DNA of 64,000 nucleotides from Fluviicola taffensis DSM 16823 (lineage in GTDB: Bacteria; Bacteroidota; Bacteroidia; Flavobacteriales_D; Crocinitomicaceae), in NCBI RefSeq assembly GCF_000194605.1, contig NC_015321.1, forward strand, positions 2,294,001 through 2,358,000. The letters run 5' to 3'. This document shows, one piece after another, positions 1-64,000 of the stretch. The notes beneath the pieces are model-generated. The model was not told the DNA's origin and ran no database searches. It saw only the letters and a program-made list of their open reading frames with translations. Both the position numbers and the translations under genes were made by a program. Numbering within the stretch: position 1 is the first letter of the stretch; every line of letters starts with the position of its first letter.

Positions 1-1
1 A

Positions 2-1153
2 GTTATTATTACAGCATATACTATAACAGAGTGCGGCGATACGATTGTAACAGTTGGTACACTTTATATTATTGATGGACCAATTTTACCAATCAATGAA
101 TCGAATCCGAATGTGTTTTGTGCAAATGATTCCGTTCAAGTCACAGCAGTGGCCAGTGGAGGATTTGCGCCATATACTTACTTATGGTCTTATCAAGGAC
201 AGACGGGAGGAACTGCTTATGTGCCAATATTGCAAAATGGAACCATTGATTATTATGTAACAGCTACTGACCAGTGTGGAAATACTGGAACAGATACTAT
301 TACGGTGACAATGAATCAAACTTTGGCAATCGATACAATGATGATGTTTACTGCATCAGCTTGTACTCCAGACGGCGCAGTTAGTGGAATGGGTGAAGGA
401 ATTACAGGCCAACCACAATACCATTGGGAAGGACCAAATACTGGAGGACCAAGTCAGATTGATGCTACCGTGATGCAAAACCTTTCTCCAGGATGGTATG
501 TATTCACAATTACAGATAATGTTTGTTCTGTAACGGATTCAATTCTATTAGATAGTGAACCAGCTCCGATTGCTAGTTTTACTCCAAACGAGACAGAAGG
601 ATGTAATCCTGCAACCATTTTATTCGCGAATAATAGTCAAAATTCAACAAATTACGAGTGGTCTTTTGGCAATGGAAATACTGCAAATGTGGCTGATTTG
701 AGCATGCAAACTCAGGTATACACATCGACTTCAACTATTATGTTGATTGCAATTAATGGGCCTTGTAGAGATACAGCTTATGCAACTATTCAGATTGTTG
801 ATTGTGGTTGTACTGATCCATTGGCGGTTAATTATGATCCGACAGCAGTATTGAACGATGGCTCATGTGTTTTCCCAGAACCAACTGTAATTGTACCAAA
901 TATCTTTACACCTAATGGAGATATGAATAACGATGTGTTTAGATTGACAACAACAAATGCTGTTGAGGTTACTATCAGAATTAATAATCGTTGGGGAAAT
1001 AAGGTATATGAAGGTACAGGGTTAGATCCATTCTGGGATGGAAAAATCAATGGAACGATTTCTTCAGAAGGAGTTTATTTTGTTCAGTATACTGTAAAAG
1101 GTTTGCAAAACAAGGAAATCACGGGGCAAGGGTTCTTGCAACTTGTGAAGTAA
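2..1153 (+). CDS. T9SS type B sorted surface protein, C-terminal part (5' end outside window)
   Basis: The reading frame is open from the first complete codon at base 2, so this is the 3' end of a longer gene; the ATG-like codons further in are not the true start. The visible 383 residues contain Ig/PKD-like strands (a YEWSFGNGN segment typical of PKD folds), then the short Cys motif CGCTDPLAVNYDPTA...DGSC seen in many marine bacterial surface proteins, then a C-terminal 'gliding motility-associated' sorting domain with VPNIFTPNGDMNND, INNRWGNKVYE, FWDGKING and GVYFVQYTVKG. Proteins with this ending are exported by the type IX secretion system and retained at the surface or released. Function beyond secretion cannot be read from the part in view. 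A hairpin terminator follows. Confident about class, not about role. Confidence 0.9.
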   Translation, partial: VIITAYTITECGDTIVTVGTLYIIDGPILPINESNPNVFCANDSVQVTAVASGGFAPYTYLWSYQGQTGGTAYVPILQNGTIDYYVTATDQCGNTGTDTITVTMNQTLAIDTMMMFTASACTPDGAVSGMGEGITGQPQYHWEGPNTGGPSQIDATVMQNLSPGWYVFTITDNVCSVTDSILLDSEPAPIASFTPNETEGCNPATILFANNSQNSTNYEWSFGNGNTANVADLSMQTQVYTSTSTIMLIAINGPCRDTAYATIQIVDCGCTDPLAVNYDPTAVLNDGSCVFPEPTVIVPNIFTPNGDMNNDVFRLTTTNAVEVTIRINNRWGNKVYEGTGLDPFWDGKINGTISSEGVYFVQYTVKGLQNKEITGQGFLQLVK

Positions 1154-1172
1154 TTGAGAGTAATAGGTAATT

Positions 1173-1208
1173 AAAAAGGCGCAGATCAGGGATGATTTGC
1201 GCTTTTTT
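1173..1208 (+). terminator. Intrinsic terminator after the first cargo gene
   Basis: AAAAAGGCGCA pairs with TGCGCTTTTTT (one G-U pair) across a loop of about 14 bases, followed by a T run. The A run on the other side means it could also stop leftward transcription of gpmI, which converges on it. Confidence 0.75.
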
Positions 1209-1286
1209 GTGGAATATAGTTCTTAATGAGTCTTTTTGAGAATTCTAATAACGGTGGGCTTCACCAGTCAAATCTGATTCGATTTT

Positions 1287-2810
1287 TTAAAAATTAGAAA
1301 CCAATGATTTACCATCCATTTCTAATGGAGCGGCAATTCGCATGCGATCTAGAATCGTTGGTGCAACATCTGCTAAAATTCCAGCTTTCAGCTTTATATC
1401 TGGATTTTTAGTTACCAAAACAATAGGAACGAGATTCAAGGAATGTGCTGTGTTTGGAGAACCATCTTGATTGAAGGCAACATCCGCATTTCCATGATCG
1501 GCTATTATAACCAGCTCATAATCCAAAGAGGATGCAAGTTCTACGATTTCTCCCAAACAGGTATCTACGGTTTGAACAGCTTTTAGAATGGCCTCATAAA
1601 CTCCAGTATGACCAACCATATCTGGGTTGGCAAAATTTAAGCAGAAGAAATCGGGTCTATCCATTCTTAAATCATCAAGGATTCGTTCTTTTACTTCAAG
1701 AGCACTCATTTCTGGCTGAAGATCATAAGTTGCAACTTTGGGAGATTTCACCAAAATCCGCGATTCTCCTTTAAATTCCTGCTCTCTTCCTCCATTGAAG
1801 AAAAAGGTAACATGTGGATACTTTTCGGTTTCAGCAATACGAACCTGAGTTCGATCCATTTTGCTTAAAATTTCACCTAGTGTATTGTGTAAGTTGTCTT
1901 TTTCAAAAATAGCATGAACATTTTTAAACTTAGCATCATACCTTGTCATGGTATAATAGTTAATGTTTAAAGGGTGCATTCCAAATTCAGGAAAGGCTTG
2001 CTGTGTTAATACTTGACTAATTTCTCGAGGACGATCTGTTCTAAAGTTGAAGCAAATGACGGTATCTCCATCCTTAATTCTTCCTTCTCCCGTATTGATA
2101 ACAAGTGGTTGAATAAATTCATCGGTAATATCTTCTTCATAACTTCTTTCAATAGATTTGAGAGCATTTGAGAAATGCGATCCAATTCCTTTTACCATCG
2201 CATCGTAAGCAATTTGAATGCGTTCCCAACGATTATCTCTATCCATGGCATAATAACGGCCTACAATGGTTGCTAATTTTCCTGTAGATTGCTCCATGTG
2301 TTGCTCTAGATTCTCAATGAAACCTAATCCGCTTTTTGGATCACAATCTCTACCATCTGTAAAAGCGTGTACCCAAACCTTGGAAAGCTCATAACTCTTT
2401 GCCATATCTAATAGCGCATGAAGGTGCTCTTGTGAACTATGAACTCCGCCATTGGATACCAGTCCGATGAAATGAACCGTTTTATTTGCTTGTTTGGCTT
2501 TCTGAAAGCAATCAACTAAAACAGAATTTGTAAAAAAATGACCTTCTCTAATGGATTTATTGATTCGTGTAAGTTCTTGGTAAACAACTCTTCCAGCTCC
2601 AATATTTAAGTGACCAACTTCTGAATTTCCCATTTGACCGTCAGGTAATCCAACAGATTCGCCACTAGCAATTAATGTGCTATGTGGATATTTTTCCAGT
2701 AGAGAATCCATGACTGGTGTGTTCGCATTGAATATGGCGTCCGCTGCAGATCGATCACCAATTCCCCAACCATCTAGGATAATTAAACCAACTTTTTGAT
2801 TATTCGTCAT
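1287..2810 (-). CDS. gpmI: 2,3-bisphosphoglycerate-independent phosphoglycerate mutase
   Basis: Interconverts 3- and 2-phosphoglycerate in glycolysis/gluconeogenesis in the cytoplasm, through a phosphoserine intermediate and two Mn ions. With the start at 2810 the protein is 507 residues, the usual length, and begins MTNNQKVGLIILDGWG. Visible active-site elements are Asp13 in ILDGWG, the phosphorylated Ser63 in QMGNSEVGH, Asp438/His439 in ADHGNAD and His456 in NTAHS. An upstream in-frame start at 2849 would add 13 residues that lie inside the kinase gene and do not resemble the family, so it was not chosen. The ATG overlaps the last 11 bases of the histidine kinase gene (stop at 2800-2802), implying translational coupling in a purF-kinase-gpmI operon. 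Confidence 0.95.
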   Translation of the reverse strand: MTNNQKVGLIILDGWGIGDRSAADAIFNANTPVMDSLLEKYPHSTLIASGESVGLPDGQMGNSEVGHLNIGAGRVVYQELTRINKSIREGHFFTNSVLVDCFQKAKQANKTVHFIGLVSNGGVHSSQEHLHALLDMAKSYELSKVWVHAFTDGRDCDPKSGLGFIENLEQHMEQSTGKLATIVGRYYAMDRDNRWERIQIAYDAMVKGIGSHFSNALKSIERSYEEDITDEFIQPLVINTGEGRIKDGDTVICFNFRTDRPREISQVLTQQAFPEFGMHPLNINYYTMTRYDAKFKNVHAIFEKDNLHNTLGEILSKMDRTQVRIAETEKYPHVTFFFNGGREQEFKGESRILVKSPKVATYDLQPEMSALEVKERILDDLRMDRPDFFCLNFANPDMVGHTGVYEAILKAVQTVDTCLGEIVELASSLDYELVIIADHGNADVAFNQDGSPNTAHSLNLVPIVLVTKNPDIKLKAGILADVAPTILDRMRIAAPLEMDGKSLVSNF

Positions 2811-3705
2811 AAGGCATTTGTATTTCGAAACATGCTCCAGGGCCTTCAACTTTGATTAATCTCAAACTTCCGCCAAGGGTTCTGGCACATTCTCTAGCGA
2901 TGAATAAACCAAGACCTGTTCCTTTGGTAGTACGTGTTTCCTCGTTTTCTAAGCGATTGAATTTTTTAAATAGTAGATCTTGCTGTTCGAATGGAATTCC
3001 TTTTCCAAAATCTCTGATTTGGATGGAAACATACTGATTATTTTCTTTGGAAACATGAATGGATAGACCGTGCTTTGTATTTCCATATTTATAACCATTT
3101 TCGACTAAATTATTGAGAATGTTACTGAAAATAAGCATGTCGGTTTCTAGTTGAATATCTTCAAAATCATTGATTTTAATTGAAATATTGAATCTTTTTT
3201 CCTGAATTGAAATTAAATCATTCAAAAAGTCTTTCAAAGAAATAGCGGTCATTAAACGCGGTAAAGCTTGTTGCTCTAATCGGGAAGCAGTGAGGATTTG
3301 TTCCACTAAATTTTCCAGCCGACTGGATTCATCCAATGCTTTTTGAATCAATTCATTTTGCTTCTCTTCGCTTAGTTTGTGTTTCTGAACCGTTTGTAGG
3401 TAAAGTTTTGTTGCAGCAAGCGGTGTTTTTAATTCATGCGTAACAGATAACATGAAATTATTCTGTTGTCGGGCTATTTGAATTTCCTTTTTGATGGAAC
3501 GTTTTATTTTCCAAAGTCCGAAGAGCAAAAGAATCAAGAATACAGACCCTTCTCCAATAATCATCACTATACGTTTAGTGATCATTTTATCTGTATGTTG
3601 TGATGCTTGGGTTAAATCAATCAAATGATAACCCCACCAAAGGAATTGTATCAGTACATAAGCACCCAACAAGTATACGAAAACAGTTGTGGGTTTTTTA
3701 AGCAT
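2800..3705 (-). CDS. Membrane sensor histidine kinase (orphan)
   Basis: A 301-residue two-component sensor. Two transmembrane helices (about residues 8-29 and 45-67) enclose only a short periplasmic loop. They are followed by a HisKA dimerisation helix with phospho-acceptor His90 in SVTHELKTPL, and a HATPase_c domain with the N box (NNLVENGYKYG), G1 box (DFGKGIP) and G2 box (GTGLGLFIA). It is a complete canonical kinase, but no response regulator is encoded next to it. It starts 5 bases after the purF stop and its stop overlaps the gpmI start, so it appears co-transcribed with two metabolic enzymes. The ligand cannot be deduced; the small loop suggests sensing in or near the membrane or through a partner. 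Confidence 0.9.
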   Translation of the reverse strand: MLKKPTTVFVYLLGAYVLIQFLWWGYHLIDLTQASQHTDKMITKRIVMIIGEGSVFLILLLFGLWKIKRSIKKEIQIARQQNNFMLSVTHELKTPLAATKLYLQTVQKHKLSEEKQNELIQKALDESSRLENLVEQILTASRLEQQALPRLMTAISLKDFLNDLISIQEKRFNISIKINDFEDIQLETDMLIFSNILNNLVENGYKYGNTKHGLSIHVSKENNQYVSIQIRDFGKGIPFEQQDLLFKKFNRLENEETRTTKGTGLGLFIARECARTLGGSLRLIKVEGPGACFEIQMPYDE

Positions 3706-3710
3706 GGTTT

Positions 3711-5612
3711 TTAGTAAGCTCGTTCGTTTTTACCTTCAATATAATTAATAAAAGCCTTGTTTACGACTTTATTTCCTCCTGGAGTTGGGTAATTTCCTGT
3801 AAAATACCAATCTCCAGTATTTCCAGGACAAGCTCTGTGTAAATCTTCTACTGTTTGATAGACAATATTTACTTCTGCTTGTATATTTTCAGGAGTCAAC
3901 ATTTTTGCAATTTGAGCAGAAATTTCTTCTGCTTTGAAAGGAGCGTAGATTTCCTTGACGTAATTGACGATTTGTTCTTTCGGCAATTTTTCTTGCTCTT
4001 TTGATTTTCGGTAACACTCGTCAATCACGTGCTGGCGCCCACTTTCTTTTAGAAGTGTAATTGCAGCATCAAAAGCAATGAAATCCCCCATTTTAGCCAT
4101 GTCAATTCCGTAGCAGTCTGGATATCGAATTTGAGGAGCCGACGAAACAACTAAAATGCGTTTTGGTTCCAAACGATCTAAAATTCGCAAGATGGATTGT
4201 TTCAAAGTAGTTCCGCGAACGATACTGTCGTCGATGACTACCAAATTATCTTTTCCACGAACTACTGAACCGTAAGTGATATCGTAAACCTGAGCAACCA
4301 TATCATCTCGTGCATCATCTTGTGTAATGAATGTGCGAGCTTTTGCATCTTTGATGGCAATTTTTTCGATTCGTGCTCTGCGATTTAAAATCTCTTTTAA
4401 CTTTTCTGGGTTTGGTTTCCCTTCAAGAGCTATAATTTGCTCATATTTTTGCTCATTTAGATAATCCTCTAATCCTTTAATCATTCCATAGAAGCTACCC
4501 TCAGCTGTATTTGGAATGAACGAAAAAACAGAATTATCTAAATCGTAATCAATCGTTTTTAACACATTCGGAACCACAAAACGACCTAGATTTTTGCGTT
4601 CTTCATAAATATCATAGTCGTTTCCTCTAGAGAAATAAATGCGCTCAAACGAACATTTCGTTGGCGTTTTTGGAGCATTGATTTCTACTTCTGATACTGT
4701 TCCATTTTTCTTGATGATTAAAGCATGCCCAGGAGTTAATTCCTTAATGTCGTCATACTTTAAATTGAAAGCTGTTTGAATCACAGGTCGCTCTGAAGCA
4801 ACTACCGCAACTTCTTCATCTTCGAAATAAAATGCGGGTCTGATACCATTGGGATCACGCAATACAAATGCGTCCCCATGCCCAAATAAGCCTGCCATTG
4901 CATAGCCACCATCCCAAACTTCTGAAGATTGTTTTAGAATCTGTGGAATATCAATATTTTCAGCAATTTTGTCATAAATCTGATGACTATTATAACCAAG
5001 TGCTTGGTATTTACTCACCATTTCATCATTGGCAACATCTAAGAAGTGACCGATTTTTTCGAGTACAGTAACAGTATCGGATTTTTCTTTTGGATGTTGA
5101 CCGATTTCCAATAACACTTCAAAAAGCTCGTCTACATTTGTCAAGTTGAAGTTTCCGGCGACGACTAAATTTCGAGTAATCCAGTTGTTTTGTCTCAAAA
5201 ACGGATGACAACTCTCAATTGAATTCCTACCGAAAGTTCCGTATCTCAAATGCCCCAAGAATAATTCACCAGTGAATCCTGCATGTTTCTTCAAATAGTT
5301 GACATCCTTCAGTAATTCCGGATTTTCTTCACCAATTTCGTAGAAACGACTATTGATGTGATTAAAGATGTCTTGGATAGGTTTTGGATCGATGCTTCTG
5401 TAACGAGAAATGTATCGTTCACCAGGTTCCATGTTTAACTTAATGTTTGCCACACCAGCCCCGTCTTGTCCACGGTTATGTTGCTTTTCCATTAAAAGAT
5501 GAAGCTTGTTTAAACCATAAAAAGCCGTTCCGTATTTATCAACATAAAACTGTAAAGGCTTTTTTAATCGGATGAGTGCGATTCCGCATTCATGTTTAAT
5601 TGCATCGCTCAT
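3711..5612 (-). CDS. purF: Amidophosphoribosyltransferase (PurF-type, long Bacteroidota form)
   Basis: Catalyses the first committed step of purine synthesis: PRPP plus glutamine to 5-phosphoribosylamine. The protein has 633 residues and begins MSDAIKHECGIALIRL. Cys9 would become the N-terminal nucleophile of the class II glutaminase domain after propeptide removal. Glutaminase motifs include KQHNRGQDGAG (residues 44-53) and HLRYGTFG. The C-terminal phosphoribosyltransferase domain carries the PRPP loop VVIDDSIVRGTT (458-469). It is longer than the roughly 500-residue enterobacterial enzyme, as in the PurF-like proteins of this phylum. An in-frame start 63 bases upstream lies upstream of the -7 box at 5633-5640 and is therefore excluded; ATG at 5618 (two residues longer) is possible. 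First gene of an operon with the histidine kinase and gpmI. Confidence 0.88.
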   Translation of the reverse strand: MSDAIKHECGIALIRLKKPLQFYVDKYGTAFYGLNKLHLLMEKQHNRGQDGAGVANIKLNMEPGERYISRYRSIDPKPIQDIFNHINSRFYEIGEENPELLKDVNYLKKHAGFTGELFLGHLRYGTFGRNSIESCHPFLRQNNWITRNLVVAGNFNLTNVDELFEVLLEIGQHPKEKSDTVTVLEKIGHFLDVANDEMVSKYQALGYNSHQIYDKIAENIDIPQILKQSSEVWDGGYAMAGLFGHGDAFVLRDPNGIRPAFYFEDEEVAVVASERPVIQTAFNLKYDDIKELTPGHALIIKKNGTVSEVEINAPKTPTKCSFERIYFSRGNDYDIYEERKNLGRFVVPNVLKTIDYDLDNSVFSFIPNTAEGSFYGMIKGLEDYLNEQKYEQIIALEGKPNPEKLKEILNRRARIEKIAIKDAKARTFITQDDARDDMVAQVYDITYGSVVRGKDNLVVIDDSIVRGTTLKQSILRILDRLEPKRILVVSSAPQIRYPDCYGIDMAKMGDFIAFDAAITLLKESGRQHVIDECYRKSKEQEKLPKEQIVNYVKEIYAPFKAEEISAQIAKMLTPENIQAEVNIVYQTVEDLHRACPGNTGDWYFTGNYPTPGGNKVVNKAFINYIEGKNERAY

Positions 5613-5632
5613 GGGCATCAAAAATCTTGGTG

Positions 5633-5640
5633 CAAAGGTA
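5633..5640 (-). promoter_or_regulatory. -7 promoter box of purF operon
   Basis: TACCTTTG on the minus strand fits the Bacteroidota -7 consensus TAnnTTTG. It lies about 20 bases before the chosen purF start and rules out the longer reading frame. Confidence 0.6.
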
Positions 5641-5778
5641 CAGAATCTAAATCGATTCAGGTAAGAAATATTCAATCAAAAAACAACTTTTTGTTGAATT
5701 CACAGTCTTATAATTACAGATAAATAAATAACATACTTTGTGTTTTTTTATTTTGAATAGTATTTGTAAATTCGTTTA

Positions 5779-8700
5779 ATGTTCTACCGGGTCGCTTTCC
5801 TTGTAATTTGTTTATATTCAGTTGCTTTTGGACAAACTGGGAACATCTTATTGCATCCCAACGAAGGGCAATGGGATTCGAAAATTCACTACAGTGTAGA
5901 CATTAATCGCGGAACCATTTTTCTCAATCAAACTGGATTTACTTATTTTTTCAACGATGCAATGACTCATCACCATGAAAATCATATTGATGAGGATACT
6001 TCTGAACTAAAAATTCATTGCCAAGTTATTAAATCGGCTCTTTTGAATACTACTTGGAAAGGTGTACAAACGAAAGGTTCTCCTAGCGAAGCTTATCGAA
6101 ACTATTACCAAGGAAATGACCCTTCGAGGTGGAAGTCAAAAGTCTATAGCACTAATCAAGTTCTATACCGCAATATTTACGATGGAATTGATTTAAAAGT
6201 AGAGGGGAAATCGGATTATTTGAAGTATTCCTATATTGTTGCTCCAGGTGCGAATGTTCAGAATATAGTAACTGAAATTACAGGAAGTAAAAGAGTGTTT
6301 TTGCGAGAGGGAGATTTGGTTACTGAAACAGAGTTTGGAGAAATTATTGAGAAATCTCCTATTGCTTGGAGTCTTCAAAATGGAAAAAAAGTCAAAGTTG
6401 CGGTTTCTTTTTCACTGAAAGACAATCGTGTTAGTTATCAATTTCCCAAAGGTTTTTCTGAGACAGATACTTTGATAATCGACCCTGATATTGTGTTTTC
6501 AACTTTTACAGGATCCACAATGGATAATTGGGGAATGACCGCCACTCCTGATCAAGCAGGAAATTTATACGGAGGAGGAATTGTTTTTGCTGGTTCAGGA
6601 ACTTATCCAACCATTACAGGTTCTTTTGATTTAAGTTTTAATGGAGGGAATTCTTATTCTGCAGGAGGAGGAAGTATTCCCGGATTTGATGTAGCGATTA
6701 GTAAGTTTAATGCAACAGGAACAAATCTGATTTATTCGACATTTCTTGGTGGATCTGGAAATGAATCTGTTCATAGTTTAGTAACGGATGAGCAAGGTCA
6801 TTTATATGCAATGGGTGTCACAAGTTCTCCAAATTTTCCAACAATAGCTGGTTGCATTGATGAAACATTTAATGGTGGACCAACGATTGTTACAAATGGA
6901 TTGGGTTTTTTGGGGGCAGATATTTACGTTTGTCATTTTGATGCGAATGGCTCTGCTCTGATTGGGTCAACTTATTTAGGTGGAGGTGGGCCTGATGGAA
7001 TTAATGGAGGGAGTCTTTTTTTTAATTACGGTGATGCTTTTAGAGGTGAAATTGTAGTGAAATCTGGAGAAGTGTATATTACAAGTTCAACTTCTTCAGA
7101 TGATTTTCCTTTAGCAAGTCCCTTTCAATCCACACTAATTGGGAGTCAGGATGCAGTTGTAGTTAAAATGAATAATGGGTTAACGTCTTTAATTTGGTCT
7201 ACATATATTGGAGGATTAGGAGCTGATTCAGGAAATGGAATCCAACTATCAAGTACAGGAGATGTGTATGTTTCTGGTGGAACAAGCTCTTCGAATATGC
7301 CGTTTTCGACAGGGAATGATTTATCATATAATGGAGGGATTTCAGATGCATACTTGATTCGTTTATCAGGAACCACAGGAACTGTTTTATCGGGAACTTA
7401 TTCGGGAACTAATGAATATGATCAGGCATTTTTTGTGCAGTTGGATTTGAATGATAATGTTTATATCTATGCTCAGTCTGAAGGATCAATTCCAATTTCA
7501 CCAGGTAAATATGGAATTGGAAATTCGGGCCAATATATTGCGAAATATTCGCCGAATCTTGTGAATTTATTATGGACGACTCCAATTGGATCAGGTTCTG
7601 GACATATAGAAATATCGCCAACGGCTTTCTTGGTTTCTAATTGTGGAGAAATTTATTTGGCAGGTTGGGGAGGACAGACGAATGTAGGGAACTCTCCTGG
7701 AGCAATCCATAGCACAACTACCGGTTTGCCAGTTACTTCAGATGCCTATCAATCTACCACAACGGGAAGTAATTTTTGGATAGCGGTCTTGGAAGAGGAT
7801 GCTGTTGCTCTGAATTATGCCACTTTTATTGGAGGGACTACAGGTTCTTCCAGTAACCATGTAGATGGCGGAACCAGTCGATTTGACAAAAATGGAAATA
7901 TTTATCATGCTGTTTGCGCGGCATGTGGAAGTGTAAATAATGGTTTTTCAACAACACCAGGTGTTTGGTCACCCACTAATCCTAGCCCGAATTGTAATCT
8001 TGCAGCTTTTAAATTTGAATTGAGTACAATAGAGGCTATCGTTGCTGCCCCAGATCCATTAATTTGCTTACCTGATCCTGTAATATTCAATAATAATAGT
8101 GCAAATGGAAATGAATTTGACTGGGATTTTGGAGATGGAACGGGTTCTTCTTTGGTGAATCCATCACATGTTTATGCTGGCCCTGGTCAGTATACAGTCA
8201 CTTTAATTGTTACCGATACAACCCAATGTTTCACGCCTGACACGGTTCAATTTATTGTAAATATTGGCGACTTTAATGGAGGAATAGTGAATCCACTTGC
8301 TGAAACATGTGCAAATGTTCCTTTTCAGATGGAAGCGTTTGGTGGTTCTGTTTATCATTGGGAACCAGCTGCGTTGTTCAACAATCCCAATATCTCAAAT
8401 CCATTGGTTTCTTCACCGCAAAGTGTTCAGATTTATTGTGTGATATCTGATAGCTGTGGAATAGATACTGTTTATGCACAAGTTAATATATTAAATGGTG
8501 CTTTAAGTATTTCGAACGATACGGCAATATGTATTGGGAATTCGGTGAATTTATTTGTAAATGGTGTGACTCAAATTGTTTGGAGTCCAGCAACCTATTT
8601 GGATAACCCTTCAAGTTTCACTCCAGTTTCAACGCCACTTGCTTCGATTACGTATTCGGTTACAGGAACAACTGTCGATGGATGTCAGTTGACAGGAAAC

Positions 8701-9687
8701 GTCCACATTCATGTAGATACGACTTTGCCAAATCCTGTAATGCCAGATTCTCTGCTATATTGTTTGGGAGGGTCAGGAGTTGTTAATGTTTCTGGCGCGA
8801 CAAGCTATAATTGGTCGCCTTCAACCAATATTAATCCAGTAAATGGACCTCAGGTCACAATTAGCACTCCAAATGATCAATATTATTACTGTTTATTCAC
8901 GAATGCATGTGGAACTGCTCAGGATAGTATTTATGTAAAAATCCATATTCCAAGTATTTTAGCTGGAAATGACACTACGATTTGTCCGGGTGAAACTGCC
9001 ATTCTTCATGCTTCAGGAGGAGTTTCCTATACTTGGAATCCAAGTATTTATGGAGCGCTTCAATCGAATGGATCACTGGTAATTGTAAAACCAACGCAAA
9101 CAGGAACTGTTTATGTGGCTACAGGAGTTGATCAACATGGATGTATAGATACAGCATCCGTTAGAGTGAATCTCTTCCCGATACCTTTTGTACAAACGAA
9201 TCCAGATGTTTACGCGGTAATGGGTGAAATTGTTCAATTGAATGCGATTTCAAACACCGCGGTAAGCTACGTTTGGAGTCCAGCAGAGTATTTGTCCTGT
9301 AATGTGTGTCAAAATCCAGTAACCCAACCAGATAAACCAATGGTTTATACGGTTGTTGCAGTTGATATAAATGGCTGTAAAGCTTCAGATATTGTTCGAA
9401 TTTATTACGATGCAATTATTTATGTTCCCAATACATTTACTCCAAATAATAATGGAACCAATGAGCGGTTCTTTGCTTTGGGAATAAATATCAGAGATTT
9501 CAAATTGGAAATCTTTAATCGATGGGGAGAATTGATTTATTCGGGTGATGCCTTGTCTCAAATGTGGGATGGAAATTATGTTGGCCTACCTTGTCCAGAT
9601 GGTGTTTACACGTGGAAAATTGAATATGGTGAAGTTATTTCAGATTTACGACACCAACTTGTTGGTCACGTTAATTTGTTGAGATAG
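5779..9687 (+). CDS. Large T9SS cargo protein: SBBP beta-propeller, PKD and type B sorting domain
   Basis: A 1302-residue secreted protein. A signal peptide (MFYRVAFLVICLYSVAFGQ) is followed by the N-terminal domain found in SBBP-repeat proteins (HPNEGQWDSKIHYSVD...), then repeated SBBP-type blades of the form STFLGGSGNESVHSLVTD...GHLYAMGVTSS over about residues 240-690. Next come a PKD domain near residue 780 (FDWDFGDGTGSS) and several Ig-like modules with the recurring YxWSP phrase. The last roughly 90 residues are a type B sorting domain (VPNTFTPNNNGTNERF, IFNRWGELIY, MWDGNYVG). The role is probably surface-associated, such as adhesion or a matrix scaffold; no catalytic motif was seen. It ends 13 bases from the convergent mtaB gene with no room for a separate terminator. 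Monocistronic as far as can be seen. Confidence 0.9.
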   Translation: MFYRVAFLVICLYSVAFGQTGNILLHPNEGQWDSKIHYSVDINRGTIFLNQTGFTYFFNDAMTHHHENHIDEDTSELKIHCQVIKSALLNTTWKGVQTKGSPSEAYRNYYQGNDPSRWKSKVYSTNQVLYRNIYDGIDLKVEGKSDYLKYSYIVAPGANVQNIVTEITGSKRVFLREGDLVTETEFGEIIEKSPIAWSLQNGKKVKVAVSFSLKDNRVSYQFPKGFSETDTLIIDPDIVFSTFTGSTMDNWGMTATPDQAGNLYGGGIVFAGSGTYPTITGSFDLSFNGGNSYSAGGGSIPGFDVAISKFNATGTNLIYSTFLGGSGNESVHSLVTDEQGHLYAMGVTSSPNFPTIAGCIDETFNGGPTIVTNGLGFLGADIYVCHFDANGSALIGSTYLGGGGPDGINGGSLFFNYGDAFRGEIVVKSGEVYITSSTSSDDFPLASPFQSTLIGSQDAVVVKMNNGLTSLIWSTYIGGLGADSGNGIQLSSTGDVYVSGGTSSSNMPFSTGNDLSYNGGISDAYLIRLSGTTGTVLSGTYSGTNEYDQAFFVQLDLNDNVYIYAQSEGSIPISPGKYGIGNSGQYIAKYSPNLVNLLWTTPIGSGSGHIEISPTAFLVSNCGEIYLAGWGGQTNVGNSPGAIHSTTTGLPVTSDAYQSTTTGSNFWIAVLEEDAVALNYATFIGGTTGSSSNHVDGGTSRFDKNGNIYHAVCAACGSVNNGFSTTPGVWSPTNPSPNCNLAAFKFELSTIEAIVAAPDPLICLPDPVIFNNNSANGNEFDWDFGDGTGSSLVNPSHVYAGPGQYTVTLIVTDTTQCFTPDTVQFIVNIGDFNGGIVNPLAETCANVPFQMEAFGGSVYHWEPAALFNNPNISNPLVSSPQSVQIYCVISDSCGIDTVYAQVNILNGALSISNDTAICIGNSVNLFVNGVTQIVWSPATYLDNPSSFTPVSTPLASITYSVTGTTVDGCQLTGNVHIHVDTTLPNPVMPDSLLYCLGGSGVVNVSGATSYNWSPSTNINPVNGPQVTISTPNDQYYYCLFTNACGTAQDSIYVKIHIPSILAGNDTTICPGETAILHASGGVSYTWNPSIYGALQSNGSLVIVKPTQTGTVYVATGVDQHGCIDTASVRVNLFPIPFVQTNPDVYAVMGEIVQLNAISNTAVSYVWSPAEYLSCNVCQNPVTQPDKPMVYTVVAVDINGCKASDIVRIYYDAIIYVPNTFTPNNNGTNERFFALGINIRDFKLEIFNRWGELIYSGDALSQMWDGNYVGLPCPDGVYTWKIEYGEVISDLRHQLVGHVNLLR

Positions 9688-9700
9688 AACCCGTAATTTT

Positions 9701-11047
9701 TTATAAGAAGTTGCATTTTAGCACACCATCGCGGTCAATCTCAGTAAGCTGAACGTTTTGTATTTGATTTACTAATTCGGGATTGAAAGGGGTTTTAACC
9801 TTCACATAGTTTTCCGTAAATCCATACATGATTCCTTCTTCTTCTTCGGACTCAAACAATACGGTTCTTTTGGAACCAATTTGTGATTCGTAAAAGGCTC
9901 TTTTTTTCTTGTCTGAAAGAATGTGTAATTGCTTACTTCTTTGTGCGCGGACCTGATTTGGAACAGGATCCCCCAATTTCGCAGCGGTTGTGTTTGCGCG
10001 TTCGGAATAGGTAAAAACATGTAAATAAGAAACATCAAGGTCTTTCAAGAAATCCATTGTTTCGATAAATTCTTCATCAGTTTCACCTGGAAATCCTACA
10101 ATAACATCTACTCCAATTGCACAATCAGGCCGTAGTTTTTTAATATGTTGAACACGCTCCACATACAATTCACGCAGGTATTTTCTGCGCATAGCTTTCA
10201 ATAGACGGTTACTTCCAGATTGAAGTGGAATATGGAAATGTGGAACGAAACGTTTGGAATTTTCCAAAGTGAATTGGATAATCTCATCACTCAATAAATT
10301 CGGTTCGATGGAAGAAATTCGGTAACGATCAATTCCATTTACTTCATCCAAAGCTTTTACCAATTCGAAGAAATTTTCTCCCTCTCCTTGACCAAAATCA
10401 CCAATGTTGACCCCCGTAAGCACTACTTCCTTGATATTTGTTTCAGCGATTTTTCGAGCTTCCAATACCGTATCTGAAATACTTGCATTTCTACTTTTTC
10501 CTCTTGCTAAAGGAATGGTGCAAAACGTACAGAAATAATCACAACCATCTTGAATTTTTAAGAACGAGCGAGTGCGATCTCCCATGGAATGTGATGGAAT
10601 GAAGCTGGTTGTTTGTTTGATGTTTTCAAATTTTACGACTGCTCCTTGTTTCTCATTCTCTCCATTTATTGCAGATGAATTTTCGGTATGATTTTCATGT
10701 TCTAAAGCTTCCAAATGCTCTACAATATTGAACTTCTCATTGGCGCCAAGAACTAATGATACACCAGGTATTTGAGCAATTTCAGTAGGTTTTAGTTGAG
10801 CATAACAACCAATAATCGCTACAAAAACTTCTGGATTTATTTTGTGCGCACGCCTAACGAGTTGCTTGCATTTTTTGTCTGCATTTTCGGTAACTGAACA
10901 AGTATTAATTACCAAAATGTCAGGAGTTTCTTCAAAATCAACCTTGGCAAAGCCTGCGTTTTCGAAAAGTCGGGAAATAGTAGATGTCTCTGAAAAATTC
11001 AGTTTACATCCTAAGGTATAAAACGCGACTTTTTTAAACTGTTGCAT
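9701..11047 (-). CDS. mtaB: tRNA N6-threonylcarbamoyladenosine methylthiotransferase
   Basis: A radical-SAM methylthiotransferase that adds a 2-methylthio group to t6A37 of ANN-decoding tRNAs. The 448-residue protein has the three domains in order. The N-terminal UPF0004 domain supplies the auxiliary cluster cysteines in TLGCKLN (Cys14), INTCSV and IGCYAQ. The radical-SAM core has the CxxxCxxC motif in DGCDYFCTFCTIPLARGKSR near residue 168. The C-terminal TRAM-like RNA-binding domain begins around IGSKRTVLFE. TLGCKLN rather than TxGCQMN, and ARGKSR after the cluster motif, favour MtaB over MiaB or RimO. Its start is set by ATG at 11047, about 53 bases downstream of a TATCTTTG box. Confidence 0.92.
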   Translation of the reverse strand: MQQFKKVAFYTLGCKLNFSETSTISRLFENAGFAKVDFEETPDILVINTCSVTENADKKCKQLVRRAHKINPEVFVAIIGCYAQLKPTEIAQIPGVSLVLGANEKFNIVEHLEALEHENHTENSSAINGENEKQGAVVKFENIKQTTSFIPSHSMGDRTRSFLKIQDGCDYFCTFCTIPLARGKSRNASISDTVLEARKIAETNIKEVVLTGVNIGDFGQGEGENFFELVKALDEVNGIDRYRISSIEPNLLSDEIIQFTLENSKRFVPHFHIPLQSGSNRLLKAMRRKYLRELYVERVQHIKKLRPDCAIGVDVIVGFPGETDEEFIETMDFLKDLDVSYLHVFTYSERANTTAAKLGDPVPNQVRAQRSKQLHILSDKKKRAFYESQIGSKRTVLFESEEEEGIMYGFTENYVKVKTPFNPELVNQIQNVQLTEIDRDGVLKCNFL

Positions 11048-11100
11048 ATTGTTTGAAGAATTGAGGGCACAACGCTTGGGCTATAGCTTCAGCGAAGGCA

Positions 11101-11108
11101 CAAAGATA
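11101..11108 (-). promoter_or_regulatory. -7 promoter box of mtaB
   Basis: TATCTTTG on the minus strand matches TAnnTTTG. It predicts a leader of roughly 48 bases containing a small CTTC-GCT-GAAG hairpin. Confidence 0.5.
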
Positions 11109-11240
11109 GACAAATCCGCGACCATAGAAAAATCCGCAGGAAACTATTCAATTGAATCCTAGGATATTTTCCTTTTTGATTTTGAATTGAAGCTTTATTT
11201 AATGAGAAAACTAAGTCGTCAGGCATAATTGAGGATTAAC

Positions 11241-11248
11241 TATATTTG
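11241..11248 (+). promoter_or_regulatory. -7 promoter box of cdd-meaB operon
   Basis: TATATTTG matches TAnnTTTG 17 bases before the cdd ATG. The divergent mtaB box is about 130 bases away. Confidence 0.55.
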
Positions 11249-11265
11249 TTCGTGTAACGTGAAGT

Positions 11266-11739
11266 ATGAAAAAGCAATTAAAGATTGATTACGAGTGGTT
11301 AAATCATTGGAAGGAACTTCCTGACACTGAATATATTTTGGTAGAAAAAGCATTTGAGGCTGCGGAAGATGCGTATGCACCTTATAGCTCTTTTCATGTT
11401 GGTGCAGCAGTGTTATTGGCTGATGGAACGATTATCAAAGGAAATAATCAAGAAAACATTGCTTATCCAAGCGGATTATGTGCCGAAAGAGTTGCCTTAT
11501 TTTACGCAGGAGCGAATTATCCAAATACGATTGTAAAAACTATTGTTGTATTGGCAAAAGGAGATTTAATTGCGCCAGATGAATGTGTTTCTCCTTGTGG
11601 TTCTTGTAGACAAGTGATTGCTGAATCGGAGTTTCGTCAAAAGCAGGACATTCGCATCGTCTTGATTGCTCAAGATGGGAAGACTTGGATTTTCAACAGG
11701 ATTAAAGATATTTTAGTATTTCCTTTTGGAGTAAAGTAA
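11266..11739 (+). CDS. cdd: Cytidine deaminase
   Basis: Hydrolytic deamination of cytidine/deoxycytidine to uridine/deoxyuridine in pyrimidine salvage. At 157 residues it is the short, tetrameric-type zinc enzyme. Substrate and zinc motifs are APYSSFHVGAAVL (38-50), LCAERVA with zinc ligand Cys72 and catalytic Glu74, and the second zinc pair in SPCGSCRQ (Cys111, Cys114). The residue before the first zinc Cys is in SGLCAE rather than the more usual NxCAE. It is followed 3 bases after its stop by meaB, so the two are almost certainly co-transcribed. Confidence 0.93.
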   Translation: MKKQLKIDYEWLNHWKELPDTEYILVEKAFEAAEDAYAPYSSFHVGAAVLLADGTIIKGNNQENIAYPSGLCAERVALFYAGANYPNTIVKTIVVLAKGDLIAPDECVSPCGSCRQVIAESEFRQKQDIRIVLIAQDGKTWIFNRIKDILVFPFGVK

Positions 11740-11742
11740 AAG

Positions 11743-12777
11743 ATGAACGAAAAACGGCTTGAAGAATGGTTTTCTTCCCGAAAAAAAATGCGGGAAAATC
11801 GAACAGTAAATGGATTGTTTGATGCTATCCGTATGGGAGACAGGGCTGCATTGAGTGGTGCGATTACTTTGTTGGAGAGCACTCGAGAGGAAGATCAAGT
11901 AATTGCTCGAGACCTGATTCGTTGGTGTCTTCCGTTTTCAGGAAATTCTTTACGAATTGGAATCACAGGTGTTCCAGGAGTAGGGAAGAGTTCTTTTATC
12001 GAGAAATTTGGTCAAACTATTTTGACAACCCGGAAGAAGGTAGCTGTTTTAGCAATTGATCCAACGAGTGAGCGAACTGGAGGAAGTATTTTGGGAGATA
12101 AAACCCGTATGGAAACGTTATCGCAAAACAAGAATGTATTTATTCGTCCTTCCGCCGCTGGAAATACCTTGGGAGGAGTTGCTCGCAAAACAAGAGAAAC
12201 AATCATTCTATGTGAAGCTGCTGGTTTTGATGTTTTGTTGATTGAAACGGTAGGCGTTGGTCAATCTGAAATTATGGTTCATTCCATGGTAGATTTTTTC
12301 CTATTGCTACTTCTGGCAGGCGCTGGAGATGAATTGCAAGGAATCAAGCGCGGAATTATGGAAATGGCTGATGGATTAGCGGTTACAAAATCGGATGGTG
12401 ATAATATAAACAAAGCGAAATTGGCTTCTCGCGAGTTGAAAAATGCCATTCATTTATTTCCACCTACTTCCAATGGTTGGATTCCAGAAGTGAAAACTTG
12501 CAGTTCTATTGAAAATAGGGATATTGATGTTGTTTGGGAAATGATCGAACGATTTGAACGTCATACGAAGTTGAATGGGAGCTTTGATTCCAAACGGAAA
12601 CACCAAGATTTAAACTGGATGCATGAAACCCTCAAAGATTTATTGCTTCAAGGATTGTGGCATCAAGAAAAAACAAAAGCTTTTATTGAAGCTAAAGAAG
12701 AAGAGGTTGGACGTGGAGATACATCTGCTTTTGAAGCTGCCGAAGAAATTTATCGTCTTTATAGAAACGTAAAGTAA
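11743..12777 (+). CDS. meaB: Methylmalonyl-CoA mutase-associated GTPase MeaB
   Basis: A G3E-type P-loop GTPase of the MeaB/ArgK family that protects and gates cofactor loading of adenosylcobalamin-dependent methylmalonyl-CoA mutase. The 344 residues include the Walker A loop GVPGVGKSS (76-84), a metal/switch segment IDPTSERTGGSILGDKTRM, the G3-type ETVGVGQSE, and a base-recognition motif TKSDGD. The helical C-terminal dimerisation arm is present, so the protein is full length. No mutase subunit is encoded within the window; the only operon partner is cdd, 3 bases upstream. The pairing with cytidine deaminase has no obvious metabolic logic. Confidence 0.92.
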   Translation: MNEKRLEEWFSSRKKMRENRTVNGLFDAIRMGDRAALSGAITLLESTREEDQVIARDLIRWCLPFSGNSLRIGITGVPGVGKSSFIEKFGQTILTTRKKVAVLAIDPTSERTGGSILGDKTRMETLSQNKNVFIRPSAAGNTLGGVARKTRETIILCEAAGFDVLLIETVGVGQSEIMVHSMVDFFLLLLLAGAGDELQGIKRGIMEMADGLAVTKSDGDNINKAKLASRELKNAIHLFPPTSNGWIPEVKTCSSIENRDIDVVWEMIERFERHTKLNGSFDSKRKHQDLNWMHETLKDLLLQGLWHQEKTKAFIEAKEEEVGRGDTSAFEAAEEIYRLYRNVK

Positions 12778-12841
12778 ATTGGAATTTGCCAAGATGCTTT
12801 ATTTTTCGATGACTAGATTCTAATCCCTTTATTTAAAGTCC

Positions 12842-12849
12842 TACCTTTG
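12842..12849 (+). promoter_or_regulatory. -7 promoter box just before S4 gene
   Basis: TACCTTTG ends only 4 bases before the ATG at 12854. Transcription is expected to begin at or within a base or two of the start codon, giving a leaderless message. Confidence 0.55.
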
Positions 12850-12853
12850 TGTT

Positions 12854-13069
12854 ATGGAAAAGATTGAATTCACAATCAACGGAGAGTTTATTGAATTATT
12901 GGGGCTTTTAAAAGTTACTGGAGTTGCACAAACGGGCGGTCATGCGAAATTGATTGTAGAAGATGAGGAAGTTTTCCGGAATGGAGAATTAGAGACGCGG
13001 AAACGTGCTAAACTTGTTGCTGGAGATATTATCGAGGTAGGCGATGAAATCCGAATAGTTTTGAAATAA
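12854..13069 (+). CDS. Small S4-type RNA-binding protein (YbcJ/YaaA-like)
   Basis: A 71-residue stand-alone S4 domain, cytoplasmic. The alpha-L fold is recognisable from FIELLGLLKVTGVAQTGG, followed by AKLIVEDEEVFRNGE, ETRKRAKLVAGDIIEV and a final beta strand. The lysine/arginine cluster at the end of the second half is the usual RNA-contact face. Small S4 proteins of this type bind rRNA or stalled ribosomal complexes in other bacteria; the target here is unknown. The -7 box ends 4 bases before the ATG. The gene is convergent with a membrane-anchored unknown, with a short-word repeat array between them. Confidence 0.85.
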   Translation: MEKIEFTINGEFIELLGLLKVTGVAQTGGHAKLIVEDEEVFRNGELETRKRAKLVAGDIIEVGDEIRIVLK

Positions 13070-13073
13070 TAAT

Positions 13074-13159
13074 AAAAGTTCAAAAGTTCAAAAGTTCAAA
13101 AGTTCAAAATTGTTTTTAAACACTTTGAACCCTTTAAACATTGTTTGAACCAATTGAAC
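13074..13159. repeat. Opposed short-word tandem array in convergent gap (GTTCAAA family)
   Basis: Four copies of AAAAGTTC (13074-13105) are followed, after a T-rich spacer, by three copies of the complementary word TTTGAAC/TTGAAC (13124-13130, 13144-13150, 13154-13159). The arms can pair in several registers, forming a long, slippable hairpin between two convergent genes. Probably a bidirectional terminator. The same word family fills the gap at 34123-34250. Confidence 0.8.
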
Positions 13160-13168
13160 TCTCTTTTA

Positions 13169-13702
13169 TCAGAATAACTCCTGTAATTCTTTTCGCAGGT
13201 ATTCTACCGTGATTTCTGTTGGCAGTTTGCCAACTTCTGCGTTGATTTCAAATATTTTCGCAGCCAAATCAGTCGAAAGTGCTGTTGCATCCATTTGATT
13301 TCCTGCCAAATTTATAATTTTAATAGTCTCTTCTTTTGAATTTTTGACCATTTCCCATGATTGTGGTGAAACGAACATTTGTTGCGAAACGTTGTGGTCA
13401 TATTCCTCTCGAATAGCTTGTAGCAAATCTGTTTGAAGTTTTCTTGCCGGAAGACCAGGATTGTGAAGACGCATTACTAAGCTTCCTGGATGGATACGTT
13501 CCATTAAAAGTGCTGCTCTTTGATAAGCTTCCACGCGCATAGGGAGGAAGTGTTTTTGACGTTCTTTCTTCAATTCGATTTGTGCAGCTCTTATTTCACG
13601 ATCTCCCGTTTTCTTTAGAAATAAGTAAGCCATTAACAAAACTCCACCACCAGAGATTATAGAAATTAGAAGGGGGAAAATGATTCCAACAAAAAAGTGC
13701 AT
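13169..13702 (-). CDS. Membrane-anchored protein of unknown function
   Basis: A 177-residue protein not assigned to a named family. An N-terminal hydrophobic segment (about residues 3-29, GIIFPLLISIISGGGVLLMAYLFL) is followed by a basic stretch with KKTGDREIRAAQIELKKERQK, so the body is probably cytoplasmic. The rest is mostly helical and contains the phrase FLPMRVEAYQRAALLMERIHPGSLVMR, which has the look of a conserved core. It converges on the S4 gene and lies downstream of 3-hydroxyanthranilate dioxygenase with a gap of about 110 bases. A TACTTTTA sequence in that gap is a weak -7 candidate. No catalytic motif is visible. Confidence 0.75.
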   Translation of the reverse strand: MHFFVGIIFPLLISIISGGGVLLMAYLFLKKTGDREIRAAQIELKKERQKHFLPMRVEAYQRAALLMERIHPGSLVMRLHNPGLPARKLQTDLLQAIREEYDHNVSQQMFVSPQSWEMVKNSKEETIKIINLAGNQMDATALSTDLAAKIFEINAEVGKLPTEITVEYLRKELQELF

Positions 13703-13811
13703 ATAAATTATTTTTCTAAGTGAATTCGTTTTTTAGTAAAAGTAACAATTACCTCAGATTACACAAAAGTGTGATTGTAGATAACGTAACCCACAATTTT
13801 TTTGATACAGA

Positions 13812-14330
13812 TTAAATGAATTTCGGATCTACCTCCATTTGATGTCCACAAGAAGTACAGGTTCTCATTTCTTCCGAATTGTAGAATTCTTTAAATCGAG
13901 GAAGAAAATCTTTCTCTATATTATCTAATTTGAATCGGTAGTTTTTTAATTCATGATTACATTTCTCACAGAACCAAAATAATCCATCTTGCATTTCTGT
14001 ATTTTTGCGAACACGTTCAATGACAAGCCCTACTGTATTTTCACCTCTTCGTGGATTGTGAGGAATATTTGCTGGAAGCAAGAACATTTCACCTTCTTTA
14101 ATGTGAATTTCCTTTGCTTTACCTTCATGTTGTATGCCAACAGTGATATCACCCTCAATTTGATAGAAAAGCTCTTCGCTTTCATTGTAGTGATAATCTT
14201 TTCGTGCATTTGGTCCTCCAACAATCATAACGATGAAATCACCAGCTTCTTTGTAAAGGTTTTTGTTTCCAACAGGCGGTTTCAGTAACTCTCTGTTTTC
14301 GGCTATCCACTGATGTAAATTAAATGGCAT
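13812..14330 (-). CDS. nbaC: 3-hydroxyanthranilate 3,4-dioxygenase
   Basis: A cupin Fe(II) dioxygenase that opens the ring of 3-hydroxyanthranilate to 2-amino-3-carboxymuconate semialdehyde, on the route from tryptophan to quinolinate/NAD or to catabolism. The chosen 172-residue form gives the catalytic iron ligands His47, Glu53 and His91, and a rubredoxin-like second iron site from two CxxC pairs (Cys121/124, Cys158/161). The spacing is the same as in the characterised bacterial enzyme, with a constant offset. Start choice: AGGA sits 7 bases before ATG 14330, and a TACATTTG promoter box at 14354-14361 lies inside the longer reading frame, excluding the start at 14396; ATG at 14336 remains possible. 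No other kynurenine-pathway gene is in the window. Confidence 0.92.
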   Translation of the reverse strand: MPFNLHQWIAENRELLKPPVGNKNLYKEAGDFIVMIVGGPNARKDYHYNESEELFYQIEGDITVGIQHEGKAKEIHIKEGEMFLLPANIPHNPRRGENTVGLVIERVRKNTEMQDGLFWFCEKCNHELKNYRFKLDNIEKDFLPRFKEFYNSEEMRTCTSCGHQMEVDPKFI

Positions 14331-14353
14331 TAACATATCCTGTGTGTTTTTAT

Positions 14354-14384
14354 CAAATGTACCAAATGAATGGTCGATTTGCAA
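14354..14384 (-). promoter_or_regulatory. Promoter of the hydroxyanthranilate dioxygenase gene
   Basis: The minus strand has -7 box TACATTTG (14354-14361) and, 19 bases upstream, TTGC (around 14381-14384) as the -33 element. It is squeezed between the terminator of the preceding gene and the start codon. Confidence 0.55.
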
Positions 14385-14396
14385 TATAATGATCAT

Positions 14397-14440
14397 AAAA
14401 AAGCCCCGAAGCAGATGTTTCCATTGCTTCGGGGCTTTTG
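14397..14440 (-). terminator. Strong intrinsic terminator of the GEVED cargo gene
   Basis: A perfect 14-bp stem AAAAGCCCCGAAGC / GCTTCGGGGCTTTT with a 13-base loop; the minus strand continues with a T run. It lies 50 bases past the stop of the leftward cargo gene. Confidence 0.9.
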
Positions 14441-14489
14441 TTTTATTACTGCGATAACGCTAGTATTTTATCAAAAGCAGCGCTTTTTC

Positions 14490-17400
14490 TTATTGAATAA
14501 CTACACGGAATACTTTTTCAGCATTCTCAGTAGAAAGTTTGAAGAAGTATACACCTCTTTCAACTTCTTTTAAGTTTACTGTATTCGTTCCAGAAATAAT
14601 TTCACTTCCAGATTGAATTGTACGTCCGTTGATATCTGTTACTGATAAGTTAAAGTTACCGTTTGCAAAAGTAGATTCGATGAATACAATTCCTGTTGAT
14701 GGATTTGGATAAAGTTTCACTTCCTCCAAGAAAGCCATTTCTTCAATAGATAACCAGTTACAAGTTGAGGATACTGTTACTACAACATTTGCAGTATCAT
14801 TCGGACAAACGCCGTTCCCAGAAATGTAATCGTAATTAAATTGTCCAGGGAATCCACCAGTTGTTATTTGAGAGTTTGGCATAGAAACATTTGAAGGATC
14901 ATACCATTGACCATTCAAATCTGCATTTCCATTCAAACCAGCCAATAAATCAATTGGTTCGTTTTTACAAGCTGCGATTGTACCATCCATACCAGCATTT
15001 GACGGAGCGAAAATTTTCACTTGAGAAATAATCGAATCATACGCACAACCATCAACCACACGATATTCAAAATTGAACGTCGAAAATGCCAATCCATTTG
15101 AATTAAATGTTGAATCAGTAATACTTGCATTTACGCTAGGAATTGGAGAAGACCAAGTTCCACCATAACTATTCAAGTTGATAGTTGTTGCCAAATCCAA
15201 GACCTCACCAGAACAAATGTTTGTTACAGAATCTGCTGTTCCAGCCTCTAGTACAATTGGAGAAACTTTCAAGCTGAAGTTACCAGATGTAGCATCAAAT
15301 TTATCATACATGATGTAATAAGTCGCTCCTGGAGTTAAAGAACAAACTGTAAAGTTTGGAGCTAAACTTGTTCCACCAATTGCATCATCATTTGCAGCTC
15401 GCAATGTAAATGTATTGAAGTCAGCACAGTTAGTTGCAGAATATACAGCAGCTTGCCCATTGTAAGGGATAGCAGTTGAATTGATTCTTACCGATCCCGA
15501 AGCTGGAGCTACGAAACTATACCAAAGTGTTCCATTCAAAGTGGAGTTCACCCAACCAGTTGTTGTTTGAGCGCCTGTTGCAGGAGGAGCAATAGTGCTT
15601 TCATTTGCGGAAACAGTTGCACCTGGACCAGCGTTGTTGAATGTATAAGTTTCGCCCAAGGTTAATAATTCTTGATTACAAACAAGGTCATTTGTTAGAG
15701 GCATCACAACTGTAAAAGGTCCTGTATATGCAGAAGTGTCTGTTGTACAAACTGCTTGTACGTATACTTGGTAAACACCTGATCCCATTAAGCTTGCATC
15801 ATGAACTGTATCTGCAAAATTGATTCCATTTGCAGGAACAATTTCTCCAGAACCTAATGGAAATCCTGTCATTCCATATTGAATTTTGAACGATTGAATT
15901 GGATGTACGTTTTGTGCCCAGTTCCATACTAACTTCAATGAATCAGGAGAAGCTGTAGCTGATAATCCAGTTGGAAGGCTACATGCTGTTTGTTGCATTA
16001 CAACTAATTTAAAATCTACAAAGTTTCCGTAAGGTGAAGGTCCACAAGCAGACGTAACAGTTGGTGACCAGCTATTAGACATACGTACACGGTAGTCACC
16101 TGCCATTTGAGAAGCAGGAATTGCAATTACGCCGTTATAACTACCTGTATATGTAGTTGTAGCCCAAATAGTTTCTCCCGCATCTGCAAAGTCACCATCA
16201 TGATTCCAGTCTACCCAGCAATAGAAATAGTTCGTACCCGAAGATGCTACCATAGATACATTGACACTTGATCCAGGAAGTTGAACACAAGAAGTTGTAC
16301 TGTAGTTATCCTGATATGCACTATAAGATGAACTTGTATGTACGAAATTTGAAATCGCACCTGTCGTAGTAATATTACTTAAGTAATAACTTGTACTACT
16401 TGCTCCAGCAGTAGGAGTACAAGGAGCGTTACAAGGACCTGTTACAACGATTGAAACCGTATTTGAGATCGTTGAATCTGCCGGACTACCAGCACATTTA
16501 ACTGCTAATTCAAAGTTTGCATCCAAAGTTGCTGCATACGTATAAGAAGAATTTGTTGCTCCTGCAATAGGGCTTCCATCCTTATACCATTGATATGTAA
16601 AGTTATTTGATAGTACAGGGGTATAAGAAGAATTAAGTTGCACTAATGAACCATCACACGCGTTTACAGAACCAGCAGGCGTTATATTCACAGTTGTTGG
16701 AGTTCCAGTACATGCTGTCGGAGTACCTACAACTAATTTAAAATCTACAAAATTTCCGTATGCATTAGGTCCACATGGAGAAGAAACCGCTCCAATAAAG
16801 CTCGAGGCCATTCTAACACGGTAATCACCAGGTGCTTGTCCTGCAGAAACTGGGATAACACTATTGTAAGGAGTACCAACATAACCAGTGGTAGCAAACA
16901 CAGCTTCCCCTGCATCAGAAAAATCACCATCATTGTTCCAATCTACCCAACCATGGAAATAATGTGTTCCTCCGCCAGTCACAGCTAATGATACATTTAG
17001 ATTCGTACCTGGTAATTGGATAGCTGAAGCAGTAGTGTATGCATTGGAATATGCAGAGTAAGAAGCTGCTGTGTAAGCAACGTTCGTAATTCCTCCTGTA
17101 GAAGTAATGTTGTTGAGGTAATACGTAGTACTGCTAGCTCCTGCTGTTGGTGTACAGTAACATTGTGAAGGAGAGTTTTGTCCAACAGCAAGAATGTTCG
17201 TAGAATCAGAAGCTCCACCATTAGTACAAGTTACAATACAGAAATAATCTGTAGCAGCAGTTTGGTTATTTACAGTGTACGTCGTTCCAGTAGCACCAGC
17301 GATATTAGTAAATGTATTCATCCCCTGAGGAGAACTTTGCCATTGGTATGTGATACCTGTAGCTAAAGTAGCACCAGTAAGTGATACTGTAAATGGAACA

Positions 17401-18089
17401 CTCGCACATGCGTTTCCAACACTTGCCGCAGCTGTTCCTGCTGTTGGCGTTCCAGCACAAGGAGGAGTCGTAAAAGTTAAGCGAACATACGGCTTGTTAT
17501 TATTTACATCGGTAGTTACTTCTCCGCATTGAGATCCAGCACCATCATCTTGAATATGACGAGAACCATTTGTTATCCCCGTTTTTACGGTAACACCTCC
17601 GTAGGGAGATACATAAGGATTTGCTGGTCCTGTACAAATTTCAATTAAAATGTTCTGTACACCATCCCAAACAAAATTAACATCAAAAACGATGTCTGTC
17701 ATTCCAACTGCAGGTGTATAGGCGAAAGCGTTCTTCACCACCATTGTAGGGGATGCATCGTGAGCAGCAGAGTTCGTAGCTGCAGTATGACCCATTCTAA
17801 CCGTATAATTATCTAAAGTACCCGGAGCTTCAGTAACATCCCAAGCAAGCGCAGTTATTGGCATCCCAGGTTGTAATCCTGCAGCAGTCAATTCAGCAGC
17901 AGTGTAAACTACCTGGTATCGGATAGATTCAAAATGATCACTGATGGGATCAGCTCCAGTACCGTTAGTGTTTCCAGCAGTTCCTCCACTTGGCACAACA
18001 TTGACTTGTACCTGTGAAAAACCATAGCCGAAGGTTAGTACGAATAGGAGCAATGGAAGCATCCTATTCAAATAGTAATTTTTCTTCAT
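14490..18089 (-). CDS. T9SS type A cargo protein with duplicated GEVED domains
   Basis: A 1199-residue secreted protein. The signal peptide is followed by a putative jelly-roll/anchor region and an Ig-like module. Two GEVED domains follow (starting near residues 312 and 565), each with CTPTAGASST.YYL, a WVDWNxDGDFxDAGE core and ending YGNFVDFKLVV. They are separated by an Ig module and followed by a fibronectin type III-like domain near residue 700 (GLSATASPDSLKLVWNW) and a further beta-sandwich carrying a GSVRINSTAI strand. The last 80 residues are a type A sorting domain (VKLYPNPSTGIVFIES, NGRTIQSG, GVYFFKLST). The aspartates of the DWNNDGDF loops suggest Ca2+ binding. Secreted through T9SS and probably lipopolysaccharide-anchored or released; substrate or partner unknown. 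Confidence 0.9.
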   Translation of the reverse strand: MKKNYYLNRMLPLLLFVLTFGYGFSQVQVNVVPSGGTAGNTNGTGADPISDHFESIRYQVVYTAAELTAAGLQPGMPITALAWDVTEAPGTLDNYTVRMGHTAATNSAAHDASPTMVVKNAFAYTPAVGMTDIVFDVNFVWDGVQNILIEICTGPANPYVSPYGGVTVKTGITNGSRHIQDDGAGSQCGEVTTDVNNNKPYVRLTFTTPPCAGTPTAGTAAASVGNACASVPFTVSLTGATLATGITYQWQSSPQGMNTFTNIAGATGTTYTVNNQTAATDYFCIVTCTNGGASDSTNILAVGQNSPSQCYCTPTAGASSTTYYLNNITSTGGITNVAYTAASYSAYSNAYTTASAIQLPGTNLNVSLAVTGGGTHYFHGWVDWNNDGDFSDAGEAVFATTGYVGTPYNSVIPVSAGQAPGDYRVRMASSFIGAVSSPCGPNAYGNFVDFKLVVGTPTACTGTPTTVNITPAGSVNACDGSLVQLNSSYTPVLSNNFTYQWYKDGSPIAGATNSSYTYAATLDANFELAVKCAGSPADSTISNTVSIVVTGPCNAPCTPTAGASSTSYYLSNITTTGAISNFVHTSSSYSAYQDNYSTTSCVQLPGSSVNVSMVASSGTNYFYCWVDWNHDGDFADAGETIWATTTYTGSYNGVIAIPASQMAGDYRVRMSNSWSPTVTSACGPSPYGNFVDFKLVVMQQTACSLPTGLSATASPDSLKLVWNWAQNVHPIQSFKIQYGMTGFPLGSGEIVPANGINFADTVHDASLMGSGVYQVYVQAVCTTDTSAYTGPFTVVMPLTNDLVCNQELLTLGETYTFNNAGPGATVSANESTIAPPATGAQTTTGWVNSTLNGTLWYSFVAPASGSVRINSTAIPYNGQAAVYSATNCADFNTFTLRAANDDAIGGTSLAPNFTVCSLTPGATYYIMYDKFDATSGNFSLKVSPIVLEAGTADSVTNICSGEVLDLATTINLNSYGGTWSSPIPSVNASITDSTFNSNGLAFSTFNFEYRVVDGCAYDSIISQVKIFAPSNAGMDGTIAACKNEPIDLLAGLNGNADLNGQWYDPSNVSMPNSQITTGGFPGQFNYDYISGNGVCPNDTANVVVTVSSTCNWLSIEEMAFLEEVKLYPNPSTGIVFIESTFANGNFNLSVTDINGRTIQSGSEIISGTNTVNLKEVERGVYFFKLSTENAEKVFRVVIQ

Positions 18090-18111
18090 AAGTTATAATT
18101 TATATTCAAAA

Positions 18112-18119
18112 CAAATGTA
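18112..18119 (-). promoter_or_regulatory. -7 promoter box of the GEVED cargo gene
   Basis: Minus-strand TACATTTG, 22 bases before ATG 18089, matches TAnnTTTG. Confidence 0.55.
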
Positions 18120-18607
18120 AAGAATTAACATATCAATAACATGTTTTTTTTTACTGTTTATTGATGTAACACTTTGAATTCCTTATCTGTGAATATTCGC
18201 TGATAGTTTGCGAACATCAACTAAACCCTTATTTTTACTGAGGGAGTTTGATTTTTAAATTCAAAATTTTGGGTTTTTATTAAATGATTGACATGTTAAT
18301 ATTTATATCAACTATTGTTTCAAATATTGATTAATCAACAAAACGCCAGTTAACAAATTGTGAGAAGACAAAAAAACAGGTTAATTCTAACAATTTAAGT
18401 TTTATTTTAAACATTTTTAAGTTGTAATTTATATCTTGGGATTACCTAGGTATCCTAATTTAACTTGAATGAGAAATTTCACCCTATTTACCTGAATCTC
18501 TAAAAAAACAGAAAGACTCTTCGCTTAAAAGTAGGTTGACCGAAGTGAAATAATTCCGTTATTAAAAATTTTGAAGTCTTGCATTTCATGGGTAACTAGA
18601 AATTGAA
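18120..18607. other. AT-rich divergent intergenic region, no gene seen
   Basis: About 490 bases between divergent promoters of the GEVED cargo gene and the SDR gene. No convincing reading frame or RNA gene. It contains a perfect 10-bp palindrome TACCTAGGTA at 18443-18452 and a weak, imperfect hairpin near 18220-18252. Long T and A runs are frequent. It may hold regulatory sites for the cargo gene. Confidence 0.5.
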
Positions 18608-18615
18608 TACTTTTG
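18608..18615 (+). promoter_or_regulatory. -7 promoter box of the SDR gene
   Basis: TACTTTTG ends 3 bases before ATG 18619 (and 6 before ATG 18622). Another predicted leaderless transcript. Confidence 0.5.
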
Positions 18616-18618
18616 CTC

Positions 18619-19404
18619 ATGATGAGTTTGGAAGGAAAAAGAGCCTTAGTTGCGGGAAGTACACAGGGAATTGGTAAGGCAGTTGCTTTGAAGTTAGCAG
18701 AAATGGGAGCAACTGTTGTTTTGTTGGCACGCAATGAAGAAAAATTGAAAACCGTAAAAGAGGAACTTCCTACAGTTGGAAATCAAATCCACGAATATTT
18801 AGTGGGAGATTTTACAAATCCTACAGAACTTAAATCCAAAGTTGATACCTTCTTGCAGACTGGTAAAACAATCGATATCTTAATCAACAATACGGGAGGT
18901 CCAAAAGCTGGCCCTATTATGGATGCCGATATCAGTGAATTTATCGCGGCATTTAATCAACACCTTATATGTAATCACATTCTTGTTCAAGCGCTTGTTC
19001 CAGGAATGAAGCATAATGGTGGAGGGAGAATCGTGAATGTTATTTCTACAAGTGTAAAACAACCGCTTCCAGGTTTAGGGGTTTCTAATACTATAAGAGG
19101 TGCTGTAGGAAACTGGAGTAAAACTTTGGCAAATGAGCTCGGTCCATTCAATATCACAGTAAACAATGTATTGCCAGGAGCAACAAATACAACAAGGCTT
19201 CAGGAAATTGCCTCGAATAAATCTGCCAAAACAGGAGATACCGTTGATACTATTTTTGATGAAATGGCAGATGAGTCACCGATGAAAAGAATTGCTAAAC
19301 CAGAAGAAATTGCTGCTGCTGTTGCCTTTCTAGCGTCACCAGAAGCGAGTTATATCAATGGAATTAATATTCCTGTTGACGGAGGAAGAACGAAATCACT
19401 TTAA
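18619..19404 (+). CDS. SDR-family oxidoreductase lacking the YxxxK catalytic pair
   Basis: A 261-residue Rossmann-fold protein of the short-chain dehydrogenase/reductase superfamily, FabG-like in overall sequence. The nucleotide loop is GSTQGIGKAVALKLA, followed by LLARNEEKLK, the structural NNTGGPK motif, and the C-terminal PGATNTTR and INGINIPVDGG segments. The catalytic serine region is present (VISTSVKQ), but the position expected for YxxxK reads SNTIR: tyrosine is replaced by serine and lysine by arginine. Oxidoreductase activity by the classical mechanism is therefore doubtful, although some FabG-like subfamilies carry this SNxxR variant. ATG 18622 is an alternative start; TTG 18613 lies in the promoter box. 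Its last 9 bases overlap the convergent cargo gene. Confidence 0.88.
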   Translation: MMSLEGKRALVAGSTQGIGKAVALKLAEMGATVVLLARNEEKLKTVKEELPTVGNQIHEYLVGDFTNPTELKSKVDTFLQTGKTIDILINNTGGPKAGPIMDADISEFIAAFNQHLICNHILVQALVPGMKHNGGGRIVNVISTSVKQPLPGLGVSNTIRGAVGNWSKTLANELGPFNITVNNVLPGATNTTRLQEIASNKSAKTGDTVDTIFDEMADESPMKRIAKPEEIAAAVAFLASPEASYINGINIPVDGGRTKSL

Positions 19405-21795
19405 TACATTGACATGCCCAATAAGCGTGTCTTCGATATTTGATTTACTGGTATACTTTATTTTATAGGTATACGTTCCGTCTGGCACCATTAAATCTTT
19501 ATATGTTCCATCCCATTCCCAACGTGTGCTTGTAGAATGGAATACTAAAAGACCCCAACGGTCATAAATGAATACTTCCGTTGCTTTGATGTTAATCATA
19601 GAAGCCTTGAAAGTATTGTTGAATTGATTGCCATCTGGAGTGAATGTATTGGGAACATAAATCCAATATTCTTCTTGGATAGTAATTGGCTTCACAACTG
19701 TATCCTTACAACCAATGATATTGGTAGCAATTAATGTGACATAATAAGTTCCAGGAACATCGTACGTATTGTTAGGATGCACTAGTGTTGAAGACTGTCC
19801 ATCTCCAAATTCCCACTCATATGTATTTCCTCCTGAAGTCAAATTTTGGAATGTTATTGGTAAGTCTTCAAAAAGAGTATGACTTGAGATTATAAAATCG
19901 GCAATTGGTTCAATAACATTTACCTTTGTACTTCCTTCTACAGTAAAAGTTTGACATTCATCTGAAACTGAAACCGTGTAAGTAGTTGTAGTATAGGGAT
20001 GAACACTCACTTGTGGAGTTGTTTCTCCGCTGTGCAACCAATTATAGAAGTATTGACCATACCCACCCGTTGCACTAACACTTATTGAGACAGTATCTCC
20101 TGGACAAATCAATTGATCTGGCGACATGGTCAACACCAAAGGTGGACTTGTTATTACATACATCACGCTATCCAAAGCCGAAACGTCACATTGATCGGTA
20201 ACCTTTATGTAGTACATGGTACTAGTACTTGGAATAACATCAACTGTATCATTTGTTCCTAGAACAGTTCCGTTTGCTAAGTGCCAAGAATAAACATAAT
20301 TTCCAGCTCCGCCTGTAACTTGCACTGTTAATTCTTTTGGAACGTAAGGACAAATTTCAGTAATATCTGGTGTAGAAACTAAAACGATTGGTTGATAAAT
20401 AGGAACAGTTACGATTGCTATTGCATTCACCGTTTGGTGTAAACAGGCATCTGTGACTGAAACAGTATAATTTTGAGTTGCAGGAGGATTCACAGTGATT
20501 GATTCTGTCGTTTCACCAGTGCTCCAAAGAATTGTATATGGACCCGATCCGCCCCCTGGAACTGCTGTCAGAACTGCATCATCTTGAGGACATAATTTAT
20601 CTACAGAATTTACCGTTACCGTTACAGGTTGAATATCGCCAATTTGAAGATTAAGTATAAAAGGAGTTAAGTTTCCGCAAGCATCAAGAGTCTGAAAATC
20701 CAACATGATTGTTTCAATTCCCTCTGTAATTCCATCAGCGAAAGCATCAAAGTTAAAGGAAATTGAACTTTGACCAGGAGAGAAAGTAACCGAATTTGGA
20801 ATATTAGTATAATCTACTCCTTCGGTAGCCGTACCTGAAACAATAATCGGAATGGTTAATGCTTGTGAAATGTTTTTTGTTCTGTTAAGTGTAACGGTTG
20901 TAGTTACACAACCTTCAGCCATGGTCTTACCATCATTAAACGGATCTGACGACATGGTATATTTGATTTCAACAGGAGCTTTTGACGTTAAGCTATTTGC
21001 TTCTAGAAAAATTCCAGAATCATAGATTGGATCTTTAGCATCGGCAATTGCAATAATAAGATGATAAGTTTGACCGCATTGAACTTTTGAAACAGCTTCC
21101 AATACTTTGGTAAATCCATCGTATTGAATGTAATTAGATGAACTGTTGTATGGAGCTTGCGATCCATTTCCGTTTGGAACAAAATAAGCTGGATTTACAG
21201 CAGGAGAAGGTCCCCCACCAACACCGCCAGTTCCAGGATTTCCATTGTTAACGTTGTTGATGGTAACAGTTGACCCATTGGGAAGCTTTGCCATGTTTTG
21301 AGTTCCACCAGGAATTCCTGGCCCTGAAATGAAAAAAGCAAAAGCATCATTAAATTCTGTTCCTACGAATTCAGGGTATTCTTCCGATCCAAATACATAT
21401 TTAAAACGAACAGTATCTGAATAAGGAACGAAATCGAATTCTAAAATTGATGCATTAAAAGTTTGAGCACCTGCTTGACCATTCAATGCTGAAAATCCAG
21501 GTTTGTTGTTATCCATACCAGAATTTGCCGAATTATTTGGACCTTGAGGACCATCACCATTATTGAGAATAGTTCCTGTTGTAAGAATAACACCTGAATT
21601 AATACCTAGATTAGTTCCTGCAGCTGTAAATCTTCCGATTGCAGTTGTACCTCCATTAAAAACAATGTTTGAAACGGTTACCCCAGGACCGAGAAGCGTG
21701 TTTTGAACCAATGAAGCGGCACTTTGCGGCGTAGTAACCAATTGGCTAATCGCTGAAAAGGGGAGAAGAATTAATATAATCCAAAATAGCTTCAT
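19396..21795 (-). CDS. T9SS type B cargo protein with choice-of-anchor L domain
   Basis: A 799-residue secreted protein. The signal peptide (MKLFWIILILLPFSAISQ) is followed by a choice-of-anchor L domain (LVQNTLLGPGVTVSNIVFNG, GINSGVILTTG, FKYVFGSEEYPEFVGTEFND). A Calx-beta-like module comes next (TEGVDYTNIPNSVTFSPGQ), then three Ig-like repeats of the GGYGQYFYNWLHSGETTPQ type, and a PKD domain (YEWEFGDGQSSTLVHP). It ends with a type B sorting domain (VPNTFTPDGNQFNNTF, IYDRWGLLVFH, WEWDGTYKD). Surface display through T9SS is expected, probably as an adhesin or structural protein. No TAnnTTTG box was found upstream. It converges on, and overlaps by 9 bases, the SDR gene. Confidence 0.9.
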   Translation of the reverse strand: MKLFWIILILLPFSAISQLVTTPQSAASLVQNTLLGPGVTVSNIVFNGGTTAIGRFTAAGTNLGINSGVILTTGTILNNGDGPQGPNNSANSGMDNNKPGFSALNGQAGAQTFNASILEFDFVPYSDTVRFKYVFGSEEYPEFVGTEFNDAFAFFISGPGIPGGTQNMAKLPNGSTVTINNVNNGNPGTGGVGGGPSPAVNPAYFVPNGNGSQAPYNSSSNYIQYDGFTKVLEAVSKVQCGQTYHLIIAIADAKDPIYDSGIFLEANSLTSKAPVEIKYTMSSDPFNDGKTMAEGCVTTTVTLNRTKNISQALTIPIIVSGTATEGVDYTNIPNSVTFSPGQSSISFNFDAFADGITEGIETIMLDFQTLDACGNLTPFILNLQIGDIQPVTVTVNSVDKLCPQDDAVLTAVPGGGSGPYTILWSTGETTESITVNPPATQNYTVSVTDACLHQTVNAIAIVTVPIYQPIVLVSTPDITEICPYVPKELTVQVTGGAGNYVYSWHLANGTVLGTNDTVDVIPSTSTMYYIKVTDQCDVSALDSVMYVITSPPLVLTMSPDQLICPGDTVSISVSATGGYGQYFYNWLHSGETTPQVSVHPYTTTTYTVSVSDECQTFTVEGSTKVNVIEPIADFIISSHTLFEDLPITFQNLTSGGNTYEWEFGDGQSSTLVHPNNTYDVPGTYYVTLIATNIIGCKDTVVKPITIQEEYWIYVPNTFTPDGNQFNNTFKASMINIKATEVFIYDRWGLLVFHSTSTRWEWDGTYKDLMVPDGTYTYKIKYTSKSNIEDTLIGHVNVLK

Positions 21796-21867
21796 ATGTA
21801 TAATAACGTCCTTGTAAAGGAATGGTTGTTTTCACAATGCAAAAAGTGAACCAAAATGGAAATGTAA

Positions 21868-21887
21868 TGATTAAACGGTATTAATCA
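21868..21887. repeat. Small perfect inverted repeat upstream of the choice-of-anchor L gene
   Basis: TGATTAA and TTAATCA flank a 6-base loop, about 75 bases upstream of the cargo gene start and just after the ABC transporter stop. There is no T run, so an operator is as likely as a terminator. Low information content. Confidence 0.35.
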
Positions 21888-21914
21888 ATGATTTATCCGT
21901 GAAAAAATCCTAAA

Positions 21915-23753
21915 TTATTGAAAGATTCCTTGCAAGCCACATAAGTTTGCGTAAGTGCCACCCAATGCAATCAACTCTTGATGTTTACCTCGTTCAATAA
22001 TTTGTCCTTTAGATAAGACTAAAATTTCATCTGCATTAATAATTGTGCTCATGCGATGTGCAATAATCAAAGAGGTTCTATCTTTCATTAATTCATCCAA
22101 TGCTCCTTGAACAATGCGTTCGCTTTCTGTATCCAAAGCAGATGTTGCTTCATCTAAGATTAAAATAGAAGGATCTTTCAATACAGCTCTTGCAATACTT
22201 AATCGTTGTTTTTGACCTCCAGAAAGTTTGTTTCCTCGCTCTCCAATAACTGTATCATATCCATTTTCTAGTTGTTCGATAAATGAATGTGCATGCGCAA
22301 TTTTTGCTGCTTGAATAATGCTTTCCATCGTAACATCTTCTCTACCAAAAGCGATGTTATTGCGAACTGTATCGTTAAATAAGATAGATTCTTGGGATAC
22401 AATTCCAATGTTTTTATGCAAATCTTCTAACTTGAATTCCTTCAAGTTGATTCCATCAATAAAAATGGATCCTTCGGTTACGTCATAAAATCGTGGAAGT
22501 AAGTCTGCTATTGTTGATTTCCCACTGCCTGATTCTCCTACTAATGCAATTGATTTCCCCCGTTGTAGTTTGAAATGGATATTCTTGAGTACAAATTCAT
22601 CTTTATATTTGAAACTAACATTTTCAACTGAAATTTCAGATTTTAAGGTGTTTAGGTCTTTTGCATTTTCTTGTTCTAAGATTACTTCTTCCGTATTCAA
22701 GATTTCGTTGATTCGGTCTAGGGAAGGTTCTGCTTTGTTTAAATTCCCCACAGCAGTAGCAATTCCTTGAATAGGCCTTAATAGTTGGGAGAAGACAATA
22801 ATGAAGGTGATAAATTCTGCTCCGCCAAGCATTCCATCGGAATCATCAAGAATCATTATTCCACCAAACCAAACTAAGCAAATCATAACAGTTGCTCCTA
22901 AGAATTCATTCAGAATTGGAGATAAATCCCCACGTCTAAAAGTTCCAGTATTCAATTGTTGAAGTCTTAAATTTACTCCTTTGAATCGTTTCGTGATAAA
23001 TGGAATGGCATTGAAAGCTTTGATGACTTTTATTCCACTAATGGATTCTTCCAAAATCGAAAAAACCAAACTTGTTTGTTCTTGTCCTGCTTTCGCGGTT
23101 TTCTTCAAGCTCTTTCCAATGCGAGAAATTACAAAGGCAGAAATTGGAAGTAAAACAAATGAAATAAGTGTTAATTGAGGACTGATATAGATTAATGATG
23201 CAATAGAAACCAAGATAGCAAAGGGTTCTCTGAATACTAACTCGAGGATTGCAATAACAGCTAATTCTATTTCACGAACATCGCTGTTAATACGTGCCAT
23301 CAAATCTCCTTTTCGTTGTTCGGTATAAAAACTTAAGGGAAGTCTCATTGCTTTAGCGAATAATTGATCCCTTAAATCGCGAACAACTGCCATCCTTAAT
23401 TGAGATTGATGCCAAACGGCGCCATAGCGGAATACATTTTTGAGGAAAAAAGCGCTAACAACAGAAATACAGACGAAGAGTAATGCGTCTTTGGGATTTT
23501 CTTTCACCATTTCATTCATGGTATAATTGTACCAATCTTTGCAATAGGTGAAAAAATTGATAAATCCTCCGCTATAATTTGGTTTTACTAGACTTACTGC
23601 ATCATTTACCTTAAAAATCAGCTGTAGAAAGGGGATAAATAAAACCAATGATAATAAATTAAAAATCACGTACAACAGGTTGTAAATGATTGTCAATATG
23701 GCTGGAACCTTATAAGAAAAGGTGTATTTATAAAATGCGACTAATGATTTCAT
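21915..23753 (-). CDS. MsbA-type ABC exporter, fused permease-ATPase
   Basis: A half-transporter of 612 residues that would homodimerise in the inner membrane and flip a lipid or export a hydrophobic substrate. The type IV exporter membrane domain spans about residues 1-330, with the coupling region LRDQLFAKAMRLPLSFYTEQ...GDLMARINSDV. The nucleotide-binding domain has Walker A GESGSGKST (near residue 408), the Q loop, the signature LSGGQKQR, Walker B SILILDEATSALD and the H-loop IAHRMS. Lipid A flippase is plausible in a genome that also carries kdtA, but the substrate is not proven. ATG 23753 is chosen because an earlier TTG falls inside the -7 box. Confidence 0.88.
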   Translation of the reverse strand: MKSLVAFYKYTFSYKVPAILTIIYNLLYVIFNLLSLVLFIPFLQLIFKVNDAVSLVKPNYSGGFINFFTYCKDWYNYTMNEMVKENPKDALLFVCISVVSAFFLKNVFRYGAVWHQSQLRMAVVRDLRDQLFAKAMRLPLSFYTEQRKGDLMARINSDVREIELAVIAILELVFREPFAILVSIASLIYISPQLTLISFVLLPISAFVISRIGKSLKKTAKAGQEQTSLVFSILEESISGIKVIKAFNAIPFITKRFKGVNLRLQQLNTGTFRRGDLSPILNEFLGATVMICLVWFGGIMILDDSDGMLGGAEFITFIIVFSQLLRPIQGIATAVGNLNKAEPSLDRINEILNTEEVILEQENAKDLNTLKSEISVENVSFKYKDEFVLKNIHFKLQRGKSIALVGESGSGKSTIADLLPRFYDVTEGSIFIDGINLKEFKLEDLHKNIGIVSQESILFNDTVRNNIAFGREDVTMESIIQAAKIAHAHSFIEQLENGYDTVIGERGNKLSGGQKQRLSIARAVLKDPSILILDEATSALDTESERIVQGALDELMKDRTSLIIAHRMSTIINADEILVLSKGQIIERGKHQELIALGGTYANLCGLQGIFQ

Positions 23754-23759
23754 GTAGTA

Positions 23760-23767
23760 CAAAGATA
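23760..23767 (-). promoter_or_regulatory. -7 promoter box of the ABC exporter gene
   Basis: Minus-strand TATCTTTG ends 6 bases before ATG 23753. The divergent rbfA box is only about 42 bases away, so the -33 regions of the two promoters must interleave. Confidence 0.55.
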
Positions 23768-23808
23768 TGTTTTTGTTGTTCTTTGTGGTTGAACGAGTTT
23801 ACAATTCT

Positions 23809-23816
23809 TAACTTTG
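23809..23816 (+). promoter_or_regulatory. -7 promoter box of rbfA
   Basis: TAACTTTG ends 4 bases before the rbfA ATG, predicting a leaderless mRNA. TTTG at 23782-23785 is a possible -33 element. Confidence 0.55.
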
Positions 23817-23820
23817 CACT

Positions 23821-24156
23821 ATGAGTTCAATTAGACAAAACCGAATTGAGGGTGTAATTCAAGAAGAATTGGCTACTTATTTTCAACGAAATACACAAGA
23901 GATTTGCTTGGGTGCAATGGTTAGTGTTACTATCGTTCGAGTGACTTCTGATCTATCTTTGGCGCGTATCTACCTTTCTGTTTTTATGGGTCCAGATAAA
24001 CAAGAAGTTTTGAAAAATATCCAAGTAAATTCAAAAAAAATTCGGGGCGAAGTAGGAAATCGCTTGAAGAATATGCACAAAATTCCAGAGCTTTTATTCT
24101 ACATCGATGATTCCTTAGATTACGCTGAGACGATCAATAAATTGTTGAAAGATTAA
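23821..24156 (+). CDS. rbfA: 30S ribosome-binding factor A
   Basis: A 111-residue KH-fold protein needed for late 30S maturation, binding near helix 1 of 16S rRNA. Family features are the N-terminal RQNRIEGVIQEELATYF, the central SLARIYLSVF strand and the C-terminal MHKIPELLFYIDDSLDYA, with the typical KxPxLxFxxD phrase. It is the first gene of an operon with a LolC/E-like permease, whose frame opens over the rbfA stop codon. Confidence 0.92.
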   Translation: MSSIRQNRIEGVIQEELATYFQRNTQEICLGAMVSVTIVRVTSDLSLARIYLSVFMGPDKQEVLKNIQVNSKKIRGEVGNRLKNMHKIPELLFYIDDSLDYAETINKLLKD

Positions 24157-25363
24157 AATTCCATTTTTCATAGCGCGAAGATACCTTCGACATACTCGGA
24201 AACAACGTAATCTGGTGAATTGGATTACGTGGATTTCAGTAGTTGGAATTGCGGTAATTACTGCCGCATTGGTCATTATTTTATCCGCTTTTAATGGTAT
24301 TGAGCAAATGGTTTCCAAGCTGTATTCAGATTATGATCCAGCTATAACAATGCGTTCATTGGAAGGAAAAACCTTTGATTCAACAACAGTAAATATAGAA
24401 TCTCTTCGCAAAATACCTGGCGTAGTTTCAGTTTCTAAAGCCATCGAAGAAACGGTCATCATTAAGCATGGAAAAAAATGGGTGAATGCCCGAATGATTG
24501 GAGTAGACCTTTCTTTTGTTGAAGCTTGTAAATTGGATAAACATTTAGTTGATGGTTATCCTTATTTGGAAGAAAATGGAGAACCTACAGGAGTAATTGG
24601 CGCTAGTTTGTTGGATAAAATAGATGGTTACATTTCTGAATTAGACGGACACGAAGAATTAATGCTTTATACTCCTTTGAGAGACGCTTCAATTGCTCGA
24701 TTGAAAAGCCCGTTTAAAGTTTCGCCTTTGAAAATTGTTGGTAGAATGAATTACAATAAGGATGTAAACATGTCTGACTTATTAGTTTCTATTCAATATG
24801 CCCAAATTCAATTGAATTATGAAGATGACATTACAGCGATTTATTTTCAGATAAAGAAGGAGAACATTGATGAGGTAAAAGCAATCCTTTCTCAAAAATT
24901 CGAAAAAAAATTTCAATTCAAAACGGCGGCAGAAAAGAATGAATTGATTTTTAAAACGAGTGAAAGCGAAAAGAAAATCGTGGTGCTTATTTTATTATTC
25001 ATCTTTGTATTAGCAGCTTTTAATTTAGTCGCATCATTGAATATGCTCTTTATCGAAAAGAAAGAGAACATTGAAACAATGGAGCGCTTTGGGGCAAGCA
25101 AACGATTTATTTTCCAGATATTTTTTATTGAAGGATTATTGATTTCAGCGATGGGAATTCTCATTGGGCTTATTTTAGGTATCGGGGTTTGTTATGCCCA
25201 AATAAATTGGGGATTCGTTCAGATGCCTAATACGGGAGGCGAAATATTCCCAGTAATTCTTCGGGTGAAGGATATTCTATTTATTCTAGGAACAGTGATC
25301 GTTCTAAGCACTTTATCTTCTTACTTTCCTGTCAGATACTTGGTCCGAAAAACAATTCGTTAG
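24152..25363 (+). CDS. LolC/LolE-like lipoprotein-release permease (probable ATT start)
   Basis: An inner-membrane ABC permease of the FtsX/MacB type that in its family extracts lipoproteins for transfer to the outer membrane. The first GTG (24215) begins at NWITWISVVG and would delete the conserved N-terminal segment. The frame stays open to a stop at 24146 and reads KIPFFIARRYLRHTRKQRNL before that, which is the typical LolC/E amino terminus. No ATG, GTG or TTG exists in that stretch; the best start is ATT at 24152, overlapping the rbfA stop by one base (403 residues). TM1 lies at ISVVGIAVITAALVIILSAFNG. A periplasmic domain is followed by three helices (VLILLFIFVLAAFNLV; GLLISAMGILIGLILG; ILFILGTVIVLSTLSS). 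The ATPase partner is not in the window. Confidence 0.82.
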   Translation: MKIPFFIARRYLRHTRKQRNLVNWITWISVVGIAVITAALVIILSAFNGIEQMVSKLYSDYDPAITMRSLEGKTFDSTTVNIESLRKIPGVVSVSKAIEETVIIKHGKKWVNARMIGVDLSFVEACKLDKHLVDGYPYLEENGEPTGVIGASLLDKIDGYISELDGHEELMLYTPLRDASIARLKSPFKVSPLKIVGRMNYNKDVNMSDLLVSIQYAQIQLNYEDDITAIYFQIKKENIDEVKAILSQKFEKKFQFKTAAEKNELIFKTSESEKKIVVLILLFIFVLAAFNLVASLNMLFIEKKENIETMERFGASKRFIFQIFFIEGLLISAMGILIGLILGIGVCYAQINWGFVQMPNTGGEIFPVILRVKDILFILGTVIVLSTLSSYFPVRYLVRKTIR

Positions 25364-28300
25364 CTTTTCTTTTTTGGGATGTATTTTTTAAGTCCAATTA
25401 CTGTGATATCATCGGTTTGTTCATGGCCCTCAGACCAATTTGACCACGCATTCTCAAAGTATTTTTTCTGCAAAGGCATTGATTCAATTTTGACTTGTTC
25501 GAGCAATTCTTTCACACGTTTGAAGGAGAATTTTTTATTTCGAATCGATCCGAATTGTTTTTGAAAACCATCCGTAATTAAATAAATTTGATCATCATCT
25601 GCGAGTGTAATACTGTTGTTCTCGTAGATGACAACTTCTGCTTCTACCTCTTTTTTTGTAGAGCGATAGAGGATAAAATCGGTTGGAGTTGTGTGAATTA
25701 ATGCCACACCACTTGTTGCAAATTGAATCGTATCATTTTCAAAAATAGTGACTAGTGCATCCAAGCCCTCATTCGTTAATGGATTTCCTTCATGTTGAAG
25801 AAGTTTGTGCAATTCATTGTTCAAATCGTTTAGAATTTTAGCAGGATCATGAATGTTTCGCTCAATGACGAATTGATTTAAGAGATTAATCCCTAAAATG
25901 GTCATAAATGCACCTGGAACACCGTGTCCTGTGCAATCTGCCAATACTAAGATCAATTTATCTTCAATTTGGTAGGACCAATAGAAATCACCACTCACGA
26001 TATCTTTTGGTTTAAAGACAATGAAATAATCCTGAAAATAACTTCCTATTTCAGTAGCTTTTGGTAATAAACTATATTGAATCCTTTTGGCAGAATTGAT
26101 ACTGGACGTAATGTCTTTGTTTTGTTGCTCGATGAGCAATTCATTGGCACGTTTTTCTGTAATGTCGCGAGCAAGTGCCGTAAATCCAATGATTCGTTTT
26201 CTTGAGCCTGGTTCAAATACAATAGAAGCGTTTTGTCCGAGCCAAACAATTCTTCCTTCTTTTGTTCGAATAGGAAATTCTAAATAGGTGTTTTGAATGC
26301 GGTTCAAAAACTGATTACTGAAAAACTCTTTGACTATTTCGCGGTAATCTGGAAGTACCACGCTCATGGAGTTTTTTCCGATCAAATTCTCGTTTCGATA
26401 ACCAAATACGCGACTACTCATCTCATTAACATAGGTGAAATTTCCGTCAATGTCTGTATTGAAGATCATATCATTTGCATTTTCAACCAATGATTGATAA
26501 TTCGTTGTAAGAGTGAGCTTTTCGGTGACATCTTGCCCCATAATAACACGAACTGAATCAGAGAAATACTTGCAAGACCACTCAATCCAAATAACCTCAC
26601 CCTTTTTGTTGTACATAGGAACAAGGAATATTTTTCCATCGGAGAACTCATCCCCCAATGAAAATTCACGCATTTCTGCAGAAACAACAATTGGATTCAA
26701 TGTGGAAAGTGATTTGCCCACAATCATGTTCGAGTCAATATGCAATAAACTTGACAAGTTTTTGCTACAATAGGTAATTATTCCTTTTTGATCGAAGGAA
26801 ATGGCCATCATATTTCCTTTATTTAGGATGTTACTTACAAAAAACAGCTTCTCTAGGGAATCATTTCTTAAATAAGTTACCATCACTGTTAATGCGGAAG
26901 AAACCCCAATCGTCAGTACAAAAAGCACCCCATTGTATATCGGTTTCTCTATCCATAAGAGCATCAATACAGAAATAAAGATCTCCAGAAGACAGATGAT
27001 GATGATTGAACGGATATTGTTCAGTAAATAAGGCAATGCGCTTGAAACCAATATAATTGCTACTATCGGATAAGAATGAATATTGGTAATGAAAAGGATG
27101 TAGAAGAACTGTACGAAGAGAACCATCAATGATAAATACAGACTTAGATTGTTGATGTAATCCAAACGATTCCGCCTTGCTGTAATGCGGTGTATAAAGT
27201 AACCAAGCATTAGAATAGAACTTGCAACAATATTTACAGTAACATGAGCCAGGGCTTCATCAACGAAGTAGTAAATAATGATTCCTACAAGGACGTTTGT
27301 AATCGAAGCAAATAGGAGTAATTTTGGAATAAAACGCGGATCTAATGAATTGTAACTGATTTCATATAAATTCACCCGCATTCCAGTTCTCGTCCATTCT
27401 AAATAAGCGATATTTAAAATTCCAAGGATTAAAATAATAATTAGAATAAACCACTTAGATTGCCAGGCAGGTGTGTGAGCGGTAATAGGATAAAGGGTAG
27501 TTTCTGAAAAATTGATTCCATCAAACGTTGATTTCACCTCCAAATTGTAAGTCCCATTTTCCAATTCAGGCATTTTCATTTCTGAGGTACTCGTAAGTTT
27601 CTGCCAAGATTTGTGGAATTTATCTATTCGATAGTGATATTCTAATCCTTTGTTTTTGGCTAGAATCGTTTTGAAGGTTAGGTATTTTCCATTATCAACA
27701 TCTCGAATAACCCCATTTTGAAACAATCGGCCTTTCAGAATGATTGGTTTTGGAGGAACAGGGTAATTTTGGAGTATTTCGGTGTTGATTAAGAAAAGAC
27801 CTTCGGAAGTTCCAACATAACAGATATTGTTGTCTTGGAAAGTTGCTCGCATATTGGTTTCGTATCCCAAAAAACCGTTGGTTTCATTGTAGTCTTTGTT
27901 ATAGATGACCTTGGCTTTGTTGTTCACCTTTAAAATATGAATCCCTAGGTTGGTTCCAAGAATTAAATGGCCAGATTTATCAGAGGAAAGTGTATAGAAT
28001 AAAAAGGAAGGTAATAGCTTGCGATCAGTTATTTTGGTTAGGTTATGATTTCGATCAATTCCTGCGATACCACGATCTAATGTAAACCACAAATTGCCAT
28101 AAATATCCTTCGTTGAATTGCCCGTATAAGAACCAATCTCGTTGAATGCCTTTAAATGTATTAACTTGTTTGATTGCAGATTCAATTTTTTGACACCTTC
28201 ATTCGTGCCAAAATAGATAAATTTACCATCAGCAGATACTTGGCCGCAGTAATAACAATCAGCACTTTTTTTGATTGTTATTTTAGTGGATATTTTCGAT

Positions 28301-29610
28301 TGAGGATCATACTTGAAAAGCCCTTTTCCGACAGGCGCGAACCACAATTTTTTTCCATCCCAAATAGCAAATCGGATATTTTCACCCTTTTGATTTGGAA
28401 TGCTTGAAGGAATTATTTCATGATTTTTGAATTCATAAATTCCATCATTTGTGCAAATCAATGTTCCGAGTGGACACTCTAAAATATGGTTGGCTGTTAA
28501 TTTAGTTTTTAATTGATAATTATTGGCTGTGAGATTTCCAAAATGAATGCCCTGATTCCCACTAGAAATAAGTAATTCGTTTTTCTTTGTCTTGAAAACA
28601 TGTGTAATTAATTTATTCTCAAAAATGGGATTCAATTTCAGTTTCGTAAAGGGCTCCACACTTACTTTGGTAATACCTTGAGAAGTGTTTAACCAATAAT
28701 CTCCAGATGCGTCAATGAATAATTGTGAAATTTCTGCTAAATTTTGATCGTAGTTCCGTTCAATTTTAGTCAGTTTATTCCCTTTGATTTCAAAAAGATC
28801 ATTTTCTGTGGTATTGAAAAGAATCAATTCATTTTTTGAAGTAATATTCTCAATGGCTTGTTCTGCAAATTTGAAATTGGTAGCCTCTTTCGTTTGGCGA
28901 ATGATTGTTCCATTCTCCCCAAAGAAATAAGAATATTTGAAGGTTCCTTCTTGATTATAAAGATTCAGCTTTTTATCCTGATAAGAAGCCATTTTGAAGG
29001 TCGTATTTCCGGAATTAACCCATTTACTAAGCTTAACAACTTCATGAGAGTTGATAAAATAGGATTCTTTATCCGTAAATAGAACAGATCCGTTTGGAAC
29101 TTCTAGTAGTTCAATACAGCGGGTAATTGAGCCAGAAGGATAACTCTTTTTTAAAAGGACTTTGCCTTTCAGATCAATAATTATGATTGAATTTTTGCAG
29201 ATTACTGAAATATTTTTTTGGCACCTGCTAATTCTCAACACTTCCCCATTTACATCTAAATTCTGTTTGTAAATAGAATGAATTTCGTTGTTGTAATACC
29301 TAAGAACTCCTTGGTATAAGGTTGAAAAATAAACTTCGTTATTGATTTGTAAGATTCCTGTAACATGATAGGGTCTATCCAATCCTTTGGGAGGATGAAT
29401 GGATTCAAAGCTAGTTCCATTAAAGCGTACAATACCGTCACCATCCGTACCAATTAACAAATATCCCAATTCATCTTGCGTTGTGCTAAGAGTTGAAGTG
29501 ATTTTTAATCCGTCTCGGTGATTGTACTCCCTGAAAGTATGTAACTGCGCATGGAGCTTCAGACTTACTACGAGAAGAGAGATTAAGGAAAGAAATATAC
29601 GTAGTTTCAA
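25360..29610 (-). CDS. Propeller/Y_Y_Y sensor - membrane domain - PAS - SpoIIE phosphatase
   Basis: A 1416-residue membrane signalling protein. A signal peptide is followed by a periplasmic two-component-type beta-propeller (blades with DELGYLLIGTDGDGIVRFNG, DIYGNLWFTLDRGIAGIDRN) and a Y_Y_Y domain ending in LENGTYNLEVKS near residue 705. A first TM helix (WFILIIILILGILNIAYLEW) and a block of about six further helices (roughly 760-910) follow, then two PAS domains. The C-terminal PP2C/SpoIIE domain (about 1170-1416) has KDIVSGDFYWS, LADCTGHGVPGAFM, LITDGFQKQFG and HEQTDDITVIG, so all metal-binding aspartates are present. The output is serine/threonine phosphatase rather than kinase, and no partner anti-sigma or STAS protein is adjacent. 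It overlaps the LolC/E-like gene by 4 bases, tail to tail. Confidence 0.9.
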   Translation of the reverse strand: MKLRIFLSLISLLVVSLKLHAQLHTFREYNHRDGLKITSTLSTTQDELGYLLIGTDGDGIVRFNGTSFESIHPPKGLDRPYHVTGILQINNEVYFSTLYQGVLRYYNNEIHSIYKQNLDVNGEVLRISRCQKNISVICKNSIIIIDLKGKVLLKKSYPSGSITRCIELLEVPNGSVLFTDKESYFINSHEVVKLSKWVNSGNTTFKMASYQDKKLNLYNQEGTFKYSYFFGENGTIIRQTKEATNFKFAEQAIENITSKNELILFNTTENDLFEIKGNKLTKIERNYDQNLAEISQLFIDASGDYWLNTSQGITKVSVEPFTKLKLNPIFENKLITHVFKTKKNELLISSGNQGIHFGNLTANNYQLKTKLTANHILECPLGTLICTNDGIYEFKNHEIIPSSIPNQKGENIRFAIWDGKKLWFAPVGKGLFKYDPQSKISTKITIKKSADCYYCGQVSADGKFIYFGTNEGVKKLNLQSNKLIHLKAFNEIGSYTGNSTKDIYGNLWFTLDRGIAGIDRNHNLTKITDRKLLPSFLFYTLSSDKSGHLILGTNLGIHILKVNNKAKVIYNKDYNETNGFLGYETNMRATFQDNNICYVGTSEGLFLINTEILQNYPVPPKPIILKGRLFQNGVIRDVDNGKYLTFKTILAKNKGLEYHYRIDKFHKSWQKLTSTSEMKMPELENGTYNLEVKSTFDGINFSETTLYPITAHTPAWQSKWFILIIILILGILNIAYLEWTRTGMRVNLYEISYNSLDPRFIPKLLLFASITNVLVGIIIYYFVDEALAHVTVNIVASSILMLGYFIHRITARRNRLDYINNLSLYLSLMVLFVQFFYILFITNIHSYPIVAIILVSSALPYLLNNIRSIIIICLLEIFISVLMLLWIEKPIYNGVLFVLTIGVSSALTVMVTYLRNDSLEKLFFVSNILNKGNMMAISFDQKGIITYCSKNLSSLLHIDSNMIVGKSLSTLNPIVVSAEMREFSLGDEFSDGKIFLVPMYNKKGEVIWIEWSCKYFSDSVRVIMGQDVTEKLTLTTNYQSLVENANDMIFNTDIDGNFTYVNEMSSRVFGYRNENLIGKNSMSVVLPDYREIVKEFFSNQFLNRIQNTYLEFPIRTKEGRIVWLGQNASIVFEPGSRKRIIGFTALARDITEKRANELLIEQQNKDITSSINSAKRIQYSLLPKATEIGSYFQDYFIVFKPKDIVSGDFYWSYQIEDKLILVLADCTGHGVPGAFMTILGINLLNQFVIERNIHDPAKILNDLNNELHKLLQHEGNPLTNEGLDALVTIFENDTIQFATSGVALIHTTPTDFILYRSTKKEVEAEVVIYENNSITLADDDQIYLITDGFQKQFGSIRNKKFSFKRVKELLEQVKIESMPLQKKYFENAWSNWSEGHEQTDDITVIGLKKYIPKKKS

Positions 29611-29629
29611 AAGTTCTAAAATAGAAACC

Positions 29630-29637
29630 CAAATGTA
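29630..29637 (-). promoter_or_regulatory. -7 promoter box of the propeller-SpoIIE gene
   Basis: Minus-strand TACATTTG, 19 bases before ATG 29610, matches TAnnTTTG. Confidence 0.55.
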
Positions 29638-29661
29638 GCAATTCTAGAGGAATAAATGAAT

Positions 29662-30807
29662 TTAAGCTTTGATTTTTAATTCCTTAGCAACGCTTCTGCC
29701 TGTGCTTTTTAAAACCTCTAAATCTGGCCCATAAATAGTTACATGACCCATTTTGCGAAATGGTTTGGTTGTTTGTTTACCGTATAAATGCACACTGACA
29801 CCTTCTTTCGCAATTACATTTTCTAAATTTTCGTACTTAGCAATTCCTTCAAAACCAGGTTCACCTAATAGATTGATCATCACTCCCGGTGTAATTAGTT
29901 TGGTAGAACCAAGTGGAGAATTCACAATGCTTCTAAGATGCTGTTCGAACTGGGAAGTATAGCAACATTCTATGGTATGATGACCACTGTTGTGTGGACG
30001 TGGAGCAATTTCATTAATCAACAATTGATTTTCCTTTGTCAGGAAAAACTCTACAGCTAGTATTCCAACCATATTCAAGGATTGAATGACTTTTAATGCA
30101 ATTTCACGAGCTTCCTTTTCAACTTCTTGTGAAACCTCTGCTGGGGCGAATAGAAATTCCACCAAATTTATTTCAGGACTGAATTCACATTCTACAGTTG
30201 GGTAAACAACACTTTCCCCTGTTTCGTTGCGGGCTACTATTACAGCAAGTTCCTTGGTAAATGGAACCAATTGTTCGATTAAAAAAGGAGTGTCGATGAG
30301 GTTCTCCAAATCAGTGGTAGATTTGATGATTTGAACTCCTTTTCCATCATATCCTCCTTTTCGCCATTTCAGCACATAAGGAAACGGAAGGTTTTTAGCA
30401 AGTAATTCTTCTTTACCTGAAATTAATCTGAAATCGGCAGTTGGAAGTCCGTTTTTTTGATAAAATTCTTTTTGCAATCCTTTATCTTGAACAATTGCTA
30501 ATACAGCAGGTTGGGGAAAAACCTTGATTCCACGACCCTCCAATTCATGTAAAGCTTGTACATTGACATGCTCAATTTCAACTGTCACAACATCTTTATC
30601 CAATCCAAATTGAAGAACGGTATCGTAATCTTGCAAGGAACCATGTTGGAAGGAAGTTGCCAAGTGTTTACAAGGGGCATCAGAGTCGGGGTCTAAACAA
30701 TGAACATGTACATCATAATTCAAAGCTTCTTGAATAAACATTCTTCCAAGTTGGCCTCCACCAAGCATTCCAATTTTAAAGGCGTTTCCGTTCCATTGCT
30801 TTTTCAT
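29662..30807 (-). CDS. purK: N5-carboxyaminoimidazole ribonucleotide synthase
   Basis: An ATP-grasp enzyme that carboxylates AIR with bicarbonate to N5-CAIR in purine synthesis; PurE, encoded at 42131-42619, then isomerises the product. At 381 residues it is the normal length. Motifs are GMLGGGQLGRMF (N-terminal nucleotide-like fold), LKWRKGGYDGKGVQ (ATP-grasp lysine/glycine loop), ECEFSPEINLV, and the active-site NEIAPRPHNSGHHTIE near residue 270. ATG 30807 is chosen because a TATCTTTG box ends 4 bases upstream; the longer frame to 30870 includes that box and has no family similarity. Confidence 0.94.
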   Translation of the reverse strand: MKKQWNGNAFKIGMLGGGQLGRMFIQEALNYDVHVHCLDPDSDAPCKHLATSFQHGSLQDYDTVLQFGLDKDVVTVEIEHVNVQALHELEGRGIKVFPQPAVLAIVQDKGLQKEFYQKNGLPTADFRLISGKEELLAKNLPFPYVLKWRKGGYDGKGVQIIKSTTDLENLIDTPFLIEQLVPFTKELAVIVARNETGESVVYPTVECEFSPEINLVEFLFAPAEVSQEVEKEAREIALKVIQSLNMVGILAVEFFLTKENQLLINEIAPRPHNSGHHTIECCYTSQFEQHLRSIVNSPLGSTKLITPGVMINLLGEPGFEGIAKYENLENVIAKEGVSVHLYGKQTTKPFRKMGHVTIYGPDLEVLKSTGRSVAKELKIKA

Positions 30808-30811
30808 GGCA

Positions 30812-30819
30812 CAAAGATA
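30812..30819 (-). promoter_or_regulatory. -7 promoter box of purK
   Basis: Minus-strand TATCTTTG ends 4 bases before the purK ATG, another predicted leaderless start. The divergent hpt box is about 110 bases away. Confidence 0.55.
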
Positions 30820-30928
30820 GGTCCTTTTAAACATATAACATAGACTATCATTTCCCTTAAATTCATCCAAAATTATTGCGACATTGCTATTTCTTTGTCA
30901 TTTAAGCCAATAATTGGTTCGAAAACCC

Positions 30929-30936
30929 TACTTTTG
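30929..30936 (+). promoter_or_regulatory. -7 promoter box of the hpt-adk operon
   Basis: TACTTTTG lies within the apparent longer reading frame of hpt and 22 bases before the GTG at 30959. It therefore fixes GTG as the likely start. Confidence 0.55.
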
Positions 30937-30958
30937 CACTTTACAATTTGATAACAAA

Positions 30959-31501
30959 GTGCTTCAACTGAACGATAAAACATTCGAGATATTTATCCCA
31001 AAAGAAGATATTCAAGCAGAAATCTCCTCCTTAGCAGCTAAGTTGGAACAAGATTATGCGGGAAAAGAAGTAGTTTTTATTGCCGTGCTGAATGGAGCAT
31101 TTATGTTTGCTGCTGATTTGATGAAAAATTTCCGAAATCCATGTGAAATTACCTTTGTGAAAGTAAGCAGTTATCAAGGAATGCATTCTTCAGGTAGAGT
31201 GGATGAAGTGATAGGATTAAATACATCTATCAAAGATAAGCATGTAATAATCATTGAAGATATTGTGGATACAGGAATTACCATGGAGAAGCTTTTTACG
31301 CTTTTATCTGGTGAGAAGCCCGCAAGTCTTGAAATTGTCACTTTGTTATACAAACCAGAAGCATTTAAAGGAAAACACACCCCAACATATATCGGTTTTT
31401 CGATTCCAAATAAATTTGTTGTCGGCTACGGCTTAGACTACAATGAGTTAGGTCGAAATACGGAACACATTTATCAACTAAAGGGAGAAGTTTCCCGTTA
31501 A
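30959..31501 (+). CDS. hpt: Hypoxanthine phosphoribosyltransferase
   Basis: Salvages hypoxanthine/guanine with PRPP to IMP/GMP. The PRPP-binding loop IIIEDIVDTGITM is clear, with the upstream PPi-loop region VLNGAFMFAADLM and the C-terminal VVGYGLDYNE that contacts the purine. With the GTG start at 30959 (reading VLQLNDKTFEIFIPKEDI, first residue translated as Met) the protein has 180 residues, the usual length. The frame is open 45 bases further to TTG 30914, but that stretch contains the promoter box and does not look like the family. adk follows 11 bases after the stop. Confidence 0.9.
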   Translation: MLQLNDKTFEIFIPKEDIQAEISSLAAKLEQDYAGKEVVFIAVLNGAFMFAADLMKNFRNPCEITFVKVSSYQGMHSSGRVDEVIGLNTSIKDKHVIIIEDIVDTGITMEKLFTLLSGEKPASLEIVTLLYKPEAFKGKHTPTYIGFSIPNKFVVGYGLDYNELGRNTEHIYQLKGEVSR

Positions 31502-31512
31502 AAGAAAAACGT

Positions 31513-32085
31513 ATGTTGAATATTGTATTATTTGGCCCTCCAGGAGCGGGAAAAGGAACACAATCTGAGAGATTAATCGCAAGATACAATCTCGTACATT
31601 TATCTACCGGAGATATTTTCCGTGCCAACATTAAAGGTGAAACCGAATTGGGATTGCTCGCAAAAAGTTACATGGATCAAGGAAATTTAGTTCCAGATGA
31701 AGTAACCATTAATATGCTGAAAAGCGAGGTTTTAAAGCAGGAAAATGCGAAAGGATTTATCTTTGATGGATTCCCAAGAACCAATGCTCAGGCTCAGGCT
31801 TTAGATACATTTTTGGCTTCAATTAATACGGAAATTACACGGATGATTGGACTTGAAGTTGCCGAAAATGAATTGAGAGAACGGTTGAAAAAACGTGCGG
31901 AAGTTAGTGGAAGACCTGATGATGCAAACCCGGATGTAATCCAAAACAGAATCAATGTTTACAAGAATGAAACGGCACCTGTGAAAGATTACTACCAAAA
32001 ACAAGAAAAATACATTGCAGTAGATGGTATTGGAAGTATCGATGATATTTCCGATAGATTGTTTGCTGCGATTGATCATATTTAG
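31513..32085 (+). CDS. adk: Adenylate kinase
   Basis: Interconverts ATP + AMP and 2 ADP. A 190-residue short-lid form: the P-loop is FGPPGAGKGTQ (residues 7-17), the AMP-binding part has LSTGDIFRAN and FDGFPRTNAQAQAL, and the LID region is compact (RAEVSGRPDD) without the zinc-binding Cys quartet. The C-terminal part is complete. Second gene of the hpt-adk operon, which fits a purine-salvage unit. A hairpin terminator follows. Confidence 0.95.
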   Translation: MLNIVLFGPPGAGKGTQSERLIARYNLVHLSTGDIFRANIKGETELGLLAKSYMDQGNLVPDEVTINMLKSEVLKQENAKGFIFDGFPRTNAQAQALDTFLASINTEITRMIGLEVAENELRERLKKRAEVSGRPDDANPDVIQNRINVYKNETAPVKDYYQKQEKYIAVDGIGSIDDISDRLFAAIDHI

Positions 32086-32108
32086 TCAAAAAAAATTCGT
32101 AACTCGTT

Positions 32109-32136
32109 AACCGCATTCGAACAGAGTGCGGTTTTC
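32109..32136 (+). terminator. Intrinsic terminator after adk
   Basis: AACCGCA pairs with TGCGGTT across an 11-base loop, followed by TT. It separates hpt-adk from the obg operon. The stem is short and the T run brief, so termination may be partial. Confidence 0.55.
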
Positions 32137-32180
32137 AAGTCTTATGAAGTTTCAAATTTTCACAATAAAGCAACAGCAAC

Positions 32181-33173
32181 ATGGCATCAGATAACTTCGT
32201 CGATTATGTAAAAATTCACTGTACTTCAGGAAATGGTGGAGGTGGTTCGGCGCATTTTCGCCGTGAAAAGTACATTCCTCAAGGGGGGCCTGATGGAGGA
32301 GATGGAGGCCGTGGTGGACACATCTACCTTCGTGGAAACAAGCAGTTGTGGACATTGTTACATTTGAAATTTCAAAAACACATGAAGGCTGGTCATGGAG
32401 AACATGGTTCTGGCCAATTGCAAAAAGGATCTCAAGGTGAAGACAAGTATATCGAAGTTCCACTTGGGACCATTGCTCGAGATGCTGAAACTGGAGAAGC
32501 TTTATTTGAAATAACAGAAGATGGAGAGGAAAAAATCTTGGTTCCAGGAGGAAGAGGTGGTTTAGGAAACGACCACTTCAAATCGTCGACTTATCAAACG
32601 CCACGTTTTGCCCAACCAGGTGAGCCGGGTAGAGAAAATTGGATGGTGCTAGAGATGAAAATTTTGGCAGATATCGGGTTAGTTGGTAAACCAAATGCTG
32701 GAAAAAGCACCTTGCTTTCTGTGTTATCTTCTGCTAAACCAGAAATTGGAGATTATCCGTTTACAACACTACGTCCGAATTTAGGAATCGTGAAATACCG
32801 CGATTATCGTTCGTTTGTGATGGCTGATATTCCTGGAATTATTGAAGGGGCACATGAAGGAAAAGGATTGGGATTGCGTTTTTTGCGTCACATTGAACGG
32901 AACTCTTGTTTGCTCTTTATGATTCCTGCTGATGCAGACGATATTCACGAAGAATATAAATTGTTGCTCAACGAATTGAAACAATACAATCCTGAATTAT
33001 TGCACAAAGAACGCTTGCTTGCAATTACCAAATCTGATATGTTGGATGATGAGTTACAGGCTGCGATTAGTAAAGATTTGCCCAAGATTCCGTATGTATT
33101 CATTTCTTCTGTTGCTCAACAAGGACTTACGGAATTGAAAGATATGATTTGGACCCATTTGAATCATGTTTGA
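32181..33173 (+). CDS. obg: Ribosome-associated GTPase Obg/CgtA
   Basis: An essential GTPase acting in 50S assembly and stress signalling. The 330 residues consist of the glycine-rich Obg fold (about 1-158; [29 protein letters not shown]) and a G domain. The G domain has P-loop [13 protein letters not shown] near residue 167, switch [18 protein letters not shown] near 214, base motif TKSDML and a final SSVAQQG. The OCT extension found in Bacillus is absent, as in most Bacteroidota homologues. No clear TAnnTTTG box precedes it, so it may depend on read-through from hpt-adk or on a weaker promoter. Its end overlaps the PAP2 gene by 8 bases. Confidence 0.95.
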
Positions 33174-33756
33174 TTATCTGGAATCCATAGATAGAAGCAT
33201 TGTTCTAGCCGTGAATGGTTGGAATTCTCCTTTCTTAGATCAATTCTTTTGGATCGTTACCAAAACGATTACATGGATTCCGTTTTATTGCTTGCTTCTT
33301 TACTTCATTTGGAAAAATTACGGGTTTAAAACCACACTTATTTTTCTAGGAATGGCTTTGTTAATGGTCGTCATTGTGGATAGTACCACAACGATGCTAT
33401 TCAAAGATACGATTCAAAGATACCGGCCTTCGCATAATTTACTCTTGGAAAATAAATTGCATTTTTATCATAAGAATAATGGAGAGTTATACGTTGGCGG
33501 AAAATATGGTTTTTTCTCCTCTCATGCTTCCAATAATGCTGCAGTAGCTTTACTCAGTTGGTTCTTTTTACGCAAAATTTATCCGCAACTAAAATGGATT
33601 TTAATCTTCACCGTTGCTTTAATTAGTTTGAGTCGAATTTACTTGTCAGTCCATTATTTATCTGACATACTTTGTGGAATTATTTGGGGATGTTTATGGG
33701 CTTTTGTATTTTGGAAGGGTTATAATAGGTTTTTTCAAATCAGAAACGAAGTGTGA
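33166..33756 (+). CDS. PAP2-family membrane phosphatase
   Basis: A 196-residue integral membrane phosphatase with about five to six helices. It has the three motifs of the PAP2 acid-phosphatase superfamily: [11 protein letters not shown] (motif 1), [10 protein letters not shown] (motif 2, with the catalytic histidine) and [18 protein letters not shown] (motif 3). Family members dephosphorylate phosphatidic acid, undecaprenyl pyrophosphate or lipid A; which applies here is open. It overlaps obg by 8 bases upstream, and its TGA overlaps the crcB ATG, so the three genes form one operon. Confidence 0.9.
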
Positions 33757-34124
33757 TGAATGCGTTTTATGTTTTCTTGGGGGGTGGAATAGGGGCGTTA
33801 ATGCGTTTCGGATTGACGTATTTAATTCAGAAATTCCCAAAATCAAGTTTTCCGATAGCTACACTTTCTGCTAATGTAATAGCATCGCTCTTATTGGGCT
33901 TTTTTATCGCGCTAATTATCAAAATGAAAGGGCCTCAAGCAGATTCTTTTCACGCATTTTGGATTGTTGGTATTTGTGGGGGATTTAGTACGTTTTCAAC
34001 CTTTGCAAAAGAAAACTTGGAATTGATGGAACGCGGTCAATGGATCATTGCCATTTTAAACATTTTAATCTCCGTGTCTTTTTGCATTGCGATGGTTTAT
34101 TTGGGAAGAAAAATGACGATTTAA
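33756..34124 (+). CDS. crcB: Fluoride ion exporter CrcB/Fluc
   Basis: A four-helix dual-topology fluoride channel of 122 residues. Recognisable parts are GGGIGALMRFGLTYLI near the amino end, the second-helix ATLSANVIASLLLGFF, and the central WIVGICGGFSTFSTFAKE, with the glycine/threonine-serine-phenylalanine string that forms the pore. The ATG overlaps the PAP2 stop (TGATG). No fluoride riboswitch could be present at this position, since it sits inside an operon. A GTG one codon earlier is an alternative. A tandem repeat array begins in its stop codon. Confidence 0.93.
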   Translation: MNAFYVFLGGGIGALMRFGLTYLIQKFPKSSFPIATLSANVIASLLLGFFIALIIKMKGPQADSFHAFWIVGICGGFSTFSTFAKENLELMERGQWIIAILNILISVSFCIAMVYLGRKMTI

Positions 34125-34250
34125 AAGTTCAATAAAAGTTCAATAAAAGTTCAATAAAAGTTCAATAAAAGTTCAATAAAAGTTCAATAAAAGTTCAATT
34201 TTACTTAAACACCTTTGAACCCTTTGAACCCTTTGAACCCTTTGAACCCA
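34123..34250. repeat. Opposed tandem arrays in convergent gap: 7 x 11-mer facing 4 x 9-mer
   Basis: Seven exact head-to-tail copies of AAAAGTTCAAT occupy 34123-34199. They begin within the crcB stop codon. After about 12 bases come four copies of CCTTTGAAC (34212-34247), so GTTCAA words on the left face complementary TTGAAC words on the right. This fills the whole gap between convergent genes, can fold in many registers, and shares its word with 13074-13159. Likely a bidirectional terminator and a slippage hotspot. Confidence 0.85.
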
Positions 34251-34253
34251 AAG

Positions 34254-36212
34254 TCACAACTCCATTCCAAATACACAAATATCATCCACCTGCTCCAAGT
34301 TGGCTTTCCACTGCGTAAATGTATTCTTCAACGTATTGTACTGCTCTTTTTCAGAATGTTTACTCGTATTCAAAAGTAATTCTTTGAGTTTGCTGTATTT
34401 GAATTTTTTCCCTTTTTCCCCACCAAATTGATCGGCATATCCATCAGTAAAAAGATACAACCAATCACCTATTTGATGAGGTAAAAAATGCGTTTTGAAA
34501 AGATTGGTTCGTATTCCATTTCCAACGGGCATTTTATCATACGGTAATTCAATGATTTCTTCATTACGAATGATTAGAGGTCCATTGTTTGCGCCTGCAT
34601 AATGAATTTCATTCGTCGCCAATTCCAACGAAAGAATGATTCCATCCATTCCGTCAAAATGCTTGTCTTGATCGAGATTTTCAATCAATCGATTCCGCAC
34701 GAAATCAAGAATAATACCAGGTTCTACAAGCTGTTTTTCGGTAATGGCTTCATTTAAAAAGTTGATATTCAGCAAGCTCATAAATGCCCCCGGAACTCCA
34801 TGACCTGTACAATCACATACCGCTAAGAAGAAATGGGTTTTGGTTTTAATTGCCCAGTAGAAATCCCCTGAAACGATATCTTTTGGCTGAAAAAGTACAA
34901 AGTGTTTTTTTAAATTGGATTGTAGGAGCTGATCATTCGCTAAGAGTGTGTATTGAATGCGTTTGGCGTAATTAATACTGCTCAAGATTTCCTTTTGTTT
35001 CTCTTCAATGATGGTGTTTTTTTGAGCCAGTAATTGGTTTGTTTTATTCTTGTTTCTGTTTGATCTCCAGAGAATAATCCCAACACCAACAAATAAAAGA
35101 CCTAAGAATCCGAAAGCCCAAATCAAGGATTGTTTTCTACCTAATTCACTCTTGTTTAAGGCATTTGTTTTACTCAATAATTGAATTTCAGCATCTTTTT
35201 TTTCTGTTTTGTACTGTTCCTCAATAGAGAGTAATTGTTGGTTGCTTGTAGCATTGAAAACACTGTCTTTATACTGCAGATGCATTTTTAAGGCTTCTAC
35301 AGATTGTTTATACTGATTGGTTTTATCGTAAGCTTCTGACAATGCCTTGGAGATGTCCGAAATGTCATCGTTTGATTTGTCTTCTAGTGCAAGATCAAGT
35401 GCAATTCTAAACGGATTGATTGCTTCTTTGTATTTTTTCACTTCCATCAATTGATAGCCAACTTCTAAATAATATCCCAATTTAGCATAGTTGTTTTCAC
35501 TCAACAAAATATTTTTTTTGGAAGCTTGGAGCAATCTTTCGGCATCGGTGTATTGCTTTAGTTTTCGGTAATTTGTTGCAATATTTACCCGAATAATGCC
35601 ACTTGCTAAATGATTTTTAATTGAATCAAATTGAACCAATGCTTTGTAATTCCAAACATTAGAAGCTTCGTAGTTGAAGCTACTCGTGTAATAGTTTCCT
35701 AACCCCGTGGCACCAACAGCCATTGTCATTGGATTTTTGAGCTTCTTTCCAATTTCATAACACTTTTGATAACTTTCTTTCTGTTTGGCGGAAATATTTA
35801 AACCGAGATAAGTATTGCCCATTAAACTGTAAGTAGTTCCTAATAAATGAGTAAGTGGAATTTGCTTTAATTGCTTTTCAGCAATGATTTCATATTTGAG
35901 TGCATGTGAGTATTTGCCAATATTGTTGCATTTATTTCCGATGAATATGGCAACTTGAGCAATGTGTCGGTGGTTTTTAGTGAAAGCAATGAGTTCGTAA
36001 AGCTTTTCAGCATGTACACTTAAAGGATCTGCTAATCCCTTGTCTGTTTTTAATTTTTCAAGGTATTGATTGACACTGACTGTGTCCGTAGGATTTCGTT
36101 TAATTTTCGCTAATAAGTTTTCATAAGTACTTATGGATTGCGCAAAACTAATTGTGCTAATACAGAGTATCAGTTGAATAAGCAATAATGGTCTCAAGGT
36201 GTTCAATTTCAA
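34254..36212 (-). CDS. TPR sensor - SpoIIE-type phosphatase
   Basis: A 652-residue membrane protein. The signal peptide (LRPLLLIQLILCISTISFAQ) is followed by a helical periplasmic region with about six tetratricopeptide repeats (for example AKLGYYLEVGYQLMEVKKYKEAINPFRIAL), one transmembrane helix (about 362-382, LIWAFGFLGLLFVGVGIILW) and a short coiled coil. The PP2C/SpoIIE domain (about 410-652) has KDIVSGDFYWA, VCDCTGHGVPGAFMSLL, LFTDGYADQFGG and EQVDDICVFG; the metal-ligand aspartates are intact. The catalytic domain is closely similar to that of the 1416-residue protein at 25360-29610, but the sensor is different. No anti-sigma factor or anti-anti-sigma factor gene is nearby. Confidence 0.9.
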   Translation of the reverse strand: MKLNTLRPLLLIQLILCISTISFAQSISTYENLLAKIKRNPTDTVSVNQYLEKLKTDKGLADPLSVHAEKLYELIAFTKNHRHIAQVAIFIGNKCNNIGKYSHALKYEIIAEKQLKQIPLTHLLGTTYSLMGNTYLGLNISAKQKESYQKCYEIGKKLKNPMTMAVGATGLGNYYTSSFNYEASNVWNYKALVQFDSIKNHLASGIIRVNIATNYRKLKQYTDAERLLQASKKNILLSENNYAKLGYYLEVGYQLMEVKKYKEAINPFRIALDLALEDKSNDDISDISKALSEAYDKTNQYKQSVEALKMHLQYKDSVFNATSNQQLLSIEEQYKTEKKDAEIQLLSKTNALNKSELGRKQSLIWAFGFLGLLFVGVGIILWRSNRNKNKTNQLLAQKNTIIEEKQKEILSSINYAKRIQYTLLANDQLLQSNLKKHFVLFQPKDIVSGDFYWAIKTKTHFFLAVCDCTGHGVPGAFMSLLNINFLNEAITEKQLVEPGIILDFVRNRLIENLDQDKHFDGMDGIILSLELATNEIHYAGANNGPLIIRNEEIIELPYDKMPVGNGIRTNLFKTHFLPHQIGDWLYLFTDGYADQFGGEKGKKFKYSKLKELLLNTSKHSEKEQYNTLKNTFTQWKANLEQVDDICVFGMEL

Positions 36213-36241
36213 TACTCTGTAAATTTACTGTTTCTTATTGA

Positions 36242-37564
36242 TTACGCAAGTGGGATTAATTCATGGATTCTTTTTTCTAAATCGGCTCTTTTTGCTTCAA
36301 ACTTTGATAAATCCACAGATTTCATTTTTCGTTTGAGTGCAATTTCTTTGATTTGAAGGGTAAATTCATAACTCAATCTCCATAAAATTGGAATTAAGAA
36401 GAAATACAGTACTCCAAACGACCAATGTGGAAGAAATCTTTTTGTGAGAAAAATAATTAGCGGTATGTTGTATATACAACCAAGTAATTTTCCAAGCATC
36501 ATTTTTACTGAGCCCCAAAAAACGGGTCGTTTCATCATTTTCTCTGTTACTTTTTTAGCAAGGATATAAGGAATGAATCCATGAAAAAATCCAATAAGTG
36601 CAAAAGGCCAAACGAGAATTAAGAATAACCAATTATTGGAGGTGCTTAGAAACTCAGGGTGTTTTTTAGCAAGTACAAAACGATCTTGGATTTTCATTTT
36701 TTGCTCCAAGTTGAAATATGAATCTAGATCCTTTTGTAGGGATTTAATTTCGGTACTTTCATCTGTTACATGTTGGTTAATCCAAGTGCCAAGATCTTTC
36801 GCATATTGCCAGCGTTTTAATAATGGAATAGAATGATCGTGATTTTCGTTGTTGTACCCTTTTCGGGTAATCTGCATGACGTTTTCTAGCAACGAGTAAT
36901 TCGAAGGATCAGCCACATAAATAATACAATCTTGCATTTGTTGTTCAACCAATCTCGTTACTTCATTGATAATTCTACTAGGACTCTCTAAATAAGCTTC
37001 TTTGTAGTCATTTAAACAAATTTTAGCCCCGTTATCTAACACCAATTCTGAGCCTATTTTATTTCGATCGGAATAGCTAATTCCAATTCCTGAAATGTAT
37101 ATTTTTTTTCTCCATTCAATGGATTCAAGAGCTCCAAAACCCATTCTGACAGAACCTTTTTTAATAGGTTTTAGCCCTCTAATAGGTACGTCATCTGTAA
37201 ATCCTTCTCCAAAAATCAAGATGTTACGACGATTCCGTAATGCCCAGTTTACTTTGTTGAAAACATCTGTATTTTTTCCCTTTGTATTTGCTCCATCTTG
37301 CTGACGGTAAATTGGTAGCATATGTGCCGCCCACAAAATGGGTTTCAACCACCAAACAAATACATCCGATCGGGTCATGAAATGAACAATTGGTCTGTTC
37401 AATACACCAATCACCAATGGATCCATGAAAGAATTTGAGTGATTGCTGACATAAATCGTACTACCATAAAACTCTTTGTGCTTATTCACCACAATAATCC
37501 GTTTGTAGAATAATCGAAATGATAAGTTTAATGAGATTTTGAGTAAAAAATAAATCGGACGCAT
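36242..37564 (-). CDS. PlsC-type 1-acyl-glycerol-3-phosphate acyltransferase family protein
   Basis: A 440-residue membrane acyltransferase. The catalytic block YVSNHSNSFMDPLVIG (His42, Asp48) has the spacing of Bacteroidota members of the PlsC family. Further motifs are LIFGEGFTDDVPIRGLKPIKKG (a variant of the substrate-binding FPEG block) and a later YISGIGISYSDRNKIGSELV. The C-terminal part adds several hydrophobic helices (around NNWLFLILVWPFALIGFFHGF and LIIFLTKRFLPHWSFGVLYFFLI). Likely role is acylation of a phospholipid or an unusual lipid of the envelope; the exact acceptor is unknown. Confidence 0.85.
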   Translation of the reverse strand: MRPIYFLLKISLNLSFRLFYKRIIVVNKHKEFYGSTIYVSNHSNSFMDPLVIGVLNRPIVHFMTRSDVFVWWLKPILWAAHMLPIYRQQDGANTKGKNTDVFNKVNWALRNRRNILIFGEGFTDDVPIRGLKPIKKGSVRMGFGALESIEWRKKIYISGIGISYSDRNKIGSELVLDNGAKICLNDYKEAYLESPSRIINEVTRLVEQQMQDCIIYVADPSNYSLLENVMQITRKGYNNENHDHSIPLLKRWQYAKDLGTWINQHVTDESTEIKSLQKDLDSYFNLEQKMKIQDRFVLAKKHPEFLSTSNNWLFLILVWPFALIGFFHGFIPYILAKKVTEKMMKRPVFWGSVKMMLGKLLGCIYNIPLIIFLTKRFLPHWSFGVLYFFLIPILWRLSYEFTLQIKEIALKRKMKSVDLSKFEAKRADLEKRIHELIPLA

Positions 37565-37581
37565 TTCTTGAACCTTTTTTA

Positions 37582-37589
37582 CAAAATTA
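37582..37589 (-). promoter_or_regulatory. -7 promoter box of the acyltransferase gene
   Basis: Minus-strand TAATTTTG, 17 bases before ATG 37564, matches TAnnTTTG. Confidence 0.5.
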
Positions 37590-37611
37590 GCAATACCTGA
37601 AAAACTGACAT

Positions 37612-38658
37612 TTAATCTTCTGTCTTTGTTTCTTCAGGAATTGGGTTTTCTTTTTCATCTTGCTTTAGCTCCTGTTTGGTATTTCTGCGGTGTCCAAAAA
37701 TAAACCCAAGTCGAATTTCATGGGATGTATTTCCAAACTGTTCAGTAACTCCGTTGCCGAACTCAAATGAATATGAAACGTTGAATCGAGCCAATAAATT
37801 GATTCCAAAACCTACTCCAATGGAAGATTGACGTCTGTAAGATAAACTCACCCAACCCATACGCATATAATGTAAACGCATCGCTAAATCGTAACTTACG
37901 GGTGCATGCTTCACTGATTTGAATTGAACGATTGGCTCTAATCCGAACTTTTTACCTAGATCAAAGCGATAACTTGCCAATACAAACAAATGGGGTTGAA
38001 AAGTGCTTCCAGTTGTCACATCACTTAAGCGTGTTTTATTGTTGAATAACTGACTTCCGCTTAAACTGATTAATAATCGATCACTGTAAACCACCAATCC
38101 TGCTTGTGCATCCACGTAATTTTGACGTGCAGAAATTCCAATGTAATTGGTATAAGCATTGTCATTTGAATTGCCTAAAATCACTTTTGAATTGTCAATT
38201 CCAAAATTTGACCAACCAATGCCTAATCCAAGTCCAGCGCTAAATTTTTGAGATAAGGGAATGTGAACCCCAAAGTTTCCTTTGACATTCGTTCGTGTGA
38301 AGGGGCCAATGACATCATTGATAAACGTTAAGCCAGCAACTTGCTTGTATCCAATTGTTCTTTGCGGAGTGCTATAGAATGTTTGACCAATTGAGCTTAA
38401 CTCATGAAGCAAGGTTTTTGTGCGTTTCTTTTTGAAGCGAATCATACTTTGAATTCCTGCAAAAGTGGTCATTGGTCTTCCATCAATTCCAGCGTATTGG
38501 ATGCGGTTTCCAATTACTACTTCAGCTACACTCATCATTCCGCCCGCAGCTGGATTGATTAAGAATGGGGAAGAAGCTGTTTGCGTAAATTGAATGTCTT
38601 GTTGTCCGAATGCTAATCCTGCAACTGCAATAAATGAAGTAAGTACTAATTTTTTCAT
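37612..38658 (-). CDS. PorP/SprF-family outer-membrane protein
   Basis: A 348-residue beta-barrel-type protein of the T9SS-associated PorP/SprF family. A signal peptide (MKKLVLTSFIAVAGLAFGQ) is followed by the family opening QDIQFTQTASSPFLINPAAGG, and the body has alternating amphipathic strands ending in the EIRLGFIFGHRR strand. A charged tail of about 25 residues (KQELKQDEKENPIPEETKTED) is an extra. SprF is needed for secretion or surface retention of the adhesin SprB in Flavobacterium. Here the gene lies 11 bases downstream of the HYR-repeat cargo gene, so it is probably the dedicated partner of that protein. Confidence 0.9.
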   Translation of the reverse strand: MKKLVLTSFIAVAGLAFGQQDIQFTQTASSPFLINPAAGGMMSVAEVVIGNRIQYAGIDGRPMTTFAGIQSMIRFKKKRTKTLLHELSSIGQTFYSTPQRTIGYKQVAGLTFINDVIGPFTRTNVKGNFGVHIPLSQKFSAGLGLGIGWSNFGIDNSKVILGNSNDNAYTNYIGISARQNYVDAQAGLVVYSDRLLISLSGSQLFNNKTRLSDVTTGSTFQPHLFVLASYRFDLGKKFGLEPIVQFKSVKHAPVSYDLAMRLHYMRMGWVSLSYRRQSSIGVGFGINLLARFNVSYSFEFGNGVTEQFGNTSHEIRLGFIFGHRRNTKQELKQDEKENPIPEETKTED

Positions 38659-38669
38659 ATCTATTGGGA

Positions 38670-41600
38670 TTAACGGATAATACTAATTGAACCTTTAAAA
38701 GGCTTAAAATCATTGTTGGGAGAAACTATTTCATAGAAATAAGTTCCAAGCGGTAAATCGTCTCCTTTATAAGTTCCATCCCAAGGTTCTGAATACCCGG
38801 TAGATTGAAACACTTTCGCTCCCCAACGATTGATAATGGTTACTTCACAATCTGGGTATGTTTCATATAAATTTGGAATGATGAATTGATCATTCGACCC
38901 ATCATGATTTGGAGTAAATACGGTTGGAATATTGAAACTTGCGTCATCACAAGCATTCAATATGATATGTAAAGTATCTTGAGTAGCTCCACAAAAATCG
39001 TGATGGAGTTTGTAAAGTAAAATTAATTCACCTGGCGCAGCAGCAGTTAAGGATGTATTGGCTGTGTATTTACTAGTTAGAGTTCCAGAGCCACCAATCT
39101 CAATCCAATAAGTTGCTTGATCTAATCCTGCTTGAATTCCTTGGATATTGAAAGGCAATTGTGTCAGACACAAAGTAGTATCATGTGTGAGTACTTCAGC
39201 TCTAATTGGAGCGTAAATAATTGCGCTATCCACTGTGCTTTGACAGCCACTGGTGTTGATTGTCCAATAAATGGTATGATATCCATTTGGAATAGATAGA
39301 ATGGTGGAAACAGGCGCATGAATATTGTTGAAAGTTATTCCAGCATTACTCGACCAAGTTCCTTGACCAATAGCAGGATTGTTTCCTTGAATAATGTAGT
39401 TTGTTGTTGCACAAGCATACATGGAATCTTGAAGAGCTGCCTGAGATGGAGGCATGTTTACGATTATTTGAACGGTATCTCTTCTTGTTCCACATGTTGG
39501 AGAAGTCACAACCCATTCAACTGTGTTTGACCCAGCAGAAAGATTTTGAATAGTTGTTTGAAGCGCGTTTGGATTTGTAAGTGTACCAGTTCCTGTTAGC
39601 ACATTCCAAGATCCAGTTCCTGATTGAATAGCTTGTGCTTGAATACTGGTTGTGTAAGTATCACAAAGATAAATTAAGCTATTTGGGATAAATGCAGTGT
39701 CAGGATATGGAAGAACTTGAACCGTAAACGAACACGATGAAGTATTCCCCGATGAATCTTCAATTTGATACGTTTGTGTGGTTGTTCCAATAGGGAAGAT
39801 ACTTCCTGAAGAAACTCCTGATAAATCTGTTTGAGTGATTTTAAAGAAACAATTATCCGTTCCTATTGGGTTGGTGTAATTGACAAGTGGATTACACACT
39901 GACATATTCCCAGGACAAGTAATTGATGGAGTGCTCGTTTCAATAATGGTGAAACTAGTTGTACATGACGCACTATTTCCAGCTAAATCGGTTGCTGTAA
40001 TTGTAACGATGTGTGTTCCTGAAACAAGATTTGTTCCAACTGCTGGTATTTGTGTTAAACTATATCCGGTGCAATTGTCTGTAACAGTTGCAAGAGCAGT
40101 TAAATCGGTAATAAGTCCAAAGCAAGAGACGCCATTGTTTATAGATTGAGCTGGTGGACAAGTAATTGTTGGGTTAATAGATTCAATCGGAATAGCTTGG
40201 GTAATACAAGTTCCGATATTACCAGCAGTATCGGTATACGAAATAACGATTCCAACTGGGTTTGTAATAACGGTTCCAGCTATTGGGTTTTGCGAAACTA
40301 GAAGTAAATTGGAAGGAGCACAGTTTTCAACAGCACTGTGTGTTCCTGCTAAATTGGGAACAGTCATTGAACAAGTTCCTGAAATAGCCAAAATAGTATC
40401 GTTCAAACAAGTTACAACTGGAGCTAAAGTATCAATTGCAGTAACAAGGATAGAACAACTTCCAATGTTTCCATTCAAATCAACGGCGGTCATTAAAACA
40501 GTGATGGTGTCCGAGAACAATAAATTTGCAGGTTTGTTTTGCGCAAATACAAGTAAATTACTTGCCGTACAATTATCTGTTGCAGAAACCAATGGAACTA
40601 AATTTCCGACCATCGCCAAACATTGATTGTTAACTGGCGCTGTAATTCCGGTAGGACAATTGACAACTGGCAAGGTTAAGTCTTGCACTGTCAGCGTGAA
40701 TTGACAAACTTGCGCATTTCCTTGCTGATCAATGGCTTGAATAGTGATACTGTGTGGTCCAACCGGTAAGCTGTTACCAATCGCAGGACTTTGATTCAAC
40801 AGAAACGTCGTAGAGCAATTATCTGTAACAGTTGCTTGAGTAGTGAATGTCCCAATATCGTATGTGCAGCCATTGTTTGTGGAAACAGTTTGATTTGCTG
40901 GACAAGTTATTTGTGGAGAAATCGTATCAAAAAGGAGCATGTGTGTAAAACAACCACCTACATTTCCAGAAAGGTCTGTCACCGTTACAAATACGTTTTG
41001 AGTAGCAGAGATAATTGTTCCCGCCGCTGGAGTTTGATTGAAAATTAACGAATTGGCTGGTGTACAGAATTCTATTACAGAAACCGTTGGAATCAAATTT
41101 GGCACAGCTGCATTACAAGCCGCAGTTGCATACACTGAATCCAATGGAATACATGTTACTTTTGGTGTAATGGTGTCTATAACGGTTAATGTAAAACTGC
41201 AATTTGTTGAATTTCCGGAAGGATCTATTGCTTGTAAAGTGATTAAAGTATTTGCATTGACAGTTGTTCCAATTGCGGGTGTTTGAATGGTAGAAACAAT
41301 TCCACAAGCGTCATTAACAGTTGCTAGAGTTCCATAATCTAAAAGTGGAAATTCACAGTATTGATCGGAATACACAGCGCTTGGGGAAGGACAAGTAATA
41401 GTGGGTGAAACAATATCAGAAGATGTTCCTTGTATGCGGAAATTATCGATTGCCGGGGCTTTATTTCCAATATTGGAATCGTTGTAATTAAATCGGAAAC
41501 CTATCCAGAAAATGGTATTGTCAAAACTTCCTGGGAGCAATTGACTAAATGGGGAATACGTAGCATTGGCAACTAGTTGAGAAGAAGCAGACGACCAAGT

Positions 41601-42002
41601 CAATCCATTATCTGTACTGATGACTAATTCTAGGTAATCAATTCCACTTTCTCCTTCTATTTGAATATCGCCTAGAACGGTTATTGCAGTGAAACAACTA
41701 GCATTCACTTCGCGGTAAACGATTGCCGTTTCGGATCCTGATGCAGTATTTGCATAGCCATAATGAGTTATTCCACTTGGTGTACAATCATTGGTTGAAC
41801 CTCCCGATGTGATATATAGTGCAGAGCTACCTCCGTTATTCGTACAGTTGCCCTGGATCCAGTTGTTTGGACCAGAGTTGCTCACGGTGTTCCAGGTGAA
41901 AGTTCCTTCAAAATTATCGGTTACAAAGGTGGTTTGAGCAAAGAAGTAGGTGTGCCCCAATATTAAAAAAGCACAAAGACTAGTAAGTATAGATCTATTC
42001 AT
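38670..42002 (-). CDS. T9SS type B cargo protein with seven HYR domains
   Basis: A 1110-residue secreted protein. The signal peptide is followed by an N-terminal jelly-roll-like domain (about 25-195; NFEGTFTWNTVSNSGPNNW, IDYLELVISTDNGLTW). Seven consecutive HYR (hyalin-type) repeats of about 80 residues follow, recognisable from the repeated VTCP, AVDxxGNxxxCxFxxTV phrases (for example TITATDLAGNSASC). Then come three Ig-like modules and a type B sorting domain (IPTVFTPNHDGSNDQF, IINRWGAKVFQ, PWDGTYKGD). HYR domains are associated with adhesion. Its own PorP/SprF partner follows 11 bases downstream; together they form a two-gene surface unit. A TAGTTTTG box lies 20 bases before the start. Confidence 0.92.
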   Translation of the reverse strand: MNRSILTSLCAFLILGHTYFFAQTTFVTDNFEGTFTWNTVSNSGPNNWIQGNCTNNGGSSALYITSGGSTNDCTPSGITHYGYANTASGSETAIVYREVNASCFTAITVLGDIQIEGESGIDYLELVISTDNGLTWSSASSQLVANATYSPFSQLLPGSFDNTIFWIGFRFNYNDSNIGNKAPAIDNFRIQGTSSDIVSPTITCPSPSAVYSDQYCEFPLLDYGTLATVNDACGIVSTIQTPAIGTTVNANTLITLQAIDPSGNSTNCSFTLTVIDTITPKVTCIPLDSVYATAACNAAVPNLIPTVSVIEFCTPANSLIFNQTPAAGTIISATQNVFVTVTDLSGNVGGCFTHMLLFDTISPQITCPANQTVSTNNGCTYDIGTFTTQATVTDNCSTTFLLNQSPAIGNSLPVGPHSITIQAIDQQGNAQVCQFTLTVQDLTLPVVNCPTGITAPVNNQCLAMVGNLVPLVSATDNCTASNLLVFAQNKPANLLFSDTITVLMTAVDLNGNIGSCSILVTAIDTLAPVVTCLNDTILAISGTCSMTVPNLAGTHSAVENCAPSNLLLVSQNPIAGTVITNPVGIVISYTDTAGNIGTCITQAIPIESINPTITCPPAQSINNGVSCFGLITDLTALATVTDNCTGYSLTQIPAVGTNLVSGTHIVTITATDLAGNSASCTTSFTIIETSTPSITCPGNMSVCNPLVNYTNPIGTDNCFFKITQTDLSGVSSGSIFPIGTTTQTYQIEDSSGNTSSCSFTVQVLPYPDTAFIPNSLIYLCDTYTTSIQAQAIQSGTGSWNVLTGTGTLTNPNALQTTIQNLSAGSNTVEWVVTSPTCGTRRDTVQIIVNMPPSQAALQDSMYACATTNYIIQGNNPAIGQGTWSSNAGITFNNIHAPVSTILSIPNGYHTIYWTINTSGCQSTVDSAIIYAPIRAEVLTHDTTLCLTQLPFNIQGIQAGLDQATYWIEIGGSGTLTSKYTANTSLTAAAPGELILLYKLHHDFCGATQDTLHIILNACDDASFNIPTVFTPNHDGSNDQFIIPNLYETYPDCEVTIINRWGAKVFQSTGYSEPWDGTYKGDDLPLGTYFYEIVSPNNDFKPFKGSISIIR

Positions 42003-42021
42003 AGTTTTACTTGGCGAATCC

Positions 42022-42029
42022 CAAAACTA
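42022..42029 (-). promoter_or_regulatory. -7 promoter box of the HYR cargo - PorP operon
   Basis: Minus-strand TAGTTTTG matches TAnnTTTG; divergent from the purE box about 75 bases away. Confidence 0.55.
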
Positions 42030-42104
42030 ACAGAAAATTCAATAAAAATGGGAGGAATTACTCCACAATGCGCGAATAGTTTTCAACGATTGTCTAATAT
42101 TCGT

Positions 42105-42112
42105 TAGATTTG
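42105..42112 (+). promoter_or_regulatory. -7 promoter box of purE
   Basis: TAGATTTG lies 18 bases before ATG 42131 and inside the longer apparent frame, so the TTG at 42110 cannot be the start. Confidence 0.5.
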
Positions 42113-42130
42113 CAAACAAAATTGAAACAA

Positions 42131-42619
42131 ATGGTTGGAATTATCATGGGCAGCACTTCAGACCTGCCAATTATGCAAGATGCTGCTGATATTTTAAAGG
42201 AGTTTGGAATTCCTTTTGAATTAACCATTGTTTCGGCTCACAGAACTCCAGAACGGATGTTCGAGTATGCAAAAACGGCTTCCGAAAGGGGTCTTCAAGT
42301 GATTATTGCTGGAGCAGGTGGAGCAGCGCATTTACCTGGAATGACAGCGAGTTTAACACCACTTCCTGTTATTGGGGTTCCTATCAAATCAAGTAATTCA
42401 ATCGATGGTTGGGACAGTTTGTTATCCATTGTTCAAATGCCAAATGGAATTCCGGTAGCTACAGTTGCTATAAACGCAGCTAAAAATGCTGGAATTTTGG
42501 CTGCAAAAATCTTAGGAGCAACCAATCCTGAATTACAAAAAAAATTGCTTACATACATGGAAACGATGAAAGAAACCGTTTTGGAAGGCGCGAAGAAAGT
42601 GGAGCAATCGAGTAAGTAA
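42131..42619 (+). CDS. purE: N5-carboxyaminoimidazole ribonucleotide mutase
   Basis: Class I PurE converting N5-CAIR to CAIR, the step after PurK. It has 162 residues starting [15 protein letters not shown], with the substrate loop GSTSDLP, catalytic histidine in [20 protein letters not shown] and the conserved [23 protein letters not shown] loop. It is a complete protein of normal length. It stands alone in its transcription unit and converges on a lipoprotein gene 18 bases away. purK is about 11 kb distant on the other strand, unlike the common purEK arrangement. Confidence 0.95.
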
Positions 42620-42637
42620 TTCTATCCAATTTTACCA

Positions 42638-43357
42638 TCACCACAAATTCAAGAGCGCTTGGATGAGGAGGTAGAATGCCCAAATAATTAATCCAAAACA
42701 GATAATAGCATTTAGCACAAAAATAGCTATTGTAAGTCCTTTTCCAGAATAATCGTCTGGATATGATGTAACATTTTTCAAGGAAATTCCAGAGATAATG
42801 AGACCTGCAATTGCGAACATTGCTAAAATGGCAATGTATAAAAAATCAAAAAGAAGATTGGAGAAAAGCAAAATAAATCCTGCAACAATCAATGTGATAA
42901 AAAATCCCAATGCGACCCAAGTTAGTGTGTCAACTGGTGGTTTTTGTTGTTTTTTCGGTTCATTTACTAATTGTTTTTTGGCGGTAATTTCCTTTTTCAG
43001 AATCTGAATGGGTTTGAAAGATAGTGAGCTACTTTTTCTAAGCGTTAGATTTTTAGTAGAAGTTTCCTCTTTTGGAGAGGGTTTTAATGTTCGGTCACCA
43101 ATTGAATCAGATTTTGGAATGAATGGTTCTATTTGATGTTCAATTAAGAGAAAGTTTACTGAGTTATTCGGTTCGATTTGGCTAGTTAATTCCCGTTGAT
43201 CGTCACTTTCCTTTTTCTCTGAAAAGTGTTGTTTCCATTCAATGTGATAACCCGATCCAAAATGCCGTTTTGTGATTGTACATGAACCTAGAATTGCAAT
43301 CAATAATAATCCCAAAAGGATTGAAGTTTGGGTTGATTTCAGAGTAGGCATTTTCAT
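42638..43357 (-). CDS. Predicted lipoprotein with C-terminal membrane helices, unknown function
   Basis: 239 residues, not assigned to a named family. The N-terminal signal ends in the lipobox ILGSC (Cys26). A polar, lysine-rich linker of about 110 residues follows (with EPKKQQKPPVDT), then three hydrophobic segments: WVALGFFITLIVAGFILLFSN, FLYIAILAMFAIAGLIISGI and TIAIFVLNAIICFGLIIWAF. A lipid-anchored amino end combined with integral helices is unusual. ATG 43357 is chosen; TTG 43366 is further upstream, and a TACATTTG box lies at 43373-43380. The helix-rich C-terminal part has the look of small DUF4190-like membrane modules, but this is a guess. Confidence 0.75.
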   Translation of the reverse strand: MKMPTLKSTQTSILLGLLLIAILGSCTITKRHFGSGYHIEWKQHFSEKKESDDQRELTSQIEPNNSVNFLLIEHQIEPFIPKSDSIGDRTLKPSPKEETSTKNLTLRKSSSLSFKPIQILKKEITAKKQLVNEPKKQQKPPVDTLTWVALGFFITLIVAGFILLFSNLLFDFLYIAILAMFAIAGLIISGISLKNVTSYPDDYSGKGLTIAIFVLNAIICFGLIIWAFYLLIQALLNLW

Positions 43358-43372
43358 TGTAGTCAATTTCTA

Positions 43373-43380
43373 CAAATGTA
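43373..43380 (-). promoter_or_regulatory. -7 promoter box of the lipoprotein gene
   Basis: Minus-strand TACATTTG, 15 bases before ATG 43357, matches TAnnTTTG. Confidence 0.5.
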
Positions 43381-43438
43381 GGTCAATGGTTTGAAAGACT
43401 TGTTGCGATTTTCCGTACTTGATTCTTTAGTAGTAAAT

Positions 43439-45277
43439 CTAATTCTTTACAAAACGAATGGTTGAATTGTAGTTCTGGGCGTTTTGAATGCTCAAGAAAT
43501 AGACTCCACTACTCAAATTTTCCACATTTATAGTAGGGTTTGAGGTTTCAGCTGTTCTCCAAGTTTTTCCTTGCGCATCAGTAATTTGATAGTTGAAAAA
43601 TTTTCCAATTGAAATTCCATGAATAGAGATTGAATGTGTACTTGGATTTGGATAAACAACTAAATTTGTTGTCGAAGACAGTTCGTCTGCTCCCAAAATT
43701 AAAGTTGATTTTGCAAGGTGAGAAAAATTCGTTTCGTATCCTTCAGTAAATTCTCCAGAAACAACTAAATCACCGTTATTTGTTAGTATTGCAGAGTGAA
43801 CAGGTTTATTGAACCAACCTGCGGAAGTTACTACTCCTTCAGAGATGGAATAATTAAATGCTCCTTTTCCCATAATGAACCCAAACCCTCCCTCTATAGC
43901 TTGTAAATTACCAACTAATACCAATCTATTCATATCATTTGTATGGTGTTCTATATCATAGATTCTTAATGGATCAGCACCAGACCAAAGTTGGATGAGT
44001 GTAAGTGCAGTTCCATTCGTTAATTGAGATAATAATACATTACTGTGCCCAGCCAAATTTATTGCAGCTCCTCCAACAAAAATGTTACTTCCAATTATTT
44101 TCGTGGTAAAAACGGTGTCAGGAGTATTCGAAGGGTATACTTGCCATCCCAGTCCGTTGGTTGAACTGATTACATTTTTTGAATTTAAAATATAAGGGGT
44201 ATTTGCATTGATAATGGCCTGATTAAATTTCCCGCCAAAAACATACTTTGAATATTCAACATCAATACTGTAGATAGGGCCATCAGTTGAACAAGTCAGA
44301 TACCAATTTGTACCATTATTGTGCAGTAATTCAAAAGTTCCTGTTTCAGTCTTAATAGAAATATATCGATCAAGATTGTAACTATCTGCTGCATTGATTT
44401 CACAATTACTTTTACCTGGAATAGCGACAAACTCCCAATCCAAACTTACTTCATTCCAAATTGCAATTGGGTAACTCACGCCCAGATGGTCAAATTTTCC
44501 ATATACAGTAATTTCATTTTGTCCAGTTCTTTCAATTTCATTCACTATTCCATCTATCCCAACTCCCAAGCAAGACAAATTTCCATTCACATATTGTCCA
44601 ACATTCAAACAAGGAAGATTGTCTAATTGAGTAAATTTACCCGCAATTACAAATTTATTCTCATCTCCGTTAATTTTAGTAATTGTACCATTAGCACCAT
44701 TTCCAATAGCGTAATAAGTCGTGTTATCAGGATATGTAGGTTGTATCAATGCTAATTCATTTAACTCAAACCCATTTTTTTCTGCCCAAGCAAGTAATTC
44801 TTTCGATTGAATTTCTTTTACGTAAGCGTAATTCTGTGTTTCAGATATTTCTTGTGCAATGTTTCCAAAACCAGATGCCTTAAGTAGAAAACCAACTGCA
44901 CAATGCGTTCCTAAATGGTCTATGAAATAGGGTTGTCTGTTCGAATGATGTAAATTAATCGGAAAGACTTTCTCAAGAGCGTAGTTATGTAGAATATCTA
45001 ATAATGCAGTTCTGTTTTGAATTTGCTCTTGCGAATAATGTTCGTTTTCCGAATTTCTCAACATTTTTTCAACTTGCAATAAGTGAAATTGAATACGATC
45101 TAAGTCATTCTCAAACGAAATTTTTTCATTAAAAATGGACAAATTAAATTTTACCCATTCTTTGTTTACTTCCGTTAAATGATCAAAAATTTTAGATGTC
45201 TCTATTGGTGAAAGATTACTGAATGCTGACGTGTTCAACACAACAAAAATGGCAACTATTGATAGTAATTGTTTCAT
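43439..45277 (-). CDS. T9SS type A cargo protein with an unassigned N-terminal domain
   Basis: A 612-residue secreted protein with signal peptide MKQLLSIVAIFVVLNTSAFS. The first roughly 150 residues after it form an alpha-helical region with the striking phrase YFIDHLGTHCAVGFLLKASG and a following AWAEKNGFELNELALIQP; I do not recognise this as a named domain. The middle is a repetitive beta-rich, propeller-like section (KFVIAGKFTQLDN, ITVYGKFDHLGV, YVFGGKFNQA, LVVSGEFTEGYE), and the end is a type A sorting domain (VVYPNPSTHSISIHG, GVYFLSIQN). The longer frame to 45373 is rejected because a TATGTTTG box at 45307-45314 lies inside it and the signal peptide begins at 45277. Confidence 0.85.
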   Translation of the reverse strand: MKQLLSIVAIFVVLNTSAFSNLSPIETSKIFDHLTEVNKEWVKFNLSIFNEKISFENDLDRIQFHLLQVEKMLRNSENEHYSQEQIQNRTALLDILHNYALEKVFPINLHHSNRQPYFIDHLGTHCAVGFLLKASGFGNIAQEISETQNYAYVKEIQSKELLAWAEKNGFELNELALIQPTYPDNTTYYAIGNGANGTITKINGDENKFVIAGKFTQLDNLPCLNVGQYVNGNLSCLGVGIDGIVNEIERTGQNEITVYGKFDHLGVSYPIAIWNEVSLDWEFVAIPGKSNCEINAADSYNLDRYISIKTETGTFELLHNNGTNWYLTCSTDGPIYSIDVEYSKYVFGGKFNQAIINANTPYILNSKNVISSTNGLGWQVYPSNTPDTVFTTKIIGSNIFVGGAAINLAGHSNVLLSQLTNGTALTLIQLWSGADPLRIYDIEHHTNDMNRLVLVGNLQAIEGGFGFIMGKGAFNYSISEGVVTSAGWFNKPVHSAILTNNGDLVVSGEFTEGYETNFSHLAKSTLILGADELSSTTNLVVYPNPSTHSISIHGISIGKFFNYQITDAQGKTWRTAETSNPTINVENLSSGVYFLSIQNAQNYNSTIRFVKN

Positions 45278-45306
45278 AAATAGTAATTCATTGGTTACTG
45301 GCCAAA

Positions 45307-45314
45307 CAAACATA
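45307..45314 (-). promoter_or_regulatory. -7 promoter box of the 612-residue cargo gene
   Basis: Minus-strand TATGTTTG, 29 bases before ATG 45277; it decides between two possible starts. Confidence 0.5.
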
Positions 45315-45390
45315 CAACATATTAAAACACCAAACAAGTGTGAATACATTGAAGTTATATTTCGGAAAATCATGTTTTGATAGATTTTAT

Positions 45391-46680
45391 CTATCTGTAA
45401 ATCAAATACTTTTTACGCGTTTTTAAAAACGATTCAATCCCCAATTTCCAGGTTTCTTTGATTTCCTTTGCGCTTAAACCAGCTTTTAATTGAGCACGTA
45501 GAGTCGCTGTTCCGGCTAAGCGATCAAAGAAGTTTCGTTGATTGATAAAGTCAATGCTATCTCCCAATTGATCGCGCGCATTGATGATCCAATTCAAATT
45601 GATTTCATACATGCGCTTGTTTTGGCTGGCTCTTAAATCGTAGCCATTACACGTGCGGTTTTGCCAAAGTGGATCTTTCGCACCTGTTGTTGGCATGGGT
45701 ACAAAGGTAAATCCGGTGTTTCTAAAACTGGGGTGGCCGTACTGTTCAAAGGGACGTTCAGTTCCTCTTCCAATACTCACAGTTGTTGCTTCAAATAAAC
45801 ACAAACTGGGGTACAAATTAATAGCTAAGTCTGTTCGCAAATTTGGTGAAGGAGGAATGGCTATTTCAAATTTGGTTTTGTGTGTGTAATTGCGGCAAGG
45901 AACAATGTACATTTGACAAGTAACATCGTTGTGCAACCAAAATTCACCATTCACCATCAAAGCATATTCACCAATGGTCATTCCGTAAACAATAGGCACT
46001 GGATGCATTCCAATAAAGGATGTTTGATCTTTTTCTAAAATTGGTCCATCAACGTAATGAGCATTCGGATTCGGGCGATCCAAAACAATCAATGCTTTAT
46101 TATTTTCAGCACATGCTTCCATGACATAATGCAAGGTAGAAATATAGGTGTAGAAGCGCACTCCTACATCTTGGATGTCAAATAAAACGATGTCAATATC
46201 CCATAATTGGTCTGCACGTGGTTTTTTGTTGTTTCCGTACAACGAAACAATGGGTAATCCGGTTACAGGATCTTGGTGACTCCAAACCTTTTCACCAGCA
46301 TCTGCAGTTCCTCTAAATCCATGCTCAGGTGCAAATACTTTCCGAATGTTGATTCCCAAAGCAAGTAAAGTATCCACTAAATGCATTGATCCGAGAGAAG
46401 AAGATTGATTGGCAACAATGGCAACTCTTTTTCCGCGCAAGGAATCTAAGTATAGGTGCATTCGCGCATTTCCTAGCTGTAAATCCGGGATTTTTTCAGT
46501 CCCGTAAGCATCGTATTTGATTTCATCATCAATGGGTTGAATAACTGGATATTCTTTTTCTTTGGTATTCGGAGTAGTTTCAACTGTTTTGGAAGTTATT
46601 GGTTTTGTAGCGCAGGAAACTGTGAAAAGCAAAATAATACTTTTCAACGCCAAAAGCTTTATGTACTTTCGTATCCGCAT
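45391..46680 (-). CDS. namZ: Exo-beta-N-acetylmuramidase NamZ-like (DUF1343) lipoprotein
   Basis: A 429-residue protein of the DUF1343 family, whose characterised member releases MurNAc from non-reducing ends of peptidoglycan fragments. The family core is clear: RVAIVANQSSSLG, FAPEHGFRGTADAGE, LPIVSLYG, DIVLFDIQDVGVRFYTYIST, VLDRPNPN, and YGMTIGEYALMVNGE. The N-terminus MRIRKYIKLLALKSIILLFTVSC is a lipoprotein-type signal. Start choice: ATG 46680 puts the signal at the amino end, while ATG 46710 (ten residues longer) is possible and would increase overlap with the divergent gene. The ATG at 46680 shares two bases with the start of the divergent permease in a single CATG. Confidence 0.88.
   Translation of the reverse strand: MRIRKYIKLLALKSIILLFTVSCATKPITSKTVETTPNTKEKEYPVIQPIDDEIKYDAYGTEKIPDLQLGNARMHLYLDSLRGKRVAIVANQSSSLGSMHLVDTLLALGINIRKVFAPEHGFRGTADAGEKVWSHQDPVTGLPIVSLYGNNKKPRADQLWDIDIVLFDIQDVGVRFYTYISTLHYVMEACAENNKALIVLDRPNPNAHYVDGPILEKDQTSFIGMHPVPIVYGMTIGEYALMVNGEFWLHNDVTCQMYIVPCRNYTHKTKFEIAIPPSPNLRTDLAINLYPSLCLFEATTVSIGRGTERPFEQYGHPSFRNTGFTFVPMPTTGAKDPLWQNRTCNGYDLRASQNKRMYEINLNWIINARDQLGDSIDFINQRNFFDRLAGTATLRAQLKAGLSAKEIKETWKLGIESFLKTRKKYLIYR
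46664..46671 (+). promoter_or_regulatory. Possible -7 box of the FtsX-type permease gene
   Basis: TACTTTCG differs from TAnnTTTG at one position and ends 7 bases before ATG 46679. It lies within the coding sequence of the divergent namZ gene. Confidence 0.35.
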
Positions 46681-48388
46681 GGGCAATAATTGGAATGTTA
46701 TATTTTTCATAGCTAAAAAACTTCAACGCAAACAGGCCGTTGTAGACGAATCTTTGCAAGGAACTAAAAGGGCTGCAAAGCCAATTACACGAATTGCTGT
46801 TTTGAGCATTTCTCTTGCAATGGTTGTAAATATCGTCACAATTGCTGTTGTTGAAGGATTCCAACAAGAAGTGAGCCGCAAAGTTATAGGTTTTGGTTCA
46901 CATATCTCCATTCAAAAAGAAGGAGAAATTTCTTTGAGAGAATCTGAACCGCTCATGCGTAATCCAACGTTCGAAAAATTACTTCGAAAAATTAACGGCG
47001 TAACCCATGTTCAATCAGTTGCTTACAAGCCTGCTCTTATTCAATCGAGAGGAAATGTAGCCCAAAAAGAGATCCTTGGAGTTGTTTTAAAAGGTGTTGA
47101 TAAAAATTACGATTGGTCTTTTTTTAAATCCTATTTGAAAGAAGGGAAATTACCCACATTTAAAGAACGAGCTTCAACCGAGGTGCTTATTTCCAAGCGT
47201 ATTGCCAATGATTTGCATTATAAATTGGGAGATACCATCAATGCTTATTTTGTGAAGCAACGCCCAATTCAACGCCAGTTTCACATTGTTGGAATTTACG
47301 AAACGGGCTTGGAAGATTTCGACAAAGAATTGGTTTTTTGTTATCTGCCACAGGTTCAGCAATTGAATGATTGGGGAATTACCTCTGAAATTTTAATTGA
47401 TGATACACTTTCGCCGTATGGTGAGTTAATCATTCGCGCACAAGTTTCAGGTGGAAATGGAAATTACCGATTCGATTGGGGAGAAGGCTATGAAAAGTAT
47501 GCGGGGTTTTCTATTTGTCCTACAAAAGACACAACGATTCGATTGATTGTTTCCGATTATTGGACATTCATGGACGAACCTGCTGGAAGTTTAGATGCAA
47601 GAGATGGAGAAACGACTATTCCTGATACTACTTATTTGAAAATCAAGGTTCGTGGCGATAAAATGGCTTTTTGTAATTTCAAAGTGGACTCTGAACAAAA
47701 ATTGGTTCGAAAGTTCCTAGATCAAGAAGGATATCATTATCAATTAAATGGTGGTCAAAAAACACTAGATGTGGAATCTTTCCCTGGAAAAGGATCATTT
47801 AGTGAATACATTGGGTCTTATGAATTGAGTGTAAAAGATTTTTCAGACATTGAAAATCAAAAATTCAAGATCCGAAAAGTGGTTGCTTATAACCCCGATT
47901 TTCAACAACAAGTAAAGGTTAATAGCATCAAAGACAATCAACGTGATTTGTTTGTTTGGTTGAGTTTTCTGGATATAAATTTGGCTATTGTACTAATTCT
48001 CATGTTGGTTATTGGAATCGTAAATATGGGTTCTGCTTTGCTCGTTTTAATCTTGGTGAGAACCAACTTTATAGGGGTTTTAAAGGCAATGGGGGGCAAT
48101 AATGGATTTGTTCGAAAGATCTTTTTGGTTCATATTGGTCAATTAATTTTAAAGGGAATGATTTGGGGGAATGTAGTTGGAATTGGACTTTGCTGGTTGC
48201 AATATCAGTTTCATATCATTCCATTAGATCCGAAAGTTTATTACTTAAATACGGTTCCAATTGAGTTTAGCTTATTGAAAATTGGGGTGTTGAATTGCAT
48301 TACTTTGGGAGTGTGTTTGATTGCTTTATTTGTTCCATCACTTTTGATTAGTCGAATAAATCCAGCTAAATCTATCCGATTTAAATAA
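46679..48388 (+). CDS. FtsX/LolE-type ABC permease with a large periplasmic insertion
   Basis: A 569-residue permease. Its amino end (NVIFFIAKKLQRK) and TM1 (VLSISLAMVVNIVTIAVVEGFQ) are followed by the MacB-type periplasmic domain (DFDKELVFCYLPQVQQLNDW) and three C-terminal helices (NLAIVLILMLVIGIVNMGSALL; ILKGMIWGNVVGIGLCWL; LNCITLGVCLIALFVPSLLI), ending NPAKSIRF. It is about 150 residues longer than usual. The excess lies between QQLNDWGITSEILIDD and YIGSYELSVKDF, and includes a segment with the look of an adhesin Ig repeat (VSGGNGNYRFDWGEGYEKYA...IRLIVSD). No ATPase gene is adjacent. ATG 46679 is preferred over 46661 because of the possible promoter box. Confidence 0.82.
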   Translation: MGNNWNVIFFIAKKLQRKQAVVDESLQGTKRAAKPITRIAVLSISLAMVVNIVTIAVVEGFQQEVSRKVIGFGSHISIQKEGEISLRESEPLMRNPTFEKLLRKINGVTHVQSVAYKPALIQSRGNVAQKEILGVVLKGVDKNYDWSFFKSYLKEGKLPTFKERASTEVLISKRIANDLHYKLGDTINAYFVKQRPIQRQFHIVGIYETGLEDFDKELVFCYLPQVQQLNDWGITSEILIDDTLSPYGELIIRAQVSGGNGNYRFDWGEGYEKYAGFSICPTKDTTIRLIVSDYWTFMDEPAGSLDARDGETTIPDTTYLKIKVRGDKMAFCNFKVDSEQKLVRKFLDQEGYHYQLNGGQKTLDVESFPGKGSFSEYIGSYELSVKDFSDIENQKFKIRKVVAYNPDFQQQVKVNSIKDNQRDLFVWLSFLDINLAIVLILMLVIGIVNMGSALLVLILVRTNFIGVLKAMGGNNGFVRKIFLVHIGQLILKGMIWGNVVGIGLCWLQYQFHIIPLDPKVYYLNTVPIEFSLLKIGVLNCITLGVCLIALFVPSLLISRINPAKSIRFK

Positions 48389-48451
48389 GCCGTTTAATAG
48401 ATAATTCAACCATTTCCAGATAAAAGAATACGAATTGCTCTAATAAATCGT

Positions 48452-48459
48452 TATTTTTG
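48452..48459 (+). promoter_or_regulatory. -7 promoter box of the outer-membrane protein - kdtA operon
   Basis: TATTTTTG matches TAnnTTTG, 15 bases before ATG 48475. Confidence 0.5.
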
Positions 48460-48474
48460 AACGACATAAAAAAG

Positions 48475-49233
48475 ATGAGAAACGCAGGAATAATTTTTTG
48501 TTTCATACTCTCCAGCTTCTTCGGATTTGGCCAGAGAAACATTCGTGATAGCGCCATTGCTACACCTTGGATTGCTGTTCATTATGGATTAAATGCTCCT
48601 GGAGGAGATTTGAAAGAACGTTTTGGATTAGTGAATCACCTAGGCGCGATGGCTGGATATAAAACTTCCAAAAATTGGGTCTATGGCTTAGATGGAAACT
48701 TTATGTTTGGGAATCAGATAAAGATTCCAGATATGTTTTCCCATCTAACAGATTCATACGGACAAATTACGGATGTAAATGGTGATGTAGCTATTGTAGT
48801 AGTGACAATGCGCGGTTTCAATTTAAATGCAATGGTTGGCAAGGTTTTTCCAGTTTTAAGTCCAAATAAGAATTCTGGAATTTACATACATGGCGGAGTT
48901 GGTTATATGCAATATAAGGCACGTGTAGAAACTCAGGATCAAGTAATTCCAACCCTCGAAAAAAAATACAGAAAAGGATATGACAGGTATACAACGGGTG
49001 TTAATTTTCATCAGTTTGTTGGATATGCTTTTATGGCGAATCAAGGATTTTTGAATTTCTATGGAGGGTTTTATATCCAAGAAGGACTCACTTACAATCG
49101 AAGAGAAATCTTTTTTGATCAACCCGATATTCCAGTTTCTAAAGCGCAACGGTTAGATTTACAATACGGCTTTAAAGTAGGTTGGTTCATTCCTGTTTAT
49201 AAAAGAAAACCGAAAGATTTTTATTTCGACTAA
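48475..49233 (+). CDS. Predicted outer-membrane beta-barrel protein, unknown function
   Basis: 252 residues with signal peptide (MRNAGIIFCFILSSFFGFGQ). The body consists of alternating hydrophobic strands and turns (WIAVHYGLNAPGGDL, GAMAGYKTSKNWVYGLDGNFMFG, NSGIYIHGGVGYMQYKARVE, LDLQYGFKVGWFIPVYKR), consistent with a small 8- to 10-stranded barrel. The family is not recognised. ATG 48475 is chosen over TTG 48457, which overlaps the -7 box. The stop codon is directly followed by the kdtA ATG, so it may take part in lipopolysaccharide or outer-membrane biogenesis; that is inference from position only. Confidence 0.75.
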   Translation: MRNAGIIFCFILSSFFGFGQRNIRDSAIATPWIAVHYGLNAPGGDLKERFGLVNHLGAMAGYKTSKNWVYGLDGNFMFGNQIKIPDMFSHLTDSYGQITDVNGDVAIVVVTMRGFNLNAMVGKVFPVLSPNKNSGIYIHGGVGYMQYKARVETQDQVIPTLEKKYRKGYDRYTTGVNFHQFVGYAFMANQGFLNFYGGFYIQEGLTYNRREIFFDQPDIPVSKAQRLDLQYGFKVGWFIPVYKRKPKDFYFD

Positions 49234-50439
49234 ATGAGGATATTTTACGGTTTTGGGATTCGTTTTTTTTATGCCGTCATGTGGCTCGTATCTTGGTTTC
49301 ATCCAAAAGCGAAGAAATGGATTCTAGGACGACGTGTTTCGATTGATTCGTACAATATTCCCAAAGAGAAAGAAGTTGTTTGGTTTCACTGTGCGTCTTT
49401 AGGGGAATTTGATCAAGGACTTCCTGTAATGAATGCCTACAAAGAAGCTCATTCCGATTCATTTTTGTTGGTCACTTTTTTCAGTCCTTCGGGAATAGAA
49501 TTTTACAACAAGCGTGATCATCAGGTCGATTTAGCTATGTATTTGCCTTTAGATACAAAAGTAAAAGCCGAAAAGTTCATTGCTCATTTCAATCCCCGAA
49601 TGGTATTTTTTGTGAAGTATGAATTTTGGTACAATCACCTGAAATGCGCGCGAAGAAATGGTGCGAAAATCTACGGAGTTAGCAGTTTGTTTCGACCAAG
49701 TCATCGTTTTTTTAAATGGTATGGTGGATTTTTCAGAAAAGCGCTGCGATTATTTGATCATTTTTACGCCCAAGATATTCGTTCCAAGGATTTATTGAAT
49801 AGTATTGGAATAAATCAAGTTACAGTTACTGGTGATACGCGCTACGATAGAATGATAGCCGTAAAGGATCAAATTCAAGAAAATGAAATCATCCGCTCTT
49901 TTGTGGAAGCAAAGCCTGTTTTGATTTTGGGGAGTTCTTGGATCATTGACGAAGAAATTTTAGTTCCTGCATTGTCTGAAATGCGTAAGAAATATAAGCT
50001 AATTATTGCTCCACATGATATCTCTGAAAAGCATATTGAGCAAATTTCCGCAGAGTTTGATTTTGATTTGGAACGCTATACTAATTTCCAAAATTTGGGA
50101 AAAGACATCCTCATTTTAGATACGATTGGCCAATTAACAAATGCTTATCACTATGCTGATTTAGCATATATCGGAGGAGGATTTACAGGTAAATTACATA
50201 ACATCTTAGAGCCCGGAGCTTTTGGGATTCCCATTTTTTTTGGACCAAAATACGCGCGTTTTCCAGAAGCTCAATTGTTCCTGGATCACGGTGTGGCTTA
50301 TACAATCGAAGATAGTTTCAGTTTTGAAAAAGCAGTGGAGGATGCACTTGGAAAAAGAGCTCAAATCAATGAAAAACTTGCAGAGATTTTTGCACGAAAT
50401 CAAGGAGCAGCGAAGAAGATTATTAGTTCGTTAAGCTAA
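49234..50439 (+). CDS. kdtA: 3-deoxy-D-manno-octulosonic acid transferase
   Basis: Transfers Kdo from CMP-Kdo to lipid IVA at the cytoplasmic face of the inner membrane. A 401-residue GT30 protein: an N-terminal membrane-association helix (IRFFYAVMWLVSWFHP), then VVWFHCASLGEFDQGLPV with the catalytic glutamate Glu58, FFSPSGIEFY, TGDTRYDRM, LGSSWIIDEE and the CMP-Kdo-binding GGGFTGKLHNILEPGAFGIP. It begins immediately after the stop of the outer-membrane protein gene, so the two are co-translated. Downstream is a convergent LOG gene with a long inverted repeat in the gap. Confidence 0.93.
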   Translation: MRIFYGFGIRFFYAVMWLVSWFHPKAKKWILGRRVSIDSYNIPKEKEVVWFHCASLGEFDQGLPVMNAYKEAHSDSFLLVTFFSPSGIEFYNKRDHQVDLAMYLPLDTKVKAEKFIAHFNPRMVFFVKYEFWYNHLKCARRNGAKIYGVSSLFRPSHRFFKWYGGFFRKALRLFDHFYAQDIRSKDLLNSIGINQVTVTGDTRYDRMIAVKDQIQENEIIRSFVEAKPVLILGSSWIIDEEILVPALSEMRKKYKLIIAPHDISEKHIEQISAEFDFDLERYTNFQNLGKDILILDTIGQLTNAYHYADLAYIGGGFTGKLHNILEPGAFGIPIFFGPKYARFPEAQLFLDHGVAYTIEDSFSFEKAVEDALGKRAQINEKLAEIFARNQGAAKKIISSLS

Positions 50440-50629
50440 ACCACATAGAAACATAGCACATATAGAAGATATGTTAGTCATGTTCTTTCCAGATTTATAA
50501 AGCTATGTAGTCTATGTTTGTCTAGGGAATAACTTGGTTGAATAGGGTTGACGGTTTTTAATCACGCCATTCTCCCTCAATGTCTTTTAGAAACATTAAA
50601 AACTATGTGACCTATGTTTCTATGTGGTT
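50439..50629. repeat. Perfect 18-bp inverted repeat with internal word copies in convergent gap (ACATAG family)
   Basis: AACCACATAGAAACATAG (50439-50456) is exactly complementary to CTATGTTTCTATGTGGTT (50612-50629). Between the arms are further related words (CTATGTAGTCTATGTTTGTCT around 50502-50522, with AACTATGTGACC beside the right arm). This spans nearly all of the gap between kdtA and the LOG gene, and starts in the kdtA stop codon. Confidence 0.85.
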
Positions 50630-50643
50630 CACTAAAATAGATC

Positions 50644-51327
50644 TTAAAAGTTGGGACTCAGATCGTGTGTTTTGTAGAAATCTTCGATGTATTTCACCGC
50701 TTCGTCTGCCGTATCAACGATTGTTAAGAAACGCATGTCTTCTGGATGGATATTGTTCTCTTTTTCCAACATCACTTTTTGAACCCATTCTACCAAACCA
50801 GTCCAATAATCTCGACCTACCAATACAACAGGTCTTTTGGTGATTTTCTTAGTTTGAATTAAAGTGATTGCTTCAAACAATTCATCCATTGTTCCAAACC
50901 CTCCAGGGAGGACGACAAATCCTTGCGAATACTTCACGAAAATAACCTTTCGCACGAAGAAATAATCAAAATTTAGTAGGCTTCCTCGATCCACATATTT
51001 ATTGTGAAATTGTTCAAAAGGAAGGTCGATATTTAATCCAACAGATTTCCCCCCTGCTTGATGTGCACCTTTGTTTCCAGCTTCCATAATTCCTGGACCA
51101 CCACCAGTGATGATTCCATATCCTGATTTCGCCAATTTTTCACCAATCTCTACACTTAATTGATAGTATTTGTTTTCATCCTTGGTTCTAGCTGAACCGA
51201 AAATCGAAATACACGGACCAATTTTGGCCATTCGCTCGTATCCCTCTACAAACTCAGACATAATTTTAAAAATTGCCCAGCTATCGTTTGTTTTTATCTC
51301 GTTCCAGTCTTTGCGTAGTGCGTTCAT
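50644..51327 (-). CDS. LOG-family nucleotide 5'-monophosphate phosphoribohydrolase
   Basis: A 227-residue Rossmann-fold protein of the TIGR00730/LOG family. Members hydrolyse the N-glycosidic bond of AMP or cytokinin riboside monophosphates. Motifs are ISIFGSARTKDENKYY, GYGIITGGGPGIMEAGNKGA with the general glycine-rich loop, and the hallmark VLPGGFGTMDELFE (PGGxGTxxE). The amino end carries an extra 30 or so residues relative to the shortest LOG proteins. Convergent with kdtA. The upstream TATTTTTA is only a weak -7 candidate. Substrate not determinable. Confidence 0.9.
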   Translation of the reverse strand: MNALRKDWNEIKTNDSWAIFKIMSEFVEGYERMAKIGPCISIFGSARTKDENKYYQLSVEIGEKLAKSGYGIITGGGPGIMEAGNKGAHQAGGKSVGLNIDLPFEQFHNKYVDRGSLLNFDYFFVRKVIFVKYSQGFVVLPGGFGTMDELFEAITLIQTKKITKRPVVLVGRDYWTGLVEWVQKVMLEKENNIHPEDMRFLTIVDTADEAVKYIEDFYKTHDLSPNF

Positions 51328-51728
51328 GTGTCTATTTTGAGGCAGAAAACTGCATTTCTGTAAAAATAACTTACTAATACCAATGATCGATTTGCTGGTA
51401 TATTAATTATGAACGTTTCGAAGTTTAAAAGCAATAGAAGAAGCAAAAAATCCTGAATCACCGCAAATTATTTCAGTTTTATATGTAATAAAATGAAAAT
51501 TATAGTTTTAGTTCTAATTAACTGATAATTAGTAGTTAATATAGATTGCTTTTATTCAAATTTTAACAAAAATCATCCAAATGATTAAAATTTTTTGTTA
51601 AAAATTTGGAAATGTTAAAATTTAATTTTAACGTTGAATAACTTAATTACGACTATTCATTGCGAAGAGTGTCATCGTTGGTTCAACATGATATATTCGA
51701 GTAATAAAAGTCGATAAAAACTATTTAT
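51328..51728. other. AT-rich control region upstream of the adhesin operon, no gene seen
   Basis: 401 bases between divergent genes with no convincing frame. It holds a perfect GTTAAAATT-T-AATTTTAAC palindrome (51614-51632), an inverted repeat TTAACAAAAAT/TTTTTTGTTAA (51563-51601) and, nearer the gene, TATATTCG, a one-mismatch -7 candidate around 51691. No clear terminator. Confidence 0.5.
51614..51632. promoter_or_regulatory. Palindromic operator candidate upstream of the adhesin operon
   Basis: Arms GTTAAAATT and AATTTTAAC are exact complements around a single T, centred about 106 bases upstream of the cargo gene start. This size and symmetry suit a dimeric regulator, but AT-rich palindromes also arise by chance. 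Confidence 0.4.
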
Positions 51729-54700
51729 ATGACCAATATTTACTCGAATCGAGCTAGGATTCTTATGTCCTTCTTGTTTAGCTCTCTTTTCGTTGTAGCA
51801 TCTCTTGCGCAGTGTCCCGGATCCAATACGGGTTATATCAATGCCCAAGTCAGTTTGAATAATGCTGCTGGAGGAACAGACCCTTGGAACAATCCTGGAA
51901 ATGCACTAACTGATAATAACAGTTATGCCACTATGACCAATGCAGCCTTATTGATTGGAGGAACCGTTAGAAGTTCCAATTTTTTGGTCTTCAGGAATCT
52001 AAACTTAAATATTCCGGTAAACGCACAAATTTGTGGTGTTCAAGTGGAAGTAAGAAAATTAAGTTCAGATAACTCTGGTTCAAATTGGACCCGCGATTTG
52101 GATATTCGGTTGTTAAAAAACAATCAAATTACAGGAACGAATCATGCAAATACAGGTGTCAATTGGCCAACAAGTGAAACAGCATTTACTTACGGAACCA
52201 ATTCCGATTTATGGGGAACAACTCTGAATGGCATGGAGGTTAGCAGCAATGGCTTTGGTGTTGCAATAGCTGCGGAATCAAGAGCTGCGGGGTTGTTACT
52301 TCCAACGGTTATTTCATACATTGATGCAGTTCGTATCAGAGTTTACTATTTTGTTCCATTAAGCGATTCAGATAATGATGGTATTCAAGATGTATCAGAT
52401 ATTGATTGGGATGGAGATGGAGTTGCAAATAATGCGGAATTGTTGCCTTGTACTGCAACATCTACTTTACCACTAACTGCTCAATCAGATCCAACGTTGT
52501 TTTATCCAACTATATCGGGTGTTTGGGCAAATATGATTAGTAGAAATACAACAGGTGCGGGAATCGTAAATTTTAACATCTCTGAAAATTATTCTGCAGT
52601 AACTGGTTTGGAAGTTTACACCGAACAAGATGTTACTGCTGCAATCGATCAATCAGTTCAAGTACTTCGTTTTAGCCAACCAGTTAGTAATCTATCGTTC
52701 AAGCTTCAAGATATTGACATTGCAGCAGGTCAATTCCAAGACCGGATTACTGTAAATGCCTATTCTTTTGGACAATTATATCAATTGACAGCTGCGGATT
52801 ATACGATTGGATCTGGAAATTTTAACTCCTTTACTGGAAGTAATAGATTTCTTGGTTTAGTAGCTATGGATAACACCGAGTTAAATGGAACCATTACCGT
52901 GAATATTCCAGTTCTAGTCGATTCTGTTCGATTTGTTTATGATAACCTAGATGCAGGTCTTGGAAATCAGGGATATGGACTTGGTGAAATAAAATTCTGT
53001 TCTCCAGTAGCTTCTTCACAAGACTTTGACAATGATGGAAAACCAGATTGGAAAGATCAGGATTCCGATAACGATGGAATTTTGGATTTGCATGAGTATC
53101 AAACTTCAGCTGGATTTATTCCACCAACAGGATCAGACTCGGATGGTGATGGATTAGACAATGCATACGATGTAAGTACTGGAGGAACATTGATTGTTCC
53201 AGTTAATACAGATGGAGCGGATAGCCCAGATTACATTGATTTAGATTCAGACAATGATGGGTTCTCCGATCAGTTGGAAGGAAATGATGCCAATCACAAT
53301 TGTGTGGCAGATTTCAATCTTCTCAATATTGATACGGATAATGACGGGTTAGATAACGCGTATGACCCAAATAATGGAGGAACAACTGCTCCAAGACAAG
53401 ATTCAGATAATGATGGTCTTCCTGATTGGAGAGAAAATACGGTTCCAACAACAGCAGCTGCTGGAAATGATCAAAGTGGATGTGGAACAACTTATACAAT
53501 GGCGGCAAACGTGCCGGTTTCAGGTCAAGGTTATTGGACAGTAGCATCTGGAGCAGGTTCATTCTCTAACATTCATACTGCAACAGCAACAGTTTCTAGT
53601 TTGAATACGGGTGCGAACACCTATAATTGGATTATTTATACAGATGGTTGTCATTCGTCTTCCGATCAAGTTGTAATCAATCAAAGTACTCCAATCTCAA
53701 CACCAAGCGCCATGAGTAATGGACCTTTGTGTGAAGGAGCTACTCTAAATTTAACAACATCTGCTGTCTTGAATGCTAGTTATTCATGGACAGGACCAAA
53801 TAGCTTTACGAGTTCTTTGCAAAATCCTTCAATTTCAGCAATTACTGCGGCAGGTGCAGGAACTTACAATGTGACCGTTTCTGTTGCAGGATGTAGTTCA
53901 GCAGCAGGTAGCACATCTGTAACTATCAATCCAGCACCTATAGCGCCAGCAGCGTCAAGTAATTCACCTGTTTGTAATGGTTCTTCAATCAACCTAACGA
54001 CACCAGGTATTATTGGTGCAACTTATCTTTGGTCAGGACCAAATGGGTTTAGCTCTACGCTTCAAAATCCAACTATTGGATCAGTAAATAGTATTCATGC
54101 AGGAACCTATTCCTTGCAAATTACCGTAAGTGGATGCCCTTCGATTACTTCATCAACAACGAATGTGATTGTAAATCCAATTCCAACAGGAGCTACAGCA
54201 TCAAGTAATTCACCTGTTTGTCAGAATGGAAGTATCAATTTAGCAGCAACAACTGTTTCAGGAGCAACTTATTCTTGGACAGGACCTAATAGTTTTTCAA
54301 GTACAGATCAAAATCCAATTATTCCAAATGCACAAGCAGTGAATGCTGGATCTTACTCTGTGACTACAATTGTCAATGGATGTAGTTCAACAGCAAGCGC
54401 AACTTCTGTTGTCATTAATCCGAGTGCAACAATCGCATTAGGAACAGTGTCTAATCCAACAACTTGTTCATCAACTGATGGAAGTATTCAAGTAACGGGT
54501 TCTGCAACGGGGAATTTAATTTGGACGGGTACTTCTTCAGGAAGTCAAATGGGAGTAACTCTTCCAGCGACCATTCCAAATTTGGGTTCAGGATCTTATA
54601 ATATTTCACTGGTATTGGCATCAGGTTGTTCATCTAATATCTTGGCACAAACCCTTAGTGGACCAAGTGCACCAGCAACCCCAACAATCACACCTGGAGG

Positions 54701-57038
54701 TGCTACGACATTTTGCTCGGGAGGTTCAGTTGTTTTAACCTCTTCAGCAGCAACCACTTATTTGTGGTCAACGGGAGAAACAACTCAATCCATCAGTGTT
54801 TCTGCGGGTGGTTCGTATACAGTAACTGTAGGAAACGGATCAGGATGTGTAGCTACATCTTTAGCAACAGTGATTACTGTAAATCCAGCTCCATCAATGC
54901 CAATTATTATGGCTAGTGGACCAACAACATTCTGTACAGGAGGTTCGGTAACGCTCACTTCATCATCAGCAACTGGGAATACTTGGTCTACAACTGCAAC
55001 AACACAGGCAATCACAGTTTCAACCTCAGGAACATATTCTGTAACTGTTTCTAATGGAACATGCAGCTCAACGAGTGTTGGAACAATTGTTACGGTAAAT
55101 GCCCCACCATCAGTTCCAATAATTACACCTGGAGGCCCAACAACATTTTGCGCTGGAGGATCAGTTACTTTAACATCTTCCGCTCCATCAGGAAATACTT
55201 GGTCAACAACAGAAATAACTCCTTCCATCACTGTTTCTACGAGTGGTTCGTATACTGTGAGCGTTGGTTCAGGAAGTTGTACTGCTACGAGTGCTCCAAC
55301 GATGATAACTGTTAATCCTGCTCCAGTAGCAACAATCACACCTGGGGGGCCAACTTCATTTTGTATGGGAGGATCAGTTACTTTGACAGCATCTGCAGGT
55401 ACAAGTTATTTATGGTCATCTGGAGAGACAACGCAATCTATTACAGTTTCAACTTCAGGTTCTTATACGGTTACAGTCACATCTGCTGGTTGTAGCGCAA
55501 CAAGTTCAGCAACTGTTGTAACGGTTAGTACTTCTCCAGCTGTACCAATAATTACTCCTAGTGGACCAACTACTTTCTGTTTGGGAAGTTCTGTCACATT
55601 GACTTCGTCAACTGGAGGTTCTTACCTTTGGTCGGATGGCTCAACAACGCAAGCAATTACGGTATCTAGTTCAGGATCTTATTCAGTAACGATTACAACA
55701 GGAGGATGTTCGGCTTCAAGTACACCAACTACTGTTACAGTAAATCCAACGCCACCAACACCAACAATCACTGCGGGTGGTCCAACCAATTTTTGTGCTG
55801 GTGATTCTGTTCAATTGACTTCTTCAACAGCTGCTAGTTACTTATGGTCGAATGGTGAAACAACGCAATCTATCTGGGTTCATTTAACTGGAACGTATAC
55901 GGTTACGGTTTCAAATGGAACGTGTTCTTCACAAGCATCTTTACCAACTTCAGTTACTTTAATCGATTGTAATGTTGATACGGATGGTGATGGATTGACA
56001 GATTTTGAAGAGGTTACAGATACGGGAACAGATCCAAATAACCCAGATACCGATGGTGATGGTGTTTTAGATGGGGAAGAAGTGAATGGAGTAGACGATC
56101 CGTCAACACCTTATGTTGCTACAGGAACTTCAGACCCTCTTGACCCATGTGATCCAATTAATACAAGTCCAGCTTGTGATACAGATGGAGATGGATTGAA
56201 TAATGGGGATGAAGCAACGAATGGAACAGATCCAACAAATCCAGATACCGATGGTGATGGATACACAGATGGATATGAAGTAACTAACGGATCAGATCCA
56301 TTAGATCCATGTGACCCAAATAATATGAGCGTTGCTTGTGATAGTGATGGCGATGGATTGACAAATGGCGATGAAGCTACAGCTGGTACAAATCCAAATA
56401 ATCCGGATACGGATGGAGATGGAGTATTGGATGGAGAAGAAGTTCACGGAGTTAATGATTCATCAACACCTTATACACCAACAGGAACTTCAAATCCTCT
56501 TGATCCATGCGATCCGCTACCAACAAGTGTTGCTTGTGATGGAGATGGAGATGGAGTATCAGATGATGATGAGGCTACAAATGGAACAAATCCAAATGAT
56601 CCAGACACGGATGGTGATGGAGTATTGGATGGGGAAGAAGTTTATGGAATTGATAACCCTTCAACATCGTATGTTGCAACAGGAACTTCTGATCCGCTTA
56701 ATCCATGTGATCCACTTCCAAATTCTCCCGCATGTGATTCAGGTACAGGTGGAATTGAGAGTGTTGTTGTTCCAGAAGGATTCTCGCCAAATGGAGATAA
56801 CTCCAACGAGGTATTAATCATTCCTAATTTGAGTAATTATCCAGATCATTCCTTTAAAGTGTTTAATCGATGGGGAGCTGAAGTATATAAAGCAAGTCCT
56901 TACAATAATGATTGGGATGGGACTATGCAGGGTAAAATGGCAGTTGGGAAAGATGTTTTACCAGAAGGCACATACTTCTACATCCTTCAATTAAACGCAG
57001 ATAAAATAATCAAAGGTTACATCTATTTAACACGATAA
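51729..57038 (+). CDS. Giant T9SS type B adhesin-like protein with Ig repeats and calcium-type Asp repeats
   Basis: A 1769-residue secreted protein. The signal peptide ([15 protein letters not shown]) is followed by an N-terminal beta-sandwich ([19 protein letters not shown]), a second beta-rich domain, and thrombospondin type 3-like Asp repeats ([32 protein letters not shown]). Three Ig repeats with [16 protein letters not shown] phrases and then six near-identical modules of about 70 residues ([17 protein letters not shown]...TVSNGTCS) follow. Next are four longer DTDGDGxxDGEEV calcium-type repeats and a type B sorting domain ([37 protein letters not shown]). Likely a long, Ca2+-stiffened surface fibre. 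First gene of an operon with PorP/SprF (2-base gap) and a PorE-like OmpA protein. Confidence 0.92.
54680..56750 (+). repeat. Intragenic tandem repeats: six Ig-type units then four Asp-rich units
   Basis: 54680-55965 encodes six units of about 210 bases sharing CCAACAACATTTTG-like and GGAGGATCAGTTACTTTGAC-like phrases at the DNA level. 55970-56750 encodes four units of about 190 bases that repeat GATACGGATGGTGATGG and GGAGTATTGGATGG phrases. DNA-level similarity indicates recent unit duplication or homogenisation. Confidence 0.8.
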
Positions 57039-57040
57039 CC

Positions 57041-57973
57041 ATGAATAAGAGATTTATATTACTAGCATTGATTGTTTTAGGTTTTAATCAATTACATGCA
57101 CAACAGGAAGCAGCATATACACATTACATGTATAACACATTAGTCATAAATCCTGCCTACGCAGGAAGTAGAGATGCGCTAACTTTCACAGCATTGGGGA
57201 GATTCCAATGGGTTGGTTTTAAAGGAGCTCCAACTACACAAACATTTACTGTTCATACACCAATTGCCAAAAAAAATATTGGTCTTGGTTTGAGTTTTAC
57301 AAATGATAAAATTGGACCTACAAACAATACTTCGGTGGATGTAGATTTTGCATACAGGTTGAAATTATCCAGCAAAGCAAGGTTGTGTTTTGGGATCAAT
57401 GGTGGATTTAATAGCTTTTCAGCGAATGTGAATTCTTTGACCTTGGCAGATCCGACGGATGCGGCATTTATGGAAAATAGGAGAGGAAAAATGCTTCCAA
57501 GTCTTGGGGCAGGAATTTACTTTCAACTACCTAATTTTTATTTAGGAGCTTCGGCTCCTTCCATTCTGGAGAATAATCTTTTTGCAACTGGGAGTAACAA
57601 TTCAATGTCTATTTCTAAAGAGAGAAGACATTACTACATCATCGCAGGTGCTATTTTCACGATTTCTCCTTCTGTAAAATTTAAGCCTACAGTGCTTGGT
57701 AAGATTGTGCAAAACGCTCCTTTCCAATTGGATGTAACGGGAACGTTTATCTTAAGAGATTTGATAGATCTTGGAGTCATGTATCGCACTGGAGATGGAG
57801 TAGGAGCATTATTGGGTGTCCATATTTCAAAACAACTCTTATTTGGTTATTCGTTTGACTGGTCAACTGGTGTGCGAACTGGAAAATTCAATGGAGGAAG
57901 TCATGAAGTAATGCTTCGATATGATTTACTCTTTAATAATGATGGAAAAATTAAATCACCTAGATATTTCTAA
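57041..57973 (+). CDS. PorP/SprF-family outer-membrane protein
   Basis: A 310-residue member with signal peptide (MNKRFILLALIVLGFNQLHAQ) and the canonical family opening EAAYTHYMYNTLVINPAYAGSR, then WVGFKGAPTTQTFTVHTPI, GLGLSFTNDKIGPTN and a regular strand pattern ending GSHEVMLRYDLLF. It begins 2 bases after the stop of the 1769-residue adhesin-like gene and ends 2 bases before the OmpA-family gene. The expected role is T9SS-dependent export or anchoring of the upstream cargo, as SprF does for SprB. It is much closer to the standard PorP/SprF form than the paralogue at 37612-38658. Confidence 0.94.
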   Translation: MNKRFILLALIVLGFNQLHAQQEAAYTHYMYNTLVINPAYAGSRDALTFTALGRFQWVGFKGAPTTQTFTVHTPIAKKNIGLGLSFTNDKIGPTNNTSVDVDFAYRLKLSSKARLCFGINGGFNSFSANVNSLTLADPTDAAFMENRRGKMLPSLGAGIYFQLPNFYLGASAPSILENNLFATGSNNSMSISKERRHYYIIAGAIFTISPSVKFKPTVLGKIVQNAPFQLDVTGTFILRDLIDLGVMYRTGDGVGALLGVHISKQLLFGYSFDWSTGVRTGKFNGGSHEVMLRYDLLFNNDGKIKSPRYF

Positions 57974-57975
57974 AA

Positions 57976-60180
57976 ATGAAAAAAACAATACTATTTGCTG
58001 CTTCATGCTTACTAATAAGTTGGGTATCAGCACAGGAAAAAAATGAAGTGATTGGAACAACTCAATTGAGCGATTACGATTACTATGCGTCTGTTAATTC
58101 CCTTGAAAAGGTAAAAGATAAAGATGCTGGAGTACTTCGAAAATTGGCAGTGGGGTATGATATGATTGGTAATTATCCGAATGCGGAAGCTTGTTACGCA
58201 ACGCTTTGTAAGCGACAAGATCGTATTCCGAATGATCATCTGGAATATGCGCGTAGCTTGATGAAGAGTCAAAAATATAAGGAAGCAGAGGCACAATTGA
58301 AGATCTATTCTCAATTGAATCCGAAAGATAGTGAAATGGATCGTTTTGAATTATTGAACGAATCATTGGAAAAATACTCCGCTCAGGCAGCTACGATTAA
58401 AGTCCAAAATGCTCCGTTCAATACTGAGCAGGCGGATTTTGGCCCAGTAATCTACAATGGGAAATTGCTTTTTACTTCTTCCAGGAGAAAAAGTGAAGCT
58501 GTGAATCGTACCTGGCTCGGAAACCACTTGTCTTTCCTGGATTTGTATGTGGCAGATATCAATCCGTCGAATAATGACGTGACAAATATCCAACCGATTC
58601 CAAGTAAAAAGGTCAACAAGAAATACCACGAAGGTCCAGTAGCATTTTCTCCAGATGGAAAACAGGCGTATATCACCCGAAATAATTATGGGGATAAATC
58701 TATTGATGGAACCCGCCATTTCGCTTTGTATGTTTCCAATCTAGTAGGAGGAACCTGGTCTGAGCCTGAACCGGTCGTATTTAATAGCAACGATTACAGC
58801 GTGGGACATGCAACGTTTTCTCCAGATGGAAAAACGCTGTTTTTTGCTTCAGATATGCCTGGAGGAAAAGGCGGTGTGGATATTTACCGTTCCCGTTGGC
58901 AGGATGGAAATTGGTCAATCCCAGAAAATATGGCTTCAATCAATACCAGTAGTAACGAGATGTTTCCCTTCTTGCATGAATCAGGAGTTTTCTTTTTCTG
59001 TTCCGAAGGTTATCCCGGATACGGAGGATTGGATGTATTTATAGGACAGTACAAGGACGATGATTTTAGACAACTCCGAAATGTGGGGGCCCCTTTTAAT
59101 TCTTCTGGGGATGATTTTTCGGTTTGGATGAACAAAGATGGACTTACCGGAATGATCTCTTCAAACAGAGCAGGAGGAAAAGGAAATGATGATTTGTATA
59201 CCTTTTCGATGGAGAAACCCTTTGCTTTCGCACGTAATATTCATGTTTTAGCCAAAGATGAGAAAGGAAATAAACTGCCAGGTGTATTGATCAAAGTAAA
59301 AGATACTTCTGGAAAAGAATTGACAACACTCACTACCGATGCGAATGCAGAAGCAATTTATGAAAGTTCAGAAATAGGAGTTTTCAATTTTGATGGAATG
59401 AAAAAAGACTATTTCGAGTCACAAGGAAGAGCAGTTCTAACTGATGACTCACCAGAATCACTCAATACAGAACTGGTATTGGAGAAGGATCCAGGCTTCA
59501 TGCTTTTGGTGCAAGTGCTAGACAAGAAATCAAGTACTGTTCTGGATAGTGTGAAAGTGACACTCATAAATAATATGACAGGTAAGGAAGAAGGCGTTTT
59601 CTATACGAATAAGGATGGTCAGATTAAACGACCGATTTACGACAAAAAGTTAAACGACCGCGTTTCCTACAACATCCGATTGGAGAAAAAGGGATATTTG
59701 CCGAAAGGAACGACTTACAATAAAGAGTTAACGGTTCCAGGGGTTTACGATGTGGCGAAAGACCTTTCCTTAAAGCTGGAAAAAATGGAAGTAGGAACCG
59801 ATCTGGCGAAAGCAATTGATTTAAAACCTATTTACTTTGATTTGGCGAAATACGATATTCGACCAGATGCAGCAGTGGAATTGGATAAGATTGTGGCAAT
59901 TATGAATGAATTTCCAACGATGGTGATTGAGCTTGGTTCCCATACGGATTGTAGAGGAACGGCACTTAAGAACTTGGAACTTTCCCAGAAACGGGCAGAT
60001 GCTTCGGCAAACTATATCAAATCAAAAATTAAAGATCCGTACCGCATTGCAGGAAAAGGATACGGAGAAACAAAAATATTGAATGGTTGTAGTTGTGAAG
60101 GACCAAAAAAACAACCAAAATATACGGAGGCACAACATTCCGTGAATCGTAGAACAGAATTTCTGGTCGTGAAGATTTAA
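57976..60180 (+). CDS. PorE-like periplasmic OmpA-family protein (TPR, PD40, CarbD, OmpA)
   Basis: A 734-residue protein with signal peptide (TILFAASCLLISWVSAQ). It has the domain order of PorE-type T9SS accessory proteins. A short TPR region (about 30-120; ARSLMKSQKYKEAEAQLKIY) is followed by PD40/WD40-type beta-propeller blades (HEGPVAFSPDGKQAYITRN, GHATFSPDGKTLFFASDMPGGKGGVDIY), a carboxypeptidase regulatory-like beta domain (LPGVLIKVKDTSGKELTTL), and a C-terminal OmpA domain (IYFDLAKYDIRPDAAVELDK, ELGSHTDCRGTALKNLELSQ, KRADASANYI) that binds peptidoglycan through the conserved Asp and Arg. It would tie the outer-membrane PorP/SprF partner to the cell wall. Last gene of the operon; a strong terminator follows. 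Confidence 0.92.
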   Translation: MKKTILFAASCLLISWVSAQEKNEVIGTTQLSDYDYYASVNSLEKVKDKDAGVLRKLAVGYDMIGNYPNAEACYATLCKRQDRIPNDHLEYARSLMKSQKYKEAEAQLKIYSQLNPKDSEMDRFELLNESLEKYSAQAATIKVQNAPFNTEQADFGPVIYNGKLLFTSSRRKSEAVNRTWLGNHLSFLDLYVADINPSNNDVTNIQPIPSKKVNKKYHEGPVAFSPDGKQAYITRNNYGDKSIDGTRHFALYVSNLVGGTWSEPEPVVFNSNDYSVGHATFSPDGKTLFFASDMPGGKGGVDIYRSRWQDGNWSIPENMASINTSSNEMFPFLHESGVFFFCSEGYPGYGGLDVFIGQYKDDDFRQLRNVGAPFNSSGDDFSVWMNKDGLTGMISSNRAGGKGNDDLYTFSMEKPFAFARNIHVLAKDEKGNKLPGVLIKVKDTSGKELTTLTTDANAEAIYESSEIGVFNFDGMKKDYFESQGRAVLTDDSPESLNTELVLEKDPGFMLLVQVLDKKSSTVLDSVKVTLINNMTGKEEGVFYTNKDGQIKRPIYDKKLNDRVSYNIRLEKKGYLPKGTTYNKELTVPGVYDVAKDLSLKLEKMEVGTDLAKAIDLKPIYFDLAKYDIRPDAAVELDKIVAIMNEFPTMVIELGSHTDCRGTALKNLELSQKRADASANYIKSKIKDPYRIAGKGYGETKILNGCSCEGPKKQPKYTEAQHSVNRRTEFLVVKI

Positions 60181-60206
60181 TGCTTTTACCAATTTTGAAG
60201 AAAACT

Positions 60207-60240
60207 AAAAAGGCATTTGTCAACTGACGAATGCCTTTTT
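60207..60240 (+). terminator. Intrinsic terminator of the adhesin - PorP - PorE-like operon
   Basis: A 15-bp stem AAAAAGGCATTTGTC / GACGAATGCCTTTTT with one G-U pair and a 4-base loop, 26 bases after the stop. Confidence 0.9.
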
Positions 60241-60324
60241 AGTATTAGTTTAAATGGGATTGTTTTTTGACTTAATACTGGATTAAACCAGGAGAGTTAT
60301 CTTTACCATCAAAATCAGTACATC

Positions 60325-60807
60325 ATGAACAAAGCAATTGCATTCGCAATCGTTGCAACGATTGGTTGCACCACATTTGTTTCTGCGCAGAGCGGAACAA
60401 CAACTTCAACAACGGCTGTTCCTGCCGGAAAGGATCGCATTAGCCTTGCTGCTATTGAAATCAACGCTACGATGGTTGTACCCGTAGGAGTAAAAGCGAT
60501 CGAAGAAACGTACAGCTATTACATTTCTGGAGCCAATTTTGTCATTTCTGTAGAGTCTGCATATGATATGACGCTCGAGAAATTGAAAGCGGAAATCGCT
60601 TCAAATCCTGACAAAAAGCTTGTTTCGACGAAAGCACATTCAGTAATTTACATGGAAAAGATGATGGGTAGAGAGATGGCGCATTTCGAATCGTATGTTG
60701 AGATAGACGGAAAACTATACCGCTTCTACGACAAACGTGTTACGCCTCTGACAATCGAGCAAGTAACGCCATTATGTGAAGCTGTTGAAACAATTCAACC
60801 GTTGTAG
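60325..60807 (+). CDS. Small exported protein of unknown function
   Basis: 160 residues with signal peptide (MNKAIAFAIVATIGCTTFVSAQ) and a short Thr/Ser-rich linker (SGTTTSTTAVP). A compact domain follows with alternating strands and helices (AIEETYSYYISGANFVISVE, YDMTLEKLKAEIASNP, SYVEIDGKLYRFYDKR). There is no lipobox and no T9SS sorting domain, so it is probably a free periplasmic protein. The family is not recognised. Its GC content looks slightly higher than that of neighbouring cargo genes. It is flanked by terminators on both sides, so it is its own transcription unit, with TATCTTTA about 26 bases upstream as a near-consensus -7 box. Confidence 0.75.
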   Translation: MNKAIAFAIVATIGCTTFVSAQSGTTTSTTAVPAGKDRISLAAIEINATMVVPVGVKAIEETYSYYISGANFVISVESAYDMTLEKLKAEIASNPDKKLVSTKAHSVIYMEKMMGREMAHFESYVEIDGKLYRFYDKRVTPLTIEQVTPLCEAVETIQPL

Positions 60808-60839
60808 TAATCAGCTATAAATCCTTCGTTCGATAAAAC

Positions 60840-60874
60840 AAAATGGGCTGTCTACTTTTAGACATCCCATTTTT
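60840..60874. terminator. Bidirectional intrinsic terminator
   Basis: AAAATGGG-C-TGTCTA pairs with TAGACA-T-CCCATTTT around a 4-base loop, with A-rich and T-rich flanks (AAAAC.../...GTTTT) on both sides. It serves the convergent genes at 60325-60807 and 60895-62184. Confidence 0.85.
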
Positions 60875-60894
60875 GTTTTATTTTTTGAATTCCC

Positions 60895-62184
60895 TTATTT
60901 CACCATGATTTTTGATTGTATTTTTCTTTTTGTGGATTCGATTTCTAAAAAATACAATCCTTTAGATAAATCATTGCTTGAAAAATTTATTTTTTGATTT
61001 GCAGATAGAGGAAGTTCAGAGATGAGATTTCCAGACATATCAAATAAACGAACCGAAGTTACTTCCCCATTTAGTGTACTTAGATCAATAGTGCATTCCG
61101 TTTCCATAGGATTAGGATAAATACTAATAATTCCTTCAGGAATAGATTCAATTCCCAATTGACTATCAAAAGTTTCAAAATCGAAATAATCCTTGCGTGT
61201 GTGAAAGATCGTAGACGAACTGTCGGTAGCATATAGATTGGTTTGTTGAGTTAGATAATCGTTTTGATCGTATGTATAGGTATTTTCAAATTTATCCAAG
61301 AAATTCGAACTCCAATTATTAGTTACATTGTCCCAGGGTTCAATGACATCAAGAGTTAGATTTTGAAAAGAATCAAACTCAATGATGCGTCTGAAGCTGA
61401 TTTCATAATTATTCGAGATATAATATTCACAGACATTCGTATTGCTTCCATTTAGACCATATGAATATGTTTCGCGATATTCTTCGTCCCAATTCATGGT
61501 AGTGCTATTCCAAAGAAATACGTTACATGTTGCCAGCGTATTGTCCGGATTATATGTTTTTATGAATTTTCTATAGTAAACAAATTGACTCCCACTCCAA
61601 TTGGAAATGATTTGTTGAGTCATGTTATTGTTGTTATCATAAACGATATCAGAAAACTTTTGGTTTTCACGATATTCGATTACATTATCAATATATGCGA
61701 ATTCAATTTTCTCTGTAATTTGATTAGAAGAGTTGTATTGATAAACATATTTGTATCCATAATAGATTTCCCAGTTTCCGGCATTGTAAATCGATCGCTC
61801 ATGCAGTGTTTCATCGAAATGATCATTATAGGTAATTTGTGCTTTATTAGCTGGTTTCCATGTAATGGCTAAAGGATCGTAAATATCCCGTGTTTCACTA
61901 GTTAACTGGAACAGGTAGTCGTAGTTATGAAAGGTCCTTTCGGTATAATTTCCATTTGTCTGGCTGATGCTGCTTGTTACCTGCCCCTGCACATTATATT
62001 GGTATTCCGTTGAGTCAATAAATGCCCAGGCAGATCCGTTCCGCTCATAATTGTGCGATTTATGTGGTCTGTGAACGTTGATCTTGTTAGTGTTGTTCCC
62101 GGAAGGTTTTTTTGCACCGTCTTGTGCAAACTGGCTGAATCCGATTGCGGTGATGGAAAGAAGAGTAAGAAGAAGTTGTTTCAT
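60895..62184 (-). CDS. T9SS type A cargo protein with YD/RHS-like body
   Basis: A 429-residue secreted protein with signal peptide (MKQLLLTLLSITAIGFSQFAQ). The body repeats short units of the form YNVQGQVTSS, YNSSNQITEK, YDNNNNMTQQ, YNPDNTLATC and YDQNDYLTQQ, resembling YD/RHS repeats. It ends with a type A sorting domain (GIISIYPNPMETECTIDLST, DMSGNLISELP, GLYFLEIESTKR). Unlike true RHS toxins it is short and has no toxin tip, because the sorting domain follows directly. TACTTTTA 29 bases upstream is a near-consensus -7 box. Convergent with the small exported protein gene. Confidence 0.88.
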   Translation of the reverse strand: MKQLLLTLLSITAIGFSQFAQDGAKKPSGNNTNKINVHRPHKSHNYERNGSAWAFIDSTEYQYNVQGQVTSSISQTNGNYTERTFHNYDYLFQLTSETRDIYDPLAITWKPANKAQITYNDHFDETLHERSIYNAGNWEIYYGYKYVYQYNSSNQITEKIEFAYIDNVIEYRENQKFSDIVYDNNNNMTQQIISNWSGSQFVYYRKFIKTYNPDNTLATCNVFLWNSTTMNWDEEYRETYSYGLNGSNTNVCEYYISNNYEISFRRIIEFDSFQNLTLDVIEPWDNVTNNWSSNFLDKFENTYTYDQNDYLTQQTNLYATDSSSTIFHTRKDYFDFETFDSQLGIESIPEGIISIYPNPMETECTIDLSTLNGEVTSVRLFDMSGNLISELPLSANQKINFSSNDLSKGLYFLEIESTKRKIQSKIMVK

Positions 62185-62269
62185 TTCGTTTTATTAAGTG
62201 ATTTTGAAGGTGTAAAAGTAGCGAATTTGAATCAAAACGGCGAATCAAAGAATGAGAGCTTTTTTATTG

Positions 62270-62340
62270 AACCGCAAAGGGAAAAAGAAAAGAAGAATAG
62301 AGAGTATTTTAATCCTTAGCGCCCTTCTTTCTTTGCGGTT
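62270..62340. repeat. Inverted short-word repeat (ACCGCAAAG family) beyond uvrA
   Basis: AACCGCAAAG (62270-62279) and CTTTGCGGTT (62331-62340) are exact complements, with an A/G-rich extension of the left arm facing a CTTCTTT extension of the right. It lies between the uvrA terminator and the upstream region of the type A cargo gene, in the same style as the arrays at 13074, 34123 and 50439. Confidence 0.75.
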
Positions 62341-62357
62341 AAAATTTTACCTGCACG

Positions 62358-62384
62358 AAAAAAGGCGCTACCAGCGCCTTTTCT
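62358..62384 (-). terminator. Intrinsic terminator of uvrA
   Basis: AAAAGGCGCT-ACC-AGCGCCTTTT is a perfect stem with a 3-base loop abutting the uvrA stop codon; T runs occur on both strands. Confidence 0.9.
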
Positions 62385-64000
62385 TTATTTCTTTTTCAAA
62401 TCTTTCCTTAATTTCTCCATGTGATCGATTTCCTTCTTCAAATAGTTTGCTGTATGTGAAATCTCTGTGTATTTTTTAATGATTTCCTCTGGAGTTCCTG
62501 TACAAAGAATTTTTCCGCCTCCACGACCTCCTTCTGGACCAACGTCAATAATGTGGTCTGCTACTTTGACAATATCTAAATTGTGTTCAATCACTAAAAC
62601 AGTATTTCCATCGTCTACCAATCGTTGCAGCACTTCAATTAACATGCGAATATCTTCAAAATGCAACCCTGTACTAGGTTCGTCCAAGATATAAATTGTA
62701 TTTCCTGTTCCGCGTTTGGTGAGTTCTCCCGCTAGTTTAATGCGTTGAGCTTCACCACCACTAACGGTTGTGGAAGGTTGTCCTAATTTGATATAACCTA
62801 AACCTACAGAGTTCAACGTTTCTAAAACACGGTGAATTTTCGGAATGCTTTCGAAGAAAACGACTGCATCTTCAATGGTCATTTCCAATACATCATTGAT
62901 GGATTTTCCTTTGAAACGAACCTCCAAAGTTTCACGGTTGTAGCGTTTTCCATTGCAGGTTTCACATTCTACATACACATCAGGTAAGAAATTCATTTCA
63001 ATGACTTTCAATCCACCACCACCACATGTATCACAGCGCCCTCCAGCTACATTGAAAGAGAATCTTCCAGCTTTGTATCCGCGGATTTGTGCTTCGGGAA
63101 GTGCTGCAAACAAGGTGCGAATTTCAGTGAATACGTTTGTATAGGTTGCAGGATTGCTTCTTGGAGTTCTACCGATCGGACTTTGGTCAATTTCAATCAC
63201 TTTATCCAAGTGTTCCAATCCTTCAATTTTTTTGTAGGGCATTGGTTTCTTCACCCCATTGTAAATGTGTGCGTTCAGAATAGGGTAGAGCGTGTGATTG
63301 ATCAAAGTCGATTTCCCACTTCCGGAAACGCCTGTAACACAAGTCAATGTTCCCAACGGAATCGTTAAATCAACGTTTTGCAAGTTATTTCCAGTAGCGC
63401 CTTTTAGCACCAATTTTTTGCCATTTCCTTTTCGGCGTTTTTTTGGAATTTCTATTTCTAATTCACCTCTTAGATACTTTGTTGTAATAGAATCTTTCGA
63501 AATTAATTCATGGAATGGAGCAGCATTCATAATTTGTCCACCATGAACTCCAGCTCCAGGACCAATATCGACCACAAAATCTGCAGCTTCCATCATTTCA
63601 CGGTCGTGTTCCACCACAATTACTGAATTTCCACCATCTCTCAATCGCTTCAAGGAATTAATTAAGCGGGTATTGTCTCGTTGATGCAAACCGATACTTG
63701 GTTCGTCTAAAATATAGAGTACATTCATCAATTCTGATCCAATTTGTGTGGCCAAACGGATACGCTGTGCTTCACCACCAGATAAACTTCTAGCTGAGCG
63801 ATGAAGGGTTAAGTATTCTAATCCAACCTCTAAAATAAACCGAACGCGCGCACGAATTTCTTTTAAAATCTCTACTCCGATTAGCTTTTGCTCCTTGTTC
63901 AAGGAATCTTCAATATTTTCGAGCCAAGTGGCTAATTCCTGAATATCTAATGTAGCTACTTCCCCCAAGGTTTTTTCAGCAACTTTAAAATGAAGGGCTT
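62385..64000 (-). CDS. uvrA: Excinuclease ABC subunit A, C-terminal part (5' end outside window)
   Basis: A damage-recognition ATPase of nucleotide excision repair. The frame stays open to the right edge of the window (residues [14 protein letters not shown] precede any apparent start), so this is the C-terminal 537 residues of a protein that is normally about 940. Visible parts are the first ATPase's signature [12 protein letters not shown] and Walker [14 protein letters not shown], the second Walker [11 protein letters not shown], the zinc-binding CDTCGGGG...CETCNGKRY, and the second signature [12 protein letters not shown] with [15 protein letters not shown]. The final [15 protein letters not shown] is followed by a short lysine-rich tail. 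Its stop abuts a hairpin terminator. Confidence 0.96.

Follow-up and report, generated by a model that had tools for sequence, protein, structure and literature searches.

ATT 24152 is predicted, by comparison with relatives, to be the start codon of a lolF-like permease gene that directly follows rbfA in the window, the 64,000-nucleotide stretch of Fluviicola taffensis DSM 16823 DNA analysed here. An isoleucine-type codon (ATT, ATC or ATA in the column aligned to 24152; AUU, AUC or AUA in the mRNA, collectively AUH) is found at this position across 11 genera. It belongs to an envelope transporter in a phylum described as devoid of Shine-Dalgarno (SD) sequences (PMC6847099), and is apparently kept by selection, with AUG avoided. 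The codon probably acts as a non-AUG translational throttle that works without an SD, and IF3, by analogy with known cases, would be its likely repressor.

The rbfA-lolF locus

The source genome is a single contig of 4,633,577 bases, and the features of the locus are collected in Table 1. The upstream gene is identified as rbfA by matches to Pfam RBFA (2.3e-28) and to TIGR00082, the latter above cut-off. The permease frame is bounded by TGA 24146-24148 and TAG 25361-25363 and is open in between. The sequence-only reading of this DNA had placed no ATG, GTG or TTG between that TGA and GTG 24215, and all its coordinates were confirmed. The product contains MacB_PCD and FtsX domains (Pfam). It matches the solved chains of LolC (7arh; 4.3e-21) and LolF (9w2w; 6.1e-20) over nearly their full length, from residues 4 and 3, respectively, but falls below the equivalog cut-off of the lolCE model TIGR02212 (residues 3-394; 167.9 bits against 362). 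With all three alignments beginning at residue 3 or 4, the segment 24152-24214 encodes the LolC/E amino terminus, as the earlier reading had maintained. There is one clear copy of the permease in the genome, the next matches reaching only 8.2e-6 and 1.7e-4. Since LolDF is, in addition, the commonest form among Gracilicutes, Bacteroidetes included, according to a review (PMC11784454), the permease was named LolF-like; it would belong to the inner-membrane permeases that free lipoproteins for delivery to the outer membrane.

Table 1. Features of the rbfA-lolF locus (positions within the window)
Feature	Position	Strand	Remarks
rbfA (30S ribosome-binding factor A)	23821..24156	+	ATG start, TAA stop; upstream member of the pair
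A-rich tract, -13 to -10 of the start	24139..24142	+	A in 70 to 90 of 104 AUH rows
LolC/E-family (LolF-like) lipoprotein-releasing permease, 403 aa	24152..25363	+	No canonical start codon
Predicted start codon ATT (AUU)	24152..24154	+	Kept as AUU/AUC/AUA among relatives
Codons 2-21, predicted translated amino terminus before the first GTG	24155..24214	+	3-base periodicity of changes; LolC/LolF alignment
ATA GCG, codons 7-8	24170..24175	+	Near-invariant at the nucleotide level
GTG, codon 22, first canonical in-frame codon	24215..24217	+	Rejected as a general start

Operons of lolF with lolD are described as the rule (PMC11784454), whereas no lolD gene adjoins lolF here. Its neighbours are rbfA on one side and an opposite-strand frame of 1416 aa on the other, and the best LolD-like match in the genome is unlinked (3965431-3966069) and below the TIGR02211 cut-off. 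A second-best LolD-like ATPase (4216807-4217466), also not beside lolF, adjoins another permease (4217524-4218120). No match was found in the plasmid collection searched. A permease 81% identical to that of the window is present in CP034120.1, an entry titled Glaciecola amylolytica THG-3.7 (locus L033); the title looks wrong, and the place of the match is the same as in G088, a genome of the window's own genus.

AUH codons at the lolF start in Crocinitomicaceae and beyond

Matches to the permease were obtained in 190 of 200 Crocinitomicaceae genomes, and 130 of these, mostly the best-scoring, were tabulated. Genomes listed but left out of the table include G152, G142, G154, G160, G178, G170, G159, G197, G173, G193, G199 and G162, among others; loci L163-L181 are repeat genomes or were left out as well. 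A comparison of start codons among related homologues, as proposed in the sequence-only reading, found AUH at the aligned codon in 104 of the 130 genomes (ATT 57, ATC 43, ATA 4; the remainder being ATG 11, TTG 7, GTG 3 and other codons 5), a share higher than in the family at large because the rows were drawn mainly from the top scores. The genus of the window has ATT or ATC in all 13 tabulated genomes, a fourteenth (G118) having given no match. In 96 of the 130 genomes, distributed over 11 of 19 genera, no canonical codon (ATG, GTG or TTG) occurs from the upstream stop to the conserved FIARRY motif. A canonical codon does precede the aligned position in eight of the 104 AUH rows, at a distance of no more than three codons in five of them, and in these eight that codon may be the true start.

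Fifteen further family genomes (g5, g9, g11, g20, g21, g23 and g24) carry canonical codons without exception (GTG 9, ATG 4, TTG 2). Of these genera, a FastTree tree included g5 and g11, which form the first branches within the family. The AUH start is not universal in Crocinitomicaceae; it is kept in one large clade. Among relatives from the order and class, 78 of 80 rows were readable (ATG 18, TTG 37 plus 1, GTG 19 plus 1), and row L209 has its TTG five codons upstream of the aligned position. The ATG share of these lolF genes, 18 of 78, compares with 111 of 135 control ortholog pairs in which both genomes have ATG (136 pairs less lolF itself, which had been entered there at the downstream GTG). 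At the same loci rbfA has an ATG start of its own in 124 of 125 readable cases. The codon counts suggest that weak starts are the tendency of lolF across the whole class, with the weakest kind in the AUH clade. A lone ATT start outside the family, with no canonical codon before it, was seen in another family of the order (L203, genome G241), and is perhaps of independent origin.

Sequencing error or a pseudogene as the cause of the ATT was ruled out, the codon class being kept in 104 genomes. In the literature searched, which included few subscription papers, no ATT/AUU start was reported for lolC, lolE or lolF, or in Fluviicola.

Apparent selection on the start codon

The main AUH clade comprises 109 rows, 103 of which have AUH and none ATG. 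The exceptions are one GTG/TTG pair, one row in which CCA follows directly on a TTG codon, and three with ACA or AAG in which TTG or GTG stands two codons before the aligned position. The third base of the codon has changed at least 27 times among AUH rows. The lack of G at this base within AUH rows is circular, given how the rows are defined, and the fair count is that of no ATG in the 109-row clade. For comparison, G is present in 55 of the 56 fourfold-degenerate columns of the same AUH rows. The exceptional column is codon 3 of lolF itself, a valine written GTT, GTC or GTA and in none of 82 rows GTG, possibly because a GTG there, two codons into the gene, would compete as a start.

When 141 reciprocal ortholog pairs (224 kb of this genome's 4.6 Mb against 240 kb of G088) were scanned, 20 proved to have at least five residues conserved ahead of the first canonical codon. 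Nineteen of these share an ATG in both genomes; the lolF pair is the only one of the 141 to combine such upstream conservation with no ATG shared by both genomes. Five of the 141 pairs had no aligned canonical pair under the rule used for the control set, and none of the five was picked out by the scan. It is from the absence of ATG in the 109-row clade despite at least 27 third-base changes, and from the singularity of lolF among the 141 pairs, that we infer selection for the AUH start. The same two results speak against a relaxed, unselected start in a lineage that discriminates poorly among start codons and regulates nothing by them. The ATG start of infC in all 42 AUH genomes in which it was read (see below) could go with weak IF3 discrimination, a point in favour of such relaxation; we nevertheless judge relaxation decidedly unlikely.

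Choice of the initiation site

Substitutions counted on the FastTree tree, which has long branches, delimit the coding region sharply. The nine bases 5' of the start codon show 27 to 35 changes each and no periodicity, while from codon 1 on change is mostly slow at the first and second positions and fast at the third; conservation of the codon type begins exactly at the codon aligned to 24152. The same column holds ATG, GTG or TTG in 21 of the 130 tabulated genomes and in all 15 further family genomes. Were the aligned ATT, ATC or ATA merely an internal isoleucine codon, variation among the three would be equally expected; the exchange with GTG, TTG and ATG at that very column argues against this, as does the stop that many genomes have one or two codons before it. 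The proposal that ATT 24152 is the initiation codon is supported by homologues that have AUH within one clade and ATG, GTG or TTG at the same position outside it.

The start is not preceded by an SD: a run of four or more SD-like bases occurs in only 4 of the 96 AUH genomes. Of the 21 bases inspected upstream of the start, only those of the A-rich tract (Table 1) are clearly conserved; at the same positions of this genome's canonical starts, the A frequency is 0.46-0.55, weaker than at lolF.

Conservation at the nucleotide level is also seen at codons 7 and 8. Codon 7, an isoleucine, is ATA in 122 of 129 family rows, against a mean of 0.146 in 30 other isoleucine columns (highest 0.29), and codon 8, an alanine, is GCG in 84 of 130, against a mean of 0.166 over other alanine columns. 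ATA followed by GCG or GCA is also shared by relatives with canonical lolF starts, and the isoleucine rows of order and class have ATA at codon 7 in 29 of 38 and 21 of 34 (counts that include four mis-anchored rows).

Several accounts of this ATA-GC element were tried. Codon-pair bias was ruled out, as the isoleucine codons that precede alanine include only 41 ATA among 306 in the stretch of this genome and 27 among 303 in that of G088. ATA makes up about a quarter of the isoleucine codons in the first 12 codons of genes generally (41/159 in this genome, 35/149 in G088), an enrichment that falls short of the 95% seen at codon 7 of lolF. Relief of RNA structure was likewise ruled out: in predicted folding, ATA offers no average advantage over ATT or ATC, and the other alanine codons give weaker folds at codon 8 than GCG does. 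Nor is it a general start-region motif, being found in 3 of 136 genes as compared to 58 of 3771 windows elsewhere. A search of Rfam returned no family, its one match being a snoRNA model far below cut-off. In a test for conserved structure, 103 rows and shuffled columns alike yielded an empty structure, a result that says little about weak structure. The ATA-GC element is left unexplained by codon-pair bias, folding, Rfam or a general start motif, and by the throttle model presented below.

The near-invariance of ATA at codon 7, common also in order and class, might point to AUA 24170, followed by GCG, as a second or even the main start, from which a protein beginning M-A-R-R-Y would be made; infC of ten family genomes, without a canonical start and with ATA GCN at the amino end, would offer a parallel. 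Initiation there is quite improbable, however, in light of the coding-type conservation of codons 1-6, part of which aligns to the LolC and LolF chains, of the ATG, GTG or TTG that relatives have exactly at codon 1, and of the lack of an A-rich tract 10-13 bases before the ATA. Still harder to defend is translation from GTG 24215 with codons 1-21 untranslated. Although no canonical codon precedes this GTG in the frame, the position of the first such codon is ragged in the 96 AUH genomes, ranging from codon 12 to codon 57 (beyond codon 30 in 50 genomes and beyond codon 45 in 18), and codons 2-21 evolve as coding sequence. We regard such a start as very improbable. Gene-calling programs that accept only ATG, GTG and TTG would probably mis-start lolF, here at GTG 24215.

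Linkage to rbfA

The gene directly upstream of lolF is rbfA in 128 of the 130 tabulated family genomes. In the window, ATT 24152-24154 and the rbfA stop TAA 24154-24156 share base 24154, as the sequence-only reading had noted, but the reading frames overlap by 5 nt (ATTAA) and not by the 4 nt of the ATGA arrangement to which it had likened them. The ATTAA overlap recurs in 10 of the 13 rows of the genus and in three others; elsewhere the spacing is different. Gaps between the two genes extend from -5 to 98 bases and fall in all frames. They lie between -5 and +12 in 87 of the 102 AUH rows with a known gap and between 16 and 98 in the other 15. Translational coupling to rbfA, also put forward in the earlier reading, is on this basis tentatively plausible for most genomes but not general. 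In most genomes the two genes overlap or are almost adjacent, as would suit a permease made as an extension of RbfA by frameshifting or stop read-through, but the gaps occupy all three frames (40, 32 and 30 of 102), so a single frameshift or read-through event could not serve all genomes and this reading can practically be dismissed.

Outside the family, rbfA was found just upstream of lolF in no more than 28 of the 78 rows from the order and class; most of these rows nonetheless have a weak TTG or GTG start. The weak start therefore looks like a property of the lolF gene rather than of its pairing with rbfA.

A probable translational throttle and its precedents

There is interplay between RbfA and IF3 on the 30S subunit, and conserved non-AUG starts have been described in a few bacterial genes. 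In the mechanism that we consider probable, fMet-tRNA would initiate at the AUH codon of lolF without an SD. The A-rich tract at -13 to -10 would assist, as would, in the majority of genomes, ribosomes that finish rbfA nearby. Initiation would occur at a low rate, and the AUH codon would thereby serve as a throttle that keeps the amount of permease under that of RbfA, which is translated from the same mRNA; it may be an inherent limit on how much exporter is produced. IF3 would repress this start as it does the AUU of E. coli infC and the GUC of Streptomyces sigR. The purpose of the throttle is proposed to be one of dosage: with the gene for the best LolD-like ATPase at another place in the genome, LolF and its LolD partner could not be balanced within one operon.

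The AUH start of lolF would be a known kind of case, set apart by the missing SD, by its breadth (11 genera) and by the accompanying ATA-GC element. E. coli infC, the gene for IF3, has an AUU start and is autoregulated, IF3 discriminating against AUH (PMC5472188, PMC9410913). The two genes share an AUH start and differ in the target, which for lolF is an envelope transporter and not IF3 itself, so that no feedback loop would be closed; also, infC of the window's genus has ATG. E. coli pcnB is, like lolF, a gene other than infC with an AUU start, which is stated to limit its expression (PMC9410913, PMC13009471), though the kind of protein is different. In Streptomyces, sigR has a GTC start that is repressed by IF3 and found as GTC in 32 of 34 species and as GTT in two (PMC5472188). 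In both sigR and lolF one gene of a linked pair has a conserved non-canonical start, and throttling of lolF would be the corresponding consequence. By contrast, sigR has a strong SD (AGGAGGTG; PMC5472188) and its start is kept within one genus, whereas lolF has an AUH start in 11 genera and, in 92 of 96 genomes, not even a four-base SD-like run. The conserved AUH starts of S. aureus ccpN (AUA) and cvfC1 (AUU) lower initiation in reporters (PMC13009471). Both of these genes carry extended SD motifs, unlike the genes of Bacteroidetes, which are described as lacking SD sequences (PMC6847099). In the cases for which the context is described, sigR (PMC5472188) and S. aureus infC, cvfC1 and ccpN (PMC13009471), a strong SD accompanies the weak codon. 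The lolF gene lends itself to studying how a weak codon comes to be chosen where there is no SD, and whether the influence of IF3 extends to envelope biogenesis.

infC in the AUH genomes

The sequence-only reading had drawn a parallel with the feedback control of infC. As stated, this parallel is not supported in the genus of the window, where infC starts with ATG in all 13 genomes in which it was found (14 searched); IF3 might still repress the AUU start of lolF. It is also ATG in all 42 AUH genomes whose infC was read (25 plus 17). Ten infC loci of the family (L299, L300, L304, L305, L317, L318, L372, L377, L384 and L387, from g5, g9, g11 and g20) have no canonical start and show ATA GCN at the amino end; in the same ten genomes the lolF start is canonical throughout (ATG 4, GTG 5, TTG 1). 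The parallel with infC has to be inverted. Genomes with both infC and lolF canonical exist as well, for example g7. Among loci of the class and order, 11 of 29 have no canonical infC codon in the stretch examined, and 4 of these 11 have ATA GCN. These sequences suggest AUA as a possible start codon for IF3 in some Bacteroidia; Crocinitomicaceae outside the ten, AUH genomes included, have ATG.

The opposite patterns of infC and lolF offer a testable evolutionary story. They are nested in the family and may represent one or two events. A shift of IF3 control from infC to lolF is a speculative way to read them. In its full form, an IF3-sensing start would have moved from infC to lolF, lipoprotein export would report on, or be gated by, the ratio of IF3 to ribosomes, rbfA would be carried on the lolF mRNA, and AUA-GC at codons 7-8 would be an SD-independent element of this control; we hold this to be unlikely.

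Outside the family, infC loci with ATA GCN and no canonical start before the conserved part of the gene were seen at L323, L335, L337, L346 and L349. At L323 a GTG is found further downstream.
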